The position numbers and the translations under genes were made by a program. From NCBI RefSeq assembly GCF_015040615.1, contig NZ_CP060402.1:1674001-1738000 (forward strand): a DNA stretch of 64,000 bases, in the 5' to 3' direction. Of this stretch, positions 1-64,000 are shown piece by piece. Source of the DNA: Microbacterium sp. YJN-G. GTDB taxonomy: Bacteria; Actinomycetota; Actinomycetes; Actinomycetales; Microbacteriaceae. How positions within the stretch are numbered: the stretch's first letter is position 1; each line of letters opens with the position of its first letter. The notes under the pieces were generated by a model. That model worked only from the letters and a program-made list of their open reading frames with translations. It was not told the DNA's origin and did not search any database.

Positions 1-419
1 AGCTCACTGAGCACGTGCGTGTACAGGCTGCGCACGGTGCGCTCGCCGCGGCCGTGCACGATCTCGTCGAGGTCGCGCCCCGCCAGGTTCGTCCGGGCGA
101 TGTCGCTGATGCGGCGGCACAGCGCGGTGACCGAAGCGATGCTGTCGACCTTGCGGGTCTTCCACGAGTTCGCGGTCGACACCGGCAGCCCCAGTGCGGG
201 CCGGGTGGTTCCGTCGACCGCCTCGGCGAACCACACCCCCTCGACGAAGGCCGTGTGCCGCACGACGCCCAGCAGCGAGGGCCTGCCCGGAACGATCTCG
301 GCCCGGGCCTGCTCCTCGGTGAGGCCGTCGAGGCTGCGCAGGATCAGCTCGCGGTACTGCTCGATCCGCGCCTCCAGATCCTCCCTGGCACCGAGCCCGG
401 CGCCGTGATGATGGCTCAT
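1..419 (-). CDS. DinB/DUF664-like protein, C-terminally cut by the window edge
   Basis: The reverse strand reads from ATG at 419 and runs off the left edge without a stop, giving about 139 residues starting MSHHHGAG. The visible part has an early helix rich in charged residues (EARIEQYRELILRSLDGL), then GRPSLLGVVRH with a histidine placed like the first metal ligand of the DinB four-helix bundle, then VEGVWFAEAV. This matches the DinB/DUF664 superfamily, which includes mycothiol-dependent transferases and isomerases. A purine-rich ribosome binding site (GGAGGGGAG) lies just upstream of the ATG. The substrate cannot be told. The rest of the fold, including the other metal ligands, lies outside the window. 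Confidence 0.6.
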   Translation of the reverse strand, partial: MSHHHGAGLGAREDLEARIEQYRELILRSLDGLTEEQARAEIVPGRPSLLGVVRHTAFVEGVWFAEAVDGTTRPALGLPVSTANSWKTRKVDSIASVTALCRRISDIARTNLAGRDLDEIVHGRGERTVRSLYTHVLSE

Positions 420-473
420 CGCTCCCCCTCCACCCGCATCCGCTCCGCGAAGCCGGCATCCGACGACTTCAGC

Positions 474-1058
474 TCAGGCGCGAGCCCACCCGTAGCGGTG
501 CACCAGCGCATCCGCGATGCGCGCATAGCGACGCTCGTCGAGGATCGCGGCCTCGCGCCGCATCCCCTCGTGGTGCACGCTGTACAGCTGCTCGATGTCG
601 ACCCATGACTCGCGGCCCCTGGCATCCCAGGAGCCGGAGCCGATCGGCAGGTAGTCGCGGTCACCGTCCCTGTCGCGGCTGGTCATGCGCACCGCGTAGA
701 CGCGATCCGATGTGTGCCTGCCGATGACGAGCACCGGGCGGTCCTTGCCGCGGCCGTCGTTCTCGACGTACGGCACCCAGGTCCAGATGATCTCGCCCGA
801 ATCCGGCACGTCGTTGCGCGAGGGCGAGTAGCCGACCTGCACATCGCGGATGCGCTCGGGATCCACCTGCACGGTCTGCGCGCCGGGCATCCGGCCCGCA
901 GCATCCTCCCCGGCCCGCTCCCGGGCCGTGCTGCGTCCCTCGGGACGCAGCTTCGCGTCCGGGCGCCGTGGGCGCACCGGACGCTTCGGGTCGTCCTTGG
1001 CCAGCATCCGGGTCAGGATGCCGGCGAGGGTGGACAGGATGCTCCTGTTCGAAGTCAC
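474..1058 (-). CDS. MazF/PemK-like type II toxin-family protein
   Basis: 194 residues from GTG at 1058. The first 65 residues are basic and low complexity (KDDPKRPVRPRRP). The rest looks like a PemK/MazF fold: DSGEIIWTWVPY corresponds to the opening GD(I/V)VWV strand, GKDRPVLVIGR to the RPvlVi strand, and DYLPIGSGSWD plus ESWVDIEQLYSVHH to the late strands. MazF-family proteins cut single-stranded RNA as antitoxin-controlled toxins. No antitoxin-sized gene lies beside it, since its neighbours are amtB and a DinB protein. It may be a solitary, domesticated family member with another role. The start is supported by a TAGGGT box 6 nt upstream, suggesting a leaderless transcript. Confidence 0.65.
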   Translation of the reverse strand: MTSNRSILSTLAGILTRMLAKDDPKRPVRPRRPDAKLRPEGRSTARERAGEDAAGRMPGAQTVQVDPERIRDVQVGYSPSRNDVPDSGEIIWTWVPYVENDGRGKDRPVLVIGRHTSDRVYAVRMTSRDRDGDRDYLPIGSGSWDARGRESWVDIEQLYSVHHEGMRREAAILDERRYARIADALVHRYGWARA

Positions 1059-1064
1059 CTGCCC

Positions 1065-1070
1065 ACCCTA
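1065..1070 (-). promoter_or_regulatory. -10-like box TAGGGT, leaderless start of the MazF-like gene
   Basis: TAGGGT on the minus strand is separated by 6 nt from the GTG at 1058. Transcription starting 6-7 nt after the box would begin at the start codon itself. Confidence 0.45.
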
Positions 1071-1077
1071 CCCACGG

Positions 1078-2313
1078 CTACTCGGCCAGGGCGTAGCCCG
1101 CCTCGCCGTGCACGACCAAGTCGACCCCGGCGACCTCGTCCTCGGTGGTGACGCGGAAGCCGATCGTCTTCTCGATCGCGAAGCCGATGACCAGCGCGAC
1201 CAGGAACGAGTAGATCAGCACCCCGCCGGACGCGATCACCTGCACGACCAGCAGACGCCAGTCGCCCCCGGTGAACAGGCCCTGGCCGGTCGCGAAGAAG
1301 CCCAGATAGACCGTGCCGAGCAGGCCGCCCACCAGGTGCAGGCCCACCACGTCCAGCGAGTCATCGAAGCCCCAGCGGTACTTCAGGTCGACGGCGAGGG
1401 CGCAGGCGACACCCGCCAGCGCGCCGAGCAGCAGCGCCCAACCGGGAGTGAGGTTCGCGCACGCCGGCGTGATGGCGACCAGACCCGCCACGAGACCCGA
1501 GACCGCGCCGACCGAGGTCGGCTTTCCGTCCTTGACGCGCTCGACGAGGATCCAGCCCAGGATGCCGGCCGCCGCCGCGCCCAGGGTGTTGATGGCGATC
1601 AGGCCCACGCCGCCCATGTCCTCCGAGAGCCACTCGGCGCCGGCGTTGAAGCCGAACCAGCCGAACCACAGCAGAGCGGCGCCCAGCAGCGTCAGCGGCA
1701 CGTTGTGCGGCTTCTGGATGCCCTTCTGGAACCCGATGCGCTTGCCCAGCACGAGCGCGAGGGCGAGGGCGGCGGCTCCGGCGTTGATGTGCACGGCGGT
1801 GCCGCCGGCGTAGTCGATCACGGCGATGCCGCTGTCGGCACCGAACAGGGTCGTGCCGAGGTTCATGATCCAGCCGCCGCCCCAGACCCACGCGGCGATC
1901 GGGAAGTACCCCAGCGTGCCGAACACGCCGACGAAGATCAGCCACGGCCCGAACCGTGCACGGTCGGCGATCGCGCCCGAGATCAGGGCGACGGTGATGA
2001 TGGCGAACGTGGCACCGTAGGCGACGCTGAGCAGGGCGACATTGGCCCCGTCACCGGCGGAGGTCTCCACGAGCCCGAAGTCCGCGAAGGGGTTGCCTGC
2101 GAACTGCGCCGGGTCGGACACGGCACTCATCGAGAAGCCGTACAGCACCCACAGCACGGCGATCAGCCCGATCGCGCCGAAGCTCATCATCATCATGCTG
2201 ATGACGCTCTTCGCCTTGACCAGGCCGCCGTAGAAGAACGCCACTCCCGGCGTCATCAGCAGCACCAGGGCGGTGGCCGTGATCACCCACGAGATGTTTC
2301 CCGCAGCATCCAT
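1078..2313 (-). CDS. amtB: Ammonium transporter Amt/MEP/Rh family
   Basis: 411 residues, the usual length for AmtB-type ammonium channels. These are trimers of 11-helix subunits in the cytoplasmic membrane that take up ammonium when nitrogen is scarce. Visible marks are the N-terminal [12 protein letters not shown] helix, the pore histidine in [11 protein letters not shown] and the second histidine in [12 protein letters not shown], with hydrophobic helices throughout. AAGGAGG sits 7 nt before the ATG. No glnK (PII) gene follows, although in many actinobacteria amtB is followed by glnK and glnD; here the next gene downstream is the MazF-like protein. A GlnR-type box lies upstream at 2364-2401, so nitrogen control is likely. 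Confidence 0.95.
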
Positions 2314-2363
2314 CTGGAACCTCCTTCAAAGGACTCGAACGAGGCTCAGTCTGCGCGCGCCGT

Positions 2364-2401
2364 GTTTCCGGCACGCGCGCGGCGTGTTGCGTGCGTGTTA
2401 C
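2364..2401 (-). promoter_or_regulatory. Candidate double GlnR box upstream of amtB
   Basis: Read on the minus strand, pentamers occur at an exact 11-bp phase: GTAAC (2401-2397), GCAAC (2390-2386), a degenerate CGCGC (2379-2375) and GAAAC (2368-2364), each separated by 6 nt. Actinobacterial GlnR sites are described as gTnAC-n6-GnAAC, often doubled at this spacing. Three of four half-sites match. The box ends about 50 nt before the amtB ATG, a suitable place for activation. Confidence 0.6.
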
Positions 2402-2428
2402 AGCGGACGCGGGTGTGTGAACGTCGCG

Positions 2429-3475
2429 TTACGCGGCATCCGGAGCGGTGTGCGTGAGCGCGTTCAGACGAGAGATGGCGCGCAGGTACTTCTTGCGGTA
2501 CCCGCCGCCGAGCATCTCGTCGGCGAAGACGTCGTTGAGCGGGATGCCGGTGGCGACGACCGGCAGCTGCGCGTCGTAGACGCGGTCGACGAAGGCCACG
2601 AACCGCAGCGCCTCCGACTGGTCGGTGAGCTCGCGCACGTCGCGCAGGCCGACCACGTCGAGGTCGTCGATGAGGCGGATGTACCGGGAGGGGTGTACCT
2701 GGGCGAGATGGCGGATGACGTCGGAGAAGTCATCGTCGGATGCCGTGCCGGCGGCCGCGGCATCCCCCACGCGCTGCGCGTAGGCGCTGTCGTCGAGCGT
2801 CACCGCGGTGCCGTCGATCGCGCGCTGCCGGTAGTCGACGCCGTCGATGCGGAGCGTCTCGAAGCTCGCCGACATGGCGTGGATCTCGCGCAGGAAGTCC
2901 TGCGCGGCGAATCGCCCTTCGCCGAGGGCGTTGGGCGGCGTGTTCGAGGTGGCGGCGAGCTTGGTGCCCGACGTGACGAGTTCGCCCAGCAGCCGCGTCA
3001 TCACCATGGTGTCGCCCGGGTCGTCGAGCTCGAACTCGTCGATGCACAGCAGGTCGGCGCCGCGCAGCAGATCCACGGTGTTGCGGTAGCCGAGCGCGCC
3101 GACCAGCGCGGTGTACTCGATGAACGATCCGAAGTACTTCCGGCGGGCGGGCAGCGCGCGGTAGACGGATGCCAGCAGGTGGGTCTTGCCGACACCGAAC
3201 CCGCCGTCCAGGTAGACGCCCGGCTTCATCGGAGCCTCCTTGGGCGCCCGCCGGAACAGTCCTGCCTTCTTCACCGGCTCACTTCGGCCCGCGAAGCGCT
3301 GCAGCGTCTGCTTCGCCTCCTCCTGCGAGGGGTAGGCGGGATCGGCGCGGTAGCTGTCGAAGGTGGCGTCGTCGAACTGCGGCGGGGGTACCAGGCTCGC
3401 CAGCATCTCGGGTCCGGTGACGACGGGGGTGCGCTGGGTGAGATGCACCACTCCCGTGCTGGTCTGCTGGGTCAT
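2429..3475 (-). CDS. zapE: Cell division protein ZapE, AFG1-like ATPase
   Basis: 348 residues from ATG at 3475 (AGGA lies 5 nt upstream; an in-frame GTG at 3478 directly precedes it). The AFG1/ZapE family are AAA-type ATPases; in E. coli ZapE acts at the late divisome and contacts FtsZ. Walker A ([10 protein letters not shown]) is near residue 95 and Walker B (LLCIDEFEL) near 146. The sensor-like TSNTPPN and [19 protein letters not shown] are also family marks. The gene is monocistronic and divergent from the rhodanese gene. The 93 nt between its stop and the amtB GlnR region contain no gene. Its division role here is assumed from homology only. Confidence 0.88.
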
Positions 3476-3604
3476 CACATTCCTGAGGTCATAGTCTTAC
3501 GATCCGGATGCGGGCCCGCACGAAGGGATCTATCGTCAAAGGTGACGGCTCAACTTTACGCCGTCGCCTCACCCACCCCGCGTCCTGAACCCAGAGGAGC
3601 AACT

Positions 3605-4501
3605 GTGACTGTCGAGCACGACACCTCATCCGCCAAGTTCGCCGAGTACGCCGCACCCGGCCGCCTCGTCACCACGGAATGGCTGGCGGCGAACCTCGGC
3701 ACGCCGGGTCTGGTCGTCGTGGAATCCGATGAGGACGTGCTGCTGTACGAGACCGGGCACATCCCCGGCGCGGTGAAGGTCGACTGGCACACCGAGCTCA
3801 ACGACCCGGTCGTGCGCGACTACGTCGACGGCGAGGGCTTCTCGGAGTTGCTCAGCCGCAAGGGCATCTCGCGCGACGACACCGTCGTCATCTACGGCGA
3901 CAAGAACAACTGGTGGGCGGCCTACGCCCTGTGGGTCTTCTCGCTGTTCGGGCACGAGGATGTCCGCCTGCTCGACGGCGGCCGCGACCTGTGGATCGCC
4001 GAGGGTCGTGAGATCACGACCGAGAAGACCGTGCGCCCCGCCACCGACTACCCCGTCGTCGAGCGTGACGACTCGGTGCTTCGCGCCTACAAGGACGACG
4101 TGGTCGCCTTCATCGGCAAGGGCCCGCTGATCGATGTGCGCTCGCCCGAGGAGTACAACGGCGAGCGGACCACCGCGCCGGCCTACCCCGAGGAGGGCAG
4201 CCTGCGCGCCGGGCACATCCCCACCGCGCAGAACGTGCCGTGGGGCCGTGCCGTCGCCGAGGATGGCGGCTTCAAGTCGCGCGCCGAGCTCGAGGCGATC
4301 TACCGCGACGGCGCCGGCATCGCCGACGGCGACGACATCGTCGCGTACTGCCGCATCGGTGAGCGCTCCAGCCACACCTGGTTCGTCCTCAAGCACCTGC
4401 TGGGCTTCGAGAACGTGCGCAACTACGACGGATCCTGGACCGAGTGGGGCAGCGCCGTGCGCGTGCCGATCGTCAGCGGCAGCGAGCCCGGCTCGCTCTG
4501 A
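3605..4501 (+). CDS. Two-domain rhodanese-type sulfurtransferase
   Basis: 298 residues from GTG at 3605, with AGAGGAG upstream at a good distance. There are two rhodanese domains, about 20-135 and 155-290. The C-terminal active loop is CRIGERS with Cys249, the persulfide-forming residue followed by the conserved R and S. The N-terminal loop is YGDKNNWWA and has no cysteine, as expected for the structural domain. The length and the NNWWA and GHIPGAV signatures match actinobacterial CysA/SseA-like thiosulfate or 3-mercaptopyruvate sulfurtransferases. The SufE-like gene follows 19 nt downstream, so the two may cooperate in sulfur relay. Which sulfur donor is used cannot be read from the sequence. 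Confidence 0.9.
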
Positions 4502-4507
4502 CGGTGG

Positions 4508-4513
4508 GACAAT
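4508..4513 (+). promoter_or_regulatory. -10-like box GACAAT before sufE
   Basis: GACAAT lies 7 nt before the ATG at 4521, in the short gap after the rhodanese stop. It fits the leaderless pattern seen repeatedly in this window, although read-through from the rhodanese gene is also possible. Confidence 0.35.
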
Positions 4514-4520
4514 TGCACGG

Positions 4521-4952
4521 ATGACTGACACGCACGTCCCCGACACGCTCGCCGAGTTCCGCGAGGACTTCCTCTCGCTGCCCGAGGACGATCGCCTCGA
4601 GCTGCTGCTGGAGTTCGCGAACGAGCTGCCCCCGGTCTCGGCGGAGGTCGCGAGCCACCCCGAGATGTACGAGCGGGTCGCGGAGTGCCAGTCCCCCGTC
4701 TACATCCACGTCGAGGTCGAGGACGGCGTCGTCGCCATGCACGCGACGGCGCCGCCCGAGGCCCCGACCACGCGAGGCTTCGCCAGCATCCTCGTACAGG
4801 GCATCACCGGGCTCTCCCCCGAAGAGGTGCTCGCCATCCCCAACGACTATCCGCAGAGCCTGGGCCTCACGCGTCTCGTGTCTCCGCTGCGCATCGGCGG
4901 GATGACCGGGATGCTGATGCGCGCGAAGAACCAGATCAGACAGCGGAGCTGA
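4521..4952 (+). CDS. sufE: SufE-family sulfur acceptor
   Basis: 143 residues. SufE accepts persulfide sulfur from the cysteine desulfurase SufS and passes it to the Fe-S scaffold. Cys56 lies in the motif ECQSPVYI, the place of the SufE active cysteine (consensus GCqS.V). The flanking LLEFANELPPV and the late GLSPEEVLAIP are also typical. It lies just downstream of a rhodanese gene, which suggests a local sulfur-transfer pair; sufS is not in the window. Its last 17 bases overlap the 3' end of the convergent hydrolase gene. Confidence 0.88.
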   Translation: MTDTHVPDTLAEFREDFLSLPEDDRLELLLEFANELPPVSAEVASHPEMYERVAECQSPVYIHVEVEDGVVAMHATAPPEAPTTRGFASILVQGITGLSPEEVLAIPNDYPQSLGLTRLVSPLRIGGMTGMLMRAKNQIRQRS

Positions 4953-6090
4953 ATGCCTGGGTCCGCATCCAGTCGGTGATCGCGGACGTCCAGCCGGCCT
5001 GGTCGTAGTTCCACAGCTTGGTGTGCCGCGCGACCGAGAACGGCAGCATCGTCACGATGTCGGGGCGCGCCGCGGCGAGGGCGTGCGATGCGTCCGCCGG
5101 GACGAAGCCGTCGTCGTCGCTGTGCAGGATGAGCACCGGCGCCTCCAGCTCGGATGCGCGGGCGACCATGTCGAGCCGGTCGAACGGGATCGCCTCCTCG
5201 GCGCCGCCCAGCCGTGCGGTGAGGGTGTTCTCCAGCACGCCCATGGCGAGAGCCGGGATGGGTTCGCGCAACCCCTCCTCCCGGGCCTGGAACCTCAGCA
5301 CCGTGCGCCAGTCGACGACCGGGGATTCGAGGATCACGCCGGCAATGGCCGAGCGGTGCCCGGACGAGACCGCCGTCTGCAGCACGAGCGCGCCGCCCAT
5401 GGACCAGCCCATCAGCACGACGCGCCGGGCACCGCGCCGCAGCGCGTGGCCGATCGCCGCGTCCACGTCGCGCCACTCCGAAGCGCCGAGGGCGTACCGA
5501 CCGCCGCGCGAACGCGGCGCCTCGCCGTCGTTGCGGTACGAGACCACCAGCACGGGCAGCCCCATCGCGTGGAACACCGGCACGGCGCGCAGGCACTCCG
5601 AGCGGGTGGCGCCACGGCCGTGCACCTGGATCACCCAGGTGTCGGATTCGGCGGGGAACAGCCAGGCGGGGCAGGGGCCTGCGGGTGAGCCGATCAGGAC
5701 GGTCTCCCAGGGCAGATGCAGCTCGCCCGGCGTGGTGTAGTACCAGCCGCTGAACGCGGCATCCCGGTCCACCTGGGCGCCCGCGTCGATCTGGGTGAGC
5801 AGCTTGCGGCGCACGCTCTTCGAATCCGCGCTGAGCACGGCACCGAGCTTGACGTACCCGTAGGTGCCCGTGGTGAACAGCCCGTAGCGGCCGGGCAGCT
5901 CGGTGTCGAGCGTGCGGTTCAGCTCGATGGTCTGCGCGCCGGTGTCGACGGCGAGGATGCGCGTGTCGGCGCGGCGCACGGCCGGCGTGACGACGCGGCG
6001 CGCGGTCGTGAGCACCGCGATCGCCGCAGCGGCCGCGAGGGCCACAAGCGCGGGGACGGCGATGGTTACGGCGTGCCTGAGACTCTTCAT
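4936..6090 (-). CDS. Membrane-anchored or secreted alpha/beta hydrolase
   Basis: 384 residues from ATG at 6090. Residues 8-30 are a hydrophobic segment after KSLRH, an uncleaved anchor or signal peptide, so the enzyme probably acts outside the membrane. The alpha/beta hydrolase core holds the nucleophile elbow GWSMGG (Ser230), an acid region HSDDDGF (about 325-327) and a late histidine RHTKLW (His356). The oxyanion region is VHGRGATRSE. The 120-residue N-terminal part before the core is not one I recognise. The gene is convergent with sufE and overlaps it by 17 bp. An esterase or acyl-peptidase role is possible, but the substrate is unknown. Confidence 0.8.
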   Translation of the reverse strand: MKSLRHAVTIAVPALVALAAAAAIAVLTTARRVVTPAVRRADTRILAVDTGAQTIELNRTLDTELPGRYGLFTTGTYGYVKLGAVLSADSKSVRRKLLTQIDAGAQVDRDAAFSGWYYTTPGELHLPWETVLIGSPAGPCPAWLFPAESDTWVIQVHGRGATRSECLRAVPVFHAMGLPVLVVSYRNDGEAPRSRGGRYALGASEWRDVDAAIGHALRRGARRVVLMGWSMGGALVLQTAVSSGHRSAIAGVILESPVVDWRTVLRFQAREEGLREPIPALAMGVLENTLTARLGGAEEAIPFDRLDMVARASELEAPVLILHSDDDGFVPADASHALAAARPDIVTMLPFSVARHTKLWNYDQAGWTSAITDWMRTQAFSSAV

Positions 6091-6103
6091 CGCCTCCTGA
6101 CTC

Positions 6104-6109
6104 TAGCCT
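6104..6109 (+). promoter_or_regulatory. -10-like box TAGCCT, leaderless start of the DUF3000 gene
   Basis: TAGCCT is followed by 6 nt and then GTG at 6116. No ribosome binding site is visible, which supports leaderless translation. Confidence 0.5.
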
Positions 6110-6115
6110 GTCCTC

Positions 6116-6697
6116 GTGACCGCACACCCGGATGCCGCCGCGCTCTTCGAAGCGGCTGCGGCAGAGCTGCGTGAGACGCCGTTCCGCGCTGACATCGTCG
6201 TGCGTGAGATCCCCTCGCCTGCGGGGCTGGCACCGTATGCCATCGCGCTCGCCGCCGACATCCGGCCCGATGATCATGGGGATTCCGCATACGGCACCGG
6301 ACGGTTCGTGCTGCTGCACGACCCCGACGAGCCCGCGGCCTGGGGCGGCGCGTGGCGCGTGATCGCGTTCGCGCAGGCGCCTCTGGAGCCCGAGATCGGC
6401 ACCGATCCCCTGCTGGCGGACGTCGCCTGGTCGTGGCTCGTGGATGCCCTGGATTCCCGCGGGGCCGTGTACCACTCGGCATCCGGCACGTCGACGAAGA
6501 TGATCTCGAAGGGGTTCGGCGGACTCGCCGACGAGGGCGACGGCGCGCAGATCGAGCTGCGCGCGTCCTGGACCCCCGAAGCCCCGCTGCGGCTGCATGT
6601 GGAAGCATGGGCTGAGTTGGTGGGAATGCTGGCGGGTCTGCCGCCGGGTTCCGAGGACGTCGCCGTGTTCGGCGCGAGAAAGGGCGGACGTGGCTGA
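6116..6697 (+). CDS. DUF3000 family protein
   Basis: 193 residues of the actinobacteria-specific DUF3000 family, whose function is not known. Marks are the early FRADIVVREIPSP strand, the middle RFVLLHDPDEPAAWGGAWRVIAFAQAPLE and the late SWLVDAL plus GTSTKMISKGFGG. It overlaps the RNase D gene by 8 bp (GTGGCTGA), so the two are translationally coupled. As I recall, the same pair occurs in Mycobacterium tuberculosis as Rv2680-Rv2681, next to dxs. The conserved coupling suggests a role in RNA turnover or its regulation, but that is inference. Confidence 0.85.
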   Translation: MTAHPDAAALFEAAAAELRETPFRADIVVREIPSPAGLAPYAIALAADIRPDDHGDSAYGTGRFVLLHDPDEPAAWGGAWRVIAFAQAPLEPEIGTDPLLADVAWSWLVDALDSRGAVYHSASGTSTKMISKGFGGLADEGDGAQIELRASWTPEAPLRLHVEAWAELVGMLAGLPPGSEDVAVFGARKGGRG

Positions 6698-7883
6698 ATA
6701 CTCCGTGATCGGCGACCGCACGGAGTTCGAGGATGCCTGCCGCATCCTGGCGTCCGCGGACGGCCCCGTCGCGGTCGATGTCGAACGGGCATCCGGCTTC
6801 CGCTACTCGCAGCGCGCGTACCTCGTGCAGGTGTTCCGGCGCGACGCCGGCGTCTTCCTCTTCGACCCGCCCGCCCTCGGCGACTTCGCGCCGCTGCAGG
6901 ATGCCATCGGCGACGCCGAGTGGGTGTTCCATGCCGCCAGCCAGGACCTGCCCTCGCTGCGCGAGCTGTCGCTCGTCCCGCCTGCCATCTTCGACACCGA
7001 GCTCGCATCACGGCTGCTGGGCAACGACGGCTTCGGCCTGGCCGCGGTCGTCGAGCACGCGCTCGGCATCAGTCTCGCCAAGGCGCACTCGGCGGCCGAC
7101 TGGTCCACGCGCCCGCTTCCCGGGCCGTGGCTGGAGTACGCCGCGCTCGACGTGCTGCACCTCATCGACGTGCGCGACGTGCTCGCCGGCGAGCTGACCG
7201 AAGCCGACAAGACCGAGATCGCGCGCCAGGAGTTCGAGGCCACCCTCGCCCGGGCGCCCAAGCCGCCGCGCGAGGAGCCCTGGCGCCGGCTGAGCGGACT
7301 GCACCGGGTACGCGGCGCGCGTCAGCTCGCGATCGCCCGTGAACTGTGGACGGCCCGCGAGGAGTACGCGCAGCAGATCGACGTCTCGCCGGGGCGGCTC
7401 GTCCCCGACCGCTCACTGCTCGCCGCCATCCTCGCCGCGCCGCAGAGCAAGGCCGCACTGGCCGGGCTCAAGGAGTTCAACGGGCGCGCCAGCCGCACTC
7501 AGCTGGATCGGTGGTGGGCCGCCATCGAGCGCGGCCGCAGCACGGAGCAGCTGCCCCGCGAGCGCGTGCCCAGCGACGCCCTGCCGCCTCCCCGCGCGTG
7601 GGCCGACCGCAACCCCGAGGCCGATCTGCGCCTGAAGGCAGCGCGCCCGGTGGTCGAAGCGACCGCCGAGGACCTGCACATGCCCACCGAGAACCTGTTG
7701 ACGCCGGAGTACCTGCGCCGCGTCGCCTGGCAGCCGCCGGCACTCACCGCCGACGCGATCGGCGCCTCGCTCGCCGAGCTCGGCGCGCGACCCTGGCAGA
7801 TTGCGCATACTGCACAGAAGATCGCCACCGCCTTTGAAGAAGGGCCACAAACGGCATCGGATGCCGTGGAAGCGGCTTCGTAG
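6690..7883 (+). CDS. rnd: Ribonuclease D-like 3'-5' exonuclease with HRDC domain
   Basis: 397 residues from GTG at 6690, inside the DUF3000 stop. The DEDDy exonuclease domain (about 1-190) shows ExoI with Asp30 and Glu32 (AVDVERASG), ExoII in HAASQDLPSL, and ExoIII in YAALDVLHL with the final Tyr and Asp. The catalytic set therefore looks complete. An HRDC domain follows at about 215-300 (RRLSGLHRVRGARQLAIARELW). RNase D trims 3' ends of tRNA and other stable RNAs. The C-terminal 100 residues resemble the tail of mycobacterial orthologues. The start follows from the overlap with the previous gene and the missing alternatives nearby. Confidence 0.9.
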   Translation: MAEYSVIGDRTEFEDACRILASADGPVAVDVERASGFRYSQRAYLVQVFRRDAGVFLFDPPALGDFAPLQDAIGDAEWVFHAASQDLPSLRELSLVPPAIFDTELASRLLGNDGFGLAAVVEHALGISLAKAHSAADWSTRPLPGPWLEYAALDVLHLIDVRDVLAGELTEADKTEIARQEFEATLARAPKPPREEPWRRLSGLHRVRGARQLAIARELWTAREEYAQQIDVSPGRLVPDRSLLAAILAAPQSKAALAGLKEFNGRASRTQLDRWWAAIERGRSTEQLPRERVPSDALPPPRAWADRNPEADLRLKAARPVVEATAEDLHMPTENLLTPEYLRRVAWQPPALTADAIGASLAELGARPWQIAHTAQKIATAFEEGPQTASDAVEAAS

Positions 7884-7956
7884 GTTCGATCCAACCGATT
7901 CCAGGCGCCTCCACCCCGCTTCTAGGCTGGGCGCATACCAACCAAATGGAGGCAGA

Positions 7957-9162
7957 GTGGCCGAGATCTCGGACGTCTTCTTCGTCGATGGAGTGCGCAC
8001 CCCGTTCGGGCGCGCCGGCGAGAAGGGCATGTACTGGAACACCCGCGCGGATGACCTCGCCGTCAAGGCGACCATCGGCCTGATGGAGCGCAACGCATCC
8101 GTCCCGGGTGACCGCATCGATGATGTCGCGATCGCCGCGACCTCTCAGACAGGAGACCAGGGCCTCACCCTCGGGCGCTCGGTCGCGATCCTCGCGGGCC
8201 TCCCGCAGACCGTGCCGGGCCTGGCCATCGACCGGATGTGCGCCGGCGCGATGACCGCCGTGACCACGATGGCCGGCTCGATCGGCATCGGCATGTACGA
8301 CCTCGCGATCGCGGGCGGCGTCGAGCACATGGGACACCACCCGATCGGCGGCAACGCCGACCCGAATCCCCGGTTCGTCGCCGAGAAGATGGTCGACCCC
8401 GGCGCCCTGAACATGGGCGTCACGGCCGAGCGGATCTTCGACCGCTTCCCGCACCTGACCAAGGAGCGCTCCGACCGGTTCGGCATGCTCAGCCAGCACA
8501 AGGTGCAGGCGGCCTACGAGGCGGGCAAGTTCCAGGCCGACCTGGTGCCCGTGGCGATCAAGGGCGCCGACGGCGCCTGGGGTCTTGCCACCGAGGATGA
8601 GGGTCGCCGCCCACAGACCACGATGGACGACCTCGCGAGCCTGAAGACGCCGTTCCGGCCGCACGGGCGTGTCACCGCCGGCACCTCCTCGCCGCTCACC
8701 GACGGGGCGACCATGTCGCTGCTGGCCGGCGGCGGCGCGGTGAAGGAGCTCGGCCTCACCCCGAAGATGCGCATGGTGTCGTTCGCGTTCGCGGGCGTGC
8801 AGCCCGAGATCATGGGCATCGGCCCCATCCCGTCGACCGAGAAGGCGCTCAAGAAGGCGGGTCTGACGATCGATGAGATCGGCCTGTTCGAGCTGAACGA
8901 GGCCTTCGCGATCCAGGTGATCTCGCTGCTCGACCACTTCGGCATCGCCGACGACGACCCGCGGGTCAACCAGTGGGGCGGCGCGATCGCCCTCGGCCAC
9001 CCGCTCGCGGCATCCGGTGTCCGTCTGATGATCCAGCTGGCGGCGCAGTTCGCCGAGCGCCCCGACGTGCGCTACGGCCTCACCGCCATGTGCGTCGGCC
9101 TCGGCCAGGGCGGATCGGTCATCTGGGAGAACCCGTTCTACGACGGAAAGAAGAGGAAGTGA
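7957..9162 (+). CDS. fadA: Acetyl-CoA C-acyltransferase (3-ketoacyl-CoA thiolase)
   Basis: 401 residues from GTG at 7957, with GGAGG 4 nt upstream. It performs the last step of fatty-acid beta-oxidation, cutting 3-ketoacyl-CoA with CoA. The acyl-accepting Cys95 is in DRMCAGAMTAV, the histidine in GHPLAASG, and the second cysteine in MCVGLGQGG; all three catalytic elements are present. GVEHMGHHP and NEAFAIQ are further thiolase marks. It is followed 5 nt later by the trifunctional partner fadB, the usual beta-oxidation pair. A TAGGCT box at 7923-7928 may be its promoter. Confidence 0.93.
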   Translation: MAEISDVFFVDGVRTPFGRAGEKGMYWNTRADDLAVKATIGLMERNASVPGDRIDDVAIAATSQTGDQGLTLGRSVAILAGLPQTVPGLAIDRMCAGAMTAVTTMAGSIGIGMYDLAIAGGVEHMGHHPIGGNADPNPRFVAEKMVDPGALNMGVTAERIFDRFPHLTKERSDRFGMLSQHKVQAAYEAGKFQADLVPVAIKGADGAWGLATEDEGRRPQTTMDDLASLKTPFRPHGRVTAGTSSPLTDGATMSLLAGGGAVKELGLTPKMRMVSFAFAGVQPEIMGIGPIPSTEKALKKAGLTIDEIGLFELNEAFAIQVISLLDHFGIADDDPRVNQWGGAIALGHPLAASGVRLMIQLAAQFAERPDVRYGLTAMCVGLGQGGSVIWENPFYDGKKRK

Positions 9163-9167
9163 CCCCG

Positions 9168-11327
9168 ATGGCTGACACGATCCACGAGCAGTACGCGGGC
9201 GTCGACTTCTCGCCCATCATGGCCCTCACCGAGGGCGAGGTGGTCACGCACTCCCCCGTGCGCGACATCCGCCTCGCCTCGGGCAGGGTCCTGGCGCTGA
9301 TCACCCTCGACAACGGCCGCGACCACACCCGGCCGAACACGCTCGGCCCCGCCACGCTCACCGAGCTCGGCGAGACCCTCGAGGGGCTGAAGGCGCGTGC
9401 CGCCGCCGGCGAGATCCAGGCGGTCGGCATCACCGGCAAGCAGTACATCCTCGCCGCCGGCGCCGACCTCTCCGACATCAGCCGCGTCGGCTCGAAGGAC
9501 AACGCGCGCCTGATCGCACAGCTCGGGCACAAGGTGCTCGGCTCGCTGTCCGAACTGGGTGTGCCGTCGTTCGCGTTCGTGAACGGTCTCGCCCTCGGCG
9601 GCGGCATGGAGATCGCGCTGAACTCCAGCTACCGCACGGTCGACGCCTCGGCGGCGGCGCTGGCGCTGCCCGAGGTGTTCCTCGGCATCATCCCCGGCTG
9701 GGGCGGCGCCTACCTCGTGCCGAACCTGATCGGCATCGAGAACGCCCTCGAGGTCGTCATCTCGAACCCGCTCAAGCAGAACCGGATGCTGACGCCGCAG
9801 CAGGCGCACGAGCTGGGACTGATGGACGAGATCTTCCCGGCGGCGAACTTCCTGGAGAACTCGCTCGCCTGGGCCGACGCCGTGCTCGGCGGCAGGAAGG
9901 TCGAGCGCAGGAACGCACCGGGCAAGATCGAGCGCACGGTCAAGTGGCCGGTGGCGATCAAGATGGCCCGCGGCATGCTCGAGTCGAAGATCGGCATGGT
10001 GCCGCGCTCGCCGTACGCCGCACTCGATCTGCTCGACAGGGCGAAGAGCGGTTCGAAAGCCGAGGGCTTCGCCCGCGAGGACGAGGCGCTGGCAGAACTC
10101 GTGACCGGCGACCAGTTCGCCGCGTCGATGTATGCCTTCGACCTGGTGCAGAAGCGCGCCAAGCGCCCGGTCGGCGCGCCCGACAAGGAGCTCGCGAAGA
10201 AGGTCACCAAGGTCGGCATCATCGGTGCGGGTCTCATGGCGAGCCAGTTCGCGCTGCTGTTCGTGCGCAGGCTGCAGGTGCCCGTGCTGATCACCGATCT
10301 GGATCAGGCCCGCGTCGACAAGGGCGTGGCGTACATCCACGACGAGATCGGCAAGCTCGAGGCGAAGGGCCGTCTCGACGGTGACTCCGCCAACAAGTTG
10401 CGCTCGCTGGTGACCGGCACGACCGACAAGAGCCTGTACGCGGACTGCGATTTCGTCATCGAGGCGGTCTTCGAAGAGGTCGGCGTCAAGCAGCAGGTGT
10501 TCGGCGAGATCGAGAAGATCATCGCCGAGGACGCCATCCTCGCCACGAACACCTCGTCGCTGTCGGTCGAGGAGATCGGCGCGAAGCTCGCCCACCCCGA
10601 GCGGCTGGTCGGCTTCCACTTCTTCAACCCGGTCGCGGTGATGCCGCTGATCGAGATCGTCCGCACCCCGCACACCACGGATGCCGCGCTCTCGACGGCG
10701 TTCGTGGTCGCGAAGGGTCTCCGCAAGAACGCCGTGCTCACGGCCGACGCCCCCGGATTCGTCGTGAACCGACTGCTCGCCAAGGTGATGGGCGAGGCGG
10801 CCCGCGCCGTGTACGAGGGCACGCCGATCGCCGACGTCGAGAAGGCGTTCGCTCCCCTGGGACTGCCGATGGGTCCGTTCCAGCTCATCGACCTGGTGGG
10901 CTGGAAGGTCGCCGCGCACGTGCAGGACACCATGGTGCGCGCCTTCCCCGACCGGTTCTACGCCAACGAGAACTTCCACGCGCTGGCTGAGCTGGACAAG
11001 GTCGTCGAGAAGGATAAGGGCGGCCGTGTCACCGGATGGACCAAGGCCGCCGAGAAGACCCTCAAGGGTGCCGTCGGATCGAGCCCGGCGTCGGCCGAGA
11101 CGATTCTGCAGCGCGTGCAGGACGGCCTCGCGCAGGAGATCCGGATCATGCTCGACGAGGGAGTGGTCCCCGAGGTCGAGGACATCGACCTCTGCCTCAT
11201 CCTCGGCGCCGGCTGGCCGTTCATCGACGGCGGCGCCTCGCCGTACCTCGACCGCGAGGGGGCATCCGAGCGGGTGTTCGGCGACACGTTCCACCACCCG
11301 CCGATCCGCGGCATCGCCGCGGACTGA
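9168..11327 (+). CDS. fadB: Fused enoyl-CoA hydratase / 3-hydroxyacyl-CoA dehydrogenase
   Basis: 719 residues from ATG at 9168, with AGAGGAAG at 9152-9159. The N-terminal crotonase domain (about 30-280) has the oxyanion-hole AAGADLSDI and the GLALGGGMEIAL helix with PEVFLGIIPGWGG. The NAD-binding dehydrogenase begins near residue 343 with KVGIIGAGLMASQF and continues with NTSSLSVEEI, GFHFFNPVAVMPLIEI and APGFVVNRLL; C-terminal helices end with GWPFIDGG. Together with FadA it forms the beta-oxidation complex. The bacterial FadB and FadJ subtypes cannot be told apart here. A strong hairpin follows the stop at 11344-11373. Confidence 0.93.
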   Translation: MADTIHEQYAGVDFSPIMALTEGEVVTHSPVRDIRLASGRVLALITLDNGRDHTRPNTLGPATLTELGETLEGLKARAAAGEIQAVGITGKQYILAAGADLSDISRVGSKDNARLIAQLGHKVLGSLSELGVPSFAFVNGLALGGGMEIALNSSYRTVDASAAALALPEVFLGIIPGWGGAYLVPNLIGIENALEVVISNPLKQNRMLTPQQAHELGLMDEIFPAANFLENSLAWADAVLGGRKVERRNAPGKIERTVKWPVAIKMARGMLESKIGMVPRSPYAALDLLDRAKSGSKAEGFAREDEALAELVTGDQFAASMYAFDLVQKRAKRPVGAPDKELAKKVTKVGIIGAGLMASQFALLFVRRLQVPVLITDLDQARVDKGVAYIHDEIGKLEAKGRLDGDSANKLRSLVTGTTDKSLYADCDFVIEAVFEEVGVKQQVFGEIEKIIAEDAILATNTSSLSVEEIGAKLAHPERLVGFHFFNPVAVMPLIEIVRTPHTTDAALSTAFVVAKGLRKNAVLTADAPGFVVNRLLAKVMGEAARAVYEGTPIADVEKAFAPLGLPMGPFQLIDLVGWKVAAHVQDTMVRAFPDRFYANENFHALAELDKVVEKDKGGRVTGWTKAAEKTLKGAVGSSPASAETILQRVQDGLAQEIRIMLDEGVVPEVEDIDLCLILGAGWPFIDGGASPYLDREGASERVFGDTFHHPPIRGIAAD

Positions 11328-11343
11328 CCGGCGGCACAGCGAG

Positions 11344-11373
11344 ACGGGCGGGAGGGCTGATCCTCCCGCCCGT
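11344..11373 (+). terminator. Hairpin terminator after fadB
   Basis: There is a perfect 12-bp stem (ACGGGCGGGAGG paired with CCTCCCGCCCGT) with a 6-nt loop, 16 nt after the fadB stop. The T-tract is weak, as is common in high-GC actinobacteria. Confidence 0.75.
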
Positions 11374-11454
11374 TCTGCTGGAACGCTGGGGAAACACCGC
11401 ATGAACTCCGGCTCGCACGCCCCCGTCTCGCGGAAACAGCACCGTCCGAGCAGG

Positions 11455-11460
11455 CACAGT
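11455..11460 (+). promoter_or_regulatory. -10-like box CACAGT before the Band-7-like gene
   Basis: CACAGT is 6 nt before the ATG at 11467. It keeps the A at position 2 and T at position 6 of the window's leaderless box family. Confidence 0.35.
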
Positions 11461-11466
11461 AGTGAC

Positions 11467-12162
11467 ATGGACCTGGTCATGACGATGCTCAGCGGCAAGG
11501 GGATGTCGAACCTGCTGAAGTCCGGCACCGCGATCCTCACGGTGCTCCTGGTGGTCCCGGCACTCATGAAGCTCTTCGTCGTCACCGTAGACGAGGGCTG
11601 GGCGGCGATCCGCACCCGCAACGGCAAGCCGATCATCCGCAACCGTCCGCCGCGCCGCAAGACCGCCGCAGGCGGAGCGGTCGGCGAGGTCGTGGTGCTG
11701 CACCCCGGCTCCCACGGCGCCTTCCCGCTGTTCTACTGGTACCGGCTCGTGGACGCGCGGTGCCGTGCGACCGATCTGCCGGCCCGCGAGATGACCGGGG
11801 CGCAGGGGCATCAGCACCGCGTGCACGCGTCGTTCGAATGGCGGCCGATCACGACGGGTCGCGATCTGCGCATCTTCGAGCTCGACGTCGTGAACGTCAA
11901 GGAACGCGCATCGAACATCGTCGGCGCCGCTCTGCGGGATCAGATCCGGATGCTCGAGGGCGCCGACCTGCCCCACAACGACGTCATCAACGCGCGGGTG
12001 CTCGCCGCGTGCGCGGACGAGGTGCGCAGAGCGTGCGGTGTCGAGGTGGTGCGGGTCATGGTGACCGGCGACGCCCTCACCGACGGCTACCTGCTCTCGA
12101 CCGCGATGCGCGACGGCGACCGGGCCCCGGATGCCGTGGCCGCCCTGCACGCGCTCAACTGA
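11467..12162 (+). CDS. SPFH/Band-7-like membrane protein
   Basis: 231 residues from ATG at 11467. Residues 17-38 (GTAILTVLLVVPALMKLFVV) form one hydrophobic segment, followed by TVDEGWAAIRTRNGKPI. This resembles the start of the Band-7/SPFH domain, where the sequence after the anchor is typically v..ge.gvv.RfGk. Then come FELDVVNVKERASNIVGAALRDQIRMLEG and INARVLAACADEVRRACGVEVVRVMVTG, matching the late SPFH helix and strand. SPFH proteins scaffold membrane microdomains. No NfeD partner is adjacent. Its last 8 bases overlap the convergent GMC oxidoreductase gene. Confidence 0.6.
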   Translation: MDLVMTMLSGKGMSNLLKSGTAILTVLLVVPALMKLFVVTVDEGWAAIRTRNGKPIIRNRPPRRKTAAGGAVGEVVVLHPGSHGAFPLFYWYRLVDARCRATDLPAREMTGAQGHQHRVHASFEWRPITTGRDLRIFELDVVNVKERASNIVGAALRDQIRMLEGADLPHNDVINARVLAACADEVRRACGVEVVRVMVTGDALTDGYLLSTAMRDGDRAPDAVAALHALN

Positions 12163-13798
12163 GCCCGTTCTCGTCCGGCTGCGTCTGCGGCGGCCGCTCG
12201 TCCTGCTCACCTCTGCGGGGCCACCCGGCGAACGCCCGCTCGGCGATGGCGGTGATGGTCAGCGAAGGGTTCACCCCCGGGTTCGCCGGCACGGCTGCGC
12301 CGTCGACGACGTGCAGCCCCGGATGACCCCACACCCGGTTGAAGCGGTCGACGACGCCCTCCGCCGGTGAGGCGCCGATCACGGCGCCGCCGAGGAAGTG
12401 CGCGGTGAGCGGGATGCCGAACACCTCGGGCCACGAACCGCGCGGCTCGGTGCGCACCCCCGTCTCGGCCTGCATCCGGGTCGCGATCGCCGCTGCCGCC
12501 CGATGCGCCTGTGGCAGGTGCGACGGGTTGGGCGCACCGTGGCCCTGGCGGCTCGTGAGCACGTCGCGTCCGAACCGGCGGCGCAGCGACAGGGTGAGCG
12601 AGTTGTCGGCGGTCTGCATGACCAGGGCGATGATGCCGCGCTCGCTCCAGCGGTGCAGGTTCGCGAGCCGGAACTGGCGGATCGGATGCCGCACGACCTG
12701 CCCCAGCAGTGCGCCCAGTCGCCTCGGGAACGACCGGTCTCCCGGCACGAGGACCGTCGCCAGGGCTCCCATCAGGTTCGAGCCGGGGCCGTAGCGCACG
12801 TTCTCGACGTGCGTGCGCTCGTCGATGTGGAACGACGTCGTGATGGCGACTCCGTGCGCGTAGCCGGCGGCATCCGTCACCCGGGTCGCGACCGCGCCGT
12901 CGAGCGCCTCGGAGTTGGTGCGGGTGAGCCGCCCCAGCGCGGCGGAGACCCTGGGCAGCGCACCGGACGCCCGCATGCGGTGCAGCAGATGCTGCGTGCC
13001 CCAGGTTCCCGCCGCGAACACGACCTGCTCGGCACGGATCGTCCGCCGCCGGCGCCGGAACCAGGCTCCCGAGCGCTGCGAGGTCACCAGGTAGCCGCCG
13101 CGCGGATCCTCGCGCACCTCGGTCACGGTGCGCAGCTGCTCGACCACGGCGCCGCGGCGTTCGGCGAGGGCCAGGTAGTTCTTCATCAGGGTGTTCTTCG
13201 CGCCCACACGGCATCCGACCATGCAGTTGCCGCACAGCGTGCATCCGGTGCGGGCCGGGCCCTCCCCGTCGAAGTACGGGTCGGGCACCGTCACGCCGGG
13301 CATGCCGAGGAAGACACCGACGGGCGCCTGCCGGAAGGTGCCCTCGACGCCGAGATCGGCGGCCGCGCCGGCCATGATCCGCTCCACGGGGCCGGTGTGC
13401 GGATAGCGGTCGACGACGCCGAGCATCCGCTTCGCCGTGGCGTAGTGCGGCGCCAGTTCCCGCTGCCAGTCGGCGCCGGCCGGCCACTGGCGGTCGGCGA
13501 AGAAATCCGCGCCGGGCTCGTAGAGGGTGTTGGCGTAGTTCAGCGAGCCGCCGCCGACACCCGCGCCGGCGAGGATCATCACGTGCGGCAGCCGGTGGAT
13601 GCGCTGCACGCCGAAGCAGCCCAGCATCGGCGCCCAGAGGTAGCGGCGCACGTCCCACGAGGTCTTCGCGAAATCCTCGTCCTCGAACCGGCGGCCCGCC
13701 TCGAGCACCCGCACCCGGTAGCCCTTCTCGACCAGTCGCAGCGCGGCGACCGCCCCTCCGAAGCCCGAACCGACGATCACGACGTCCTCGTCGTACAT
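12155..13798 (-). CDS. GMC-type FAD-dependent oxidoreductase, cholesterol-oxidase-like
   Basis: 547 residues from ATG at 13798 (a GTG at 13816 is in frame but lacks a good ribosome binding site; GGAGG lies 11 nt before the ATG). The FAD-binding loop is VVIVGSGFGGAVAALRL near the N-terminus, followed by the long GAGVGGGSLNYANT motif. It carries four cysteines in TGCTLCGNCMVGC, a pattern seen in cholesterol-oxidase-related GMC proteins and reminiscent of a ferredoxin site. The C-terminus has HFLGGAVIG and the closing VPANPGVNPSLTITAIAERA typical of the family. It is the last gene of a minus-strand operon after the AGPS-like and lipid-kinase genes. The substrate is unknown; a lipid or sterol alcohol is plausible. 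Confidence 0.82.
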   Translation of the reverse strand: MYDEDVVIVGSGFGGAVAALRLVEKGYRVRVLEAGRRFEDEDFAKTSWDVRRYLWAPMLGCFGVQRIHRLPHVMILAGAGVGGGSLNYANTLYEPGADFFADRQWPAGADWQRELAPHYATAKRMLGVVDRYPHTGPVERIMAGAAADLGVEGTFRQAPVGVFLGMPGVTVPDPYFDGEGPARTGCTLCGNCMVGCRVGAKNTLMKNYLALAERRGAVVEQLRTVTEVREDPRGGYLVTSQRSGAWFRRRRRTIRAEQVVFAAGTWGTQHLLHRMRASGALPRVSAALGRLTRTNSEALDGAVATRVTDAAGYAHGVAITTSFHIDERTHVENVRYGPGSNLMGALATVLVPGDRSFPRRLGALLGQVVRHPIRQFRLANLHRWSERGIIALVMQTADNSLTLSLRRRFGRDVLTSRQGHGAPNPSHLPQAHRAAAAIATRMQAETGVRTEPRGSWPEVFGIPLTAHFLGGAVIGASPAEGVVDRFNRVWGHPGLHVVDGAAVPANPGVNPSLTITAIAERAFAGWPRRGEQDERPPQTQPDENGLS

Positions 13799-13825
13799 GC
13801 GCTCACCTGCCTCCACTCACCCTGA

Positions 13826-14734
13826 TCATCCTCCTGACGGCGCCATGACAGACAGCGCGCCTGGCCGGATCGTGATGTCGCATTCTCCGCTGCCCACGCG
13901 CTCGCCGTCGGCGTAGACGACGAGGTCCGGGGCCGACACCCGCACGCGCGTCGCACGTCGGCGTGTGACTTCGCGTCTGCCGAGGTGCGCGCCGCGCAGC
14001 AGCAGCGGGAACAGGCGCAGCAGGCGCAGGCGGCCGAGTGGGGCGACGTGCATGACGTCCAGGATGCCGTCATCCGGCTCGGCCCCCGCACAGATCGGCA
14101 TCCCGCCGCCGTAGCTCGCGGTGTTGCCGACGGCGAGCAGGGTTCCCGGCATCCCGACCGCGACGCCCTCGTCGATCTTCACCTCGAACGCGGTGGGGCG
14201 CAGCCTCAGCACCTCGATGACGATCGCGAGGTAGTAGCGCAGCGGACCGCGGGGATGCCGCAGCCGGTTGGTGCGCTCACTGACCTTCGCGTCGAACCCC
14301 AGGGCCGCGACGGTGAGGAACGGCCGGCTCACCCCCTGCGAGGTGATCGATCCGAGATCGATGCGCCGAGGCCGTCCGCGCAGCGCGGCGGCGGCCGCCG
14401 CGTGCGGGTCAGCGGTGCGGATGCCCAGGGCGCGGGCCAGGTCGTTTCCGGTACCAGCCGGCACGAGCGTGAGGGGAAGGCCGGCGTCGGCGAGCAGGTC
14501 GACGATCCCGGTCAGGGTTCCGTCGCCTCCGACCACCACCACGCCGTCCGGATGCTCGTGCAGCGCCTCGTGCGCGAGTATGCGCGTCTGTGCGGCGGTA
14601 TCACCCGACAAGACGCGCACCTCGGCGCCGGCCGTGCGCAGCATCCGCACTGCCTCGTCGCCTGCGTGCGCGCCACGGCCCTTGCCCGCTGTCGGGTTGA
14701 TGATCACCGCGAGACGCGGCGTGCCCTCAGGCAT
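13826..14734 (-). CDS. Diacylglycerol/lipid kinase (DagK/YegS family)
   Basis: 302 residues. Early VINPTAGKGRG and the nucleotide loop VVGGDGTLTGIVD are the diagnostic pair of this kinase family, followed by LVPAGTGNDLARALGI and, late, GGMPICAGAEPDDGILDVMHV. The enzyme phosphorylates lipids such as diacylglycerol to return them to phospholipid synthesis. It overlaps the upstream AGPS-like gene by 8 bp and is followed after 27 bp by the GMC oxidoreductase. As I recall, the M. tuberculosis orthologue is Rv2252, next to a flavoprotein homologous to the upstream gene, so this arrangement is conserved. Confidence 0.88.
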   Translation of the reverse strand: MPEGTPRLAVIINPTAGKGRGAHAGDEAVRMLRTAGAEVRVLSGDTAAQTRILAHEALHEHPDGVVVVGGDGTLTGIVDLLADAGLPLTLVPAGTGNDLARALGIRTADPHAAAAAALRGRPRRIDLGSITSQGVSRPFLTVAALGFDAKVSERTNRLRHPRGPLRYYLAIVIEVLRLRPTAFEVKIDEGVAVGMPGTLLAVGNTASYGGGMPICAGAEPDDGILDVMHVAPLGRLRLLRLFPLLLRGAHLGRREVTRRRATRVRVSAPDLVVYADGERVGSGECDITIRPGALSVMAPSGG

Positions 14735-16352
14735 CGCCGCGGCCGTCCGGGATCAGCACGCCGGGGTTCATGACGCCGTGGGGGTCGAGTTCACGCTTGA
14801 TCGCGCGGAGGATGCGGATCCCGGTCTCGCCGATCTCGTCGCGCAGCCAGGGGGCGTGGTCACGACCCACGGCATGGTGGTGGGTGATCGTGCCGCCCGC
14901 CGCCATGATCGCGTCGCCGACGCTGTGCTTGACCGCCTCCCAGGTGCGCAGCTGATCGCCCTTCACGCCCGCGAGTACCGTGAAGTACAGCGAGGCTCCG
15001 GTCGGATAGACGTGCGAGACGTGGCACATGATGAAGCTCCTGGCACCGGCGGCCTGGAAGCCCTCGCGCAGGGCATCGGTCACCGCTGCGCGCAGCCCGT
15101 GCAGGCCCGACCAGGTGGCCGCCGTCTCGAGCGTCTCGCAGAACACACCCGCATCGAGCAGCGCATCGCGCAGGTAAGGGCCGTCGAACCGGGTGCGTGC
15201 CCATTCCTCCGCTGCCGTGCGGCCGGTGCTCGTGCCACCGGCTTCGGCGATCAGTGCGGCGGTGCGTGCACGCCGGTGCTCGGCATCCTCGCCCTCGAAC
15301 ACGGTCACGGCGCTCGCACCCTTCGCCAGCGCCCGGCCGATCCGCCCGACCTGGGCCAGGCTCACGCCCGTCTCGGCCTCGTCGGAGAGCCGGATGACGG
15401 TGGGCCCGCCGCCACGCTGGGCGACCGCGCGGAGCGCGTCGGCACCGGTGGCGAAGTCGGGAAAGCTCCAGGATTCGACGATCCGCTCCGCGGGTACCGG
15501 ATGCACGCGCACCCGCACCTCGGTGATCACCCCGAAGGCGCCCTCGGAGCCGAGCACGAGCCGGGTGAGATCGGGGCCGGCAGCGGACCCCGGGGCGCGT
15601 CCGAGATCCAGGTCACCGGTCGGGGTCGCCATCCGGATGCCGGTGACCATGGCGTCGAACCGGCCGTGACCTGCGGAGTTCTGGCCCGAGGAGCGGGAGG
15701 CGGCGAAGCCGCCGATGGTCGCGTACCGGAAGCTCTGCGGGTAGTGCCCCAGCTCGAACCCGTGCTCGGCCAGCAGGCGCTCGGCCTCGGGCGCGCGGGT
15801 GCCCGCCCTCAGCACCGCCTCGCCGCTCACTGCATCCAGTCGTACGAGTCCGCTGAGGCGGGCGAGGTCCACGGCGATCACGGCGCCGTGCTCTCCGGCA
15901 TCCGGGTCCACGCCGCCGACGACGCTGGTGCCGCCACCGTAGGGGATGACGGCGATGCCCCGCTCCCCCGCGATGCGCAGCAGCTCGCCGACCTGGTCGT
16001 GGTCAGCCGGACGCACGACGGCATCCGGCACACGCTGACGGCGCTGACGGCGGCGCAGCAGATCGGGGGTGGATCGTCCGCCGGCGCGGCGCAGGCGCGT
16101 CTCGGCGTCCGTATGGACGTGGTCCCGTCCCACGACGGAGTGCAGCGCCTGCAGATCATCGGGTCCCAGCCGGGAGTCGTCCGTGGTGATCTCATCGATC
16201 GACGGCGCCGGCTCGGGGCGGCGCACACGGCCCAGCAGCAGCGGCAGGAGCGCGCGAACCGCACGCGGGAGCTCGGTGGCGAGGGCGGGATCGCCCCACC
16301 CGTTCCAGCGCATCTCCGGCGGTTCGACAGCACTGTCGCTCTGCACGTCCAT
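14727..16352 (-). CDS. FAD-linked oxidase, alkyl-DHAP-synthase-like
   Basis: 541 residues from ATG at 16352. The FAD-binding PCMH domain (about 115-300) has VIPYGGGTSVVGGVD, GHYPQSF and TIGGFAASRSSGQNSAGHGRFDAMV. The C-terminal FAD-oxidase domain has the histidine cluster THHHAVGRDHAPWL, the mark of alkyldihydroxyacetone-phosphate synthase, and ends DPHGVMNPGVLIPD. AGPS swaps an acyl for an alkyl chain on DHAP to make ether lipids; whether this bacterial homologue does so is unproven. It leads a three-gene operon with a lipid kinase and a GMC oxidoreductase, and is divergent from a TetR gene only 20 bp away that precedes glpD. Confidence 0.8.
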   Translation of the reverse strand: MDVQSDSAVEPPEMRWNGWGDPALATELPRAVRALLPLLLGRVRRPEPAPSIDEITTDDSRLGPDDLQALHSVVGRDHVHTDAETRLRRAGGRSTPDLLRRRQRRQRVPDAVVRPADHDQVGELLRIAGERGIAVIPYGGGTSVVGGVDPDAGEHGAVIAVDLARLSGLVRLDAVSGEAVLRAGTRAPEAERLLAEHGFELGHYPQSFRYATIGGFAASRSSGQNSAGHGRFDAMVTGIRMATPTGDLDLGRAPGSAAGPDLTRLVLGSEGAFGVITEVRVRVHPVPAERIVESWSFPDFATGADALRAVAQRGGGPTVIRLSDEAETGVSLAQVGRIGRALAKGASAVTVFEGEDAEHRRARTAALIAEAGGTSTGRTAAEEWARTRFDGPYLRDALLDAGVFCETLETAATWSGLHGLRAAVTDALREGFQAAGARSFIMCHVSHVYPTGASLYFTVLAGVKGDQLRTWEAVKHSVGDAIMAAGGTITHHHAVGRDHAPWLRDEIGETGIRILRAIKRELDPHGVMNPGVLIPDGRGDA

Positions 16353-16361
16353 GCGTTACAG

Positions 16362-16370
16362 TGTGACACA
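16362..16370. promoter_or_regulatory. Candidate operator TGTGACACA between AGPS-like and tetR genes
   Basis: The whole intergenic space is 20 bp (16353-16372) and contains the perfect palindrome TGTG-A-CACA. A TACAGT box at 16357-16362 precedes tetR and a CACTGT stretch lies on the other strand, so both promoters must overlap the palindrome. A TetR dimer bound here would block both directions. Confidence 0.45.
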
Positions 16371-16372
16371 TT

Positions 16373-16957
16373 ATGGCAACTCGTCAACCACAGATCGCGG
16401 GCTGGGACGGCACCCAGCAGCGCATCCTCGACGCCGCCGAGCGCCTGATCGCGCAGCGCGGCGTGAGCAGCCTGACGATCGCCGAGCTCGCGCGCGAAGG
16501 GGGCGTCAGCCGTCCGACGATCTACCGCAGCTGGGCGGGCGCCGACGAGGTGGTGCGGGCCGTGCTGCTGCGCCGGGTGCTCGTGCTGCTCGAGAATGTG
16601 CCGGTGTCGGCCGCCAGAGTGCAGATCGTCGACGATGTGCTGCGCTTCTCGGCCGCGTTCCGCGCCGATCCGCTGTATGCGGCCCTGCTGGAACGCGAGC
16701 CCGAGGTCTTCACGCGATACACCCTGCAACGGTTCGGGGCGAATCAGCGGGCGATCCTGCAGCGCATGGCCGAGTCGATCGAGGCGGCGCAGGCGGCGGG
16801 CTCGGTGCGCACCGGTGAGCCGCAGCACATCGCCGTCATGCTGCTGCTGATCGCGCAGTCGGCGATCCTCTCGCACGGCACAGTGTCGGATCTCATCGAC
16901 GAGGCGGCGTGGGAGTACGAGCTGCGCGCGGCGCTCGACGGGCTGCTGCGGCCATGA
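16373..16957 (+). CDS. TetR-family transcriptional regulator
   Basis: 194 residues from ATG at 16373. The N-terminal helix-turn-helix (about 15-60) reads ILDAAERLIAQRGVSSLTIAELAREGGVSRPTIYRSW, a standard TetR DNA-binding domain ending in the TIYR(S/Y)W motif. The ligand-binding part has no cofactor motif I recognise. It overlaps glpD by the 4-base ATGA and is divergent from the AGPS-like operon. It probably represses itself with glpD and the divergent lipid operon through the 20-bp intergenic operator. As I recall, the same order (TetR-glpD1 divergent from flavoprotein-lipid kinase) is found in M. tuberculosis Rv2249c-Rv2252. Confidence 0.88.
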   Translation: MATRQPQIAGWDGTQQRILDAAERLIAQRGVSSLTIAELAREGGVSRPTIYRSWAGADEVVRAVLLRRVLVLLENVPVSAARVQIVDDVLRFSAAFRADPLYAALLEREPEVFTRYTLQRFGANQRAILQRMAESIEAAQAAGSVRTGEPQHIAVMLLLIAQSAILSHGTVSDLIDEAAWEYELRAALDGLLRP

Positions 16958-18402
16958 CCGGCCGCTCCCCCGACCTCAGCGCGGTCCGGCGGCGCCGCGA
17001 GCTGGAGCGCACCGCATCCGAGACGGTCGACGTGCTGGTCGTGGGCGGCGGGATCACGGGTGCGGGCGTGGCGCTGGATGCGGCATCCCGCGGGCTGACC
17101 GTCGCCCTCATCGAGGCGGAGGATCTCGCCTTCGGCACCAGCCGGTTCAGCTCCAAGCTCGTGCACGGCGGACTGCGCTACCTCGCCACCGGCGATATCG
17201 CCACCGCACGCGAGAGCGCCCGGGAGCGTCATCTGCTGATGACGGCGATCGCTCCGCACCTGATCCGTCCGCTGCCGCAGTTGCTGCCCTTCTCCCCCGG
17301 TGTCGCCCTCCGCCAGCGCGCGGCCGGCGTCACCGGGATGACGATGGGTGACCTGCTGCGCATGCAGGCGCGCACGCGGCGCGCGACGCTTCCCGGTCCG
17401 CGTGCCGTGTCCGCTCGCGCCGCACGCCGGCTCGTGCCCGCGCTCGATCCTCGCGGACTCCGCGGCGGCATGATCGCTTACGACGGGCAGCTCGTCGACG
17501 ATGCACGCCTGGTCGTCGCCGTCGCCCGCACGGCGGCGAGTCTCGGGGCGCGCATCCTCACCCGGGTACGGGCGCTGGGGCTGCACGGTGACGGCGCCGC
17601 CGCCGAGGATGTGCTCACCGGTGAGAGGCTGGAGATCCGCGCACGCAGCGTGATCAACGCCACCGGCGTGTGGGCGGGGTCGCTCGACAGCGGCCTTTCG
17701 GTGCGTCCCAGCCGCGGCACGCACATCGTGCTCGACGGCGCAGATCTGGGGCATCCATCCGCCGCGCTCACCATCCCGCACGAGGGCTCGATCAGCCGGT
17801 ACGTGTTCGCCCTGCCGCAACTCGGCGGAACGGTGCTGGTCGGGCTGACCGATGAGGACGCGCCGGGGCCGATCCCCGAGGTGGCGCAGCCGACGGAGCC
17901 CGAGATCCGCTTCCTGCTCGACAGCATCAACCGTGTGATCGCCGAGCCCATCGCGCGCGAGCAGGTGCGAGGTGCGTTCGCGGGGCTGCGGCCGCTGGTC
18001 GATGCCGCCCACGGCAGCACGGCCGACATCTCGCGGCGGCATCTGGTGTCGGCATCCGACTCGGGGTTCGTGAGCGTGCTCGGCGGCAAGCTCACCACCT
18101 ACCGCCGGATGGCGGAGGATGCCGTCGATGCGGCAGTGCGGCTGCGGGGCCTCGCAGCAGGCCCGTGCCGCACCACGACACTGCGTCTGGTCGATACCGC
18201 GCCGGTACCGTCGGAGCCGCTGATCCCGGGCATCGCACTCACCCGCGCGGAGGTGGAGTCGGCGGTGCGCACGGAGCTCGCCCTCACCGCCGACGACGTG
18301 CTCGACCGCCGCTCGCGTGTCGGCCTGATCGCCGATGACCGACAGCGCGCGCTGCCTGCGGTCATCGCTCTCGTAGAGCGGGCGCTGTCAGAGCTCGACT
18401 GA
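16954..18402 (+). CDS. glpD: FAD-dependent glycerol-3-phosphate dehydrogenase
   Basis: 482 residues from the ATG overlapping the tetR stop. The dinucleotide-binding start VDVLVVGGGITGAGVALDAASRG is followed by the GlpD signature FGTSRFSSKLVHGGLRYLA, then INATGVWAG and the C-terminal GGKLTTYRRMAEDAVD. The enzyme oxidises glycerol-3-phosphate to DHAP at the membrane and feeds electrons to the respiratory chain. It is a little shorter than E. coli GlpD (501). Because it shares a regulator with an alkyl-DHAP-synthase-like operon, it may control DHAP supply for lipid synthesis as well as glycerol use. Confidence 0.9.
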   Translation: MTGRSPDLSAVRRRRELERTASETVDVLVVGGGITGAGVALDAASRGLTVALIEAEDLAFGTSRFSSKLVHGGLRYLATGDIATARESARERHLLMTAIAPHLIRPLPQLLPFSPGVALRQRAAGVTGMTMGDLLRMQARTRRATLPGPRAVSARAARRLVPALDPRGLRGGMIAYDGQLVDDARLVVAVARTAASLGARILTRVRALGLHGDGAAAEDVLTGERLEIRARSVINATGVWAGSLDSGLSVRPSRGTHIVLDGADLGHPSAALTIPHEGSISRYVFALPQLGGTVLVGLTDEDAPGPIPEVAQPTEPEIRFLLDSINRVIAEPIAREQVRGAFAGLRPLVDAAHGSTADISRRHLVSASDSGFVSVLGGKLTTYRRMAEDAVDAAVRLRGLAAGPCRTTTLRLVDTAPVPSEPLIPGIALTRAEVESAVRTELALTADDVLDRRSRVGLIADDRQRALPAVIALVERALSELD

Positions 18403-18408
18403 GGGTTC

Positions 18409-20352
18409 TCAGCGCTTCTCGTGGATGGGAAGCTCGATCGCGCCGGTCTCGCCCGTCTGACGCGCAACCGGCACGCGGCGTCCCAGCACCTGCGCGACCA
18501 CGTCCTGCGCGATCCTGGCGGCCGTGAGGCCGGCATCCTCGAGCACCTCCTCGCGGGTGGCGTGGTCGATGAACTCGTCCGGGAGACCCAGCTCGTCGAC
18601 GGCCGTGTCGATGCCTGCTTCGCGCAGCACCTGGCGCACCCGCGTGCCGACCCCGCCGACGCGGATGCCGTCCTCGAGGGTGATGACGAGACGGTGACGT
18701 GCGGCGAGTTCGATGACCGACGGCTGGACGGGGATCGCCCAGCGCGGGTCGATCACGGTCGCACCGATCCCCTGGGCCCGCAGGCGACCTGCGACGTCGA
18801 GGGCGAGCGAGGCGAACGGGCCGATGCCGACCAGCAGCACGTCCTCGGTGACGTCGCGGCTGAGCACGTCCACGCCGTCGGGCAGCCGGTCGATGGCCTC
18901 GATCTCGTCGGGCACCGAGCCCTTCGGATAGCGGATCACCGTCGGCGCATGCTCGACGGCGACGGCCTCGTTCAGCGCTTCCTGCAGGCGTGCGGCGTCT
19001 CGCGGTGCGGCGATGCGGATGCCGGGCACGAGCTGCAGCATGGCGAGGTCCCACACGCCGTGGTGGCTGGGGCCGTCCGGGCCCGTCACACCGGCACGGT
19101 CGAGCACGAACGTCACGCCGGCCTTGTGCAGCGCGACGTCCATGAGCACCTGGTCGAATGCCCGGTTCATGAACGTCGCGTAGATCGCGACCACCGGGTG
19201 CAGCCCGCCGAAGGCGAGGCCCGCGGCCGAGGTGACGGCGTGCTGCTCGGCGATGCCGACGTCGTACACCCGGTCGGGGAACCGCTCCGCGAACGGTGCG
19301 AGACCGGTCGGGCGCAGCATGGCGGCCGTCATGGCGATGATCCGATCGTCACCCGATCCGACCTCGACCAGCGCCTCGGCGAACACGTCGGTCCAGGCCC
19401 GGCCGGTCGACGATGCGAGGGAGCCGCCGGTCTTGGGATCTATGCGGCCGACGGCATGGAACTGGTCGGCCTCGTCATCCAGCGCGGGCTGGTAGCCGCG
19501 CCCCTTCTCGGTGATGGTGTGCACGATGACCGGCGCGCCGTAGTCCTTGGCGAGCTGCAGCGTCTCCATCAGAGCCGGGATGTCATGACCGTCCACCGGG
19601 CCGAGGTACTTGATGTCGAGATTGGAATACAGGGCGACGTTGTTGGTGAAGCGGGACAGGAAGCCCCGGGTTCCGCCGCGCACCCCGCGGAACACCGCGC
19701 GACCGAACGGGCCGAACGAGCGGAACAGCCGGTCGGACTTGCGATGCATCTCGCGGTATGCCGCCGCCGTGCGCACCCGGTTCAGGTAGCGCGACATGCC
19801 GCCGATCGTCGGCGCGTAGGAGCGGCCGTTGTCGTTGACGACGATGATGAGGTTGCGCTCGTTGTCATCGGAGATGTTGTTCAGCGCCTCCCACGTCATA
19901 CCGCCCGTGAGAGCTCCGTCGCCGACGACCGCGACGACATGGCGGTCGGCGCGTCCGGTCGCGGTCAGCGCACGCGAGAGGCCGTCGGCCCAGCTGAGCG
20001 AGCTCGAGGCGTGCGACGACTCGACGACGTCGTGCGGGCTCTCGGAGCGCTGCGGGTAGCCGGCCAGGCCCCCGCGCGAGCGCAGCAGCGAGAAATCCTG
20101 CCGTCCGGTCAGCAGCTTGTGCACGTACGACTGGTGGCCGGTGTCGAAGATGATCGGGTCGTCCGGGGACGAGAACACCCGGTGCAGCGCGATCGTCAGC
20201 TCGACGACGCCGAGGTTCGGTCCGAGGTGGCCGCCCGTGCGGGCGACGTTCTCGACGAGGAAGGCCCTGATCTCGGTGGCGAGCTCGGTGAGCTGCTCGG
20301 GCGAGAGGCCATCGAGGTCTCGAGGACCGGTGATACTCGGCAGGATCGGCAT
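18409..20352 (-). CDS. dxs: 1-deoxy-D-xylulose-5-phosphate synthase
   Basis: 647 residues from ATG at 20352, with GGAGGAG upstream. Dxs joins pyruvate and glyceraldehyde-3-phosphate using thiamine diphosphate, the first step of the MEP isoprenoid pathway. Seen are FDTGHQSYVHKLLTGR, VVGDGALTGGMTWEALNNI (the ThDP/Mg motif ending in NN), the YLGPVDGHD loop, AEQHAVTSAAGLA and DRAGVTGPDGPSHHGVWD. Length and all motifs are normal. It converges on glpD with a 6-bp gap. A TAGACT box at 20411-20416 is a likely -10. Confidence 0.97.
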   Translation of the reverse strand: MPILPSITGPRDLDGLSPEQLTELATEIRAFLVENVARTGGHLGPNLGVVELTIALHRVFSSPDDPIIFDTGHQSYVHKLLTGRQDFSLLRSRGGLAGYPQRSESPHDVVESSHASSSLSWADGLSRALTATGRADRHVVAVVGDGALTGGMTWEALNNISDDNERNLIIVVNDNGRSYAPTIGGMSRYLNRVRTAAAYREMHRKSDRLFRSFGPFGRAVFRGVRGGTRGFLSRFTNNVALYSNLDIKYLGPVDGHDIPALMETLQLAKDYGAPVIVHTITEKGRGYQPALDDEADQFHAVGRIDPKTGGSLASSTGRAWTDVFAEALVEVGSGDDRIIAMTAAMLRPTGLAPFAERFPDRVYDVGIAEQHAVTSAAGLAFGGLHPVVAIYATFMNRAFDQVLMDVALHKAGVTFVLDRAGVTGPDGPSHHGVWDLAMLQLVPGIRIAAPRDAARLQEALNEAVAVEHAPTVIRYPKGSVPDEIEAIDRLPDGVDVLSRDVTEDVLLVGIGPFASLALDVAGRLRAQGIGATVIDPRWAIPVQPSVIELAARHRLVITLEDGIRVGGVGTRVRQVLREAGIDTAVDELGLPDEFIDHATREEVLEDAGLTAARIAQDVVAQVLGRRVPVARQTGETGAIELPIHEKR

Positions 20353-20410
20353 GGACGCTCCTCCGCGACTCGACGACGTGCGCGGCCGGGAGGTCGCGCG
20401 AACGTCACCC

Positions 20411-20416
20411 AGTCTA
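20411..20416 (-). promoter_or_regulatory. Candidate -10 box TAGACT for dxs
   Basis: TAGACT on the minus strand would start transcription near 20404, giving a leader of about 50 nt before the dxs ATG. I see no clear -35. Confidence 0.35.
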
Positions 20417-20477
20417 ACGCCGAGTAGGTGGATGTTCGGTGTGCGGTGCGCCGTCGGCGCACCGGCGGAACTCCTGC

Positions 20478-20483
20478 CAGGAT
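20478..20483 (+). promoter_or_regulatory. -10-like box CAGGAT before the LysM lipoprotein gene
   Basis: CAGGAT lies exactly 6 nt before the ATG at 20490. No ribosome binding site is seen. Confidence 0.45.
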
Positions 20484-20489
20484 GTCGCC

Positions 20490-21161
20490 ATGAGCATCCG
20501 CCTGCCCGCGATCGCCTCGGCTGCCGCGCTCGCCCTCGCTCTCAGCGCCTGCACCGCGACACCGGTCCCAGAGGTGCTGGAGACGTCAGCCGTGCCGGCG
20601 GCGGCATCCGCTCCGGAGACCGGCGAGGCGACCCCGACGCCCGCACCCGACGCCGACTCATGCGACGCGACGGGCTGGACCACGCCGGGAATGGATCAGC
20701 GGGCGGCCAGGGAGGTGCGCGATCGTGGATCGCGCCTACTCGCCGAGGGCACCGTCGGGCACGATGCGGAGGGAAGGATCGTCACCTACACGGTCGCCGC
20801 CGGTGACGCCCCGGATGCGATCGGCCAGCGACTGTGCATCGGGAACGCGGGGACGCTCGCGGAACTCAACCACACCCGGACCATCCACCCCGACCAGGTG
20901 CTGCGGATCTTCCACGATCCGTCCCTGCCAGAGGTGCCGTACTACAACCCGGTCAACGCGCCCGCCGGTTTCCAGCAGATCCCGTACCAGCACACGCTCG
21001 AGGCGATGGGCACCGCAGCGGATGCGGATGATGTTGCGGCCGTGCGCAGGATGTGGACCGACACGCTCTCGGGCATGTTCTACGACGAGGGACTCGTCGC
21101 CAGGATCCAGCAGCAGATCGACACCAGCGACCCCGAGGTGCTGCGTCAGCTGTTCTCGTAG
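20490..21161 (+). CDS. Lipoprotein with a LysM-like domain
   Basis: 223 residues. The signal sequence [18 protein letters not shown] ends in the lipobox LSAC, so the cysteine near residue 21 is probably lipidated and the protein anchored outside the membrane. A Pro/Thr/Ala-rich linker follows. Residues about 105-150 (TYTVAAGDAPDAIGQRLCI, then LAELNHTRTIHPDQVLRI) look like a LysM peptidoglycan-binding repeat, with extra cysteines. The C-terminal 75 residues are helical and unrecognised. It is divergent from dxs and faces acnA across a shared terminator. A cell-wall-associated role is likely; no enzyme activity is evident. Confidence 0.65.
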   Translation: MSIRLPAIASAAALALALSACTATPVPEVLETSAVPAAASAPETGEATPTPAPDADSCDATGWTTPGMDQRAAREVRDRGSRLLAEGTVGHDAEGRIVTYTVAAGDAPDAIGQRLCIGNAGTLAELNHTRTIHPDQVLRIFHDPSLPEVPYYNPVNAPAGFQQIPYQHTLEAMGTAADADDVAAVRRMWTDTLSGMFYDEGLVARIQQQIDTSDPEVLRQLFS

Positions 21162-21177
21162 GTCACGACGCAACGGC

Positions 21178-21229
21178 AGAGCGCCCCGCCGGGCCACCGG
21201 TTCGGAACCGGGGCCGGGCGGGGCGCTCT
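21178..21229. terminator. Bidirectional terminator between the LysM lipoprotein gene and acnA
   Basis: There is a 13-bp perfect outer stem (AGAGCGCCCCGCC with GGCGGGGCGCTCT). Inside it sits a second small hairpin, CCGGTT-cgg-AACCGG. It lies between two convergent genes and can serve both. Confidence 0.8.
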
Positions 21230-21240
21230 CGTGTTCGGTG

Positions 21241-24075
<2,835 letters not shown>

Positions 24076-24202
24076 GTATCCGTCTCCTTCTGAATCTGAT
24101 GGAAGCGACAGGCGGTTCCATCTTGCTCGCCGATCGAGCGTCGCGGCTAGCAAGGCACGCCTTACCAGTGTGCGCCGCGTCCGCGCTCGGCAAAAGCCCG
24201 AA

Positions 24203-24226
24203 ATTTATCTTGATGTCGAGATAAAT
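24203..24226. promoter_or_regulatory. 24-bp near-palindrome upstream of acnA
   Basis: The arms ATTTATCT and AGATAAAT are perfect 8-bp inverted repeats around TGATGTCG. The centre is also partly symmetrical, giving 10 of 12 paired positions. The site is strikingly AT-rich for this genome and sits about 130-150 nt before the acnA start, close to the 3' end of the DUF3159 gene. It looks like an operator for a dimeric regulator. I cannot name the regulator. Confidence 0.5.
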
Positions 24227-24251
24227 CTAGCAGAGGGGCCGAAGCACCGGG

Positions 24252-24974
24252 TCATCCGGCGCGCGGGTACAGCGCGCGGACGACCAGCCAGGTGACGGCG
24301 ACCATCGGCGCGAACAGGGGCAGGCCCATCACGAGCTTGAGTGTGCCCAGCAGAGTCACCTGATCGGTGAGGTACAGCGGCAGCTGCACGCTCAGACGCA
24401 GCAGGAACAGCACACCCCAGGCGATGCCGAGCCAGAAGAACGCACGGCGCTTGCGGCGGTCGGCCCTCCAGGCCGTCCCCTCCCCCATCAGGAAGCCCGC
24501 TGCCAGGCCGATCAGCGACCAGCCGATCAGCGCGGCGAGGATCATCGCCGTGCCGTACACGGCGTTGGTGATCAGTCCGGGGACGAAGTTGTCGGCACCG
24601 CGGCCGGTCCACAGGGCGAGCATCGCTGCGGCTCCCGCGGCGATGAGTCCGCCCAGCGCAGCCGACGGCGGGGACTTCTGCACGAGCCGGACGATGGTGA
24701 ACACCGCGGCGAGGCCGACCGAGACGCCGAGCGAGAGCACGAGCGGCTCGGGGAAGAGGGTGAAGAGGATGACGAAGGCGAGGCTGGGAAGAACGGATTC
24801 GAGGATGCCGCGCCATCCGCCCATCGCACCCCAGACGACCGTCTGGGTGCTCCTGCCGCTGTCGTCGCTGAACCCTGCACGCCGCGCCGCGCCGCCGAGG
24901 GCGGCGCCGATCAGCTCCGAGGGACGGGGCTCGTCGCGACCGTCCTCGGCTGCGGGGTCGTGCGGCTGGGTCAC
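24252..24974 (-). CDS. DUF3159 integral membrane protein
   Basis: 240 residues. After a polar N-terminal 45 residues, about five or six hydrophobic segments follow (for example LESVLPSLAFVILFTLF, LVLSLGVSVGLAAVFTIV, FFWLGIAWGVLFLLRL). The pattern and the GGWRGILESVLPSLAF motif match DUF3159, an actinobacterial membrane family of unknown function. Its ATG lies inside the end of the DUF3710 gene (4-base overlap), giving the operon dut-DUF3710-DUF3159, as I recall also in M. tuberculosis (Rv2696c-Rv2697c region). Nothing points to a transported substrate. Confidence 0.82.
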   Translation of the reverse strand: MTQPHDPAAEDGRDEPRPSELIGAALGGAARRAGFSDDSGRSTQTVVWGAMGGWRGILESVLPSLAFVILFTLFPEPLVLSLGVSVGLAAVFTIVRLVQKSPPSAALGGLIAAGAAAMLALWTGRGADNFVPGLITNAVYGTAMILAALIGWSLIGLAAGFLMGEGTAWRADRRKRRAFFWLGIAWGVLFLLRLSVQLPLYLTDQVTLLGTLKLVMGLPLFAPMVAVTWLVVRALYPRAG

Positions 24975-25558
24975 GCGGAGCCCGGCGTGGACGGCATCTT
25001 CAGCGGGATGAGGTCGCGCGGGGGCATCGGCGTACCGCCGCGCACCACGACGATGGAGCGGAAGAGATCCTCCACCTGCTCGGCGGCGGCTGGATCGGAT
25101 GCCGCTTCGCCGCCAATCACGCCGCGCAGGAACCAGCGCGGTCCGTCGACGCCGATGAACCGCGCCAGGCGCATCTCGGATCCCTCGGCGGCCGTCGCGG
25201 GCACCTCGGCCAGCAGCTCCTTGCCGAGCGGCCCCTCGCGTTCCTCGACGCGGCCGCCCTGCGAGCGGATCTGATCGCGCAGCTGGAGCCGGGTCTCATC
25301 CCACAGTCCGCGCGAGCGGGGTGCCGCGAACGGCTGCACCTGCAGTGAGGACGCCGCGTAGTCCAGCCCGACGGCGACGATGCGCTTGGTCTGCTCCTCG
25401 ACCTCGAGGCGCAGGTTCAGTCCCTCGCGCGGCAGCACCTTGATGCCGCCCAGATCGATGTACGGGCGCACCGGGTTCGCCTCGGAGTCGTCGAAGGGGC
25501 CCGCCGTGGCGCGATCCTCGGGCGCCGACTTCAGCGTGGGCTCGATCTCTTCAGTCAT
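24971..25558 (-). CDS. DUF3710 family protein
   Basis: 195 residues of the actinobacterial DUF3710 family. Recognisable parts are YIDLGGIKVLPREGLNLRLEVEE, the SLQVQPFAAPRSRGLWDE strand-turn and the RFIGVDGPRWFLRGVIGG stretch, close to the mycobacterial Rv2696c sequence as I remember it. It is soluble, acidic at the N-terminus, and has no cysteine or metal motif. It overlaps dut at its 5' end and DUF3159 at its 3' end by 4 bases each, so the three are translationally coupled. Function is unknown. Confidence 0.85.
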   Translation of the reverse strand: MTEEIEPTLKSAPEDRATAGPFDDSEANPVRPYIDLGGIKVLPREGLNLRLEVEEQTKRIVAVGLDYAASSLQVQPFAAPRSRGLWDETRLQLRDQIRSQGGRVEEREGPLGKELLAEVPATAAEGSEMRLARFIGVDGPRWFLRGVIGGEAASDPAAAEQVEDLFRSIVVVRGGTPMPPRDLIPLKMPSTPGSA

Positions 25559-26004
25559 TCGCTCTTTCCCTGGGTATAGCCGGTCGACCCGAAGCCGCCG
25601 TCGCCGCGGACGCTCTCGGGAAGCTCCTCGACGGGCTCGAACTGCGCCTGGATCACGGGCATCACGATCAGCTGCGCGATGCGATCGCCGACCGCCACAT
25701 CGTACGCTTCCCGGCTGTCGGTGTTCAGCAGGGTCACCTTGATCTCACCGCGGTAACCGGCGTCCACAGTGCCGGGCGAGTTGACCACGGTGATGCCGTG
25801 CTTGGCGGCCAGACCGCTGCGGGGCACGACGAACGCGGCGTGTCCCTCGGGCAGTGCGATGCGCACGCCCGTGCCGATCAGGGCGCGCTCCCCCGGCTCG
25901 AGCCGCACGGCCTCGGTGGAGACGAGATCGGCGCCGGCGTCGCCGGGGTGGGCGTAGAAGGGCACCTGCCCGGCGATAATGGGAACGACGACGGAATGAG
26001 TCAC
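25555..26004 (-). CDS. dut: dUTP diphosphatase
   Basis: 149 residues from GTG at 26004. This trimeric dUTPase hydrolyses dUTP to dUMP and keeps uracil out of DNA. The five family motifs are visible: GDAGADLVS (1), VVPRSGLAAKHGI (2) and NSPGTVDAGYRGE (3) with the catalytic Asp, then GDRIAQLIV (4) and the C-terminal RGDGGFGSTG (5). It leads the dut-DUF3710-DUF3159 operon and is divergent from DUF3093 with almost no intergenic space. A TAGCCT box 6 nt before the GTG indicates a leaderless transcript. Confidence 0.96.
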   Translation of the reverse strand: MTHSVVVPIIAGQVPFYAHPGDAGADLVSTEAVRLEPGERALIGTGVRIALPEGHAAFVVPRSGLAAKHGITVVNSPGTVDAGYRGEIKVTLLNTDSREAYDVAVGDRIAQLIVMPVIQAQFEPVEELPESVRGDGGFGSTGYTQGKSE

Positions 26005-26007
26005 CCC

Positions 26008-26487
26008 ATGAGGCTAATGCAGAACACCGAACAGGATGCGCGGGAGATCTACCGCGAGCGGCTGTCCCCCAGCCTGTGGATGATCGTGACGATCGCGCTG
26101 GCGGGCCCCATGGTCTCGCTGGTGTTCGCGCCGGTCGCGACGACCTTCGCGGTGATCATCGGCGCGGCGGTGTCGCTGCTGCTGGTCGTGCTCAGCATCG
26201 TGCTCTCCCCGGTCGTGCGGGTGCGCGGCGGCGTGCTGCACGCCGGACGCGCGCACATCGATGCACGCTGGCTGGGCGAACCCCAGCCGTTCACCGGTCA
26301 GGAGGCCCGCGATCGTCGCACGCGCGACATCGCCCGCGACGGCTGGTATCTGCTGCGGGGCGGCATCGACGGGGTGGTGGTCGTGCCGCTGGGGGATCCC
26401 GCCGACCCGGTGCACAGCTGGACGATCTCGACGCGCACCCCCGATCGTCTCAGCGCGGCGATCCGCGCCGCGCGCGAGCAGCGCTGA
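26008..26487 (+). CDS. DUF3093 membrane protein
   Basis: 159 residues from ATG at 26008. In-frame ATGs at 25996 and 26017 are alternatives; GATAAT at 25975-25980 is a possible -10 and fits either upstream start. Two hydrophobic segments (MIVTIALAGPMVSLVFAPV and VIIGAAVSLLLVVLSIVL) follow YRERLSPSLW, then a soluble tail with VRVRGGVLHAGRAHI and TRTPDRL. This matches DUF3093, an actinobacterial family of unknown function beside dut (Rv2698 in M. tuberculosis, as I recall). It is divergent from dut and followed by a shared terminator. Confidence 0.82.
   Translation: MRLMQNTEQDAREIYRERLSPSLWMIVTIALAGPMVSLVFAPVATTFAVIIGAAVSLLLVVLSIVLSPVVRVRGGVLHAGRAHIDARWLGEPQPFTGQEARDRRTRDIARDGWYLLRGGIDGVVVVPLGDPADPVHSWTISTRTPDRLSAAIRAAREQR
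26011..26016 (-). promoter_or_regulatory. -10-like box TAGCCT, leaderless start of dut
   Basis: TAGCCT on the minus strand is followed by 6 nt and then GTG at 26004. The box lies inside the first codons of the divergent DUF3093 gene. Confidence 0.5.
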
Positions 26488-26532
26488 GCGCACTTCCCGT
26501 ACAGGACTGGATGCCGGTACCGGAACGCAGAA

Positions 26533-26562
26533 CGCGCCCCGAGCCATGCGGCTGGGGGCGCG
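26533..26562. terminator. Bidirectional terminator between DUF3093 and DUF4193 genes
   Basis: The stem CGCGCCCC pairs with GGGGCGCG, and after one mismatch AGCC pairs with GGCT around the loop ATGC. It lies between convergent genes. Confidence 0.65.
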
Positions 26563-26583
26563 AGCGTCGTCCGTGGTGCGTCG

Positions 26584-26877
26584 TCAGGCGGCGCACTCCC
26601 GGCAGATCGGGCCGTCGGGACCCTCGTGGTCGAGCTGAGAACGGTGCTTCACGAGGAAGCAGCTCATACAGGTGAACTCGTCCTGCTGGGCGGGCAGGAC
26701 GACGATGACGTCCTCCACGTCCGACAGGTCGGCCCCGGGCAGCTCGAAAGCCGTGGGGTTGTCGGAGTCCTCGACGTCGCCGGCGCCGGACTGGTTGTTC
26801 GGCACACGCTCCTTCAGTGCTTCGATCGACTCGGAGTCGTCTTCGCTCTTGCGGGGGGCGTCGTAGTCGGTTGCCAT
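26584..26877 (-). CDS. DUF4193 small zinc-ribbon protein
   Basis: 97 residues from ATG at 26877, with GGAG upstream. The N-terminal half is acidic and probably disordered (KSEDDSESIEALKERVPNN). The C-terminal part has two CxxC pairs, TCMSCFLVKH and ICRECAA, which should bind one zinc. DUF4193 is conserved next to dut and DUF3093 in actinobacteria (Rv2699c, as I recall). Its small size, acidic tail and zinc ribbon recall RNA-polymerase-associated factors, but no function has been shown to my knowledge. Confidence 0.85.
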   Translation of the reverse strand: MATDYDAPRKSEDDSESIEALKERVPNNQSGAGDVEDSDNPTAFELPGADLSDVEDVIVVLPAQQDEFTCMSCFLVKHRSQLDHEGPDGPICRECAA

Positions 26878-27083
26878 GCGGTAAGTCTCCACTTCCGTGG
26901 TGCGAGTGGGTTTCGGGGGAACGCTGATCCGGGTGTTCAGCGGCGTTAGTTTGCACGACCGCGCGCCATTTCGCAAATGCCCGCGATCCTGCACAGGGAA
27001 ACTCGCGGCACGCCCGGCGTATTCCCGGGCACGCACAGCCGGTCGTGACAGCATGAATGCACACCCATCAGAGGGGCATTGGC

Positions 27084-28097
27084 ATGGAAAACGTCACCAT
27101 CGTCGGAACGGAAGCGGGAGTCCTCGTCCTCGCAACGGAGTCCGGACAGCGCTTCGCGCTGCCCATCGACGACGTGCTGCACCGCGAGGTGCGTCGGGCG
27201 ACCCGCGACGCGGAACCCGCCGCCGTGCGTCTGGCCGCCAGCCCGCGTGACATCCAGGCGCAGATTCGCGCCGGTCTCTCGGCATCCGAGGTCGCGGCCC
27301 TGCTCGGCGTCAGCGAAGCCGACGTCGCCCGCTTCGAGGGTCCGGTCCTCGCCGAGCGCGAGCACATCGTGGGCCAGGCGCTCGCCGTCCCCGTCCTCAT
27401 CGGCAGCGAGGTCGAACCCGACGCGCAGCCGACCTTCGGCGCCGCCGTGCGCGCCAAGCTCGCCGACCTCGGCGCGACCGACGAGCGCTGGGCTAGCTGG
27501 AAGGACGAGTCCGGCTGGACCGTCAAGCTCGAGTTCACCGCCGCCGAGGTCGAGCACGACGCTCGCTGGTCGTTCGATCCCCGGCGCAGCACGCTGTCGC
27601 CGGTGAACGCCGACGCCACCCAGCTCTCGCGCCAGGGCTCGCTGCCTGAAGGGCTGATCCCCCGGCTGCGCGCGGTCGAGTCCGAGCGCGTGTCGCCGTA
27701 CAAGGACGACAGCCGCTTCGACTCCGGCGCCTTCGGTCCTCGCCTGCTGCCGCCGCCCGAGGAGGCGGACGAGACCCCGGCCGCGCCCGAGCACTCCAGC
27801 GCGGCGGTGCAGGAGGCCGCCGCGCGCCGTGCCCCCGACGAGAGCCACCCGAGCGCCGAGACCGCCGACCTGCTCGAGGCGCTGCGCCGCCGCCGCGGCC
27901 AGCGTGAGTCCGCACCGCTGCTGACCGACGAGGAGCAGGACGAGCCGGCCCCGATCGCCCTGTTCGACGCGCTTCAGGACGAGCCCGAGACGGAGCCTCA
28001 GCCCGAGCCCGCAGAGGCACCCTCCGGTCGCCGGAAGCGCCGCAACGCCATGCCCAGCTGGGACGAGATCGTCTTCGGCGCACGCACCGACGAGTGA
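27084..28097 (+). CDS. sepH: Septation protein SepH
   Basis: 337 residues from ATG at 27084, with GAGGGG upstream. The N-terminal DUF3071 domain (about 1-175) has the LVLATESGQRFALPIDD start and a helix-turn-helix-like RDIQAQIRAGLSASEVAALLGV. Then comes ARWSFDPRRSTLSPVNADA. The C-terminal half is acidic and disordered with a basic patch GRRKRRNAMPSWDEIVFG. In Streptomyces and mycobacteria SepH binds FtsZ and promotes its assembly. The gene is divergent from DUF4193 across 206 nt in which I see no other gene. Confidence 0.93.
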   Translation: MENVTIVGTEAGVLVLATESGQRFALPIDDVLHREVRRATRDAEPAAVRLAASPRDIQAQIRAGLSASEVAALLGVSEADVARFEGPVLAEREHIVGQALAVPVLIGSEVEPDAQPTFGAAVRAKLADLGATDERWASWKDESGWTVKLEFTAAEVEHDARWSFDPRRSTLSPVNADATQLSRQGSLPEGLIPRLRAVESERVSPYKDDSRFDSGAFGPRLLPPPEEADETPAAPEHSSAAVQEAAARRAPDESHPSAETADLLEALRRRRGQRESAPLLTDEEQDEPAPIALFDALQDEPETEPQPEPAEAPSGRRKRRNAMPSWDEIVFGARTDE

Positions 28098-28133
28098 TCG
28101 GTCGCGCGGCCCGTCATCGCACCTGCGAGACGA

Positions 28134-29261
28134 TCAGCGTGCGAACGCGCCCATCCGGATGAAGGGCACCCGCCACTCCTCCAGGGTCAGCCCGCCGTGC
28201 TGCCCGACCATGTCGCGGCCCCGCTGGTCCTCGGCATCGCCGTCGTAGAGCGCCCTGTTCGAGCGTGCGACGACGAGAATGTCGCCGATCCGCTCGCGGG
28301 CGGCATCCGTCACCAGCGGGCCGAACAGGCCCGCATCGACCGCCTCGACGCGTGAGACGACGTCGGCGAGACCGTCGAGGTCGCGACGCCACCGCTCGAG
28401 GATGCGCGGCTGATCGGCATCGGGTTCGGTGTAGACGTGCAGCATCCGCGGCTCGCCGCCGATGTGCCGGATGCCGTCGTGCCAGCCGCCCGCGGCATCC
28501 AGCACCAGCTGCCGGTGGCGGGGCACGTCGATCATGCCGTGGTCGGCGGTGACGAGCACCCCGACGCCGTCCGGCACCCGGCGCGAGAGCGCCGAGTCGA
28601 TGTCCTCGAGCGCGGTCACCCACTCGGCCGAGTCGATGCCGTGCTTGTGCCCGGCCTTGTCGGCCTCGGGCAGGTAGCAGTAGACGAGCGCCCCGTCGTG
28701 GGCGTCGGCGAGCTCCCAGGCGAGCTCCACCCGCTCGGCCGCGGAGCGGGCCGGCCGGTACTGGGCGCCGCGCAGGATCGCACGGGTGAACCCGGTGCTC
28801 GCGAACTTCGGCATGCCGACGGCGAAGACCGGATGCCCCGATGCCGACGCCTGCTCGAACACGGTGGGCGCGGCCTGCCAGGTGAGCGGGTCGACCCCCG
28901 CCTGCTCCCAGTCGGTGAGCTGATTGACCAGCGCGTCCGTGGCGCGGTGGAGCACGCGGTACCCGACCATGCCGTGGGCGCCAGGGGCGACGCCGGTGAG
29001 CAGGCTCGTCAGCGCGGATGCCGTGGTCGTGGGGAACACGGAGCCGGCGATGTCCTTCTTCGCCATCAGCGAGCTCAGCGTGCGGGCGTGACCCGCGTGC
29101 GCGCGCAGCGGGATCGCGCCGAGCCCGTCGACGACCACGAGCACCGCGGATCGCACGGGCGGCAGGTCGGCGGTGCCGTCGCGCAGCGCTGCGAGCAGCT
29201 GGTGCGCCACCCCGGCGATGCTCCGCGTCGATTCGGGGCCGGACGGTAGCATGAGAGGCAT
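28134..29261 (-). CDS. Alkaline-phosphatase-superfamily phosphodiesterase
   Basis: 375 residues. The fold is that of nucleotide pyrophosphatases/phosphodiesterases: first metal Asp in VVVDGLG, nucleophile Thr in [15 protein letters not shown], then [10 protein letters not shown], the metal ligands in [13 protein letters not shown], and [10 protein letters not shown]. Near the C-terminus [14 protein letters not shown] contains the last histidine. All metal ligands therefore look present. Family members cleave phosphodiesters or phosphate esters of nucleotides or lipids; the substrate is not evident. No signal peptide is visible, so it is probably cytoplasmic. It is divergent from parC. Confidence 0.82.
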
Positions 29262-29342
29262 CCGGGTCAGTCTTTCACAGGCATCCCGACGCGACCCGCC
29301 AGAGCGGTCGCGAGCCCGCCCCGAGCGACCAGCAGGAAGTCC

Positions 29343-31781
29343 ATGCCAAAGCCCTCGTCATCCGAGCCCGTACAGGAGCGCATCCAGGACATCGATCTGT
29401 CCCAGGAGATGCAGGGTTCGTTCCTCGAGTACGCATACTCGGTGATCTACTCGCGCGCGCTGCCGGATGCCCGCGACGGGCTGAAGCCGGTGCAGCGCCG
29501 CATCCTGTACCAGATGGCCGAAATGGGCCTGCGACCCGACCGCGGACACGTGAAGAGCGCCCGCGTCGTCGGCGAGGTGATGGGAAAGCTGCACCCGCAC
29601 GGCGATTCGGCCATCTACGACGCGCTGGTGCGCCTTGCCCAGGACTTCGCACTGCGCGTGCCGCTGGTCGACGGGCACGGCAACTTCGGCTCCCTCGACG
29701 ACGGCCCCGCCGCGTCGCGGTACACCGAGGCTCGCCTGGCGGCATCCGCTCTCGCGATGACCGAGAGCCTCGACGAGGACGTCGTCGATTTCGTGCCGAA
29801 CTACGACGGACAGTTCCAGCAGCCCGCGGTGCTCTCCGCGGCCTTCCCGAACCTGCTGGTCAACGGCGCGAGCGGCATCGCCGTCGGCATGGCCACCAAC
29901 ATGGCCCCGCACAACCTCATCGAGGTCGTCGCGGCCGCGAACCACCTGCTCGAGAACCCGGATGCGACCACGGCCGAGCTCATGGAGTTCGTGCCCGGCC
30001 CCGACTTCCCCTCCGGCGGCATCCTGATGGGCCTGGACGGCGTCAAGGACGCCTACGAGAACGGGCGCGGCGCCTTCAGGCTGCGTGCCAAGACGTCGAT
30101 CGAGCCTCTCGGACCGCGCAAGACCGGCATCGTCGTCACCGAGCTGCCGTACCAGGTCGGCCCCGAGCGGGTGATCGAGAAGCTCAAGGATGCCGTGGGC
30201 GCCAAGAAGCTGCAGGGCATCAGCGACGTGCAGGATCTCACCGACCGCAAGAACGGCCTGCGGCTGGTCATCACGGTCAAGACCGGGTTCGACCCGGCGG
30301 CGGTCCTCGAGCAGCTGTTCCGCTTCACCCCCCTCGAGGACTCGTTCTCGATCAACAACGTCGCCCTCGTCGACGGCCAGCCCCGCACGCTGGGGCTGAA
30401 GGAGCTGCTGCGGGTGTACCTGCAGCACCGCGTCGAGGTCGTCACCCGCCGCAGCCGATACCGCCTGGCGCGCCGCAACGAGCGACTGCACCTGGTGCGC
30501 GGCCTGCTGCTGGCGATCCTCGACATCGATGAGGTCATCCAGGTCATCCGCTCCTCCGATGACTCCGAGACCGCCCGGGCGCGCCTGCAGCAGGTGTTCG
30601 AGCTCGACGAGGTGCAGGCCGAGTACATCCTCGAGCTGCGCCTGCGGCGCCTGACGAAGTTCTCGCGTCTCGAGCTCGAAGCCGAGCGCGACAAGCTGCT
30701 CGCCGAGATCGCCGAGCTCGAGCGGCTGCTGGGCGACGAGGCGCTCGTGCGCGCCCAGGTGGCGCAGGAGCTGGATGCCGTCGCCGAGCAGTTCGGCACG
30801 CACCGTCGCACGCTGCTGCTGAACGCCGCTCCCCCGAAGGCCCGCAGCTCGAAGTCGGCGGCCGATCTGCAGATCGCGGATGCACCGACCACACTGCTGC
30901 TGTCGACGACCGGCCGCGCGGTTCGCGTCGACCTCGAGCCGGGTGCGGTGCTGGCCACGCCGGCGAGACGCAGCAAGCACGACGCGATCGTGGCGCGGCT
31001 CGAGACCACGACGCGCAGCGAGATCGGCGCCGTGACCTCGACCGGGCGCGTGCTGCGCTTCACCCCCGTCGACATCCCCGCGGTGCCGGGCTCGTCCGTG
31101 GGGCTGGGCGCGGGCGTGCGGATCGCCGACTACCTGGGCCTGACCGACCGCAACGAGCGCGTCCTGGCTCTGATCCGCTTCGACGACGACACCCCGCTGG
31201 CGCTGGGCACCAAGGACGGCGTCGTCAAGCGCATCGTGCCCTCGGCCCTCGCGGTGCGCCCCGAGCTGGAGATCATCGGACTCAAGCCGAAGGATGCCGT
31301 GATCGGCGCCGCACCGGCCCCCGATGACACCGAGCTGGTCTTCGTCACCTCGGACGCGCAGCTGCTGCACTTCGCCGCGTCGAACGTGCGCCCTCAGGGC
31401 GCGCCGGCAGGTGGCATGGCCGGGGTGAAGCTCGGAGCGTCGGCGGAGGTGATCTCGTTCACGGTCGTGACCTCGGCCGACGAGGCGGTGGTGGTCACCG
31501 TCTCGGGTTCCGACGGCATGATCGCCGGAGCGGATGCGGGACGCGCGAAGGTGTCGTCGTTCGCCGAGTTCCCCGGCAAGGGCCGTGCCACAGGGGGCGT
31601 GCGCGCGCACGCCTTCCTGAAGGGCGAGGACCGACTGCGCCTGGCGTGGGTCGGCGTCGAACCACGGGCGGTCGGGTCGGACGGCGCCGCGCGCCAGCTG
31701 CCGGAGCCGGGCGCGAAGCGCGACGGCTCCGGTCAGCCGCTGGACGCCGTCATCGCCTTCGTCGGCACCGCGATCGGCTGA
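29343..31781 (+). CDS. parC: DNA topoisomerase IV subunit A (GyrA/ParC family)
   Basis: 812 residues. Type IIA topoisomerase A subunits cut and rejoin DNA; ParC decatenates daughter chromosomes. The catalytic Tyr127 is in [11 protein letters not shown]. The quinolone region [17 protein letters not shown] has Ser89 and Asp93, the residue types usual in drug-sensitive proteins. The coiled-coil and C-gate region has [21 protein letters not shown]. The C-terminal beta-pinwheel lacks an obvious GyrA-box (QRRGG.G), which favours ParC over GyrA. It converges on parE across the 35-bp tandem repeat. The two subunit genes face each other rather than forming an operon. Confidence 0.9.
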
Positions 31782-31794
31782 CCCTCCCCTGAGC

Positions 31795-31931
31795 CCGTCT
31801 GGGTCCCTGAGGCTCTCGAAGGGCCCGACCCGTCTGGGTCCCTGAGACTCTCGAAGGGCCCGACCCGTCTCGGTCCCTGAGACTCTCGAAGGGCCCGACC
31901 CGTCTGGGTCCCTGAGGCTCTCGAAGGGCCC
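31795..31931. repeat. Four-copy 35-bp tandem repeat between parC and parE
   Basis: Copies begin at 31795, 31830, 31865 and 31900; the last is cut after about 32 bp. Each holds the core CCCTGAGGCTCTCGAAGGG (or GACTCTC), which can fold back on itself: CCCT with AGGG, then GAG with CTC. Copies differ at only one or two positions. The core resembles dispersed REP-like repeats (CCTTCGA...CTCAGG) that I recall from many high-GC genomes. Position between convergent stops fits termination or topoisomerase-related roles. Confidence 0.9.
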
Positions 31932-31961
31932 CAGACAGCGAGGACTGCGCAGGCAAGCCTG

Positions 31962-34082
<2,121 letters not shown>

Positions 34083-34090
34083 AGTTTTCG

Positions 34091-34096
34091 ATTCTA
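34091..34096 (-). promoter_or_regulatory. -10 box TAGAAT, near-leaderless start of parE
   Basis: TAGAAT on the minus strand is 8 nt before the GTG at 34082. It is a near-consensus -10 in otherwise GC-rich DNA. Confidence 0.5.
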
Positions 34097-34263
34097 TCTT
34101 CGACCCCGCACGCCCCGGCACCGCGACACTCCCCCGTGCGCAAGCGGCCGGGCGCCGCGTACGCGCACAGCGAAACACGCCGAGAACCGGGCATGTGTTC
34201 AGCCGGCGCGTGGTTGTATTGAGCACGACCTCGAAACGACCCGACCGCTGAGGAGGCACCGAG

Positions 34264-34479
34264 ATGAACGCTACGACTGAGCGAGAGACCGTCGAGTACC
34301 GCCTCACCGCGATGGACCGGTGCGACTCCTGTGGAGCGCAGGCCTACATCGCTGCCGAGGTGAACGGTACCGAGATGCTCTTCTGCGCACACCACGGACG
34401 CAAGTACGAAGAGAAGCTGCGCGCCGTCGCGACCAGCTGGCACGACGAGACCGCGCGCCTGATCGAACCCAGCAGCTGA
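34264..34479 (+). CDS. Small zinc-binding protein (DUF7455-like)
   Basis: 71 residues from ATG at 34264, with GAGGAGG 7 nt upstream. The CDSCGAQAYIAAEV stretch and FCAHHGRKYEEKL give C-x2-C ... C-x2-H, a likely single zinc site. The pattern matches small actinobacterial proteins now placed in DUF7455, found near sigma-factor and topoisomerase genes; function unknown. The stop codon falls inside a 17-bp tandem repeat (34459-34502), so the last residues IEPSS are encoded by repeat sequence. Confidence 0.75.
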   Translation: MNATTERETVEYRLTAMDRCDSCGAQAYIAAEVNGTEMLFCAHHGRKYEEKLRAVATSWHDETARLIEPSS

Positions 34480-34502
34480 TCGAACCCAGCAGCTGATCGA
34501 AC
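34459..34502. repeat. 17-bp tandem repeat spanning the DUF7455-like stop codon
   Basis: CTGATCGAACCCAGCAG occurs at 34459-34475 and 34476-34492, followed by a partial third copy to 34502. The TGA stop lies at the junction of copies one and two. Recent slippage duplication is the simplest explanation. Confidence 0.9.
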
Positions 34503-34515
34503 TCGCGCGTGCTCG

Positions 34516-35550
34516 TCAGTCGACGAGTACGCGCCTCACCCCGGCAGTCAGCCGCGTGATGATCTCCTCGCCGACCGTGTCGATCCGCTCCGCAAGAGCG
34601 GTGGCATCCGACTCCCCGTCCGCGCCGGGACCGAACACGACGACACGATCGCCGACACGAGCACCCGGCCATGCCTCCACCGTGGTGCTGTCGCCGTCGA
34701 TCGCGATGATCGGGCGCAGACCTCCCGGGGTCGCGACCTCGGCGCCCGTCAGGATCGACGGCAGTCCGTGGAACCCGCCGACGCCGATCCGCACCCGGCC
34801 GTCCTCCACGGCATCCACCGTCGCCACCAGTCGCGAGATCAGCGTCACCCCCTCGAGCTCCGGCCCGTCGGCCGAGCGGATGCCGTAGCAGAACGCGCCG
34901 ATGCGGCTGAGCGAGCCGCGCAGCTCGGGCCGCCACCACGAGGCCGCGGACGCCGTGAGGTGCAGCACCTCGGGGGTGCCGCCGGCATCCGTCAGCTGCT
35001 GGGTCGCGGTGCGGAAGACCTCCTGCGAGGCGTCGTCCTCGTCGTCGCTGGCCTCGGAGAGATGACTCCACACGCCCACGATCCGCGCGATGCCCCGCGC
35101 TTCGGCATTCCGGGCGACGGCGACCGCCTCCGGCCACTCCTCGGGACGGAAGCCGTTGCGGTGCAGGCCCGTGTCGATCTTCAGGTGCAGCCGCACCGCT
35201 GTGCCGACGCTCTCGGCCGCGTCGAGCACGGTGCACAGGTATGCGGCCGTGCCGACGCCGAGGTCGATCCCGGCGCGGATCGCCTGCTCGGCCTCCGCCG
35301 CGGATGAGGTGGCCCAGGCGTACACCCGCCGTGCCGTGTGCTCGCGAATGCGCAGTGCTGTCGGGATGTCGTGCCCGCCGAACCACTCCACGCCGGCGCT
35401 CGCGGCCTCGCCCACGGCCCAGTCGATGCCGTGCCCGTACGCGTCGTCCTTCATGACGAGCATCAGCTCCGACTCGCCCAGGCGCGCCTGCACGGCGGCA
35501 ATGTCGGCGCGGAATGCGCTCCGCGAGATCTCCAGCACTGGGCTGCTCAT
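34516..35550 (-). CDS. alr: Alanine-racemase-like PLP protein, barrel subunit
   Basis: 344 residues from ATG at 35550, which overlaps the previous stop (ATGA). The barrel half of alanine racemase is intact: PLP lysine Lys34 in LVMKDDAYGHG, substrate-carboxylate arginine Arg131 in HLKIDTGLHRNG, His163 in WSHLSEA, LHLTASAAS, and the pyridine-contacting Arg216 in RIGAFCYG. The C-terminal beta domain has diverged. Where homologues carry the SYG.t(Y) tyrosine, the GYADG motif and GRI.MD, this protein reads VRIGVGGFHGLPS and IIAIDGDSTTVEA. The second catalytic base (Tyr265 in the Geobacillus enzyme) is therefore missing. The neighbouring short paralogue has exactly that part. Racemase activity alone is doubtful; a two-subunit enzyme is likely. 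Confidence 0.8.
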   Translation of the reverse strand: MSSPVLEISRSAFRADIAAVQARLGESELMLVMKDDAYGHGIDWAVGEAASAGVEWFGGHDIPTALRIREHTARRVYAWATSSAAEAEQAIRAGIDLGVGTAAYLCTVLDAAESVGTAVRLHLKIDTGLHRNGFRPEEWPEAVAVARNAEARGIARIVGVWSHLSEASDDEDDASQEVFRTATQQLTDAGGTPEVLHLTASAASWWRPELRGSLSRIGAFCYGIRSADGPELEGVTLISRLVATVDAVEDGRVRIGVGGFHGLPSILTGAEVATPGGLRPIIAIDGDSTTVEAWPGARVGDRVVVFGPGADGESDATALAERIDTVGEEIITRLTAGVRRVLVD

Positions 35551-36239
35551 GCGATCCACTCCCGCTCGACATGCCGGCCGGTGACGACGGCCATCTCCAG
35601 GGCGGTCAGGCCGGTGGCCTGCGACCAGCGGCCGAGGGCGTCGCGCATCGCGCCGGTACCCCCGAAGTAGACGACGGCGCTGCCGGCATCGGCATCCGCC
35701 CCTTCCAGATCGACCACGCACACGTCCATGGCGATGCGCCCGACGATGGGGTGCGTGCGCTCGCCGACCTGCACGCGCACCCGGTTGCCGAGCGCCCTCA
35801 GGATCCCCTGGGCGTAGCCGCCGGTGACGAGCGCGACCGTCGTGTCGCGCTCGGCACGATGCGTGTACCCGTACGAGACCGCCTCGCCGGCCAGCAGCGG
35901 CTTGGTGGAGAGGACGTGGCCCTCCAGCCGCATCACCGGCTCGGCGGGTGGAATCATCGACGCATCCGGGATGCCGAACAGCCGGTGCGGTCCGGCATCG
36001 GCGGCGCCGTCGATCACCACCGGGATGCCGACGGGCGTCAGGCGGTCCGCCATCTCCGGCCCGTCCACGAGGATCCCGGTGGCACCGGCCCGCGCGACGA
36101 TCGGTGCGACCTCATCGGCTCCGTGCCCGTAGGCGTCATGCCGCAGATCCGCGAGCCCGCCGACGGAGAGCAGCGCGGCGGCATTGCGCTCGAGCGCACT
36201 CCGGGAGAGGATCGCGCGTGGCGCGGCGCTGCCTGGCAT
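35547..36239 (-). CDS. Short alanine-racemase-like protein, C-domain subunit
   Basis: 230 residues from ATG at 36239, against about 370 for normal alanine racemases. The start keeps DAYGHG, but the PLP lysine is replaced by Arg33 (ADLRHDAYGHG). After GIPVVIDG the chain jumps to the C-terminal domain, so about 150 residues of barrel are missing. That domain is canonical: VSYGYTHRAE with Tyr123, TGGYAQGILR, and PIVGRIAMDVCVVD with Met171-Asp172. It cannot form a complete site by itself. It lies 14 bp after gatD and overlaps the long paralogue by 4 bases. In normal homodimers the tyrosine comes from the partner chain, so it may complete the long subunit's site. Neighbour overlaps argue against a decayed pseudogene. 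Confidence 0.75.
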   Translation of the reverse strand: MPGSAAPRAILSRSALERNAAALLSVGGLADLRHDAYGHGADEVAPIVARAGATGILVDGPEMADRLTPVGIPVVIDGAADAGPHRLFGIPDASMIPPAEPVMRLEGHVLSTKPLLAGEAVSYGYTHRAERDTTVALVTGGYAQGILRALGNRVRVQVGERTHPIVGRIAMDVCVVDLEGADADAGSAVVYFGGTGAMRDALGRWSQATGLTALEMAVVTGRHVEREWIA

Positions 36240-36253
36240 GTCTCGCCTCCGAC

Positions 36254-37027
36254 TCAGAGCTGGATGGTGTTGAAGCCCTTGCCGTGCACGAGCGACTCGA
36301 TGGCGGCGCGGGCGCCTGCGGCGTAGGCGTCGAGCGATTCGACGTCGCGGCCGAGGTCGAGCTCGATGCCGCGCCGGTTCGCGACCGCGGTGAGCAGCTC
36401 GCGTGAGAGCTCGGGATTCAGCGGCAGCAGCGGGCCCTGCACGTTCGACGCGAAGGCGTTCTGCACACGCACCAGTTCGCCGCGCGCGGATGCCTGCCCC
36501 GCTGCGGGAACCGCGAAGCTGCCCTGGCCGAAGGCCACCCGGCCGAAGCCGTGCTCGGGGTTCGCGAGGGTCCACTCGCTGGCGTAGTCCTCGAATCCGA
36601 TGACCCGGCCGGCGGCGGTCTCGACGACGATGTAGCCGACCTTACGGCGACGGGTGCGCTCGACCTGTGCGTCGAACACGCCAAGGCCGTCGAGCCGCTC
36701 GCCGTCCAGCGTCGTGACGCCGCTGCTGAGCAGCTCGGCGCCACCGCCGACGGCCAGCAGAGCGCCACCGTCCGCCACGAAGGAGCGGATGCCGTCACCG
36801 CGAGCGGCCAGATCGGCGTGCACGCCGCGCATGGCCGACAGCGGTCCGTTGCCGATGATCAGGATGTCGAGGTCCGCGGGCAGCTCGTCGCCGACGGCCA
36901 CGGGATGGAACCCGACCGTCACGCCGGCTCGCTCGAGGCGACGCTGCAGGGCGCGGACGTTGCCGCGGTCGCCGGTGACGCCGAGCGTGTCGGGGTAGAG
37001 CTGGGCGATGCGCACGGTCGTGGTCAT
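36254..37027 (-). CDS. gatD: GatD-like glutamine amidotransferase without catalytic residues
   Basis: 257 residues from ATG at 37027, overlapping the murT stop (ATGA). GatD normally releases ammonia from glutamine for MurT, which amidates the alpha-carboxyl of D-Glu in lipid II. The fold is recognisable: RIAQLYPDTLGVTGDRGNV, IIGNGPLSAM, VIGFEDYASEW, GPLLPLNPELS. The nucleophile elbow that should read (V/I)CGGYQ is AVGGGAELL, with Gly94 in place of Cys. The histidine before GP(L/V)LP.NP is Gln197. The whole protein has no cysteine, so glutaminase activity is not expected. It may be a structural partner of MurT or have another role. Confidence 0.8.
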   Translation of the reverse strand: MTTTVRIAQLYPDTLGVTGDRGNVRALQRRLERAGVTVGFHPVAVGDELPADLDILIIGNGPLSAMRGVHADLAARGDGIRSFVADGGALLAVGGGAELLSSGVTTLDGERLDGLGVFDAQVERTRRRKVGYIVVETAAGRVIGFEDYASEWTLANPEHGFGRVAFGQGSFAVPAAGQASARGELVRVQNAFASNVQGPLLPLNPELSRELLTAVANRRGIELDLGRDVESLDAYAAGARAAIESLVHGKGFNTIQL

Positions 37028-38339
37028 CGGCGGGCCACCTCCTGGTCGCCGTGGCCGAGGATCCTGCGGCCGATCATCATGAGCTCGTAGTTCACGAACC
37101 AGGTCTGCCGTCCGGCAGCCGTCGGCGGCAGCTCGCGCATCATCGCGACCGCCTTCTCCATGTCGGGTTCGACGGTTCCGATGCGCACCCCGGCGTGCTC
37201 GAGCGCCAGCGCGAGCTGGTACGCCTTCTCGCCGGTGACGACATCCACCGACTCCAGCGCGTCGAAGTCCACGTCGTACAGCCACGACACGTCGGGCGTG
37301 CCCTCGTCGATGGCGATCAGCGCGTGCTCGGGCGTGCCGTCCAGCGCATCCAGGTTCATCTGCAGGCTGGGGGCGTTCTTGAACATGACGAACTCGACCT
37401 GCTCGCCGGCGGGGTCGCGTCGCAGCGGGATGACCTCGCCGCGCCCGTAGGCGGGCGCCATGCGGGCGAAGCCGTCCGCGGCGCGGTCGACGGAGAACCC
37501 CTCGCCGAGCACGCGGGATGCCACCGCCAGCGCCGCCGCGGCGTCGGCCGCGTAGTGCAGGCCGCGCGCGGGAAGCCGCACCGCAGCATCCTGCCCCCCG
37601 ACCCGCACCGTGACGTCGCGGCCGTCGACGCCGCGCACCTCGGAGTACGCATCGCGCGTCTGGATGCCGGCGTTGCCGCTGCGCGTGTCGGCCGCGTTCG
37701 AGAGCCCGTGCGCGGAGGCCGCGACGATCTCGGGCGCGACGCCGAAGAACGACACCGGCGCCCGCATGGCGGACACGTCGATCTTGCTCAGATACGGGTC
37801 ATCGCGGTTGACCACGACGTGCGAATGCGCGCGCTTCGATGCCTCGAGCATCATGTCGGCGACGCGCTCGGTCTCGTAGAACCGGTACAGCTGGTCGACC
37901 TGAACGTTCAGCGACAGGATGACCGCAGGCGAGAGCTGGTCGGCCAGGTCGGCCGCGTAGCCCTCATCGACCTCCAGCACCGCCACATCGGCGCGGATGC
38001 GGCCGGTGAGGGTGGCGTCCGCGAGCAGTGCGCTGGTGACGCCCTGCGGCAGGTTCGCGCCCGTCGGGTTCGTGAACACCTTCAGCCCGTGCGCCCGCAG
38101 GATCTCGCTGACCATATGGGTCGTCGTCGTCTTGCCGTTCGAGCCCAGCACGAACACCACGCCGTACCGGAACTGGTCGGCGAGGGTCGGCAGCAGCGAG
38201 GGTGCCAGACGGTTGGTGAGGTAACCAGGGAACGCCGAGCCTCCCCCGCGCAGGCGGGTCGCGAAACGCGCGACCTTGCCCGCCAACACGGGGAAGACGT
38301 ACCGCAGACCGGCTGACCTGGCCTGGGGCGCCGCCGACA

Positions 38340-38343
<4 letters not shown>
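37024..38343 (-). CDS. murT: MurT-like Mur ligase without zinc ribbon
   Basis: 439 residues from ATG at 38343 (or 38340; ATGATG), overlapping the sigA stop. Mur-ligase parts are intact: P-loop [10 protein letters not shown] (Lys71), [21 protein letters not shown], and the C-terminal [11 protein letters not shown] with the acidic residue that in S. aureus MurT completes the GatD triad. Canonical MurT carries a four-cysteine zinc ribbon after the VVVN.DDP segment. Here the corresponding stretch, about 202-260, has none, and the protein has no cysteine at all. The usual KNPAG motif reads KNAPSLQ. It should still activate a carboxyl group with ATP. Together with the cysteine-free GatD this suggests a changed amine donor. 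Confidence 0.82.
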
Positions 38344-39590
<1,247 letters not shown>

Positions 39591-39635
39591 GTTTCGCCTT
39601 TCATGGAGCGGTGCACGCGCTCCGGGCCTTTTCGG

Positions 39636-39657
39636 ACACTAGTAAGACCCTTGTCAA
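39636..39657 (-). promoter_or_regulatory. Possible promoter elements upstream of sigA
   Basis: On the minus strand TTGACA (39657-39652) is followed only 10 nt later by TAGTGT (39641-39636). The two are too close to be one -35/-10 pair. TAGTGT could be a -10 with a weak -35, or TTGACA could belong to another start. A GATAAT lies further upstream near 39703. The true start cannot be chosen by eye. Confidence 0.25.
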
Positions 39658-39754
39658 GCCCGGCCGGGGTGGGCGCGATGGTTGACAACGGGTCGGACAT
39701 CCATTATCGCACACCCCGGAGCATCCGGCATCCTCGCGGGACCCGCGCGTCGGG

Positions 39755-40684
39755 TCAGCCGAGCTTGTCCTCGTCACCGGGCCGGCGATTGGCCAGGTAG
39801 CGCTCCAGTTCGGCGGCGAGTTCGTCGGCGCTGGGCAGGTCGCGCTCGTCGAAAGCATCCTCGCCGTCGCCGTCCTCATCGCGTCCGGCCATGTACGCGT
39901 CGTGGCGCCGCTCGAGCGTGTGGAGCATCTGGGTGAGCTCCTCGTTGCCGTGCACCTGCTCCTCCACACGCGTGAGGAACTCCTCGCGGCGCTGCTGCAC
40001 CTCGTCCATGCGCAGCACGAGCCCGGTGGAGATCATGAGCTTGTCCGCGGCGGCGAGCACCGTGTCGGGGTACTCGGTGTCGGCCAGGTAGTGCGGCACG
40101 AGCAGCACGAATCCCGCGACCCGCACATCGTGCTCGATGAGCCGGTACTCCAGAAGGTGCCCGGCCGTGGCAGGTACCTGGGTGCGGGGACGCCAGACCG
40201 AATGGGCGGCGATGAGGTCGCGCCGGTTGCCGCTGACGGTGGTGCCCAGCGGCCGGGTGTGCGGCACGGGCATCGCGATGGAGTGCACCCAGCTCACCGC
40301 CGACACCTGGAAGGCGTCGACGAAGCTGACGATCGCGGCGGTGAACGCGTTCCAGGCGAAGTCGGGCTCGTAGCCCGCGAGCAGCAGGAACTTCTGACCG
40401 AGCGCGTCGTGCGCGAGGGAGAGCTCCAGACGGGCGGGGCGGAACTCCGTCAGGTGGTCCTGGTCGAAGACGATCACCGGGCGCCGCGCGCGGTAGTCCA
40501 GCAGCACGTCGTTGTCGAATACGACCAGCGGCTGGGGGTCGGCCGTCTCGTTCAGGTGGTCGATCAGGCCCGACACCGCGCTCCCGGCGTCGGTGAATCC
40601 GGTGAGCAGGATGACCAGCGGCAGGCCGGTCGGCACGTCCGGGGCGCCGGGGATCGAGTCGAACAGCTCTGCGGAGAAGGGCAT
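39755..40684 (-). CDS. PAC2-family protein
   Basis: 309 residues. The N-terminal part (LPLVILLTGFTDAGSAVSGLIDHL) and the later TRPLGTTVSGNRRDLIAAH and VAGFVLLVPHYLADTEYPDTV match the PAC2 family, named after a eukaryotic proteasome assembly chaperone. Mycobacterial members exist (Rv2125 and Rv2714, as I recall). The C-terminal 90 residues are highly charged and helical (EEFLTRVEEQVHGNEEL, then EDGDGEDAFDERD). Function in bacteria is not settled. It is divergent from pepA, and both have leaderless-type boxes facing apart. Confidence 0.82.
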   Translation of the reverse strand: MPFSAELFDSIPGAPDVPTGLPLVILLTGFTDAGSAVSGLIDHLNETADPQPLVVFDNDVLLDYRARRPVIVFDQDHLTEFRPARLELSLAHDALGQKFLLLAGYEPDFAWNAFTAAIVSFVDAFQVSAVSWVHSIAMPVPHTRPLGTTVSGNRRDLIAAHSVWRPRTQVPATAGHLLEYRLIEHDVRVAGFVLLVPHYLADTEYPDTVLAAADKLMISTGLVLRMDEVQQRREEFLTRVEEQVHGNEELTQMLHTLERRHDAYMAGRDEDGDGEDAFDERDLPSADELAAELERYLANRRPGDEDKLG

Positions 40685-40690
40685 GACTCA

Positions 40691-40696
40691 ATGCTA
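40691..40696 (-). promoter_or_regulatory. -10-like box TAGCAT, leaderless start of the PAC2 gene
   Basis: TAGCAT on the minus strand is 6 nt before the ATG at 40684. Confidence 0.5.
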
Positions 40697-40784
40697 CGAG
40701 CAGGGAGGTCGGCGCGGCGGGCGGCACTCATGCTGACAGCGAACACGGAGCCGGCCGTGTCCGCGAGAGCCTGCGGCCGCTCCC

Positions 40785-40790
40785 TAGGAT
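40785..40790 (+). promoter_or_regulatory. -10-like box TAGGAT before pepA
   Basis: TAGGAT is followed by GGAGAC and the ATG at 40797. The spacer could also act as a ribosome binding site, so leaderless and leadered translation are both possible. Confidence 0.45.
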
Positions 40791-40796
40791 GGAGAC

Positions 40797-42272
40797 ATGA
40801 CGCTTCCCGTGATCTCGCACACGACCGATCCGTTCCCTGGAAGTCCTGCAGACGCCGCAGTGCTCGTCATCCCCGAACCCGAGAGCTCGGCAGAGACCCT
40901 GTCCGGCTACGAGGGGCTCACCGAGACGCTCGCCGCCGTCGGCTACAAGGGCACCGCCTCCGCGTTCGCGCGGATGCACCTTCCCGCCGTGACGGCCCTG
41001 CCCCTCGCAGTGGTCAGCGCCGGTCCGGCGCCGACGGCGCCGAGTGTTCGGGATGCCGTCGCCACGGCGGTACGCAGCCTGACCGGCTTCGACACCGTGG
41101 CGATCGGCTTCGCTCCGGGACTCGAGCAGTTCGCGGATGCCGCGACCGAGGGCGCCCTGCTGGGCGGATACCGCTTCGACGACTACCGCTCGCAGAAGAA
41201 GCCGGCACCGGCGAAGACGCTCGTGCTGCACGCCCCGGAGCTCGCCGACGAGGCGCTCGAGAGCGCACGCGCGGTGGCCGAGGCGGTCGCCCTCGTGAAG
41301 GACCTCGTGTCGGTGCCCGCCGAGTGGCAGAGCCCGGCGCAGCTCGCGCAGACCGCCGCCGACTCGGTCGAGGCGCTGCCGATCGAGGTGGAGATCCTCG
41401 ACGAGACCCAGCTCGAGGAGCAGGGCTTCGGCGGCATCCTCGGCGTGGGCCGCGGCTCGGACCGTCCGCCGCGCCTGGTGCGCCTGAGCTACTCCCCCGC
41501 CGGCGCCGTGCGGCACATCGCGCTGGTCGGCAAGGGCATCACCTTCGACACCGGCGGTCTCTCGCTCAAGCCCGCCACCGGCATGCTCGGCATGAAGTTC
41601 GACATGGCGGGAGCGGCGACCGTGCTGGCCGCGGTGCGCGCGATCGCCGCGCTGCGCCTGCCGGTGCGCGTGACCGCCTGGATGTGCATCGCCGACAACA
41701 TGCCCTCGGGCCGCGCCACCCGCCCCGGTGACGTGCTGCGGATACTCGACGGCCAGACGGTCGAGGTGACGAACACCGACGCCGAGGGCCGCCTGGTGAT
41801 GGCCGACGGCCTGGTCGCCGCGAGCCGCGAGAACCCCGATGTGATCATCGACGTGGCCACGCTCACCGGCGCGATCATCGTCGCGCTCGGCATGCGGCAC
41901 ACCGGCGTCATGGGCGATGACGCCGCCGTCGCCGAGTACCTCGCCGCGGCCGGGCAGGTCGGCGAGCTCGCCTGGGCCCTGCCGCTGCCGGATTACATGG
42001 AGGAGTCGCTCGACTCGCAGATCGCCGACATGGTGAACGCGAACATGGGCGACCGCTCCGGCGGATCGATGTTCGCCGGGCTGTTCCTTCAGCGCTTCAT
42101 CGGCCGCGTCTCGGATGCCGACGACGCACCGCGCATCCCCTGGGTGCACCTCGACATCGCCGGTTCGTCGGAGCACAAGGGCTCCCCGTACGGCTTCACC
42201 GAGAAGGGCCCCACCGGCGTGGCGGTCCGCTCTCTCATCGCGTTCGCACGCGCATCAGTCAAGGAGGCCTGA
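40797..42272 (+). CDS. pepA: Leucyl aminopeptidase (M17 family)
   Basis: 491 residues. M17 peptidases remove N-terminal residues using two metal ions. The C-terminal catalytic domain has GKGITFDTGGLSLKP (metal Lys and Asp), KFDMAGAATVL, and the signature NTDAEGRLVMAD with Asp and Glu ligands. DIATLTGA corresponds to DVATLTGAI, and the closing DIAGSSEHKGSPYGFTEKG is typical. The N-terminal 160 residues form the less conserved domain. All metal ligands are present. The TGA overlaps the ATG of lpdA by one base, so lpdA is coupled to it. Confidence 0.94.
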   Translation: MTLPVISHTTDPFPGSPADAAVLVIPEPESSAETLSGYEGLTETLAAVGYKGTASAFARMHLPAVTALPLAVVSAGPAPTAPSVRDAVATAVRSLTGFDTVAIGFAPGLEQFADAATEGALLGGYRFDDYRSQKKPAPAKTLVLHAPELADEALESARAVAEAVALVKDLVSVPAEWQSPAQLAQTAADSVEALPIEVEILDETQLEEQGFGGILGVGRGSDRPPRLVRLSYSPAGAVRHIALVGKGITFDTGGLSLKPATGMLGMKFDMAGAATVLAAVRAIAALRLPVRVTAWMCIADNMPSGRATRPGDVLRILDGQTVEVTNTDAEGRLVMADGLVAASRENPDVIIDVATLTGAIIVALGMRHTGVMGDDAAVAEYLAAAGQVGELAWALPLPDYMEESLDSQIADMVNANMGDRSGGSMFAGLFLQRFIGRVSDADDAPRIPWVHLDIAGSSEHKGSPYGFTEKGPTGVAVRSLIAFARASVKEA

Positions 42273-43645
42273 TGGCAGTTCACGAGTACGACCTCGTCAT
42301 CCTCGGCGGCGGCAGCGGCGGCTACGCCGCGGCGCTCCGGGCAGCCGAGCTCGGCAAGAAAGTCGCCCTGATCGAGAAGGACAAGGTCGGGGGCACCTGC
42401 CTGCACCGCGGCTGCATCCCGACCAAGGCTCTGCTGCACGCCGCAGAGGTCGCCGATCACGTCCGCACCGCGGCATCCGTCGGCGTCACCGCCACGTTCG
42501 ACTCCGTCGACGCAGCGGGCGTGCGCACCTACCGCGAGGGCATCGTCGCCAAGAAGTTCAAGGGCCTGGAGGGCCTCATCAAGGCGCGCGGCATCACCGT
42601 CATCCCCGGTGAGGGCCGGCTCGAGGCCGACCGCACCGTGAGCGTGGGCGATGACCGCTACACCGGCGCCGACGTCGTGCTCGCGACCGGGTCGTACAGC
42701 CGCACGCTGCCCGGCCTGGAGATCGGCGGACGCATCCTCACCAGCGAGCAGGCGCTCGAGCTGGACGAGGTGCCGAAGAAGGTCATCGTGCTCGGCGGCG
42801 GCGTCATCGGCGTCGAGTTCGCCAGCGTCTGGCACTCCTTCGGGGCCGAGGTCACGATCGTCGAGGCGCTGCCGCACCTCGTGCCCAATGAGGACATCGC
42901 TCTCAGCAAGGGCCTGGAGCGTGCCTTCCGCCGCAAGGGCATCGCCTACAACCTCGGCACCCGCTTCCAGAAGGCCGAGCAGGACGAGAGCCAGGTCACC
43001 GTCACCCTCGAGGACGGCAAGGCCTTCAGCGCCGACTACCTGCTCGTCGCCGTCGGGCGGGGACCGGCGACCGCTGGTCTGGGCTTCGAAGAGGCCGGCA
43101 TCACCCTCGATCGCGGCTTCGTGACCGTCGACGAGCAGCTGCGCACCGGCGTGCCGGGCGTGTGGGCCGTCGGCGACATCGTGCCCGGCCTGCAACTCGC
43201 GCACCGCGGCTTCCTGCAGGGCATCGCCGTGGCCGAGCGCATCGCGGGCATGGACGTGGCCGCCCTGCCCGAGACCCAGATCCCCCGTGTCACCTACTGC
43301 AGCCCGGAGGTGGCGTCGGTCGGCGTCACCGAGGAGGCCGCCGTGGCGGCGCACGGTGCGGATGCCGTGGTCGCGTACGAGTACAACCTGGCCGGCAACG
43401 GCAAGAGCGAGATCATCGGCACCGGTGGGACTGTGAAGGTCGTGCGCCAGAAGGACGGCCCGGTCCTCGGCGTGCACCTGCTCGGCGACCGTGTCGGCGA
43501 GCTCATCACCGAGGGACAGCTCGCTGTCTCCTGGGAGGCGCACCCCGAGGACATCGCGCCCCTCATCCACGCGCACCCGACGCAGAGCGAGGCACTCGGC
43601 GAAGCCTTCCTCGCTCTCGCCGGAAAACCGCTCCACGCACTCTGA
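42272..43645 (+). CDS. lpdA: Dihydrolipoyl dehydrogenase (E3)
   Basis: 457 residues from ATG at 42272, with GGAGG 5 nt upstream inside pepA. E3 reoxidises the dihydrolipoyl groups of 2-oxo acid dehydrogenase complexes and reduces NAD. The FAD loop is [17 protein letters not shown], and the redox disulfide is Cys43-Cys48 in [12 protein letters not shown]. The NAD loop is [17 protein letters not shown], and the C-terminal base is in [14 protein letters not shown]. All catalytic residues are present. sucB follows 67 nt downstream, consistent with a shared 2-oxoglutarate or pyruvate dehydrogenase complex. Confidence 0.96.
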
Positions 43646-43712
43646 AGCGCACCAACCCGGCGCCCGGGTCACTAAGCTTGTGGCGTCACAGATTTCTGAA
43701 GGAGACTCCGTC

Positions 43713-45524
43713 ATGAGCACACCCGTGGTCCTTCCCGCACTCGGGGAGAGCGTCACCGAGGGTACGGTCACTCGCTGGCTGAAGCAGGTCGGCGACACGG
43801 TGCAGGCGGATGAGGGCCTGCTCGAGATCTCGACCGACAAGGTCGACACCGAGATCCCCTCACCGGTCAGCGGCGTCATCGAGGAGATCCTCGTGGCCGA
43901 GGACGAGACCGTCGAGGTCGGCGCGCTGCTCGCGCGCATCGGCGACGGCAGCGGTGCGGGTTCGAGCGATGCCGCCCCCGCGGCCTCCGCCCCCGCTGCT
44001 GAGGCCGCACCGGCCGAGGCAGCACCCGCGCAGGCCGCGCCCGCCGCTGAGGCACCCGCTGCTCCCGCCGCCGAGGCCGCTGCCCCCGCGGCTCCCGCCG
44101 AGCCCGCCCCGGCCGCCGCCTCCGGCGACGCCACGGACGTCGTCCTGCCCGAGCTCGGCGAGAGCGTCACCGAGGGCACCGTCACCCGCTGGCTGAAGGC
44201 CATCGGAGACGAGGTCGCCGTCGACGAGGCGCTGCTCGAGATCTCCACCGACAAGGTCGACACCGAGATCCCCTCGCCGGTCGCAGGCACGCTGCAGGAG
44301 ATCCTCGCCGGCGAGGACGAGACCGTCGCCGTCGGCGCCGTGCTCGCCCGCATCGGCTCGGGCGCCGCCGCTCCGGCAGCAGCGCCCGCCGCCCCGGCCC
44401 CCGAGGCTGCTCCGGCACCCGCCGCCCCGGCACCTGCTGCGCCCGCCGCGCCGGCTCCTGCGGCCGCGGCTCCTGCTGCACCGGCTCCCGCTCAGCCCGC
44501 CGCCCCGGCGCCCCAGTCCGCTCCGGCTCCGGCCGCTCCGGCTCCCGCCGCGCCGGCTCCCGCCTCCGCAGCTCCCGCGCAGGCCGCTCCTGCCGAGCCC
44601 GCCGCCTCGGATGACACGCTTTACGTCACCCCGCTCGTGCGCCGCCTGGCGAGCCAGCAGGGCATCGACCTCGCGACCGTCACCGGCACCGGTGTCGGCG
44701 GACGCATCCGCAAGGAGGACGTGCTGAAGGCCGCCGAGACCAAGGCGCAGGCTCCCGCCGCCGCTGCACCGGCTGCTCCGGCGCCGGCTCCGCTCGAGGT
44801 CTCGCCGCTGCGCGGCACGACCCAGCCGATGTCGCGCCTGCGCAAGGTCGTCTCCGAGCGTGCCGTGGCCTCGATGCAGCAGACCGCCCAGCTGACCACG
44901 TTCATCGAGGTGGACGTGACCAAGCTCGCCGCGTACCGCGTCGCGAAGAAGGACGAGTTCCAGCAGAAGACCGGCGACAAGCTGTCGTTCCTGCCATTCT
45001 TCACCCTCGCGGCCGCCGAGGCGCTGCAGGCGTTCCCGATCATCAACTCGACGGTCGACGCCGACAACAACATCGTCTACCCGGCCACCGAGAACATCTC
45101 GATCGCCGTCGACACCGAGCGCGGTCTGCTCACCCCCGTGGTGCGCGACGCGGCGTCGAAGAACATCGCGCAGCTCGCCCACGAGATCGCGGACCTCGCC
45201 GCCCGCACGCGTGACAACAAGCTGAAGCCCGACGAGCTGGCCGGTGGCACGTTCACCGTGACCAACACCGGTTCGCGCGGTGCGCTGTTCGACACGCCGC
45301 TGGTGTTCCTGCCGCAGTCGGCGATCCTCGGCACGGGTGTCGTCTTCAAGCGCCCCGGTGTGGTCACGGTCGACGGCGTCGACGCGATCGCCGTGCGCTC
45401 GTACGTGTACCTGGCGATCTCGTACGACCACCGCACGATCGACGGTGCGGACGCCGCCCGCTTCCTCGGTGCGATCAAGAACCGCCTGGAGGCCGCGGAC
45501 TTCGCCGCAACGCTGGGTATCTGA
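43713..45524 (+). CDS. sucB: Dihydrolipoamide acyltransferase (E2) with two lipoyl domains
   Basis: 603 residues from ATG at 43713, with GAAGGAG upstream. There are two nearly identical lipoyl domains, 1-78 and about 142-218, each with the lipoylated lysine in [14 protein letters not shown]. Ala/Pro-rich linkers surround them, the second over 90 residues long. An E3-binding domain follows (about 315-350: [16 protein letters not shown]), then the catalytic domain ending in [16 protein letters not shown] with the active His and Asp. It transfers succinyl or acetyl groups to CoA. In actinobacteria this E2 (SucB/DlaT type) can serve both pyruvate and 2-oxoglutarate complexes. It follows lpdA (E3). 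Confidence 0.92.
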
Positions 45525-45548
45525 ATCAGCGCAGGCAGCTGAGACCGC

Positions 45549-46931
45549 TCAGCCCTTCCCGGATGGCTGGTCGGCGACGTCATACACGTCGCGGACCAGC
45601 CATCCGTCGTTCTGGCGCACGATCACGAGCATCTGCTCGCTGTGGCCGTCATCCGGAGCGAGGCGGATGACGGCGATGTCGCCGTAGTCCTCGATGAGCG
45701 TGACCGCTCGCCGCGCGCTGTCAGGGCCGAGCCGTTCACGCGCGGCGGCCCCGCTCCCGGCGACCACGGCGTCGGCGCATTCGGCATCCTCCTCGGCCCT
45801 GCAGGCGTCGATCCTCTTCAGCAGGAGCGTGGCGCTGTGCTCGGGCGTTCCGGCGGCCGGCTCATCGGCATGCGTCTCGCCACCGGCATCCGGTTCCGGC
45901 TGCTCACTGACCGCCTCTCCGGTCGCGGGGGCGGCCGTCGCCCCGGCCGCCGCCGGGGTCTCTTCCGGCGCGTTCGTCTCGATGCCGGCCGGGACGCGCT
46001 CCGTCGCCGACGAGTCGTCGCCACCGGGCCAGAGCAGCCCGCCGACGAGCACGGCTCCGGCGGCGGCGGCGCCCACCAGCAGCATCCGGCCCCTCGGTGG
46101 CCGTGCGCCACTCTCGCTGTCCTCCCACACGTGTCCGGGGCGGCGGGGAGTCCGGTCCCGCCACCGCTCGCGCAGTGCCAGCACACTCGCGGCCACGCGC
46201 ATCCTCAACCCGGCGACCCGCTCACGGAGCGCCGGCCGCTCTCCGGCATCCTGCGGCTCCCGCATCCGCTCACGATGGAGCGGAATGGCGCGCACCCGCT
46301 CCGGGGCGTGCACATCGCGGTTCAGCGGACGCGGTGCGGCGAGCTCCGTGAGCGTCCGCTCCCATTCGTCCAGATGGCGCGCGACCAGGCGGTGGTCGCC
46401 CGCCTGAGCCGCGATCTGCTCCAGCACCCGATCGAGGGCTCGGTCGGCGCGGTCCTGCCGGAGACGATCGATGATCCCGGCCGCGGCCGGCGCGCACGCC
46501 GCGCCCTCGCCGGGCACGAAGACCGGGCGCGCGGCGTCGTCCAGCCACCATCGGCCGCGCAGGTCACGGTCGGCGACCTCGACGATGCCGCGCAGCATGC
46601 TGCCGACCAGGGTGACGACCTCCCCCGCGGTCAGCGGATCCTCCGCGCTCGCGCGACGGGCGAGCAGCACGTCGACCGCATCCGCGCACCACGGCAGCAG
46701 CGCATCGTGGCCGTCCCGCGCCCGCACGACATCGCGCACCCCCGCCACGTGCTCGGCCCCGGCGAACTCCCACAGCACCGGATCCACGGCAGACGCAGGT
46801 GCACGCACCCGCTGCCGGTCCCCGTCGCTGACGAGATCACCGGCGAACGCGCTGTCCTCCGCATCCAGGCGCCGGATGACCCGATGCGCGCCGGGCACCA
46901 GCGCCGGGGCGCCCTCTTCGACGTCGTCCAT
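45549..46931 (-). CDS. Single-pass membrane protein with degenerate kinase-like N-domain
   Basis: 460 residues from ATG at 46931; the frame is open further upstream but homology-like content begins here. Residues 283-301 (MLLVGAAAAGAVLVGGLLW) form one transmembrane helix after a basic stretch. The N-terminal 200 residues resemble the late part of a Ser/Thr kinase lobe (LTAGEVVTLVGSMLRGIVEVADRDLRGRWWLDDAARPVFV), but no HRD, DFG or glycine loop remains. The outer part has a Pro/Glu/Ala-rich linker and a C-terminal 100-residue domain with two cysteines (DACRAEEDAEC). I do not recognise a named family. A pseudokinase sensor is a guess from pattern only. Confidence 0.5.
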   Translation of the reverse strand: MDDVEEGAPALVPGAHRVIRRLDAEDSAFAGDLVSDGDRQRVRAPASAVDPVLWEFAGAEHVAGVRDVVRARDGHDALLPWCADAVDVLLARRASAEDPLTAGEVVTLVGSMLRGIVEVADRDLRGRWWLDDAARPVFVPGEGAACAPAAAGIIDRLRQDRADRALDRVLEQIAAQAGDHRLVARHLDEWERTLTELAAPRPLNRDVHAPERVRAIPLHRERMREPQDAGERPALRERVAGLRMRVAASVLALRERWRDRTPRRPGHVWEDSESGARPPRGRMLLVGAAAAGAVLVGGLLWPGGDDSSATERVPAGIETNAPEETPAAAGATAAPATGEAVSEQPEPDAGGETHADEPAAGTPEHSATLLLKRIDACRAEEDAECADAVVAGSGAAARERLGPDSARRAVTLIEDYGDIAVIRLAPDDGHSEQMLVIVRQNDGWLVRDVYDVADQPSGKG

Positions 46932-47042
46932 CCCACCATGACAGTCCACCCGGGCATCCGGCGGGCCGGCATTCCCGGTGGCTGTGGATGAATGCCGCAG
47001 ATCCGTCAGATGTGCAGGGCGAACCGCACAGCCATGACTCGG

Positions 47043-47048
47043 TAGGCT
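47043..47048 (+). promoter_or_regulatory. -10-like box TAGGCT, leaderless start of the DUF4191 gene
   Basis: TAGGCT is 7 nt before the ATG at 47056. No ribosome binding site is seen. Confidence 0.5.
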
Positions 47049-47055
47049 GTTACCC

Positions 47056-47766
47056 ATGGCAAAGCGTGCTCCCGACGTCGAGAAGCGACCCGGCTTCTTC
47101 TCCCAGATCCGTTCCCTCTTCCGGTTCACCCGCGAGGTATACGGCTGGCTTCCGTGGGCGCAGATCGCCATCCTCATCGCCGGAGTGCTCATCGGCCTGA
47201 TCCTGGGCTACCTGCTCGGCGGCGGCACCGTGCTCTCGCTCGTCCTCTGGGGCATCACCGGCCTCATGCTCGGCGTGCTCGGGGCGATGTTCCTCATGAC
47301 CCGTCTGTCGACCAAGGCGATGTACGCCAAGATCGACGGGATGCCGGGCGCCAGCGGTCACGTGCTCAGCACCAGCCTCGGGCGTCGCTGGCAGGCCTCC
47401 GACACCCCGGTGGGCATCAACCCGAAGACGCAGGAGGCGGTCTACCGGGCCATCGGCCGCGGCGGCATCGTGGTCGTCGGCGAGGGAACCCGCGGTCGTC
47501 TGACACGTCTCGTCAACGAAGAGCGCCAGAAGGCGCAGCGCGTCGCGCACGGCGTGCCCGTGACGGTGCTGTACGTCGGCCACGGCGACGACGAGGTGGC
47601 GATCGCCGACCTCTCCAAGACCATCAAGAAGCTTCCCAAGGCGATCGACAAGGCCACCATGGCCGCGGTCATCCGCCGCATCGAGTCGGTGTCGCAGTCG
47701 CTGTCGTCGCTGCCGATCCCGAAGGGCATCGACCCGACGAAGGTGCGCGCGCAGCGTCCGCGCTGA
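47056..47766 (+). CDS. DUF4191 membrane protein
   Basis: 236 residues. Two transmembrane helices lie at about 32-85 (AQIAILIAGVLIGLILGYLL and VLSLVLWGITGLMLGVLGAMFL). A soluble domain follows with RGGIVVVGEGTRGRLTRLVNEERQK and PVTVLYVGHGDDEVAI, then KTIKKLPKAIDKATMAAVIRRIES. This is DUF4191, conserved in actinobacteria and in M. tuberculosis encoded next to lipA and glnA1 (Rv2219, as I recall). Here glnA lies 2.3 kb further on with rimK in between. Function is unknown. A strong terminator follows. Confidence 0.88.
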   Translation: MAKRAPDVEKRPGFFSQIRSLFRFTREVYGWLPWAQIAILIAGVLIGLILGYLLGGGTVLSLVLWGITGLMLGVLGAMFLMTRLSTKAMYAKIDGMPGASGHVLSTSLGRRWQASDTPVGINPKTQEAVYRAIGRGGIVVVGEGTRGRLTRLVNEERQKAQRVAHGVPVTVLYVGHGDDEVAIADLSKTIKKLPKAIDKATMAAVIRRIESVSQSLSSLPIPKGIDPTKVRAQRPR

Positions 47767-47778
47767 TCACGCCCCCTG

Positions 47779-47832
47779 AGCACGAAGAAGCGGCGCCCCT
47801 CTCCTGCGAGAGAGGGGCCGCTTCTTCGTGCT
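47779..47832. terminator. Bidirectional terminator between the DUF4191 gene and rimK
   Basis: A long hairpin pairs AGCACGAAGAAGCGG with CCGCTTCTTCGTGCT, and inside CCCCTCTC with GAGAGGGG around CTGC, with a 2-nt bulge. It lies between convergent genes. Confidence 0.85.
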
Positions 47833-47833
47833 G

Positions 47834-49021
47834 TCACTCGGCCAGCGGCTCCTTGGGCAGCCGCCGCACCCGCGGGCGCCTGCGGCGCTTCTCGGGGATC
47901 ATCGAGCGCATCTCCTCGAGCTTGCCGAAGCACAGCAGCCGATCCTCGGCTTCGAGCACGACGTGCTTGCGCGGATTCGGGATGACGCTGACACCGCGAT
48001 GCAGCGTGAGCACGGTGACGTCGCGGTCCCACAGCCCCAGTTCGCCGAGCTTCATGCCCACCTGCTCGGCGCCGGAGTGGATCAGCAGCTCGGCGACCCC
48101 GTAGCCGGTCGAGACGCTCAGTCGCTGGCGGATGTCGATGTCGGGGAACGCGACTTGGTTCGCGATGTAGTCGATGATGGCACCGGCCACGTCGAGCTTG
48201 GTGGCCGCCTCGATGCCCTGCAGCCCCGGCGAGGAGTTGACCTCCATCACCAGCGGGCCCCCGTCGCTCTCGAGCATGTCGACACCGGCGACCCGCAGGC
48301 CCATGATCTGCGCCGAGCGCACCGCGGTCTGCTCGTACACCGGGTCGAGCGTGACGGGCTCGACCCGCCCGCCGCGGTGCACGTTCGAGCGGAACTCGTC
48401 GCCGTCGGCGACGCGTCGCATCGCGGCGACCACCCGGTCGCCCACGACCAGGGCGCGGATGTCGCGTCCGCGGCTCTCGGCGATGAACTTCTGGATGAGC
48501 ACGTTCTGCTTCGTGGAGTGCAGCGTCTCGATGATCGCTTCGGCGACCTTCACCTGCGGGGCGAGGATGACGCCGATCCCCTGCGTCCCCTCGAGCAGCT
48601 TGATGACGACAGGCGCACCGCCGACCCGCTCGATGGCGGGGCGCACGTCCGCCCGGTTGCGCACGAACGCCGTCGGGGGCATGGCGATGTTGTGGCGGGA
48701 GAGGATCTGGTTGGCGCGCAGCTTGTCGCGCGCGCTGGAGATGCCGTTGGCGGTGTTGGGTGTGTACACGTCCATCTGCTCGAACTGGCGCACCACCGCC
48801 GTGCCGAAGTACGTGATCGAGTTGCCGATGCGGGGAAGGACCGCGTCATAGTCGCTGAGCTGGCGGCCGCGGAAGAACAGATCGGGCGCATCGGCGGTGA
48901 GATCGATCGCGAACCGCAAGGTGTTGAGGACCTTCACATTGTGGCCCCGCTGCTGCGCGGCGGCCCGGAGGCGCTGCGTGGAGTACGACTGCGGTGCCCG
49001 CGAGAGAACGGCGATCTTCAC
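47834..49021 (-). CDS. rimK: RimK-type ATP-grasp ligase with C-terminal TrkA-C-like domain
   Basis: 395 residues from GTG at 49021, with AGGAAA upstream. RimK adds glutamates to ribosomal protein S6 or makes poly-glutamate. The N-terminal and ATP-grasp part (about 1-300) has FFRGRQLSDYDAVLPRIGNSIT, PVVIKLLEGTQGIGVIL, VLIQKFIAESRGRDIRALVVG and VMEVNSSPGLQGIE with the metal ligands. After residue 300 comes a second domain, YGVAELLIHSGAEQVGMKLGELGLWDRDVTVLTLHRG, which matches the TrkA-C/RCK_C ligand-binding domain. E. coli RimK is about 300 residues, so the fusion is extra. It is divergent from a RimB-like protease 25 bp away. Confidence 0.85.
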   Translation of the reverse strand: MKIAVLSRAPQSYSTQRLRAAAQQRGHNVKVLNTLRFAIDLTADAPDLFFRGRQLSDYDAVLPRIGNSITYFGTAVVRQFEQMDVYTPNTANGISSARDKLRANQILSRHNIAMPPTAFVRNRADVRPAIERVGGAPVVIKLLEGTQGIGVILAPQVKVAEAIIETLHSTKQNVLIQKFIAESRGRDIRALVVGDRVVAAMRRVADGDEFRSNVHRGGRVEPVTLDPVYEQTAVRSAQIMGLRVAGVDMLESDGGPLVMEVNSSPGLQGIEAATKLDVAGAIIDYIANQVAFPDIDIRQRLSVSTGYGVAELLIHSGAEQVGMKLGELGLWDRDVTVLTLHRGVSVIPNPRKHVVLEAEDRLLCFGKLEEMRSMIPEKRRRRPRVRRLPKEPLAE

Positions 49022-49034
49022 AGATGTTTCCTGC

Positions 49035-49040
49035 CAGGAT
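49035..49040 (+). promoter_or_regulatory. -10-like box CAGGAT before the RimB-like gene
   Basis: CAGGAT is 6 nt before the GTG at 49047, within the 25-bp gap to the divergent rimK. Confidence 0.4.
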
Positions 49041-49046
49041 GTAGGG

Positions 49047-49526
49047 GTGAATCGGTCTTCTCATTCAAACACGTCCACGGGCTGGCGCGAGTGGGTGAGC
49101 CTGCCCGATCTCGGCGTGGACTGGATCAAGGCGAAGATCGACACCGGCGCCCGTACGTCGTCGCTGCATGCGTTCGACGTGACCGAGTTCACCCGCGACG
49201 GCGAGGACTGGGTGCGCTTCGAGGTGCACCCCTGGCAGGAGAGCCGCGAGGATGCCGTGGTGTACGAATGCCGCGTGCACGACCGGCGCGCCGTGCGCAG
49301 CTCGTCCGGTCACGCCGAGACCCGGGTGGTGGTCACGATGCGGATGCGGCTGGTCGGCCACGACGTCTCGGGCGAGGTCACATTGACCAATCGCGATGAG
49401 ATGGGCTTCCGGATGCTGATCGGCCGCCAGCTGCTGCGGCAGGGCTACGTCGTCGACCCGGCGAAGTCGTTCCTCGGCGGGCGGGCGCCGCGCGAGGCAC
49501 GTCGGCGCAATCGCGGGCACGCCTGA
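49047..49526 (+). CDS. RimB-like retropepsin-fold protease
   Basis: 159 residues from GTG at 49047. The segment WIKAKIDTGARTSSLHA has the DTGA aspartyl-protease-like motif, and GFRMLIGRQLL is the second strand motif (mlIGR). This family (formerly DUF785, ATP-dependent zinc protease) occurs beside rimK; RimB trims glutamates added by RimK in Pseudomonas as I recall. The divergent arrangement with rimK, 25 bp apart, supports a ligase/protease pair. The last residues are basic (RRRNRGHA). It ends directly against the convergent RDD gene, with no gap. Confidence 0.85.
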   Translation: MNRSSHSNTSTGWREWVSLPDLGVDWIKAKIDTGARTSSLHAFDVTEFTRDGEDWVRFEVHPWQESREDAVVYECRVHDRRAVRSSSGHAETRVVVTMRMRLVGHDVSGEVTLTNRDEMGFRMLIGRQLLRQGYVVDPAKSFLGGRAPREARRRNRGHA

Positions 49527-49943
49527 TCAGGCGCGGATGAGCAGGGTACCTGCGGCCTTGTCGTGCAGGCCGCGCTGATCGGCATCCCAGATGACGGCGG
49601 GGATGACCAGCACGAGCAGCAGGGTGCGCAGGATGGGTCGCCACAGGCCCACCCAGCCGCCGCCGTACCGCACGACGCGCATGCCGAGGATGCGGTGGCC
49701 CGGGCTGCCGCCGAGGGTGGGGATGAACACGATCTGCAGCACCGCGAACACCATCATCGGCGCGAACTGCCGCCAGCCGGCCTCACCGGGCAGCGCGAAC
49801 TGGTCGTAGCCGAGGAACCCGGTCGCGATGATCGTCGCCGCAAGGTAATCGATGGCCAGCGCCCCGATCCGGCGCCCGATCCTGGCGATGCTGCGGGGTC
49901 CGGTGGAGGGCAGTCCGAGGCGTTCGCCGGGGTAGTCGTTCAC
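49527..49943 (-). CDS. RDD-family membrane protein
   Basis: 138 residues from GTG at 49943. The family motif RIGRRIGALAIDYLAATII includes the R.D arrangement in the first helix. Then come APMMVFAVLQIVFIP, LGGSPGHRILGMRVVRYGG, and the third helix LLLVLVIPAVIWDADQRGLHDKAAGTLLI with the conserved D..GLHD. Three helices are expected. RDD proteins have varied or unknown roles. A TAGGCT box 6 nt upstream suggests leaderless transcription. The gene is divergent from glnA. Confidence 0.87.
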   Translation of the reverse strand: MNDYPGERLGLPSTGPRSIARIGRRIGALAIDYLAATIIATGFLGYDQFALPGEAGWRQFAPMMVFAVLQIVFIPTLGGSPGHRILGMRVVRYGGGWVGLWRPILRTLLLVLVIPAVIWDADQRGLHDKAAGTLLIRA

Positions 49944-49949
49944 CTCTAC

Positions 49950-49955
49950 AGCCTA
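49950..49955 (-). promoter_or_regulatory. -10-like box TAGGCT, leaderless start of the RDD gene
   Basis: TAGGCT on the minus strand is 6 nt before the GTG at 49943. Confidence 0.5.
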
Positions 49956-49965
49956 CCGAGCACGC

Positions 49966-50003
49966 GTAACATGCCCGAAACACAGCGGACACGGCCGGGA
50001 AAC
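49966..50003 (+). promoter_or_regulatory. Double GlnR box upstream of glnA
   Basis: Four half-sites lie at an exact 11-bp phase: GTAAC (49966), GAAAC (49977), GACAC (49988) and GAAAC (49999), each with 6 nt between. This is the a1-b1-a2-b2 layout described for actinobacterial GlnR. It ends 59 nt before the glnA ATG, upstream of a possible -10 (TAAGGT, 50023-50028). Confidence 0.75.
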
Positions 50004-50062
50004 GCCGCCGACATAACCTGCGTAAGGTTGCTTAGAGCCGAAACCCCGATCAGGAGTGCTAC

Positions 50063-51487
50063 ATGTTCACAGAACCCGCCGAGGTCCTTCGCTACATCGA
50101 GCAGAACGACGTCAAGTTCCTCGATATCCGCTTCACCGATCTTCCGGGGGTGCAGCAGCACTTCAACATCCCGGCGTCGACGGTCGACGAGGACTTCTTC
50201 CGTGACGGTCAGCTCTTCGACGGCTCCTCGATCCGCGGCTTCGCCAGCATCCACGAGTCCGACATGCAGCTGATCCCCGATGTGACCACCGCGTACATCG
50301 ACCCGTTCCGCGAGGCGAAGACGCTGGTCATGGTCTTCGACATCTACAACCCGCGCACCGGCGAGATCTACAGCAAGGACCCGCGCCAGGTCGCCAAGAA
50401 GGCCGAGAAGTACCTCGCCTCCACCGGCATCGCCGACACCGCGTACTTCGCCCCCGAGGCGGAGTTCTACATCTTCGACGAGGTGCGCTACTCGGTCACC
50501 GCCGGCGAGAGCTTCTACAAGGTCGACTCCGAAGAGGCCGCCTGGAACTCGGGCCGCGAGGAGGACGGCGGCAACCTGGGCAACAAGACGCCGTTCAAGG
50601 GCGGCTACTTCCCCGTCGCCCCGGTCGACAAGACCGCCGACCTGCGCGATGACATGACCCTGCGCCTGATCGACTCGGGCTTCCACCTGGAGCGCTCGCA
50701 CCACGAGGTCGGCACCGCCGGTCAGCAGGAGATCAACTACCGCTTCGACACGATGGTCAGCGCGGCGGATGACATCCTGAAGTTCAAGTACATCATCAAG
50801 AACACGGCCGAGGAGTGGGGCAAGACGGTCACGTTCATGCCGAAGCCGCTGTTCGGCGACAATGGCTCGGGCATGCACACCCACCAGTCGCTGTGGCTCG
50901 ACGGCAAGCCGCTGTTCTTCGACGAGGCCGGCTACGGCCAGCTCAGCGACGTCGCCCGCTGGTACATCGGCGGTCTGCTCAAGCACGCGCACGCCGTGCT
51001 GGCCTTCACCAACCCGACGCTGAACAGCTACCACCGTCTGGTGAAGCACTTCGAGGCTCCGGTCAACCTGGCGTACTCGGCCGGAAACCGCTCGGCCGCG
51101 ATCCGCATCCCGCTGACCGGTTCGAACCCGAAGGCCAAGCGCATCGAGTTCCGCGTTCCGGACGCCTCGGGCAACCCGTACCTCGCCTTCGCCGCGCAGC
51201 TGATGGCGGGCCTGGACGGCATCAAGAACCGCATCGAGCCGATGGAGCCGATCGACAAGGACCTGTACGAGCTTCCCCCGGAGGAAGCCAAGAACATCCC
51301 GCAGGTGCCGAACTCGCTGCTCGACTCGCTCGAGGCGCTCCGCAACGACCACGAGTTCCTGCTCGAGGGCGGCGTGTTCACCCAGGAGCTCATCGACACC
51401 TGGATCGAGTACAAGTACAACAACGAGATCCTGCCCATGGCGCAGCGTCCGCACCCGTACGAGTTCGAGCTCTACTACGGCGTCTGA
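50063..51487 (+). CDS. glnA: Glutamine synthetase, type I (adenylylated form)
   Basis: 474 residues. GlnA condenses glutamate and ammonia with ATP as a dodecamer. Seen are the FDGSSIRGF latch, the metal-site [44 protein letters not shown] and NRSAAIRIP. The adenylylation loop [12 protein letters not shown] carries Tyr402, the place of the regulated tyrosine (397 in E. coli). GlnE is encoded 2.1 kb downstream and can modify it. The upstream GlnR-type double box indicates control by nitrogen state. A strong terminator follows the stop. Confidence 0.97.
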
Positions 51488-51504
51488 TCGCCCACTGCGC
51501 TGAG

Positions 51505-51565
51505 AAACCACTTCCCGCGCGAGAAACCCGGTGTGCACCGGTTTCCCGTGCGGGAAGTGGTTTTT
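51505..51565 (+). terminator. Strong terminator after glnA
   Basis: The outer stem AAACCACTTCCCGC pairs with GCGGGAAGTGGTTT, followed by TTT. Inside lies a smaller hairpin, CCGGTG-TG-CACCGG. This is one of the few T-ended terminators in the window. Confidence 0.85.
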
Positions 51566-51606
51566 CGCGTCCGTCATGATGGAACCACCCACAGAAGGAG
51601 AACGAG

Positions 51607-52629
51607 ATGCGCGCAGTGATCATGCATGCGCCGGGCGACGTCCGCGTCGAGGACGTACCGGAGCCCGAGATCGTCGAAGCCACGGATGCGGTGATCCGCA
51701 TCACGGCGACCTGCATCTGCGGCTCGGACCTGTGGCCGTACCGCGGACACGAGCGACTGCGCCGGCCCACGCGGATGGGACACGAGTACATCGGCGTCGT
51801 CGAGCGGATCGGTGACGCGGTGACCGGACTCGCGATCGGGGACCACGTGGTCGGATCGTTCGTCGCCTCCGACAACACCTGTGAGATCTGCCAGGCCGGC
51901 TACCAGTCGCGGTGCGCGCACCAGGTGATGATGGGCTCGATCGGCACGCAGGCCGACTACGCGCGCATCCCGCTCGCCGACGGCACCCTCGTGAAGATCC
52001 CCGGCACCCCTACCGATGCCCAGGCGCGCAGCCTGCTCGCCGCCTCCGACGTGCTGGGCACCGGCTGGTTCGCGGCCGTCGCGGCGGAGGCGGGCCCGGG
52101 CAGGACGGTCGCGGTCGTCGGCGACGGCGCGGTGGGCCTGCTCGGCATCCTCGCCGCCCAGCGTCTCGGCGCGGAGCGGATCATCGCGATGTCACGGCAT
52201 CCGCAGCGCCAGGCTCTCGCCCGCGCGTTCGGCGCCACCGACATCGTCGAGGAGCGCGGTGCGGACGGCGTCGCACGCATCAAGGAGCCCACCGGCGGGT
52301 ACGGTGCGCACTCGACCATCGAGGCGGTCGGCACCCAGGAGGCGATGGATCAGGCGATCCGGGCCACCCGCCCCGGCGGGCACGTCGGATTCGTCGGCGT
52401 GTCGCACGACGTCTCCGTCGACGGGCTCGAACTGTTCCTCTCCAGCGTGCATCTGCACGGCGGCCCTGCCCCCGTGCGCCGGTTCCTGCCCGAGCTGATC
52501 GACCTCATCATGACCGACCAGATCGATCCGGGGGTCGTCTTCGACCTGACCCTGCCCATCGAGCAGGCGGCCGAGGGCTACCGGGCGATGGACGAGCGCC
52601 GCGCCACGAAGGTGCTGCTGACCCTCTGA
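51607..52629 (+). CDS. Zinc-type alcohol dehydrogenase family protein
   Basis: 340 residues from ATG at 51607, with GAAGGAG upstream. It is a medium-chain dehydrogenase/reductase with catalytic zinc ligands Cys in CICGSDLW and His-Glu in GHEYIGVV. The NAD-binding loop is VAVVGDGAVGLLGILAAQRLGA. The structural-zinc lobe reads CEICQAGYQSRC, three cysteines where four are usual (C-x2-C-x2-C-x7-C), so the second zinc may be absent. The end KPT-like segment RRATKVLLTL matches many family members. Substrate is unknown. It stands between glnA and the lipid kinase, converging on the latter. Confidence 0.85.
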   Translation: MRAVIMHAPGDVRVEDVPEPEIVEATDAVIRITATCICGSDLWPYRGHERLRRPTRMGHEYIGVVERIGDAVTGLAIGDHVVGSFVASDNTCEICQAGYQSRCAHQVMMGSIGTQADYARIPLADGTLVKIPGTPTDAQARSLLAASDVLGTGWFAAVAAEAGPGRTVAVVGDGAVGLLGILAAQRLGAERIIAMSRHPQRQALARAFGATDIVEERGADGVARIKEPTGGYGAHSTIEAVGTQEAMDQAIRATRPGGHVGFVGVSHDVSVDGLELFLSSVHLHGGPAPVRRFLPELIDLIMTDQIDPGVVFDLTLPIEQAAEGYRAMDERRATKVLLTL

Positions 52630-52671
52630 GCGTCGGAATCTCTGAGCCTCTGACCCCGCGACAGCCTGGCG

Positions 52672-53604
52672 TCAGCGCACCCGGACGGCGCCGGGCTGCA
52701 CGCGCACCGTGAACGACGAGGCCTCCCCCGCCTCCTCGCCGTCGATCTCGAAGGGCTGCGGCTCGCGCAGCACGACCCGGATGCGCTCGGCGGACGCGTG
52801 GGTCGCCGAGTCGGTGCTCACCGCATCTTCGGCGCCGCTGATCAGCCGCCGCAGCCCGTTGTCCCAGAGCACCGAGCGCGCCGTGTCGACCCACCCGGCG
52901 AAGCCCTCGGCGCTCACCAGCAGCACGTCCAGCCGCCCGTCGTCCGGCACGGCGTCGGGCAGCAGGGTGATCCCGGCCTGGATGGTGCCGCAGTTGCCGA
53001 TGAGCATGGTGTGCACGCGCACCTCCTCGGGCTCCTCGTCATCCAGCGCGATGGCGGTGTCGACGAGCTCGGTCGCAGCCGCGGCACGCCCGAGAGCCTG
53101 CACGTAGGCGAGCCAGCCGGCCTTCGCCTTCAGCTCCTCGTCGGTCTCGGCGAGCATCTGCGCGTCCAGACCGAAGCCGATCATCACCGTGAACGCCTGC
53201 TCGACGGCATCCGCTTCGTCACCGAGGGCGACCCAGCCGAGGTCGAGGCGCTGCTCCTCCTCCCGGTCGCGGATCCGCTCCAGGGCGGCGGTGAGGTCAC
53301 CGAGCGGGATGCCGAGGTTGCGGGCCAGCAGGTTGCCGGTGCCACGCGGGACGATTCCCAGCGCGGTGTCGGTGCCGGCCACGGCCTCCGCGACCACGCG
53401 CACCGTCCCGTCGCCGCCGACCGCGATGAGCACGTCGCACCCACCCGTCACGGCCTCGCCGGCGACGATGCGTCCCGGATCCTCCCGGGTGGTCGCCCAC
53501 CACAGCACTTCGAAGTCGGCGGGGAACACGGCGGTCACCGCATCCCGCAGCTCGTCCTCGTCGACCTTGATCGGATTCCACACGATCCCGATGCGCTCGC
53601 CCAT
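52672..53604 (-). CDS. Second diacylglycerol-kinase-family protein
   Basis: 310 residues. The nucleotide loop is VLIAVGGDGTVRVVAEAVAG, with VPRGTGNLLARNLGI after it. Near the middle is GFGLDAQMLAETDEELKAKAGWLAY, and near the end PFEIDGEEAG. Unlike the paralogue at 13826, it has NPIK instead of NP.AG at the start. It is the third gene after glnA2 and glnE, 20 bp from the glnE stop, and so probably in that operon. Why a lipid kinase should travel with nitrogen genes is not clear. Confidence 0.87.
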   Translation of the reverse strand: MGERIGIVWNPIKVDEDELRDAVTAVFPADFEVLWWATTREDPGRIVAGEAVTGGCDVLIAVGGDGTVRVVAEAVAGTDTALGIVPRGTGNLLARNLGIPLGDLTAALERIRDREEEQRLDLGWVALGDEADAVEQAFTVMIGFGLDAQMLAETDEELKAKAGWLAYVQALGRAAAATELVDTAIALDDEEPEEVRVHTMLIGNCGTIQAGITLLPDAVPDDGRLDVLLVSAEGFAGWVDTARSVLWDNGLRRLISGAEDAVSTDSATHASAERIRVVLREPQPFEIDGEEAGEASSFTVRVQPGAVRVR

Positions 53605-53624
53605 CCATCCGCCCTCGCTTCCCC

Positions 53625-56603
53625 TCAGCCGTAGAACTGTCTCTCGAACACGCGCCGCGCTCGGCGCGTGACACGCAGGTAGTCCTCCTCGAGCATGACC
53701 GCCCCGCGGTCGGGGTAGCCGAGCAGCCGGCCCACCCCGTCGAGCTCACGGTGCTCGGCCGGCAGTGCATCGCGGGTCTGACCGGTCAGCAGCGTCATCG
53801 CCGAGCGCAGCCTGCTGGCGAGCACCCAGGCCTCGCGCAGCTGCTCGGCATCCGCCGCGGGCAGCAGTTCGGCCAGCACCGCGGCATCCAGCGCCTGCAG
53901 CGTCGAGGTGGTGCGCAGATCCGGCACGCGGTGGCCGTGCTGCAGCTGCAGCACCTGCACCATCCACTCCACGTCGCTGAGCGTGCCCGGTCCGAGTTTC
54001 AGGTGCCGGCGGGGGTCGACCCCCTGCGGTAGCCGCTCCCCCTCGACCCGCGCCTTGATGCGCTTGATCTCGCGCACGTCCTGCACGGCGATCTGCTCGG
54101 GGAAGCGGATGCCGTCGGCCAGCTCGGTGAACTTCGCGATGAGCTTCATGCTGCCGGCGATCCCGCGCGCCCGCAGCAGTGCCTGCGCCTCCCACGACAG
54201 CGACCAGCGGCGGTAGTACTGCGTGTATGCCTCGAGGGTGCGCACGATCGGGCCGTTGCGGCCCTCGGGCCGCAGATCGGCGTCGAGGTCGAGCGGCAGG
54301 CGGTGGTCGGCCAGGTGCTCGCGCAGGCCCGCCACGATCCGCGCGGCGAGCTGCTGTGCGCGCTGCGACTCGACGCCGTTCGGGTCGTACACGAACAGCA
54401 CATCGGCATCCGACCCGAAGCCCAGCTCCGCACCGCCGAAGCGGCCCATCGCGATGATCGAGAAGTCCAGCGCGTCGTCCTCGGCGGGGACGACCTCGCG
54501 TCGCACCGCGCGCAGCGCCGCCTGGATCGTCGCCTCGGTGATCTCGGTGATGGCGCGGGCCATCTCGTCCACGCCGATGTGGTCGAGCACCGCACCGATC
54601 GCGGTGCGCAGCAGCTCGCGCCGGCGCAGGGCCCGCACGGCCCCGAGCGCCGCCTGGATCGTGGCATGCCGGGTCTGGATCGCCCTGGCCTCCTCGTCGA
54701 GCGCCGCCCACCCGCGTGGTCGCAGCGCGCCCGGACTGTCGAGCCAGGCCACGGATTCGGGGATCCACTCCATCAGCTCGCCGATGTACCGAGAGCTGGA
54801 CAGCACGCGCGTGAGCCGCTCGGCCGCGCCGGACGAGTCGCGCAGCATCCGCAGGAACCAGTGCGTGTCGCCGAGCCGCTCGCTGATGCGGCGGAACGCG
54901 ATGAGCCCGTAGTCGGGGTCGGTGCCGTCGGCGAACCAGCGCAGCATGACCGGCATGAGATGCCGCTGGATGGTCGCCTTGCGGCTGATCCCCGAGGTGA
55001 GGGCGCCGATGTGACGCAGCGCCCCCGCCGGGTCGCGGAAGCCGATCGCCGCCAGACGATCGGCCGCCTGCCCGGTGGTCAGCGAACGCTCCTCGGCGGG
55101 CAGCGACGCCACCGCCGCGAGCAGGGGACGGTAGAACAGCCGCACGTGCTGCTCGCGCACCTCGCGGCGCAGCCCCTCCCACACGGTCTGCAGGCCGGAT
55201 GCCGAATCGGCCAGTCCGGTGGCACGGGCCAGGCGCCGCATCCCCGACTCATCGCGCGGCATGAGGTGCGTGCGGGTGAGCTCGTGCAGCTGCAGGCGGT
55301 GCTCGAGCAGGCGCAGCGTGCAGTACTGCTGCGCGAAGGCCGCGGCCTCGGCGCGCCCGATGTACCCCTCCGCCGCCAGCGCCTCCAGCGACTCCAGCGT
55401 GCCTCGGGTGTGCAGCGTGGGGTCGCTCACACCGTGCACGAGCTGCAGCAGCTGCACCGTGAACTCGATGTCGCGCAGCCCGCCCGGACCGAGCTTGAGC
55501 TGGTAGGGCACATCCTCGGACGGGATGTTGTCGGTGACGAGCTCGCGCATGCGCTGCACGCTCTCGACGAAGTCCGATCTCTCGGCGCTGGACCAGACCT
55601 TCGGCTGCACGGCGGCGATGTACTCGGCTCCGAGCCCGGCGTCGCCGGCGAGCGGACGCGCCTTCAGAAGCGCCTGGAACTCCCAGCTCTTCGCCCAGCG
55701 GTCGTAGTACGCCACGTGCGATGCCAGCGAGCGCACCAGCGCACCCTGCTTGCCCTCGGGGCGCAGCGCGGCGTCCACCTCCCACAGCGACGGCTCCGTG
55801 TCGAACTCGCTCAGGGCCCGCATGGTCTCGCGGGCGAGCCGGGTGGCCACATCGATCGCCCGTGCCTCGCTGACGGCATCCTCGTCGGCGGTGCCGGCGA
55901 CGTAGATGACGTCCACGTCGCTGAGGTAGTTCAGCTCTCTCGCGCCCGCCTTGCCCATGCCGATGATCGCCAGCCGGGTCGCCGCCACCTCGGCTCTGGC
56001 CGTGGCGTCGCCCGAGGAGGCGACCGCGGTGCGGGCGACCGCGAGTGCCGCTTCGAGAGCCGCTGCGGCGGCATCGGCCAGCGCGTTCGACACGCCGTCG
56101 ATCGCCGCCACTGCATCCGGCGCGGCGAGATCCGCCGCCGCGATCTCGGCCAGGCACCGCCGGTACTCGATGCGCAGCGCTTCCACCGCGCTCTCGGCGG
56201 TCGCGAAACCGTCCTCCGCGCCCACAGCGGCGAGCAGGCGCGCGCGGAGCTCGTCGGACCCGGGCAGGTCGGTGCGCAGCAGCACGTCCGGGGCGAACTG
56301 CGCCGGCCGGCGGGCGAAGAAGGCGCCCAGGCCCGTCGAGACGCCCAGCAGCCGCCAGGCGGCGGCCCGTGCATCGGCATCCGTCAGCACCGCGGTCGCC
56401 CGCCCGGCATCCCGCCGGGCGATCTGCAGCATCGCCGCGATCGCAGCATCCGGGTCGGCGGCGGTCATGCCGTCGGCGAGGATGCTGCGATCGAGGCCCG
56501 TCAGCTCCGCCAGCTCGGTGAGGGCCGTCGACGCGGCGGTGAGCTCGACGAAGCCCAGCCGTGCCAGTGCCGAGAGCGAGACGGACGCGTCAGGACGTAC
56601 CAT
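53625..56603 (-). CDS. glnE: Glutamine synthetase adenylyltransferase/deadenylase
   Basis: 992 residues, normal for GlnE. It has two nucleotidyltransferase halves. The N-terminal one (deadenylase) contains IIGMGKAGARELNYLSDVDVIYV. The C-terminal one (adenylylase) contains IIAMGRFGGAELGFGSDADVLFVYD, each with the GS/LSD.D metal motif. The linker has GPGGLRDIEFTVQLLQL and the C-half KLGPGTLSDVEWMVQVLQL. It adds or removes AMP on the GlnA tyrosine (Tyr402 of the glnA product here). It starts 9 bp after glnA2 ends. M. tuberculosis has the same glnA2-glnE order, as I recall. Confidence 0.96.
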   Translation of the reverse strand: MVRPDASVSLSALARLGFVELTAASTALTELAELTGLDRSILADGMTAADPDAAIAAMLQIARRDAGRATAVLTDADARAAAWRLLGVSTGLGAFFARRPAQFAPDVLLRTDLPGSDELRARLLAAVGAEDGFATAESAVEALRIEYRRCLAEIAAADLAAPDAVAAIDGVSNALADAAAAALEAALAVARTAVASSGDATARAEVAATRLAIIGMGKAGARELNYLSDVDVIYVAGTADEDAVSEARAIDVATRLARETMRALSEFDTEPSLWEVDAALRPEGKQGALVRSLASHVAYYDRWAKSWEFQALLKARPLAGDAGLGAEYIAAVQPKVWSSAERSDFVESVQRMRELVTDNIPSEDVPYQLKLGPGGLRDIEFTVQLLQLVHGVSDPTLHTRGTLESLEALAAEGYIGRAEAAAFAQQYCTLRLLEHRLQLHELTRTHLMPRDESGMRRLARATGLADSASGLQTVWEGLRREVREQHVRLFYRPLLAAVASLPAEERSLTTGQAADRLAAIGFRDPAGALRHIGALTSGISRKATIQRHLMPVMLRWFADGTDPDYGLIAFRRISERLGDTHWFLRMLRDSSGAAERLTRVLSSSRYIGELMEWIPESVAWLDSPGALRPRGWAALDEEARAIQTRHATIQAALGAVRALRRRELLRTAIGAVLDHIGVDEMARAITEITEATIQAALRAVRREVVPAEDDALDFSIIAMGRFGGAELGFGSDADVLFVYDPNGVESQRAQQLAARIVAGLREHLADHRLPLDLDADLRPEGRNGPIVRTLEAYTQYYRRWSLSWEAQALLRARGIAGSMKLIAKFTELADGIRFPEQIAVQDVREIKRIKARVEGERLPQGVDPRRHLKLGPGTLSDVEWMVQVLQLQHGHRVPDLRTTSTLQALDAAVLAELLPAADAEQLREAWVLASRLRSAMTLLTGQTRDALPAEHRELDGVGRLLGYPDRGAVMLEEDYLRVTRRARRVFERQFYG

Positions 56604-56612
56604 CGCTGCGAC

Positions 56613-57956
56613 TCAGAGCAGCCCGAGGTTGTTCTGCAGCTCGAACGGGGTCACCTGACCGCGGTAGGCCTCCCATTCCTTGCGCTTGTTCAGCAGCACG
56701 TAGTTGAAGACCTGCTCGCCCAGTGTCTCGGCGACCAGCTCGGACTCCTGCATGTACTCCAGCGCGTGATCCAGGCTCGCCGGCAGCGGCGCGTAGCCCA
56801 GCGCACGGCGCTCGGAGTCGCTCAGCGACCACACGTTGTCCTCGGCCTCGGGAGGCAGCTCGTACTCCTCCTCGATGCCCTTCAGCCCTGCGGCGAGCAT
56901 GAGGGCGTACGCGAGGTACGGGTTGGCCGCCGAGTCCAGGGCGCGGTATTCGACCCGCGTGGACTGGCCCTTGTTCGGCTTGTACATCGGCACGCGCACG
57001 AGCGCCGAGCGGTTCGCGTGACCCCAGGTGACGAAGCTGGGCGCCTCATCGCCGCCCCACAGGCGCTTGTAGGAGTTCACGAACTGGTTGGTGACGGCGG
57101 CGATCTCGTTCGCGTGCCGCAGCAGGCCCGCGATGAACCGGCGGCCGGTGATCGAGAGCTGGTACTCGGCACCCGCCTCGTAGAAGGCGTTCATGTCGCC
57201 CTCGAACAGCGACAGGTGCGTGTGCATGCCGCTGCCGGGGTGGTTGTTCAGCGGCTTCGGCATGAACGTGGCGTACACGCCCTGCTCGATCGCGACCTCC
57301 TTCACCACCGTGCGGAAGGTCATGATGTTGTCGGCCGTGGTCAACGCGTCCGCGTAGCGCAGATCGATCTCGTTCTGACCGGGTCCGCCCTCGTGATGGC
57401 TGTACTCGACGGAGATGCCCAGGTCCTCCAGCATCCGCACCGCGCTGCGGCGGAAGTCGTGCGCCGTGCCACCAGGCACGTTGTCGAAGTACCCGGCCGA
57501 GTCGGCCGGCACCGGTCCCTGCGGGCCGACCTCAGACGACTTGAGCAGGTAGAACTCGATCTCGGGGTGCGTGTAGAACGTGAACCCGGCATCCGCGGCC
57601 TTCGCCAGTGCGCGGCGCAGCACGTGCCGGGGGTCCGAGACCGCAGGGCGCCCGTCGGGGGTGGTCAGGTCGCAGAACATGCGCGCGGTCGGGTCGACAT
57701 CTCCCCGCCACGGCAGGATCTGGAACGTCGACGGGTCGGGCTGCGCCAGCAGGTCGGACTCGAACGTGCGGGTGAGTCCCTCGATGGCCGAGCCGTCGAA
57801 GCCGATGCCCTCGGCGAAGGCACCCTCGACCTCGGCGGGGGCGATCGCCACCGACTTCAGGGTGCCGATGACGTCGGTGAACCACAGCCGGATGAACTTG
57901 ACCCCGCGCTCCTCGATCGTGCGCAGGACGAAATCACGCTGCTTGTCGCCGCTCAC
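56613..57956 (-). CDS. glnA2: Glutamine synthetase GlnA2-type, without adenylylation tyrosine
   Basis: 447 residues from GTG at 57956, overlapping the previous stop (GTGA). Catalytic motifs are present: GFDGSAIEGL, HPEIEFYLLK, SHHEGGPGQNEIDLRYADA, KPLNNHPGSGMHTHLS and HANRSALVRVP. The loop where GlnA has LYELPPEE reads EEYELPPEAEDNVWSLS and then diverges; the alignment in this loop and the short length resemble mycobacterial GlnA2 (Rv2222c, as I recall), which is not essential. GlnA2-type enzymes may use other substrates or supply special glutamine needs. It is the second gene of the SPOR-like-glnA2-glnE-kinase operon. Confidence 0.9.
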   Translation of the reverse strand: MSGDKQRDFVLRTIEERGVKFIRLWFTDVIGTLKSVAIAPAEVEGAFAEGIGFDGSAIEGLTRTFESDLLAQPDPSTFQILPWRGDVDPTARMFCDLTTPDGRPAVSDPRHVLRRALAKAADAGFTFYTHPEIEFYLLKSSEVGPQGPVPADSAGYFDNVPGGTAHDFRRSAVRMLEDLGISVEYSHHEGGPGQNEIDLRYADALTTADNIMTFRTVVKEVAIEQGVYATFMPKPLNNHPGSGMHTHLSLFEGDMNAFYEAGAEYQLSITGRRFIAGLLRHANEIAAVTNQFVNSYKRLWGGDEAPSFVTWGHANRSALVRVPMYKPNKGQSTRVEYRALDSAANPYLAYALMLAAGLKGIEEEYELPPEAEDNVWSLSDSERRALGYAPLPASLDHALEYMQESELVAETLGEQVFNYVLLNKRKEWEAYRGQVTPFELQNNLGLL

Positions 57957-58177
57957 GCCTCACCGTCCGCTTCCTCGGTGCCGCGCGCACCCCAGGAATC
58001 GGCGGCCGCTTCCTCCTCGGCCCAGGCACGCGAGCGTTCGCGAAGCACCTCGGGGGCGTTCGCCGCCTCCTCCGCCGTATCGAACGGCCCGACGCGGTCG
58101 ACGGCCGCGGACAGCATGCCGAACTCGACCTCGCCGGTGTTCATGTTGTACCAGTACTTCTCGTCGCCGTCGGCCAT
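57953..58177 (-). CDS. Small SPOR-like protein
   Basis: 74 residues from ATG at 58177, with GAAGGAG upstream. The sequence KYWYNMNTGEVEFGMLSAAVDRVGPFDTAEEAANAPEVLRERS is conserved in Micrococcales and usually annotated SPOR-domain, because of the GPF.t.eeA pattern. The tail is acidic. It has no signal peptide, so it is cytoplasmic and unlikely to bind septal peptidoglycan like classical SPOR proteins. Its stop overlaps the glnA2 start. The link to glutamine synthetase is only by operon. Confidence 0.75.
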   Translation of the reverse strand: MADGDEKYWYNMNTGEVEFGMLSAAVDRVGPFDTAEEAANAPEVLRERSRAWAEEEAAADSWGARGTEEADGEA

Positions 58178-58231
58178 GGCTGCTCCTTCGTCGGGATCAG
58201 TCACGATCCTAATCGCCCGCGCGGTCGTCGC

Positions 58232-58237
58232 TAGGCT
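58232..58237 (+). promoter_or_regulatory. -10-like box TAGGCT, leaderless start of ppgK
   Basis: TAGGCT is 7 nt before the ATG at 58245. No ribosome binding site is visible. Confidence 0.5.
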
Positions 58238-58244
58238 ATTCGCC

Positions 58245-58988
58245 ATGGCACAGGCAATCGGCGTCGACATCGGCGGCACGGGCATCAAGGCAGGCATCGT
58301 CAACCTCGAGCACGGCACGCTCGACTCCGAACGGATCCGGGTCCCCACCCCCGAGGGCGCTCGCCCGGCCGACGTGCTCGACACCGTCCGCGAGGTGCTC
58401 GACACCCTCGGCGTGACGGGCTCGGACCTGCCGCTCGGCGTCGCCTTCCCCGCCATCGTCAAGTACGGCCGCACGCTGTCGGCGGCGAACATCTCCAAGG
58501 ACTGGGTCGACTTCGAGGCCGAGAAGTTCTTCGAGGACGGCCTGGGCCGTCACATCGCCTTCGTCAACGACGCGGATGCCGCCGGCGTCGCCGAAGTGCG
58601 CCACGGAGCGGCCCGCGATGCGCGCGGACTCACGATCATGACCACGCTCGGCACCGGCATCGGATCGGCGTTCCTGTACAACGGCGTGCTCATCCCGAAC
58701 ACCGAGCTCGGCCACATGCGTCACGACGGCGAGTCGATCGAGCGCTGGGCGGCCTATTCGGCGATGGAGCGCGAGAGCCTGTCGTGGGAGGCCTGGTCGA
58801 CACGCCTGCAGGAGTTCTACAGCCTGGTCGAGTTCCTCTTCAGCCCCGACCTGTTCGTGGTCGGCGGCGGCGTGTCGAAGCACCCCGAGATGTTCCTGCC
58901 GCTGCTGGAGCTGAAGACCCCGATCGTCTCGGCGATCCACCGCAACGCCTCCGGCATCATCGGCGCCGCGTCGCTGGCCGCCGACTGA
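58245..58988 (+). CDS. ppgK: Polyphosphate glucokinase
   Basis: 247 residues. This ROK-type kinase phosphorylates glucose from polyphosphate or ATP. Early AIGVDIGGTGIKAGIV is the phosphate loop, VNDADAAGVAEV contains the catalytic Asp, and LTIMTTLGTGIGSAFLYNGVLIPNTELGH is the second phosphate/sugar motif. VVGGGVSKHPEMF is near the end. Length and IPNTELGH match actinobacterial PPGK (M. tuberculosis Rv2702). In mycobacteria ppgK is near sigA; here it stands 19 kb away after the glutamine synthetase operon. Confidence 0.93.
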   Translation: MAQAIGVDIGGTGIKAGIVNLEHGTLDSERIRVPTPEGARPADVLDTVREVLDTLGVTGSDLPLGVAFPAIVKYGRTLSAANISKDWVDFEAEKFFEDGLGRHIAFVNDADAAGVAEVRHGAARDARGLTIMTTLGTGIGSAFLYNGVLIPNTELGHMRHDGESIERWAAYSAMERESLSWEAWSTRLQEFYSLVEFLFSPDLFVVGGGVSKHPEMFLPLLELKTPIVSAIHRNASGIIGAASLAAD

Positions 58989-59024
58989 TCCCTGCGGCCA
59001 CTCGGGGCTGCCACCCGTTCGATC

Positions 59025-59067
59025 AAACGCAGAAGGACCCGGCTTCGAGCCGGGTCCTTCTGCGTTT
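59025..59067. terminator. Terminator between ppgK and rnpB
   Basis: A perfect 20-bp stem (AAACGCAGAAGGACCCGGCT with its complement) closes a TCG loop. Flanking A and T runs make it work in both directions, for ppgK (+) and rnpB (-). Confidence 0.93.
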
Positions 59068-59069
59068 CG

Positions 59070-59445
59070 GGGCGAGCGGGCCGGCCTGTACGCCGGGTTC
59101 TGTTCAGGAGCTGATGCTCCCTTGACGGCCATCTCTCTCGGCGACACGTTGCCGTGCCGCTCCAGCAACCTACCCGAGGACTCGGCGAGCCGCGTCAACG
59201 TCCTCTGTCTGGTCTTGCTCCGGGCGAGGTTTACCTGGCGGAGCGTGTCACCACGCCCCCCGGTGGTCTCTTACACCACCCTTTCACCCTTACCGCCCAC
59301 CCGAGGGTGGACGGCGGTCTTCTCTCTGTGGCACTGTCTCGCGGATCACTCCGGGTGGGTGTTACCCACCGCCCTGCCCTGCGGAGCCCGGACGTTCCTC
59401 GGTGCGCTCTCGCGCCACGCGACCGTCCGGCCGACCCGCTCGCCC
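59070..59445 (-). ncRNA. rnpB: RNase P RNA, bacterial type A
   Basis: The minus strand starts GGGCGAGCGGGTCGGC and ends CCGGCCCGCTCGCCC, pairing as helix P1. After the 5' part comes GAGGAACGTCCGGGCTCC (P4/CR-I), and near the 3' end ACAGAACCCGGCGTACAGG (CR-V). In between are AGAGACCACC and many hairpins, such as GTGGGTAACACCCAC. These are the diagnostic segments of the ribozyme that removes the 5' leader of tRNA precursors. It lies 14 nt after the polymerase-like gene on the same strand and is followed by the terminator at 59025-59067. Exact ends are estimated from helix P1. Confidence 0.95.
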
Positions 59446-59449
59446 TACG

Positions 59450-59455
59450 ATTCTA
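59450..59455 (-). promoter_or_regulatory. Candidate -10 box TAGAAT for rnpB
   Basis: TAGAAT on the minus strand lies 4-5 nt before the predicted rnpB 5' end and touches the 3' end of the polymerase-like gene. No good -35 is visible. Confidence 0.45.
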
Positions 59456-59458
59456 CGG

Positions 59459-61159
59459 TCACTTGCCCGCGTGATCGCTGATGCGCAGGTCCAGCGGCAC
59501 GTCGATCTCGAACCCCGGGAACAGCCGCTCGGTCGCCGCCACGGCGGCGCCGCGCACGGCATCCGCGACAGCATCCGCCTGCTCGCGCGGGCAGTGCACG
59601 ATCACCTCGTCGTGCAGGAAGAACGCCAGGTGCGCGCGCGTGGAGAACACCGGCCCGGATGCCGCGGCGGGGACGGATGCCGGCGGCAGAGCCGACAGCC
59701 TGTGCCTGATCTCTGCGAGCCACAGCAGCGCCCACTCGGCCGCCGTGCCCTGCACGATGAAGTTGCGGGTGAACCGGCCGCGCTCGCGTGCCCGGCTGCG
59801 TGCGCGTGACTCCTCGGCACCGGCGGCGCCGGGGTCGCTGGCCTGCGACTGCGTCCGTCGCCACAGATCGTCGGGGCGGGGTGAGCCGCGTCCCAGCAGC
59901 GTGCTCACCACGCCGCCCTGCTCGCCGGTGCGCGCGGCGGCGTCGACCAGGCCCATCGCCCGGGGGAAGACCTTGCGCAGGCGCGGCACCAGCCGTCCGC
60001 TCTCCCCCGTCGTCGCCCCGTACATGGCGCCGAGCACGGCGTACTTCGCCTCGTCGCGCGAGCCGACCGCGCCCGAGCGCACCACGCCCTCGTAGAGGTC
60101 GGCGCCGCGCGCGGCATCCGCCATCGCCGCATCGCGCGACATGGCCGCGAGCACCCGCGGCTCGAGCTGGGCGACATCGGCGGCCACCAGAGTCCAGCCG
60201 GGATCGGCGCGCACGGCGGCACGCAGCTGCCGTGGGATCTGCAGCGCTCCCCCGCCCGACGACGCCCACCGGCCCGTCACCACCCCGCCGGTGAGGTACA
60301 CCGGGCGGAACCGGTCGTCCTTCACCCACTCGTCCAGCCAGGTCCACCCGTTCGCAGAGAACAGCCTGGCGAGCTTCTTGTACTCCAGCAGCGGCTGCAC
60401 GACCGGATGGTCCACCTGCGCCAGCTCCCAGCGCGACGTCGACTCGACGAACACCCCCGCGCGGTGCAGCGCGCGCAGCAGCCGGGGCGGGCTGTCGGGG
60501 TTCATGCCCGGATCGCCGAGCTCCTGGCCGATCCGGGCGGCCAGCTCGACCATCCTGGCCGGGCGCGCGCCCCGCATCGGCCGCGGGCCCAGCGCCTGCT
60601 CGAGGATCTGCTCGTGCACGGCCCTGCTCCATGGCAGTCCGGCGGCGGTCATCTCCTCGGCGACGAGGGCACCGGTGGACTCGGCGGCGCACAGCAGCGC
60701 CAGCCTCGCGTCGGGCGCCTGCTGCAGCGCTGAGGACTGCGCGCGCCACTGCGCCAGCACGGCCTCGAAGTCGTCACCATGCGGCAGCGCAGCCGCATCC
60801 ACGTCGAAGAGGCCGGGCTGGGCGGCGACCTCCGCCACGCCGTCGTGGCGCAGCCACAGTGCCGAGGCGGGCAGCGGACGCGCGAGGGCTTCGGTGTCGC
60901 GGAGAATGGCGTGGCACAGCAGCAGATCGTGCGACCGGCGCAGGCGGATGCCGTCGGCGAGCAGCGGCGGATAGAACGTGCGCAGGCTGCGCACCGTCCA
61001 GCGCGGCGCCTGCTGCTCCTCGAGCTCACGCACCCGGCTGGCCAGAGCCGCGTCGGGCACCTGCTCGGTGACAGGTTCCGCGTCGGGGCCGTCGAGCACG
61101 GCGATGCGCCAGTCCCGCCCGCCCGGGCCCCGCCCGACGAGGGCGTGCACCGGCTGCAT
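59459..61159 (-). CDS. DNA polymerase I-like exonuclease/polymerase
   Basis: 566 residues from ATG at 61159. The C-terminal two thirds is a family A polymerase domain. Motif A is LVAADVAQLEPRVLAAMSRD (the metal Asp and the Q.E.R pattern), motif B in the O-helix RDEAKYAVLGAMYGATTGE, and motif C HDEVIVHCP. The N-terminal 200 residues take the place of a 3'-5' exonuclease, but its acidic residues are hard to see (SLRTFYPPLLADGIRLRRSHDLLLCHAIL). Databases call this actinobacterial family bifunctional 3'-5' exonuclease/DNA polymerase. It is shorter than PolA, with no 5' nuclease. A repair role is likely. The ATG has a weak ribosome binding site; nearby alternatives are not better. Confidence 0.82.
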   Translation of the reverse strand: MQPVHALVGRGPGGRDWRIAVLDGPDAEPVTEQVPDAALASRVRELEEQQAPRWTVRSLRTFYPPLLADGIRLRRSHDLLLCHAILRDTEALARPLPASALWLRHDGVAEVAAQPGLFDVDAAALPHGDDFEAVLAQWRAQSSALQQAPDARLALLCAAESTGALVAEEMTAAGLPWSRAVHEQILEQALGPRPMRGARPARMVELAARIGQELGDPGMNPDSPPRLLRALHRAGVFVESTSRWELAQVDHPVVQPLLEYKKLARLFSANGWTWLDEWVKDDRFRPVYLTGGVVTGRWASSGGGALQIPRQLRAAVRADPGWTLVAADVAQLEPRVLAAMSRDAAMADAARGADLYEGVVRSGAVGSRDEAKYAVLGAMYGATTGESGRLVPRLRKVFPRAMGLVDAAARTGEQGGVVSTLLGRGSPRPDDLWRRTQSQASDPGAAGAEESRARSRARERGRFTRNFIVQGTAAEWALLWLAEIRHRLSALPPASVPAAASGPVFSTRAHLAFFLHDEVIVHCPREQADAVADAVRGAAVAATERLFPGFEIDVPLDLRISDHAGK

Positions 61160-61211
61160 GGTCGCGGTCAGGCCCGTGCGTCCGCGTGCGCCCGCACCGC
61201 GGCGGGGCGGG

Positions 61212-61946
61212 TCACAGCCCGGATTCCTCGGTGCGCACCAGGATCGCGCCGCACTCCGGGCACGAGACGACCTCGTCCGGGGCGGCACGGCGGATCTCGT
61301 TGATGTCGGTGCCCGAGAGCACCATGCGGCATCCCTCGCACACACCGCGACGCAGCAGCCCCACGCCGATGCCGCCGCGCGACGCGCGGCGCTCGAACTC
61401 GGCCAGCAGATCGGCGGCCACGGTGCCGGCCAGTGCCGCGCGGTCGCGGGCCAGGTGCTCACCCTCGGTGGTCGCCGCGGCCATGTCGGCCTTCGCGGCC
61501 GCGGTCAGCTGCGCGCCCTCGGCCTGCGTCTGGTCGATCAGCGCCTGCTGCGCGTCGACCGCGGCCTGCGCCTCCTCCACGCGCCCCATGACCTCGAGCT
61601 CGGTGTCCTCGAGCATCGAGATGCGCCGGCCGAGGCTGTCGATCTCGTTCTCGAGTGCCTGCGCCTGCTTCGGATCGGTGGCAGCGGCGAGGCGCTCCGC
61701 GTCGCGGTCACGGCGCTGCGCGGCCAGCGACACATCTGACTCCAGCCGCGTCAGCTCGGCGCGGGCGTCGTCGAGGGCGCCGGTGAGCGCGGTGAGCTCG
61801 CCGAGCTGCTGCTTGCGGACCGCTGCGAGCTCGTTGATGCGTGCGCCCTGGGCGGGCTGGGTACGGGCCCGCTCGGCCTGCTGGATCCGCCGGTCCAGCT
61901 CGGCGATCTCGAGCAGGGTGCGCTGGTTCTCGGGGGTCGCTTTCAC
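61212..61946 (-). CDS. Coiled-coil protein with C4 zinc ribbon
   Basis: 244 residues from GTG at 61946. Residues 5-180 form a long coiled coil (AELDRRIQQAERAR, NEIDSLGRRISMLEDTELEVMGRVEEAQ). The C-terminus has GVCEGCRMVLSG and VSCPECGAILV, two CxxC pairs that bind one zinc. This is the zinc-ribbon domain family formerly DUF164 (M. tuberculosis Rv2229c, as I recall). No enzymatic role is established that I can state for this organism. It is the gene upstream of the polymerase-like gene on the same strand. TAGGTT 6 nt before the GTG supports a leaderless start. Confidence 0.87.
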   Translation of the reverse strand: MKATPENQRTLLEIAELDRRIQQAERARTQPAQGARINELAAVRKQQLGELTALTGALDDARAELTRLESDVSLAAQRRDRDAERLAAATDPKQAQALENEIDSLGRRISMLEDTELEVMGRVEEAQAAVDAQQALIDQTQAEGAQLTAAAKADMAAATTEGEHLARDRAALAGTVAADLLAEFERRASRGGIGVGLLRRGVCEGCRMVLSGTDINEIRRAAPDEVVSCPECGAILVRTEESGL

Positions 61947-61952
61947 CCCTCA

Positions 61953-61958
61953 AACCTA
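61953..61958 (-). promoter_or_regulatory. -10-like box TAGGTT, leaderless start of the zinc-ribbon gene
   Basis: TAGGTT on the minus strand is 6 nt before the GTG at 61946. It overlaps the last codons of the YchJ gene. Confidence 0.5.
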
Positions 61959-62363
61959 CCGGCTGGCGATGTCGCCGTCGACGTAGAACCAGGTGCGGTC
62001 CTCGCGCACGAACCGGCTCCGCTCCCGCAGCGAGCCGCGGCCGGCAGGTCCCCGGTGGAAGGCCTCGAACTCCACGACGCCATCGGCGTCGAACGGTCCG
62101 CCGCGCTCGGTGCCGATGATGTCGAGCCGCACCCAGGTCACGTCGTCGTCCAGGTCGAGCCCGGCCGGCCGGGTGGACGGATGCCAGGTGCGCAGCAGAT
62201 GCGCGGCGTCGCCGATCGCGAACGCCGTGAAGCGCGAGCGCATCAGGCGCAGTGCGGTGGGGGCGATGCCGGATGCGATGACGGGCCCGCAGCACGACCC
62301 GAACACGTCTCCGCTGGTGCACGGGCAGCGCTGGTCATCCGCGGGCTGGTCGGGGTTCGGCAT
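61956..62363 (-). CDS. YchJ-family protein with SEC-C motif
   Basis: 135 residues from ATG at 62363, with GGAGGG immediately upstream; an in-frame ATG at 62390 is an alternative start. The N-terminal RCPCTSGDVFGSCCGP is the SEC-C type zinc motif. Then comes the YchJ domain: TALRLMRSRFTAFAIGDAAHLLRTWHP, TWVRLDIIGTERGG and VVEFEAFHRGPAGRG with the closing RSRFVREDRTWFYVDGD. The fold is NTF2-like. Function is unknown. It is divergent from the aldo/keto reductase gene. Confidence 0.88.
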   Translation of the reverse strand: MPNPDQPADDQRCPCTSGDVFGSCCGPVIASGIAPTALRLMRSRFTAFAIGDAAHLLRTWHPSTRPAGLDLDDDVTWVRLDIIGTERGGPFDADGVVEFEAFHRGPAGRGSLRERSRFVREDRTWFYVDGDIASR

Positions 62364-62460
62364 CCCTCCATCGTGACAGGTCGCCGTCATCGTGACGTGC
62401 GGCACGATGCGAGTCCGCCGCGCCCGCGTAGGCTGACGGGACACCGCACCGGAGGACATC

Positions 62461-63297
62461 ATGACGCTGCCCCAGTTCACCGCCCACAACGGGTTCGCCC
62501 TTCCCGCCGTCGGGCTCGGCACCTATCGCCTCAACGGCGCAGCGGGCGCCGAGGCGATCTCGGCGGGGATCGGCCTCGGCTACCGCCTCATCGACTCGGC
62601 GTTCAACTACGAGAACGAGGGGGCCGTCGGCGCCGGCGTCGCCGGCTCGGGCGTGGACCGGTCCGAGCTCATCGTGACGACCAAGCTGCCCGGCCGGCAC
62701 CACGCATCGGCGAAGGCGCGCACGAGCATCGAGGAGAGCCGCTTCCGCCTCGGGCTGGATGCCACCGATCTGCACCTGATCCACTGGCCGAACCCGAGCG
62801 TCGGACTGTACGGCGAGGCATGGCAGGCGCTGGTGGATGCGCAGCAGCGCGGCACGGTGCGCCAGGTCGGCGTGTCGAACTTCCTCACCGAGCACCTGGA
62901 CCGCATCGAGTCCGAGACCGGTGTCCGTCCTGTCGCCAACCAGATCGAGGTGCACCCGTACTTCCCGCAGGAAGAGGCGCTCGCGCTGCATGCGGAGCGC
63001 GGAATCCTCACGGTGGCGTGGAGCCCGCTGGGCCGCGCCAAGGAGCTGCTGCAGGAGCCGGTGATCGTCGAGGTCGCCGGGGCGCACGGCATCACGCCGG
63101 CGCAGGTCGTGATCGCCTGGCACGTCGCCCGCGGGACCGTGTCGATCCCGAAGGCGTCGTCGGCCGAGCATCAGCGGGCGAACCTCGAGGCCGCCTCGGT
63201 TGTGCTCGAGGATGCCGAGGTCGAGGCGATCACGGCACTGGGGCGCCCGGACGGACGCCTCTTCGACGCCGATCCGGCCACGCACGAGGAGATGTGA
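62461..63297 (+). CDS. Aldo/keto reductase
   Basis: 278 residues from ATG at 62461, with GGAGG 6 nt upstream; TAGGCT at 62429-62434 is a likely -10. The catalytic tetrad is visible: Asp in LIDSAFNYENE together with its Tyr, Lys in VTTKLPGRHH, and His in LIHWPNPS. The NADPH site IPKASSAEHQRANLEA lies near the end. These reduce aldehydes or ketones such as 2,5-diketo-gluconate and methylglyoxal. The substrate here is unknown. The downstream methyltransferase-like gene begins inside its stop codon (GTGA). Confidence 0.92.
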   Translation: MTLPQFTAHNGFALPAVGLGTYRLNGAAGAEAISAGIGLGYRLIDSAFNYENEGAVGAGVAGSGVDRSELIVTTKLPGRHHASAKARTSIEESRFRLGLDATDLHLIHWPNPSVGLYGEAWQALVDAQQRGTVRQVGVSNFLTEHLDRIESETGVRPVANQIEVHPYFPQEEALALHAERGILTVAWSPLGRAKELLQEPVIVEVAGAHGITPAQVVIAWHVARGTVSIPKASSAEHQRANLEAASVVLEDAEVEAITALGRPDGRLFDADPATHEEM

Positions 63298-64000
63298 GCC
63301 TCACCGCCGGGCTCGACGCCCGCTGGGGGCGCGGCTACTTCGCCGTGCAGTCCGGGGCGGGCGCGGCCTGGTGGATCGGGGTGGCCCTGGTCCCCGGCAT
63401 CCGCCACCTCACCCTCGGTGATCTGCCCGCCGGACTCGTCGCCGTCCTGGACGTGCCGCTGTTCGTGATCGCGTCGGCGCTGGCGGCGCTCGGCATTCCC
63501 GGCACAGCGTGGATCGCCGCGGGGTGGACGGTCGTCGTCAGCCTCGCGATGGCGGTCTACGCGACGGTGACCGGCCAGGCCGGCTGGGGTGCGCTGCTCA
63601 TGATCGCGGCCGCCGTCGGGTCCATCGGCGCCCTGCTGCTGGTCCGCCTGGGGCGTGTGCCGTCGGAGTGGCTGATCGTGGGGCCGTTCGCGGCCCGTGA
63701 GGCGGCATCCGCCCCGGCGCGGACGTATCTGCTGCGCACCGGCGGGCAGATCGCCGTCTTCTGGGGCGTGTGCCTGGTCGTCATCCCCGTGGTCATCGCT
63801 CTGGTCGAGAGCCGCTGGGGTCTGCGGATGCCGTTCCCGGCGGCGGTGACGATCGGCGGCGGCATCCTGCTCGCCGCGGCGACCGCACTCGGGCTGTGGT
63901 CGGCCGTCGCCATGGCGGGCCGGGGCGACGGCACCCCGCTGCCGATGGCCACCGCGCGGCGGCTGGTGGTGTCGGGCCCGTACCGCATCGTGCGCAACCC
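63294..64000 (+). CDS. Isoprenylcysteine-methyltransferase-like membrane protein, cut by the window edge
   Basis: The frame begins at GTG 63294, overlapping the aldo/keto reductase stop, and runs off the right edge after about 235 residues. It has several hydrophobic segments (LVAVLDVPLFVIASALAALG, AWIAAGWTVVVSLAMAVYATV, LLMIAAAVGSIGALLLV, FWGVCLVVIPVVIALV). The last visible part, TARRLVVSGPYRIVRNP, is the cofactor-binding motif of ICMT/phospholipid methyltransferases (tGpy..vRhP). The SAM-site and the rest lie outside the window. Substrate unknown. An actinobacterial lipid or small-molecule methylation is possible. Confidence 0.65.
   Translation, partial: MSLTAGLDARWGRGYFAVQSGAGAAWWIGVALVPGIRHLTLGDLPAGLVAVLDVPLFVIASALAALGIPGTAWIAAGWTVVVSLAMAVYATVTGQAGWGALLMIAAAVGSIGALLLVRLGRVPSEWLIVGPFAAREAASAPARTYLLRTGGQIAVFWGVCLVVIPVVIALVESRWGLRMPFPAAVTIGGGILLAAATALGLWSAVAMAGRGDGTPLPMATARRLVVSGPYRIVRN

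Follow-up and report, generated by a model that had tools for sequence, protein, structure and literature searches.

Gene organisation of the SHORT–LONG locus

The window (the whole 64,000-nucleotide stretch of Microbacterium sp. YJN-G DNA that was analysed) contains two adjacent genes for proteins related to alanine racemase (Alr), hereafter denoted SHORT and LONG. Both lie on the minus strand, in a gene row that runs from a sigma factor gene through a murT-like gene, a gatD-like gene, SHORT and LONG to gyrB; the sigma factor gene and gyrB, each named by eye, form the conserved upstream and downstream borders of the locus.

38340..39590, minus strand: principal sigma factor gene (upstream border)
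37024..38343, minus strand: murT-like Mur ligase
36254..37027, minus strand: gatD-like glutamine amidotransferase, directly upstream of SHORT and in the same orientation
35547..36239, minus strand: SHORT subunit, 230 aa, Alr-like C-terminal domain with a shortened barrel
35547..35550, minus strand: ATGA overlap (4 bases) of the SHORT stop and the LONG start
34516..35550, minus strand: LONG subunit, 344 aa, Alr-like barrel, degenerate C-terminal domain and acidic inner gate (Glu328)
31962..34307, minus strand: gyrB (downstream border)

The murT-like gene overlaps both the sigma factor gene and gatD, by 4 bases each. The ATGA overlap is likely to couple translation of SHORT and LONG; of the 109 loci compared, which include four copies of the pair in the window, 93 have an overlap of the same 4-base length. 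Translation of either pair gene on the plus strand at these coordinates is meaningless, and the minus-strand reading is the correct one. The true start of gyrB is probably well inside its open frame. Between gyrB and LONG lies a small zinc-ribbon-like gene (34264-34479, plus strand), which by eye resembles the DUF7455 neighbour of relatives; a short direct repeat comes after it, immediately ahead of the LONG stop. MurT–GatD reportedly amidates D-glutamate in the peptidoglycan stem peptide (PMC3266927 and other papers).

Complementary halves of the active site

LONG carries the barrel side of an Alr active site, namely the PLP lysine Lys34 (VMKDDAYGHG), Tyr38, Lys124, Arg131, His163 and Arg216, and its C-terminal domain is without the catalytic Tyr and Met. 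SHORT has Arg33 at the PLP-lysine position and keeps Tyr123 (SYG), the GYAQG motif, Arg168 and Met171-Asp172 (GRIAMD). The minus-strand translations confirm the residues that the original prediction had named in each chain (Lys34, Arg131, His163 and Arg216 in LONG; Arg33, Tyr123, GYAQG and Met171-Asp172 in SHORT). It had further described unrelated sequence in LONG in place of the tyrosine region and the GRI.MD motif; the loss is real, but alignment reveals a degenerate C-terminal domain from which the tyrosine segment is deleted, and not unrelated sequence. The barrel loss claimed for SHORT also stands, though not at the size of about 150 residues: we estimate that ~98 residues precede the C-terminal domain in SHORT versus ~232 in LONG, so that ~130–135 barrel residues are missing.

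At the inner-gate position (Tyr354 in Geobacillus), LONG has Glu328 and SHORT has Leu214, in line with the earlier suggestion that neither chain has the gate tyrosine. All 19 single complete Alr compared (L001, L239-L256) have Tyr there.

Pfam profiles place Ala_racemase_N over residues 8-225 of LONG (147.5 bits), with a weak Ala_racemase_C match (27.0 bits; cut-off 25), and find Ala_racemase_C alone on SHORT (96 bits). Both chains fall below the curated cut-off of the Alr equivalog TIGR00492 (168 bits), LONG scoring 106.8 and SHORT 91.5 bits. As profile scores by themselves separate SHORT or LONG from Alr unsafely, adjacency and residues were used for assignment. The pair has the architecture of the Alr fold (fold type III), a TIM barrel plus a beta C-terminal domain, and neither LONG nor SHORT has both catalytic bases on one chain as Alr does.

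Conservation of the complementary losses

A scan of named genomes yielded 131 SHORT relatives, and the best 80 were retained; nearly all named relatives are Microbacterium. Among these best 80 of 131 loci, LONG sequence lies directly downstream of SHORT in every case. The frame is broken in LONG in two loci (L044 and L062) and in SHORT in one (L081), and in a further locus (L112) LONG ends at the contig end. L044 and L062 also have a break in gyrA or gyrB, a sign of sequence error. SHORT orthologues are not, therefore, full of stops and frameshifts, the outcome that the original prediction had named as counting against it.

For residue counts we used 100 distinct Microbacterium pairs (99 plus the window), having dropped copies of the window pair (L002, L007, L008, L009), canonical Alr (L001, L006, L037, L038), the two loci with LONG in pieces (L044, L062) and loci with identical SHORT; the 100 include L081, with SHORT frame-broken at its N-terminus, and L112. 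LONG Lys34, Tyr38, Lys124, Arg131 and His163 are each present in 100/100, as are SHORT Tyr123, Met171 and Asp172, and the SHORT lysine position is occupied by R (86), A (12), T (1) or D (1). Alignment to seven complete Alr shows a gap at the tyrosine position in all 100 LONG rows, although an SYG string is present in 2 of them, and no LONG row has Met at the Met position. The Asp that adjoins this Met position persists in 16/100 Microbacterium LONG rows and in 24/30 LONG rows of the wider set described below, which counts against the explanation that we favour. The LONG gate is Glu in 99/100, the remaining row (L112) being a gap at the contig end.

The same pattern extends through the family. 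From searches of 299 Microbacteriaceae genomes we took 30 loci that represent 13 genus groups; six of the loci, including the window itself, belong to the window's genus group g1. SHORT and LONG are adjacent in all 30; Lys, Arg and His are kept in 30/30 LONG and Tyr-Met-Asp in 30/30 SHORT, while the lysine is absent from 30/30 SHORT and the tyrosine is a gap in 30/30 LONG. Glu and Asp each occupy the LONG gate in 15 of these loci. An adjacent pair occurs in at least 70 genomes among the matches listed, tandem full-length pairs included. Loci L257, L258 and L264 did not enter the comparisons. The check on orthologue pairs proposed with the original prediction was thus borne out in both sets and, given the 100/100 conservation, the complementary loss is not a matter of chance.

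Mean identity over the 100 pairs is ~55%, with the catalytic residues of the kept half invariant. Crude dN/dS has a median of 0.54 for SHORT (1346 pairs) and 0.49 for LONG (1809 pairs; dS 0.1–0.9 in both), all values being <1, and the window compared with L043 gives 0.37 for SHORT and 0.26 for LONG. These medians, below 1 yet not low, are counted against the explanation that we favour below. Across 99 pairs the distances of SHORT and those of LONG have a correlation of 0.88, a value that shared descent alone could yield.

Gene neighbourhood across genomes

Of the 35 Microbacterium genomes compared, 28 have the pair and 7 lack it. GatD is found in 7 of the 35 and a PF01996 gene in the other 28, no genome having both or neither; the pair occurs in 7/7 GatD genomes and 21/28 PF01996 genomes. 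In the loci examined, the PF01996 gene (F420-0:glutamyl ligase-like; L045:4072-4779, plus strand) and murT-gatD (window 36254-38343) both follow the sigma factor gene. The PF01996 ligase may replace MurT-GatD in modifying peptidoglycan D-glutamate.

An ATP-grasp gene (PF14397) adjoins the pair in 20 of the 21 pair-bearing PF01996 genomes, the exception being G005. Examples lie at L045:4885-5901 (minus strand), L101:4967-5986 and L113:4964-5989, and such genes also stand beside some moved copies of the pair. Where the pair is lacking, the locus has two tandem ATP-grasp genes (G008, G013, G015), one (G018, G025, G031) or none (G012). The PF14397 genes are possibly cross-bridge amino acid ligases, and the pair locus looks like one that sets cell-wall chemistry, with ligases and racemase exchanged between species.

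Wider stretches were compared for 20 loci, L161 being set apart as a special second pair. All of the other 19 have gyrB near the pair. The sigma factor gene could be identified in 17 of them, and 18 carry murT or the PF01996 gene; neither is seen in L154. In L238 the sigma factor gene adjoins the pair, with neither murT nor the PF01996 ligase. Five Microbacterium pair copies (L101, L103, L107, L110, L113) lie elsewhere than at the usual locus.

Tandem copies, intermediates and fusions

Relatives of the pair appear to display its history, from tandem full-length Alr through a lysine-less full-length SHORT to a shortened SHORT. Two full-length tandem Alr genes are found at nine loci in seven genus groups, adjoining tsaE in 9/9. 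Both copies have the lysine, the tyrosine and the Met, and the first copy has Tyr354 whereas the second has Asp or Glu at the gate; in L223 and L224 the Tyr-gate copy has Asn for Asp313. LONG accompanied by a (nearly) full-length, lysine-less SHORT is seen in L136-L138, L141, L232, L233, L236 and L238. The shortest SHORT chains, in L229, L230, L234 and L235, extend hardly beyond the C-terminal domain, and the K at the lysine position of L229 belongs to unrelated sequence further upstream. A single open frame holds both halves in G299 and G339, the N half having no lysine and keeping Tyr, Met and Asp, the C half having the lysine, no tyrosine and a Glu gate.

Other features were seen among the tandem relatives. 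In L222 (2662-4581, plus strand) and L225 (719-3577, minus strand), the acid-gate Alr copy appears to be fused in frame to TsaE, the open frames, counted from their assumed starts, being 594 and 562 aa long. Neither tandem copy of genus g53 (L223, L224) has the carbamylated lysine (Lys129), which is replaced by Gly, Cys or Val.

In a full-length tree, LONG groups with the intact acid-gate copies (SH-aLRT 98). The LONG rows are intermixed with the intact acid-gate rows and the AU test speaks against a single LONG clade (p 0.032). This hints at repeated loss, the number of losses being offered tentatively. The trees are quick ones with long branches, so the position of the long-branched SHORT rows is unsure; the C-terminal-domain tree covers 131 columns, with LONG rows left out and many forks open.

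A reciprocal pair in genus g99

The sample contains five g99 genomes (G134, G196, G248, G294 and G334, with loci L161 and L259-L262), each being 99% complete, and all five were examined. Each of the five has exactly four PF00842 matches, all of them in two split pairs, and the PF00842 search therefore found no intact Alr in these genomes. Pair 1 is of the usual acid-gate SHORT-LONG kind. In pair 2 Tyr354 is present: in 5/5 genomes LONG2 retains the lysine side with the tyrosine changed to Arg or His and the Met to Ser, and SHORT2 has Thr for the lysine, a shortened barrel, and Tyr, Met and Asp. Pair 2 lies upstream of tsaE and tsaB in 5/5, with glmM and tsaD also identified in L161.

LONG2 falls with canonical Alr in the full-length tree, and in the C-terminal-domain tree SHORT2 is inside the acid-gate group (98) with the other SHORT rows outside. 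These placements indicate that the roles of the two copies are swapped, while the order, Tyr-derived gene then acid-derived gene, is kept; as judged from trees and residues, the role swap in pair 2 is well supported. Such a swapped pair is what loss of one of two composite heterodimer sites would predict. If g99 obtains D-alanine from racemisation only, split pair 2 must be an active alanine racemase.

Proposed enzyme

Taken together, we propose that SHORT and LONG form an obligate heterodimer, a PLP racemase of the Alr fold that has one composite site and derives from a tandem alr duplication, and that its product is probably a D-diamino acid, most likely D-ornithine; we assign this reading a probability of roughly 0.88. 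PLP would bind Lys34 in the LONG barrel, and the opposite catalytic base, Tyr123, together with Met171-Asp172, would be provided by the SHORT C-terminal domain. The mirror site (SHORT barrel and LONG C-terminal domain) would be dead, which would explain the joint decay of these two parts. The original prediction of a heterodimer with one composite site gains support from the complementary losses, the two natural fusions, the complete tandem relatives and the swapped g99 pair; the fusions argue for interaction of the two chains, and the obligate nature of their pairing is our inference from sequence. The pair would be a candidate source of peptidoglycan D-ornithine, a trait long used in classifying these bacteria.

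An AlphaFold model of the pair as a fusion gave a pTM of 0.74, which is moderate as judged by pTM alone; its LONG part aligns with Alr over 343 residues at 32% identity. The natural fusion L227 gave a pTM of 0.51 with a shallow alignment of SHORT rows only, since the SHORT rows settled on the LONG half once LONG rows were added.

As to origin, one copy of the duplicated alr would have gained the acidic inner gate. A fuller scheme, which we regard as somewhat probable, has an ancestral Alr/Alr* heterodimer with two composite sites, one with a Tyr gate for alanine and one with an acidic gate for a diamino acid; lineages would then have lost either site by decay of one barrel and the opposite C-terminal domain, leaving the window pair as the ornithine racemase of the D-ornithine chemotype and the g99 alr-tsaE pair as a split alanine racemase.

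Substrate and alternative explanations

The substrate reading rests on one gate residue, the gene neighbours and published chemotypes. Glu or Asp at the gate suggests a basic side chain on the substrate and, with the cell-wall gene neighbourhood, favours a D-diamino acid, most likely D-ornithine, as the probable product. Replacement of the inner-gate tyrosine is itself a feature of diamino acid racemases. According to PMC3485190, the gate residue is Asn in VanT and Thr or Ala, not an acid, in lysine-preferring racemases, and placing Tyr at the Lyr gate costs only about half of the activity; the absence of an acid from those racemases and the modest effect of Tyr in Lyr weigh against our reading.

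Microbacterium species contain D-ornithine, L-lysine or DAB, according to PMC10757982, which lists D-ornithine for M. sufflavum, M. galbinum, the M. liquefaciens cluster and the M. testaceum cluster bar M. enclense, and L-lysine for M. enclense, M. gubbeenense, M. imperiale and M. arborescens. D-Ornithine species of the clusters just listed are among the named pair carriers, and none of the four L-lysine species just named is among the best 80 of 131 pair loci; the correlation is one-sided, as carriers were matched to D-ornithine species only. A product of D-lysine or D-2,4-diaminobutyrate, or one that differs between genera with the Glu or Asp gate, is possible but somewhat doubtful: it would accord with the even division of the gate (15 Glu and 15 Asp among the 30 LONG rows, which cover 13 genus groups) and with the range of chemotypes that PMC10757982 gives for the genus, but the named carriers with a chemotype given there are D-ornithine species.

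Two attempts to link genomes with wall types were set aside. MurE, considered as a marker of cell-wall type, provided one nearly discriminating column between 7 pair-lacking and 27 other rows, the comparison leaving out the distant second MurE of G018 and having no match for G007 at the limit used. The MurE proteins of G018 and G004 (L169, L170) are ~38% identical to that of the window's genome and much unlike those of the rest of the genus; G018 has both kinds and G004 only the unlike one. The pair-lacking G012 was considered as the L-lysine species M. enclense and rejected, its gyr region being nearest to L105 (M. gallinarum, 84.9%), with no M. testaceum-labelled locus among the best 12 rows for that region.

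That the heterodimer is real but serves as a second alanine (or serine) racemase we consider unlikely. Both chains belong to the Alr family, and g99 pair 2, with Tyr354 and next to tsaE, implies that split pairs can plausibly racemise alanine. However, the gate is acidic in 99/100 Microbacterium and 30/30 further LONG rows, and the pair is absent from 7/35 genus genomes, in which the locus differs in its ATP-grasp genes. Moreover, the genome of the window has an intact alr elsewhere, in exactly one complete copy, with Tyr354 and followed by tsaE; the original prediction had raised the presence of a further complete alr as a check. Its suggestion that the substrate may not be alanine is consistent with this gene and the acidic gate.

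It is very improbable that LONG is active alone, with another residue replacing the catalytic tyrosine and SHORT acting as a regulatory or stabilising subunit. LONG does keep the whole barrel and its catalytic residues, and was modelled as a full Alr chain, but SHORT conserves precisely Tyr, Met and Asp, even where it is a near-bare C-terminal domain (L229, L230, L234, L235), and the only Alr C-terminal domains of g99 are in split pairs, one of them role-swapped. The notion that SHORT and LONG are decaying alr pseudogenes, for which one could cite the half-site missing from each chain and the frame breaks in 3 of the best 80 named loci (L044, L062, L081), is barely credible, being contradicted by the conservation of overlap, gene order and kept-half catalytic residues (invariant over 100 pairs despite ~55% mean identity) and by the presence of the pair in 13 genus groups.

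Comparison with known systems

Alanine racemase is the textbook homodimer in which each site is built from both chains. The Alr enzymes (PF01168 and PF00842; Streptomyces coelicolor 5fag, Geobacillus 1sft) share with the proposed SHORT–LONG enzyme the fold, the PLP lysine in the barrel, and a C-terminal domain whose Tyr and Met-Asp reach the partner's site. In contrast to Alr, the half-sites of the pair are on two genes, there would be one site and not two, SHORT is without most of the barrel, and the gate is Glu or Asp. It seems that the geometry of Alr has here made a homodimer into an enzyme that requires two genes, and the living intermediates (intact tandem, lysine-less full-length, shortened, near-bare and fused forms), together with the swapped case, would constitute a rare record of heteromer evolution by loss. 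A literature search of partial coverage turned up neither a description of an Alr that is split or heterodimeric nor one of a Microbacterium ornithine racemase.

In enzyme–prozyme pairs, such as the trypanosome deoxyhypusine synthase, paralogues with complementary or dead sites form an active heteromer; that enzyme differs from SHORT–LONG in fold and pathway, and we know of no enzyme–prozyme example with the Alr fold. In Enterococcus faecium, an aspartate racemase gene stands beside that of a D-aspartate ligase (ATP-grasp) for the peptidoglycan cross-bridge, although the racemase family and the amino acid are different and the locus in the window carries murT-gatD in place of an ATP-grasp gene.

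The Lyr and Bar racemases likewise have the Alr fold with the inner-gate tyrosine replaced and, according to PMC3485190, act on lysine and arginine; they are homodimers of complete chains with Thr or Ala at the gate, whereas the gate of the pair is acidic. The VanT serine racemase (4ecl) has the Alr fold with the same gate position altered and reportedly tied to substrate; unlike SHORT–LONG it is a complete chain, a vancomycin resistance enzyme, and has Asn where the pair has Glu or Asp. Set beside these systems, the pair appears, from its residues and gene context, to be a variant of the Alr family encoded by two genes, and is probably a racemase of diamino acids.
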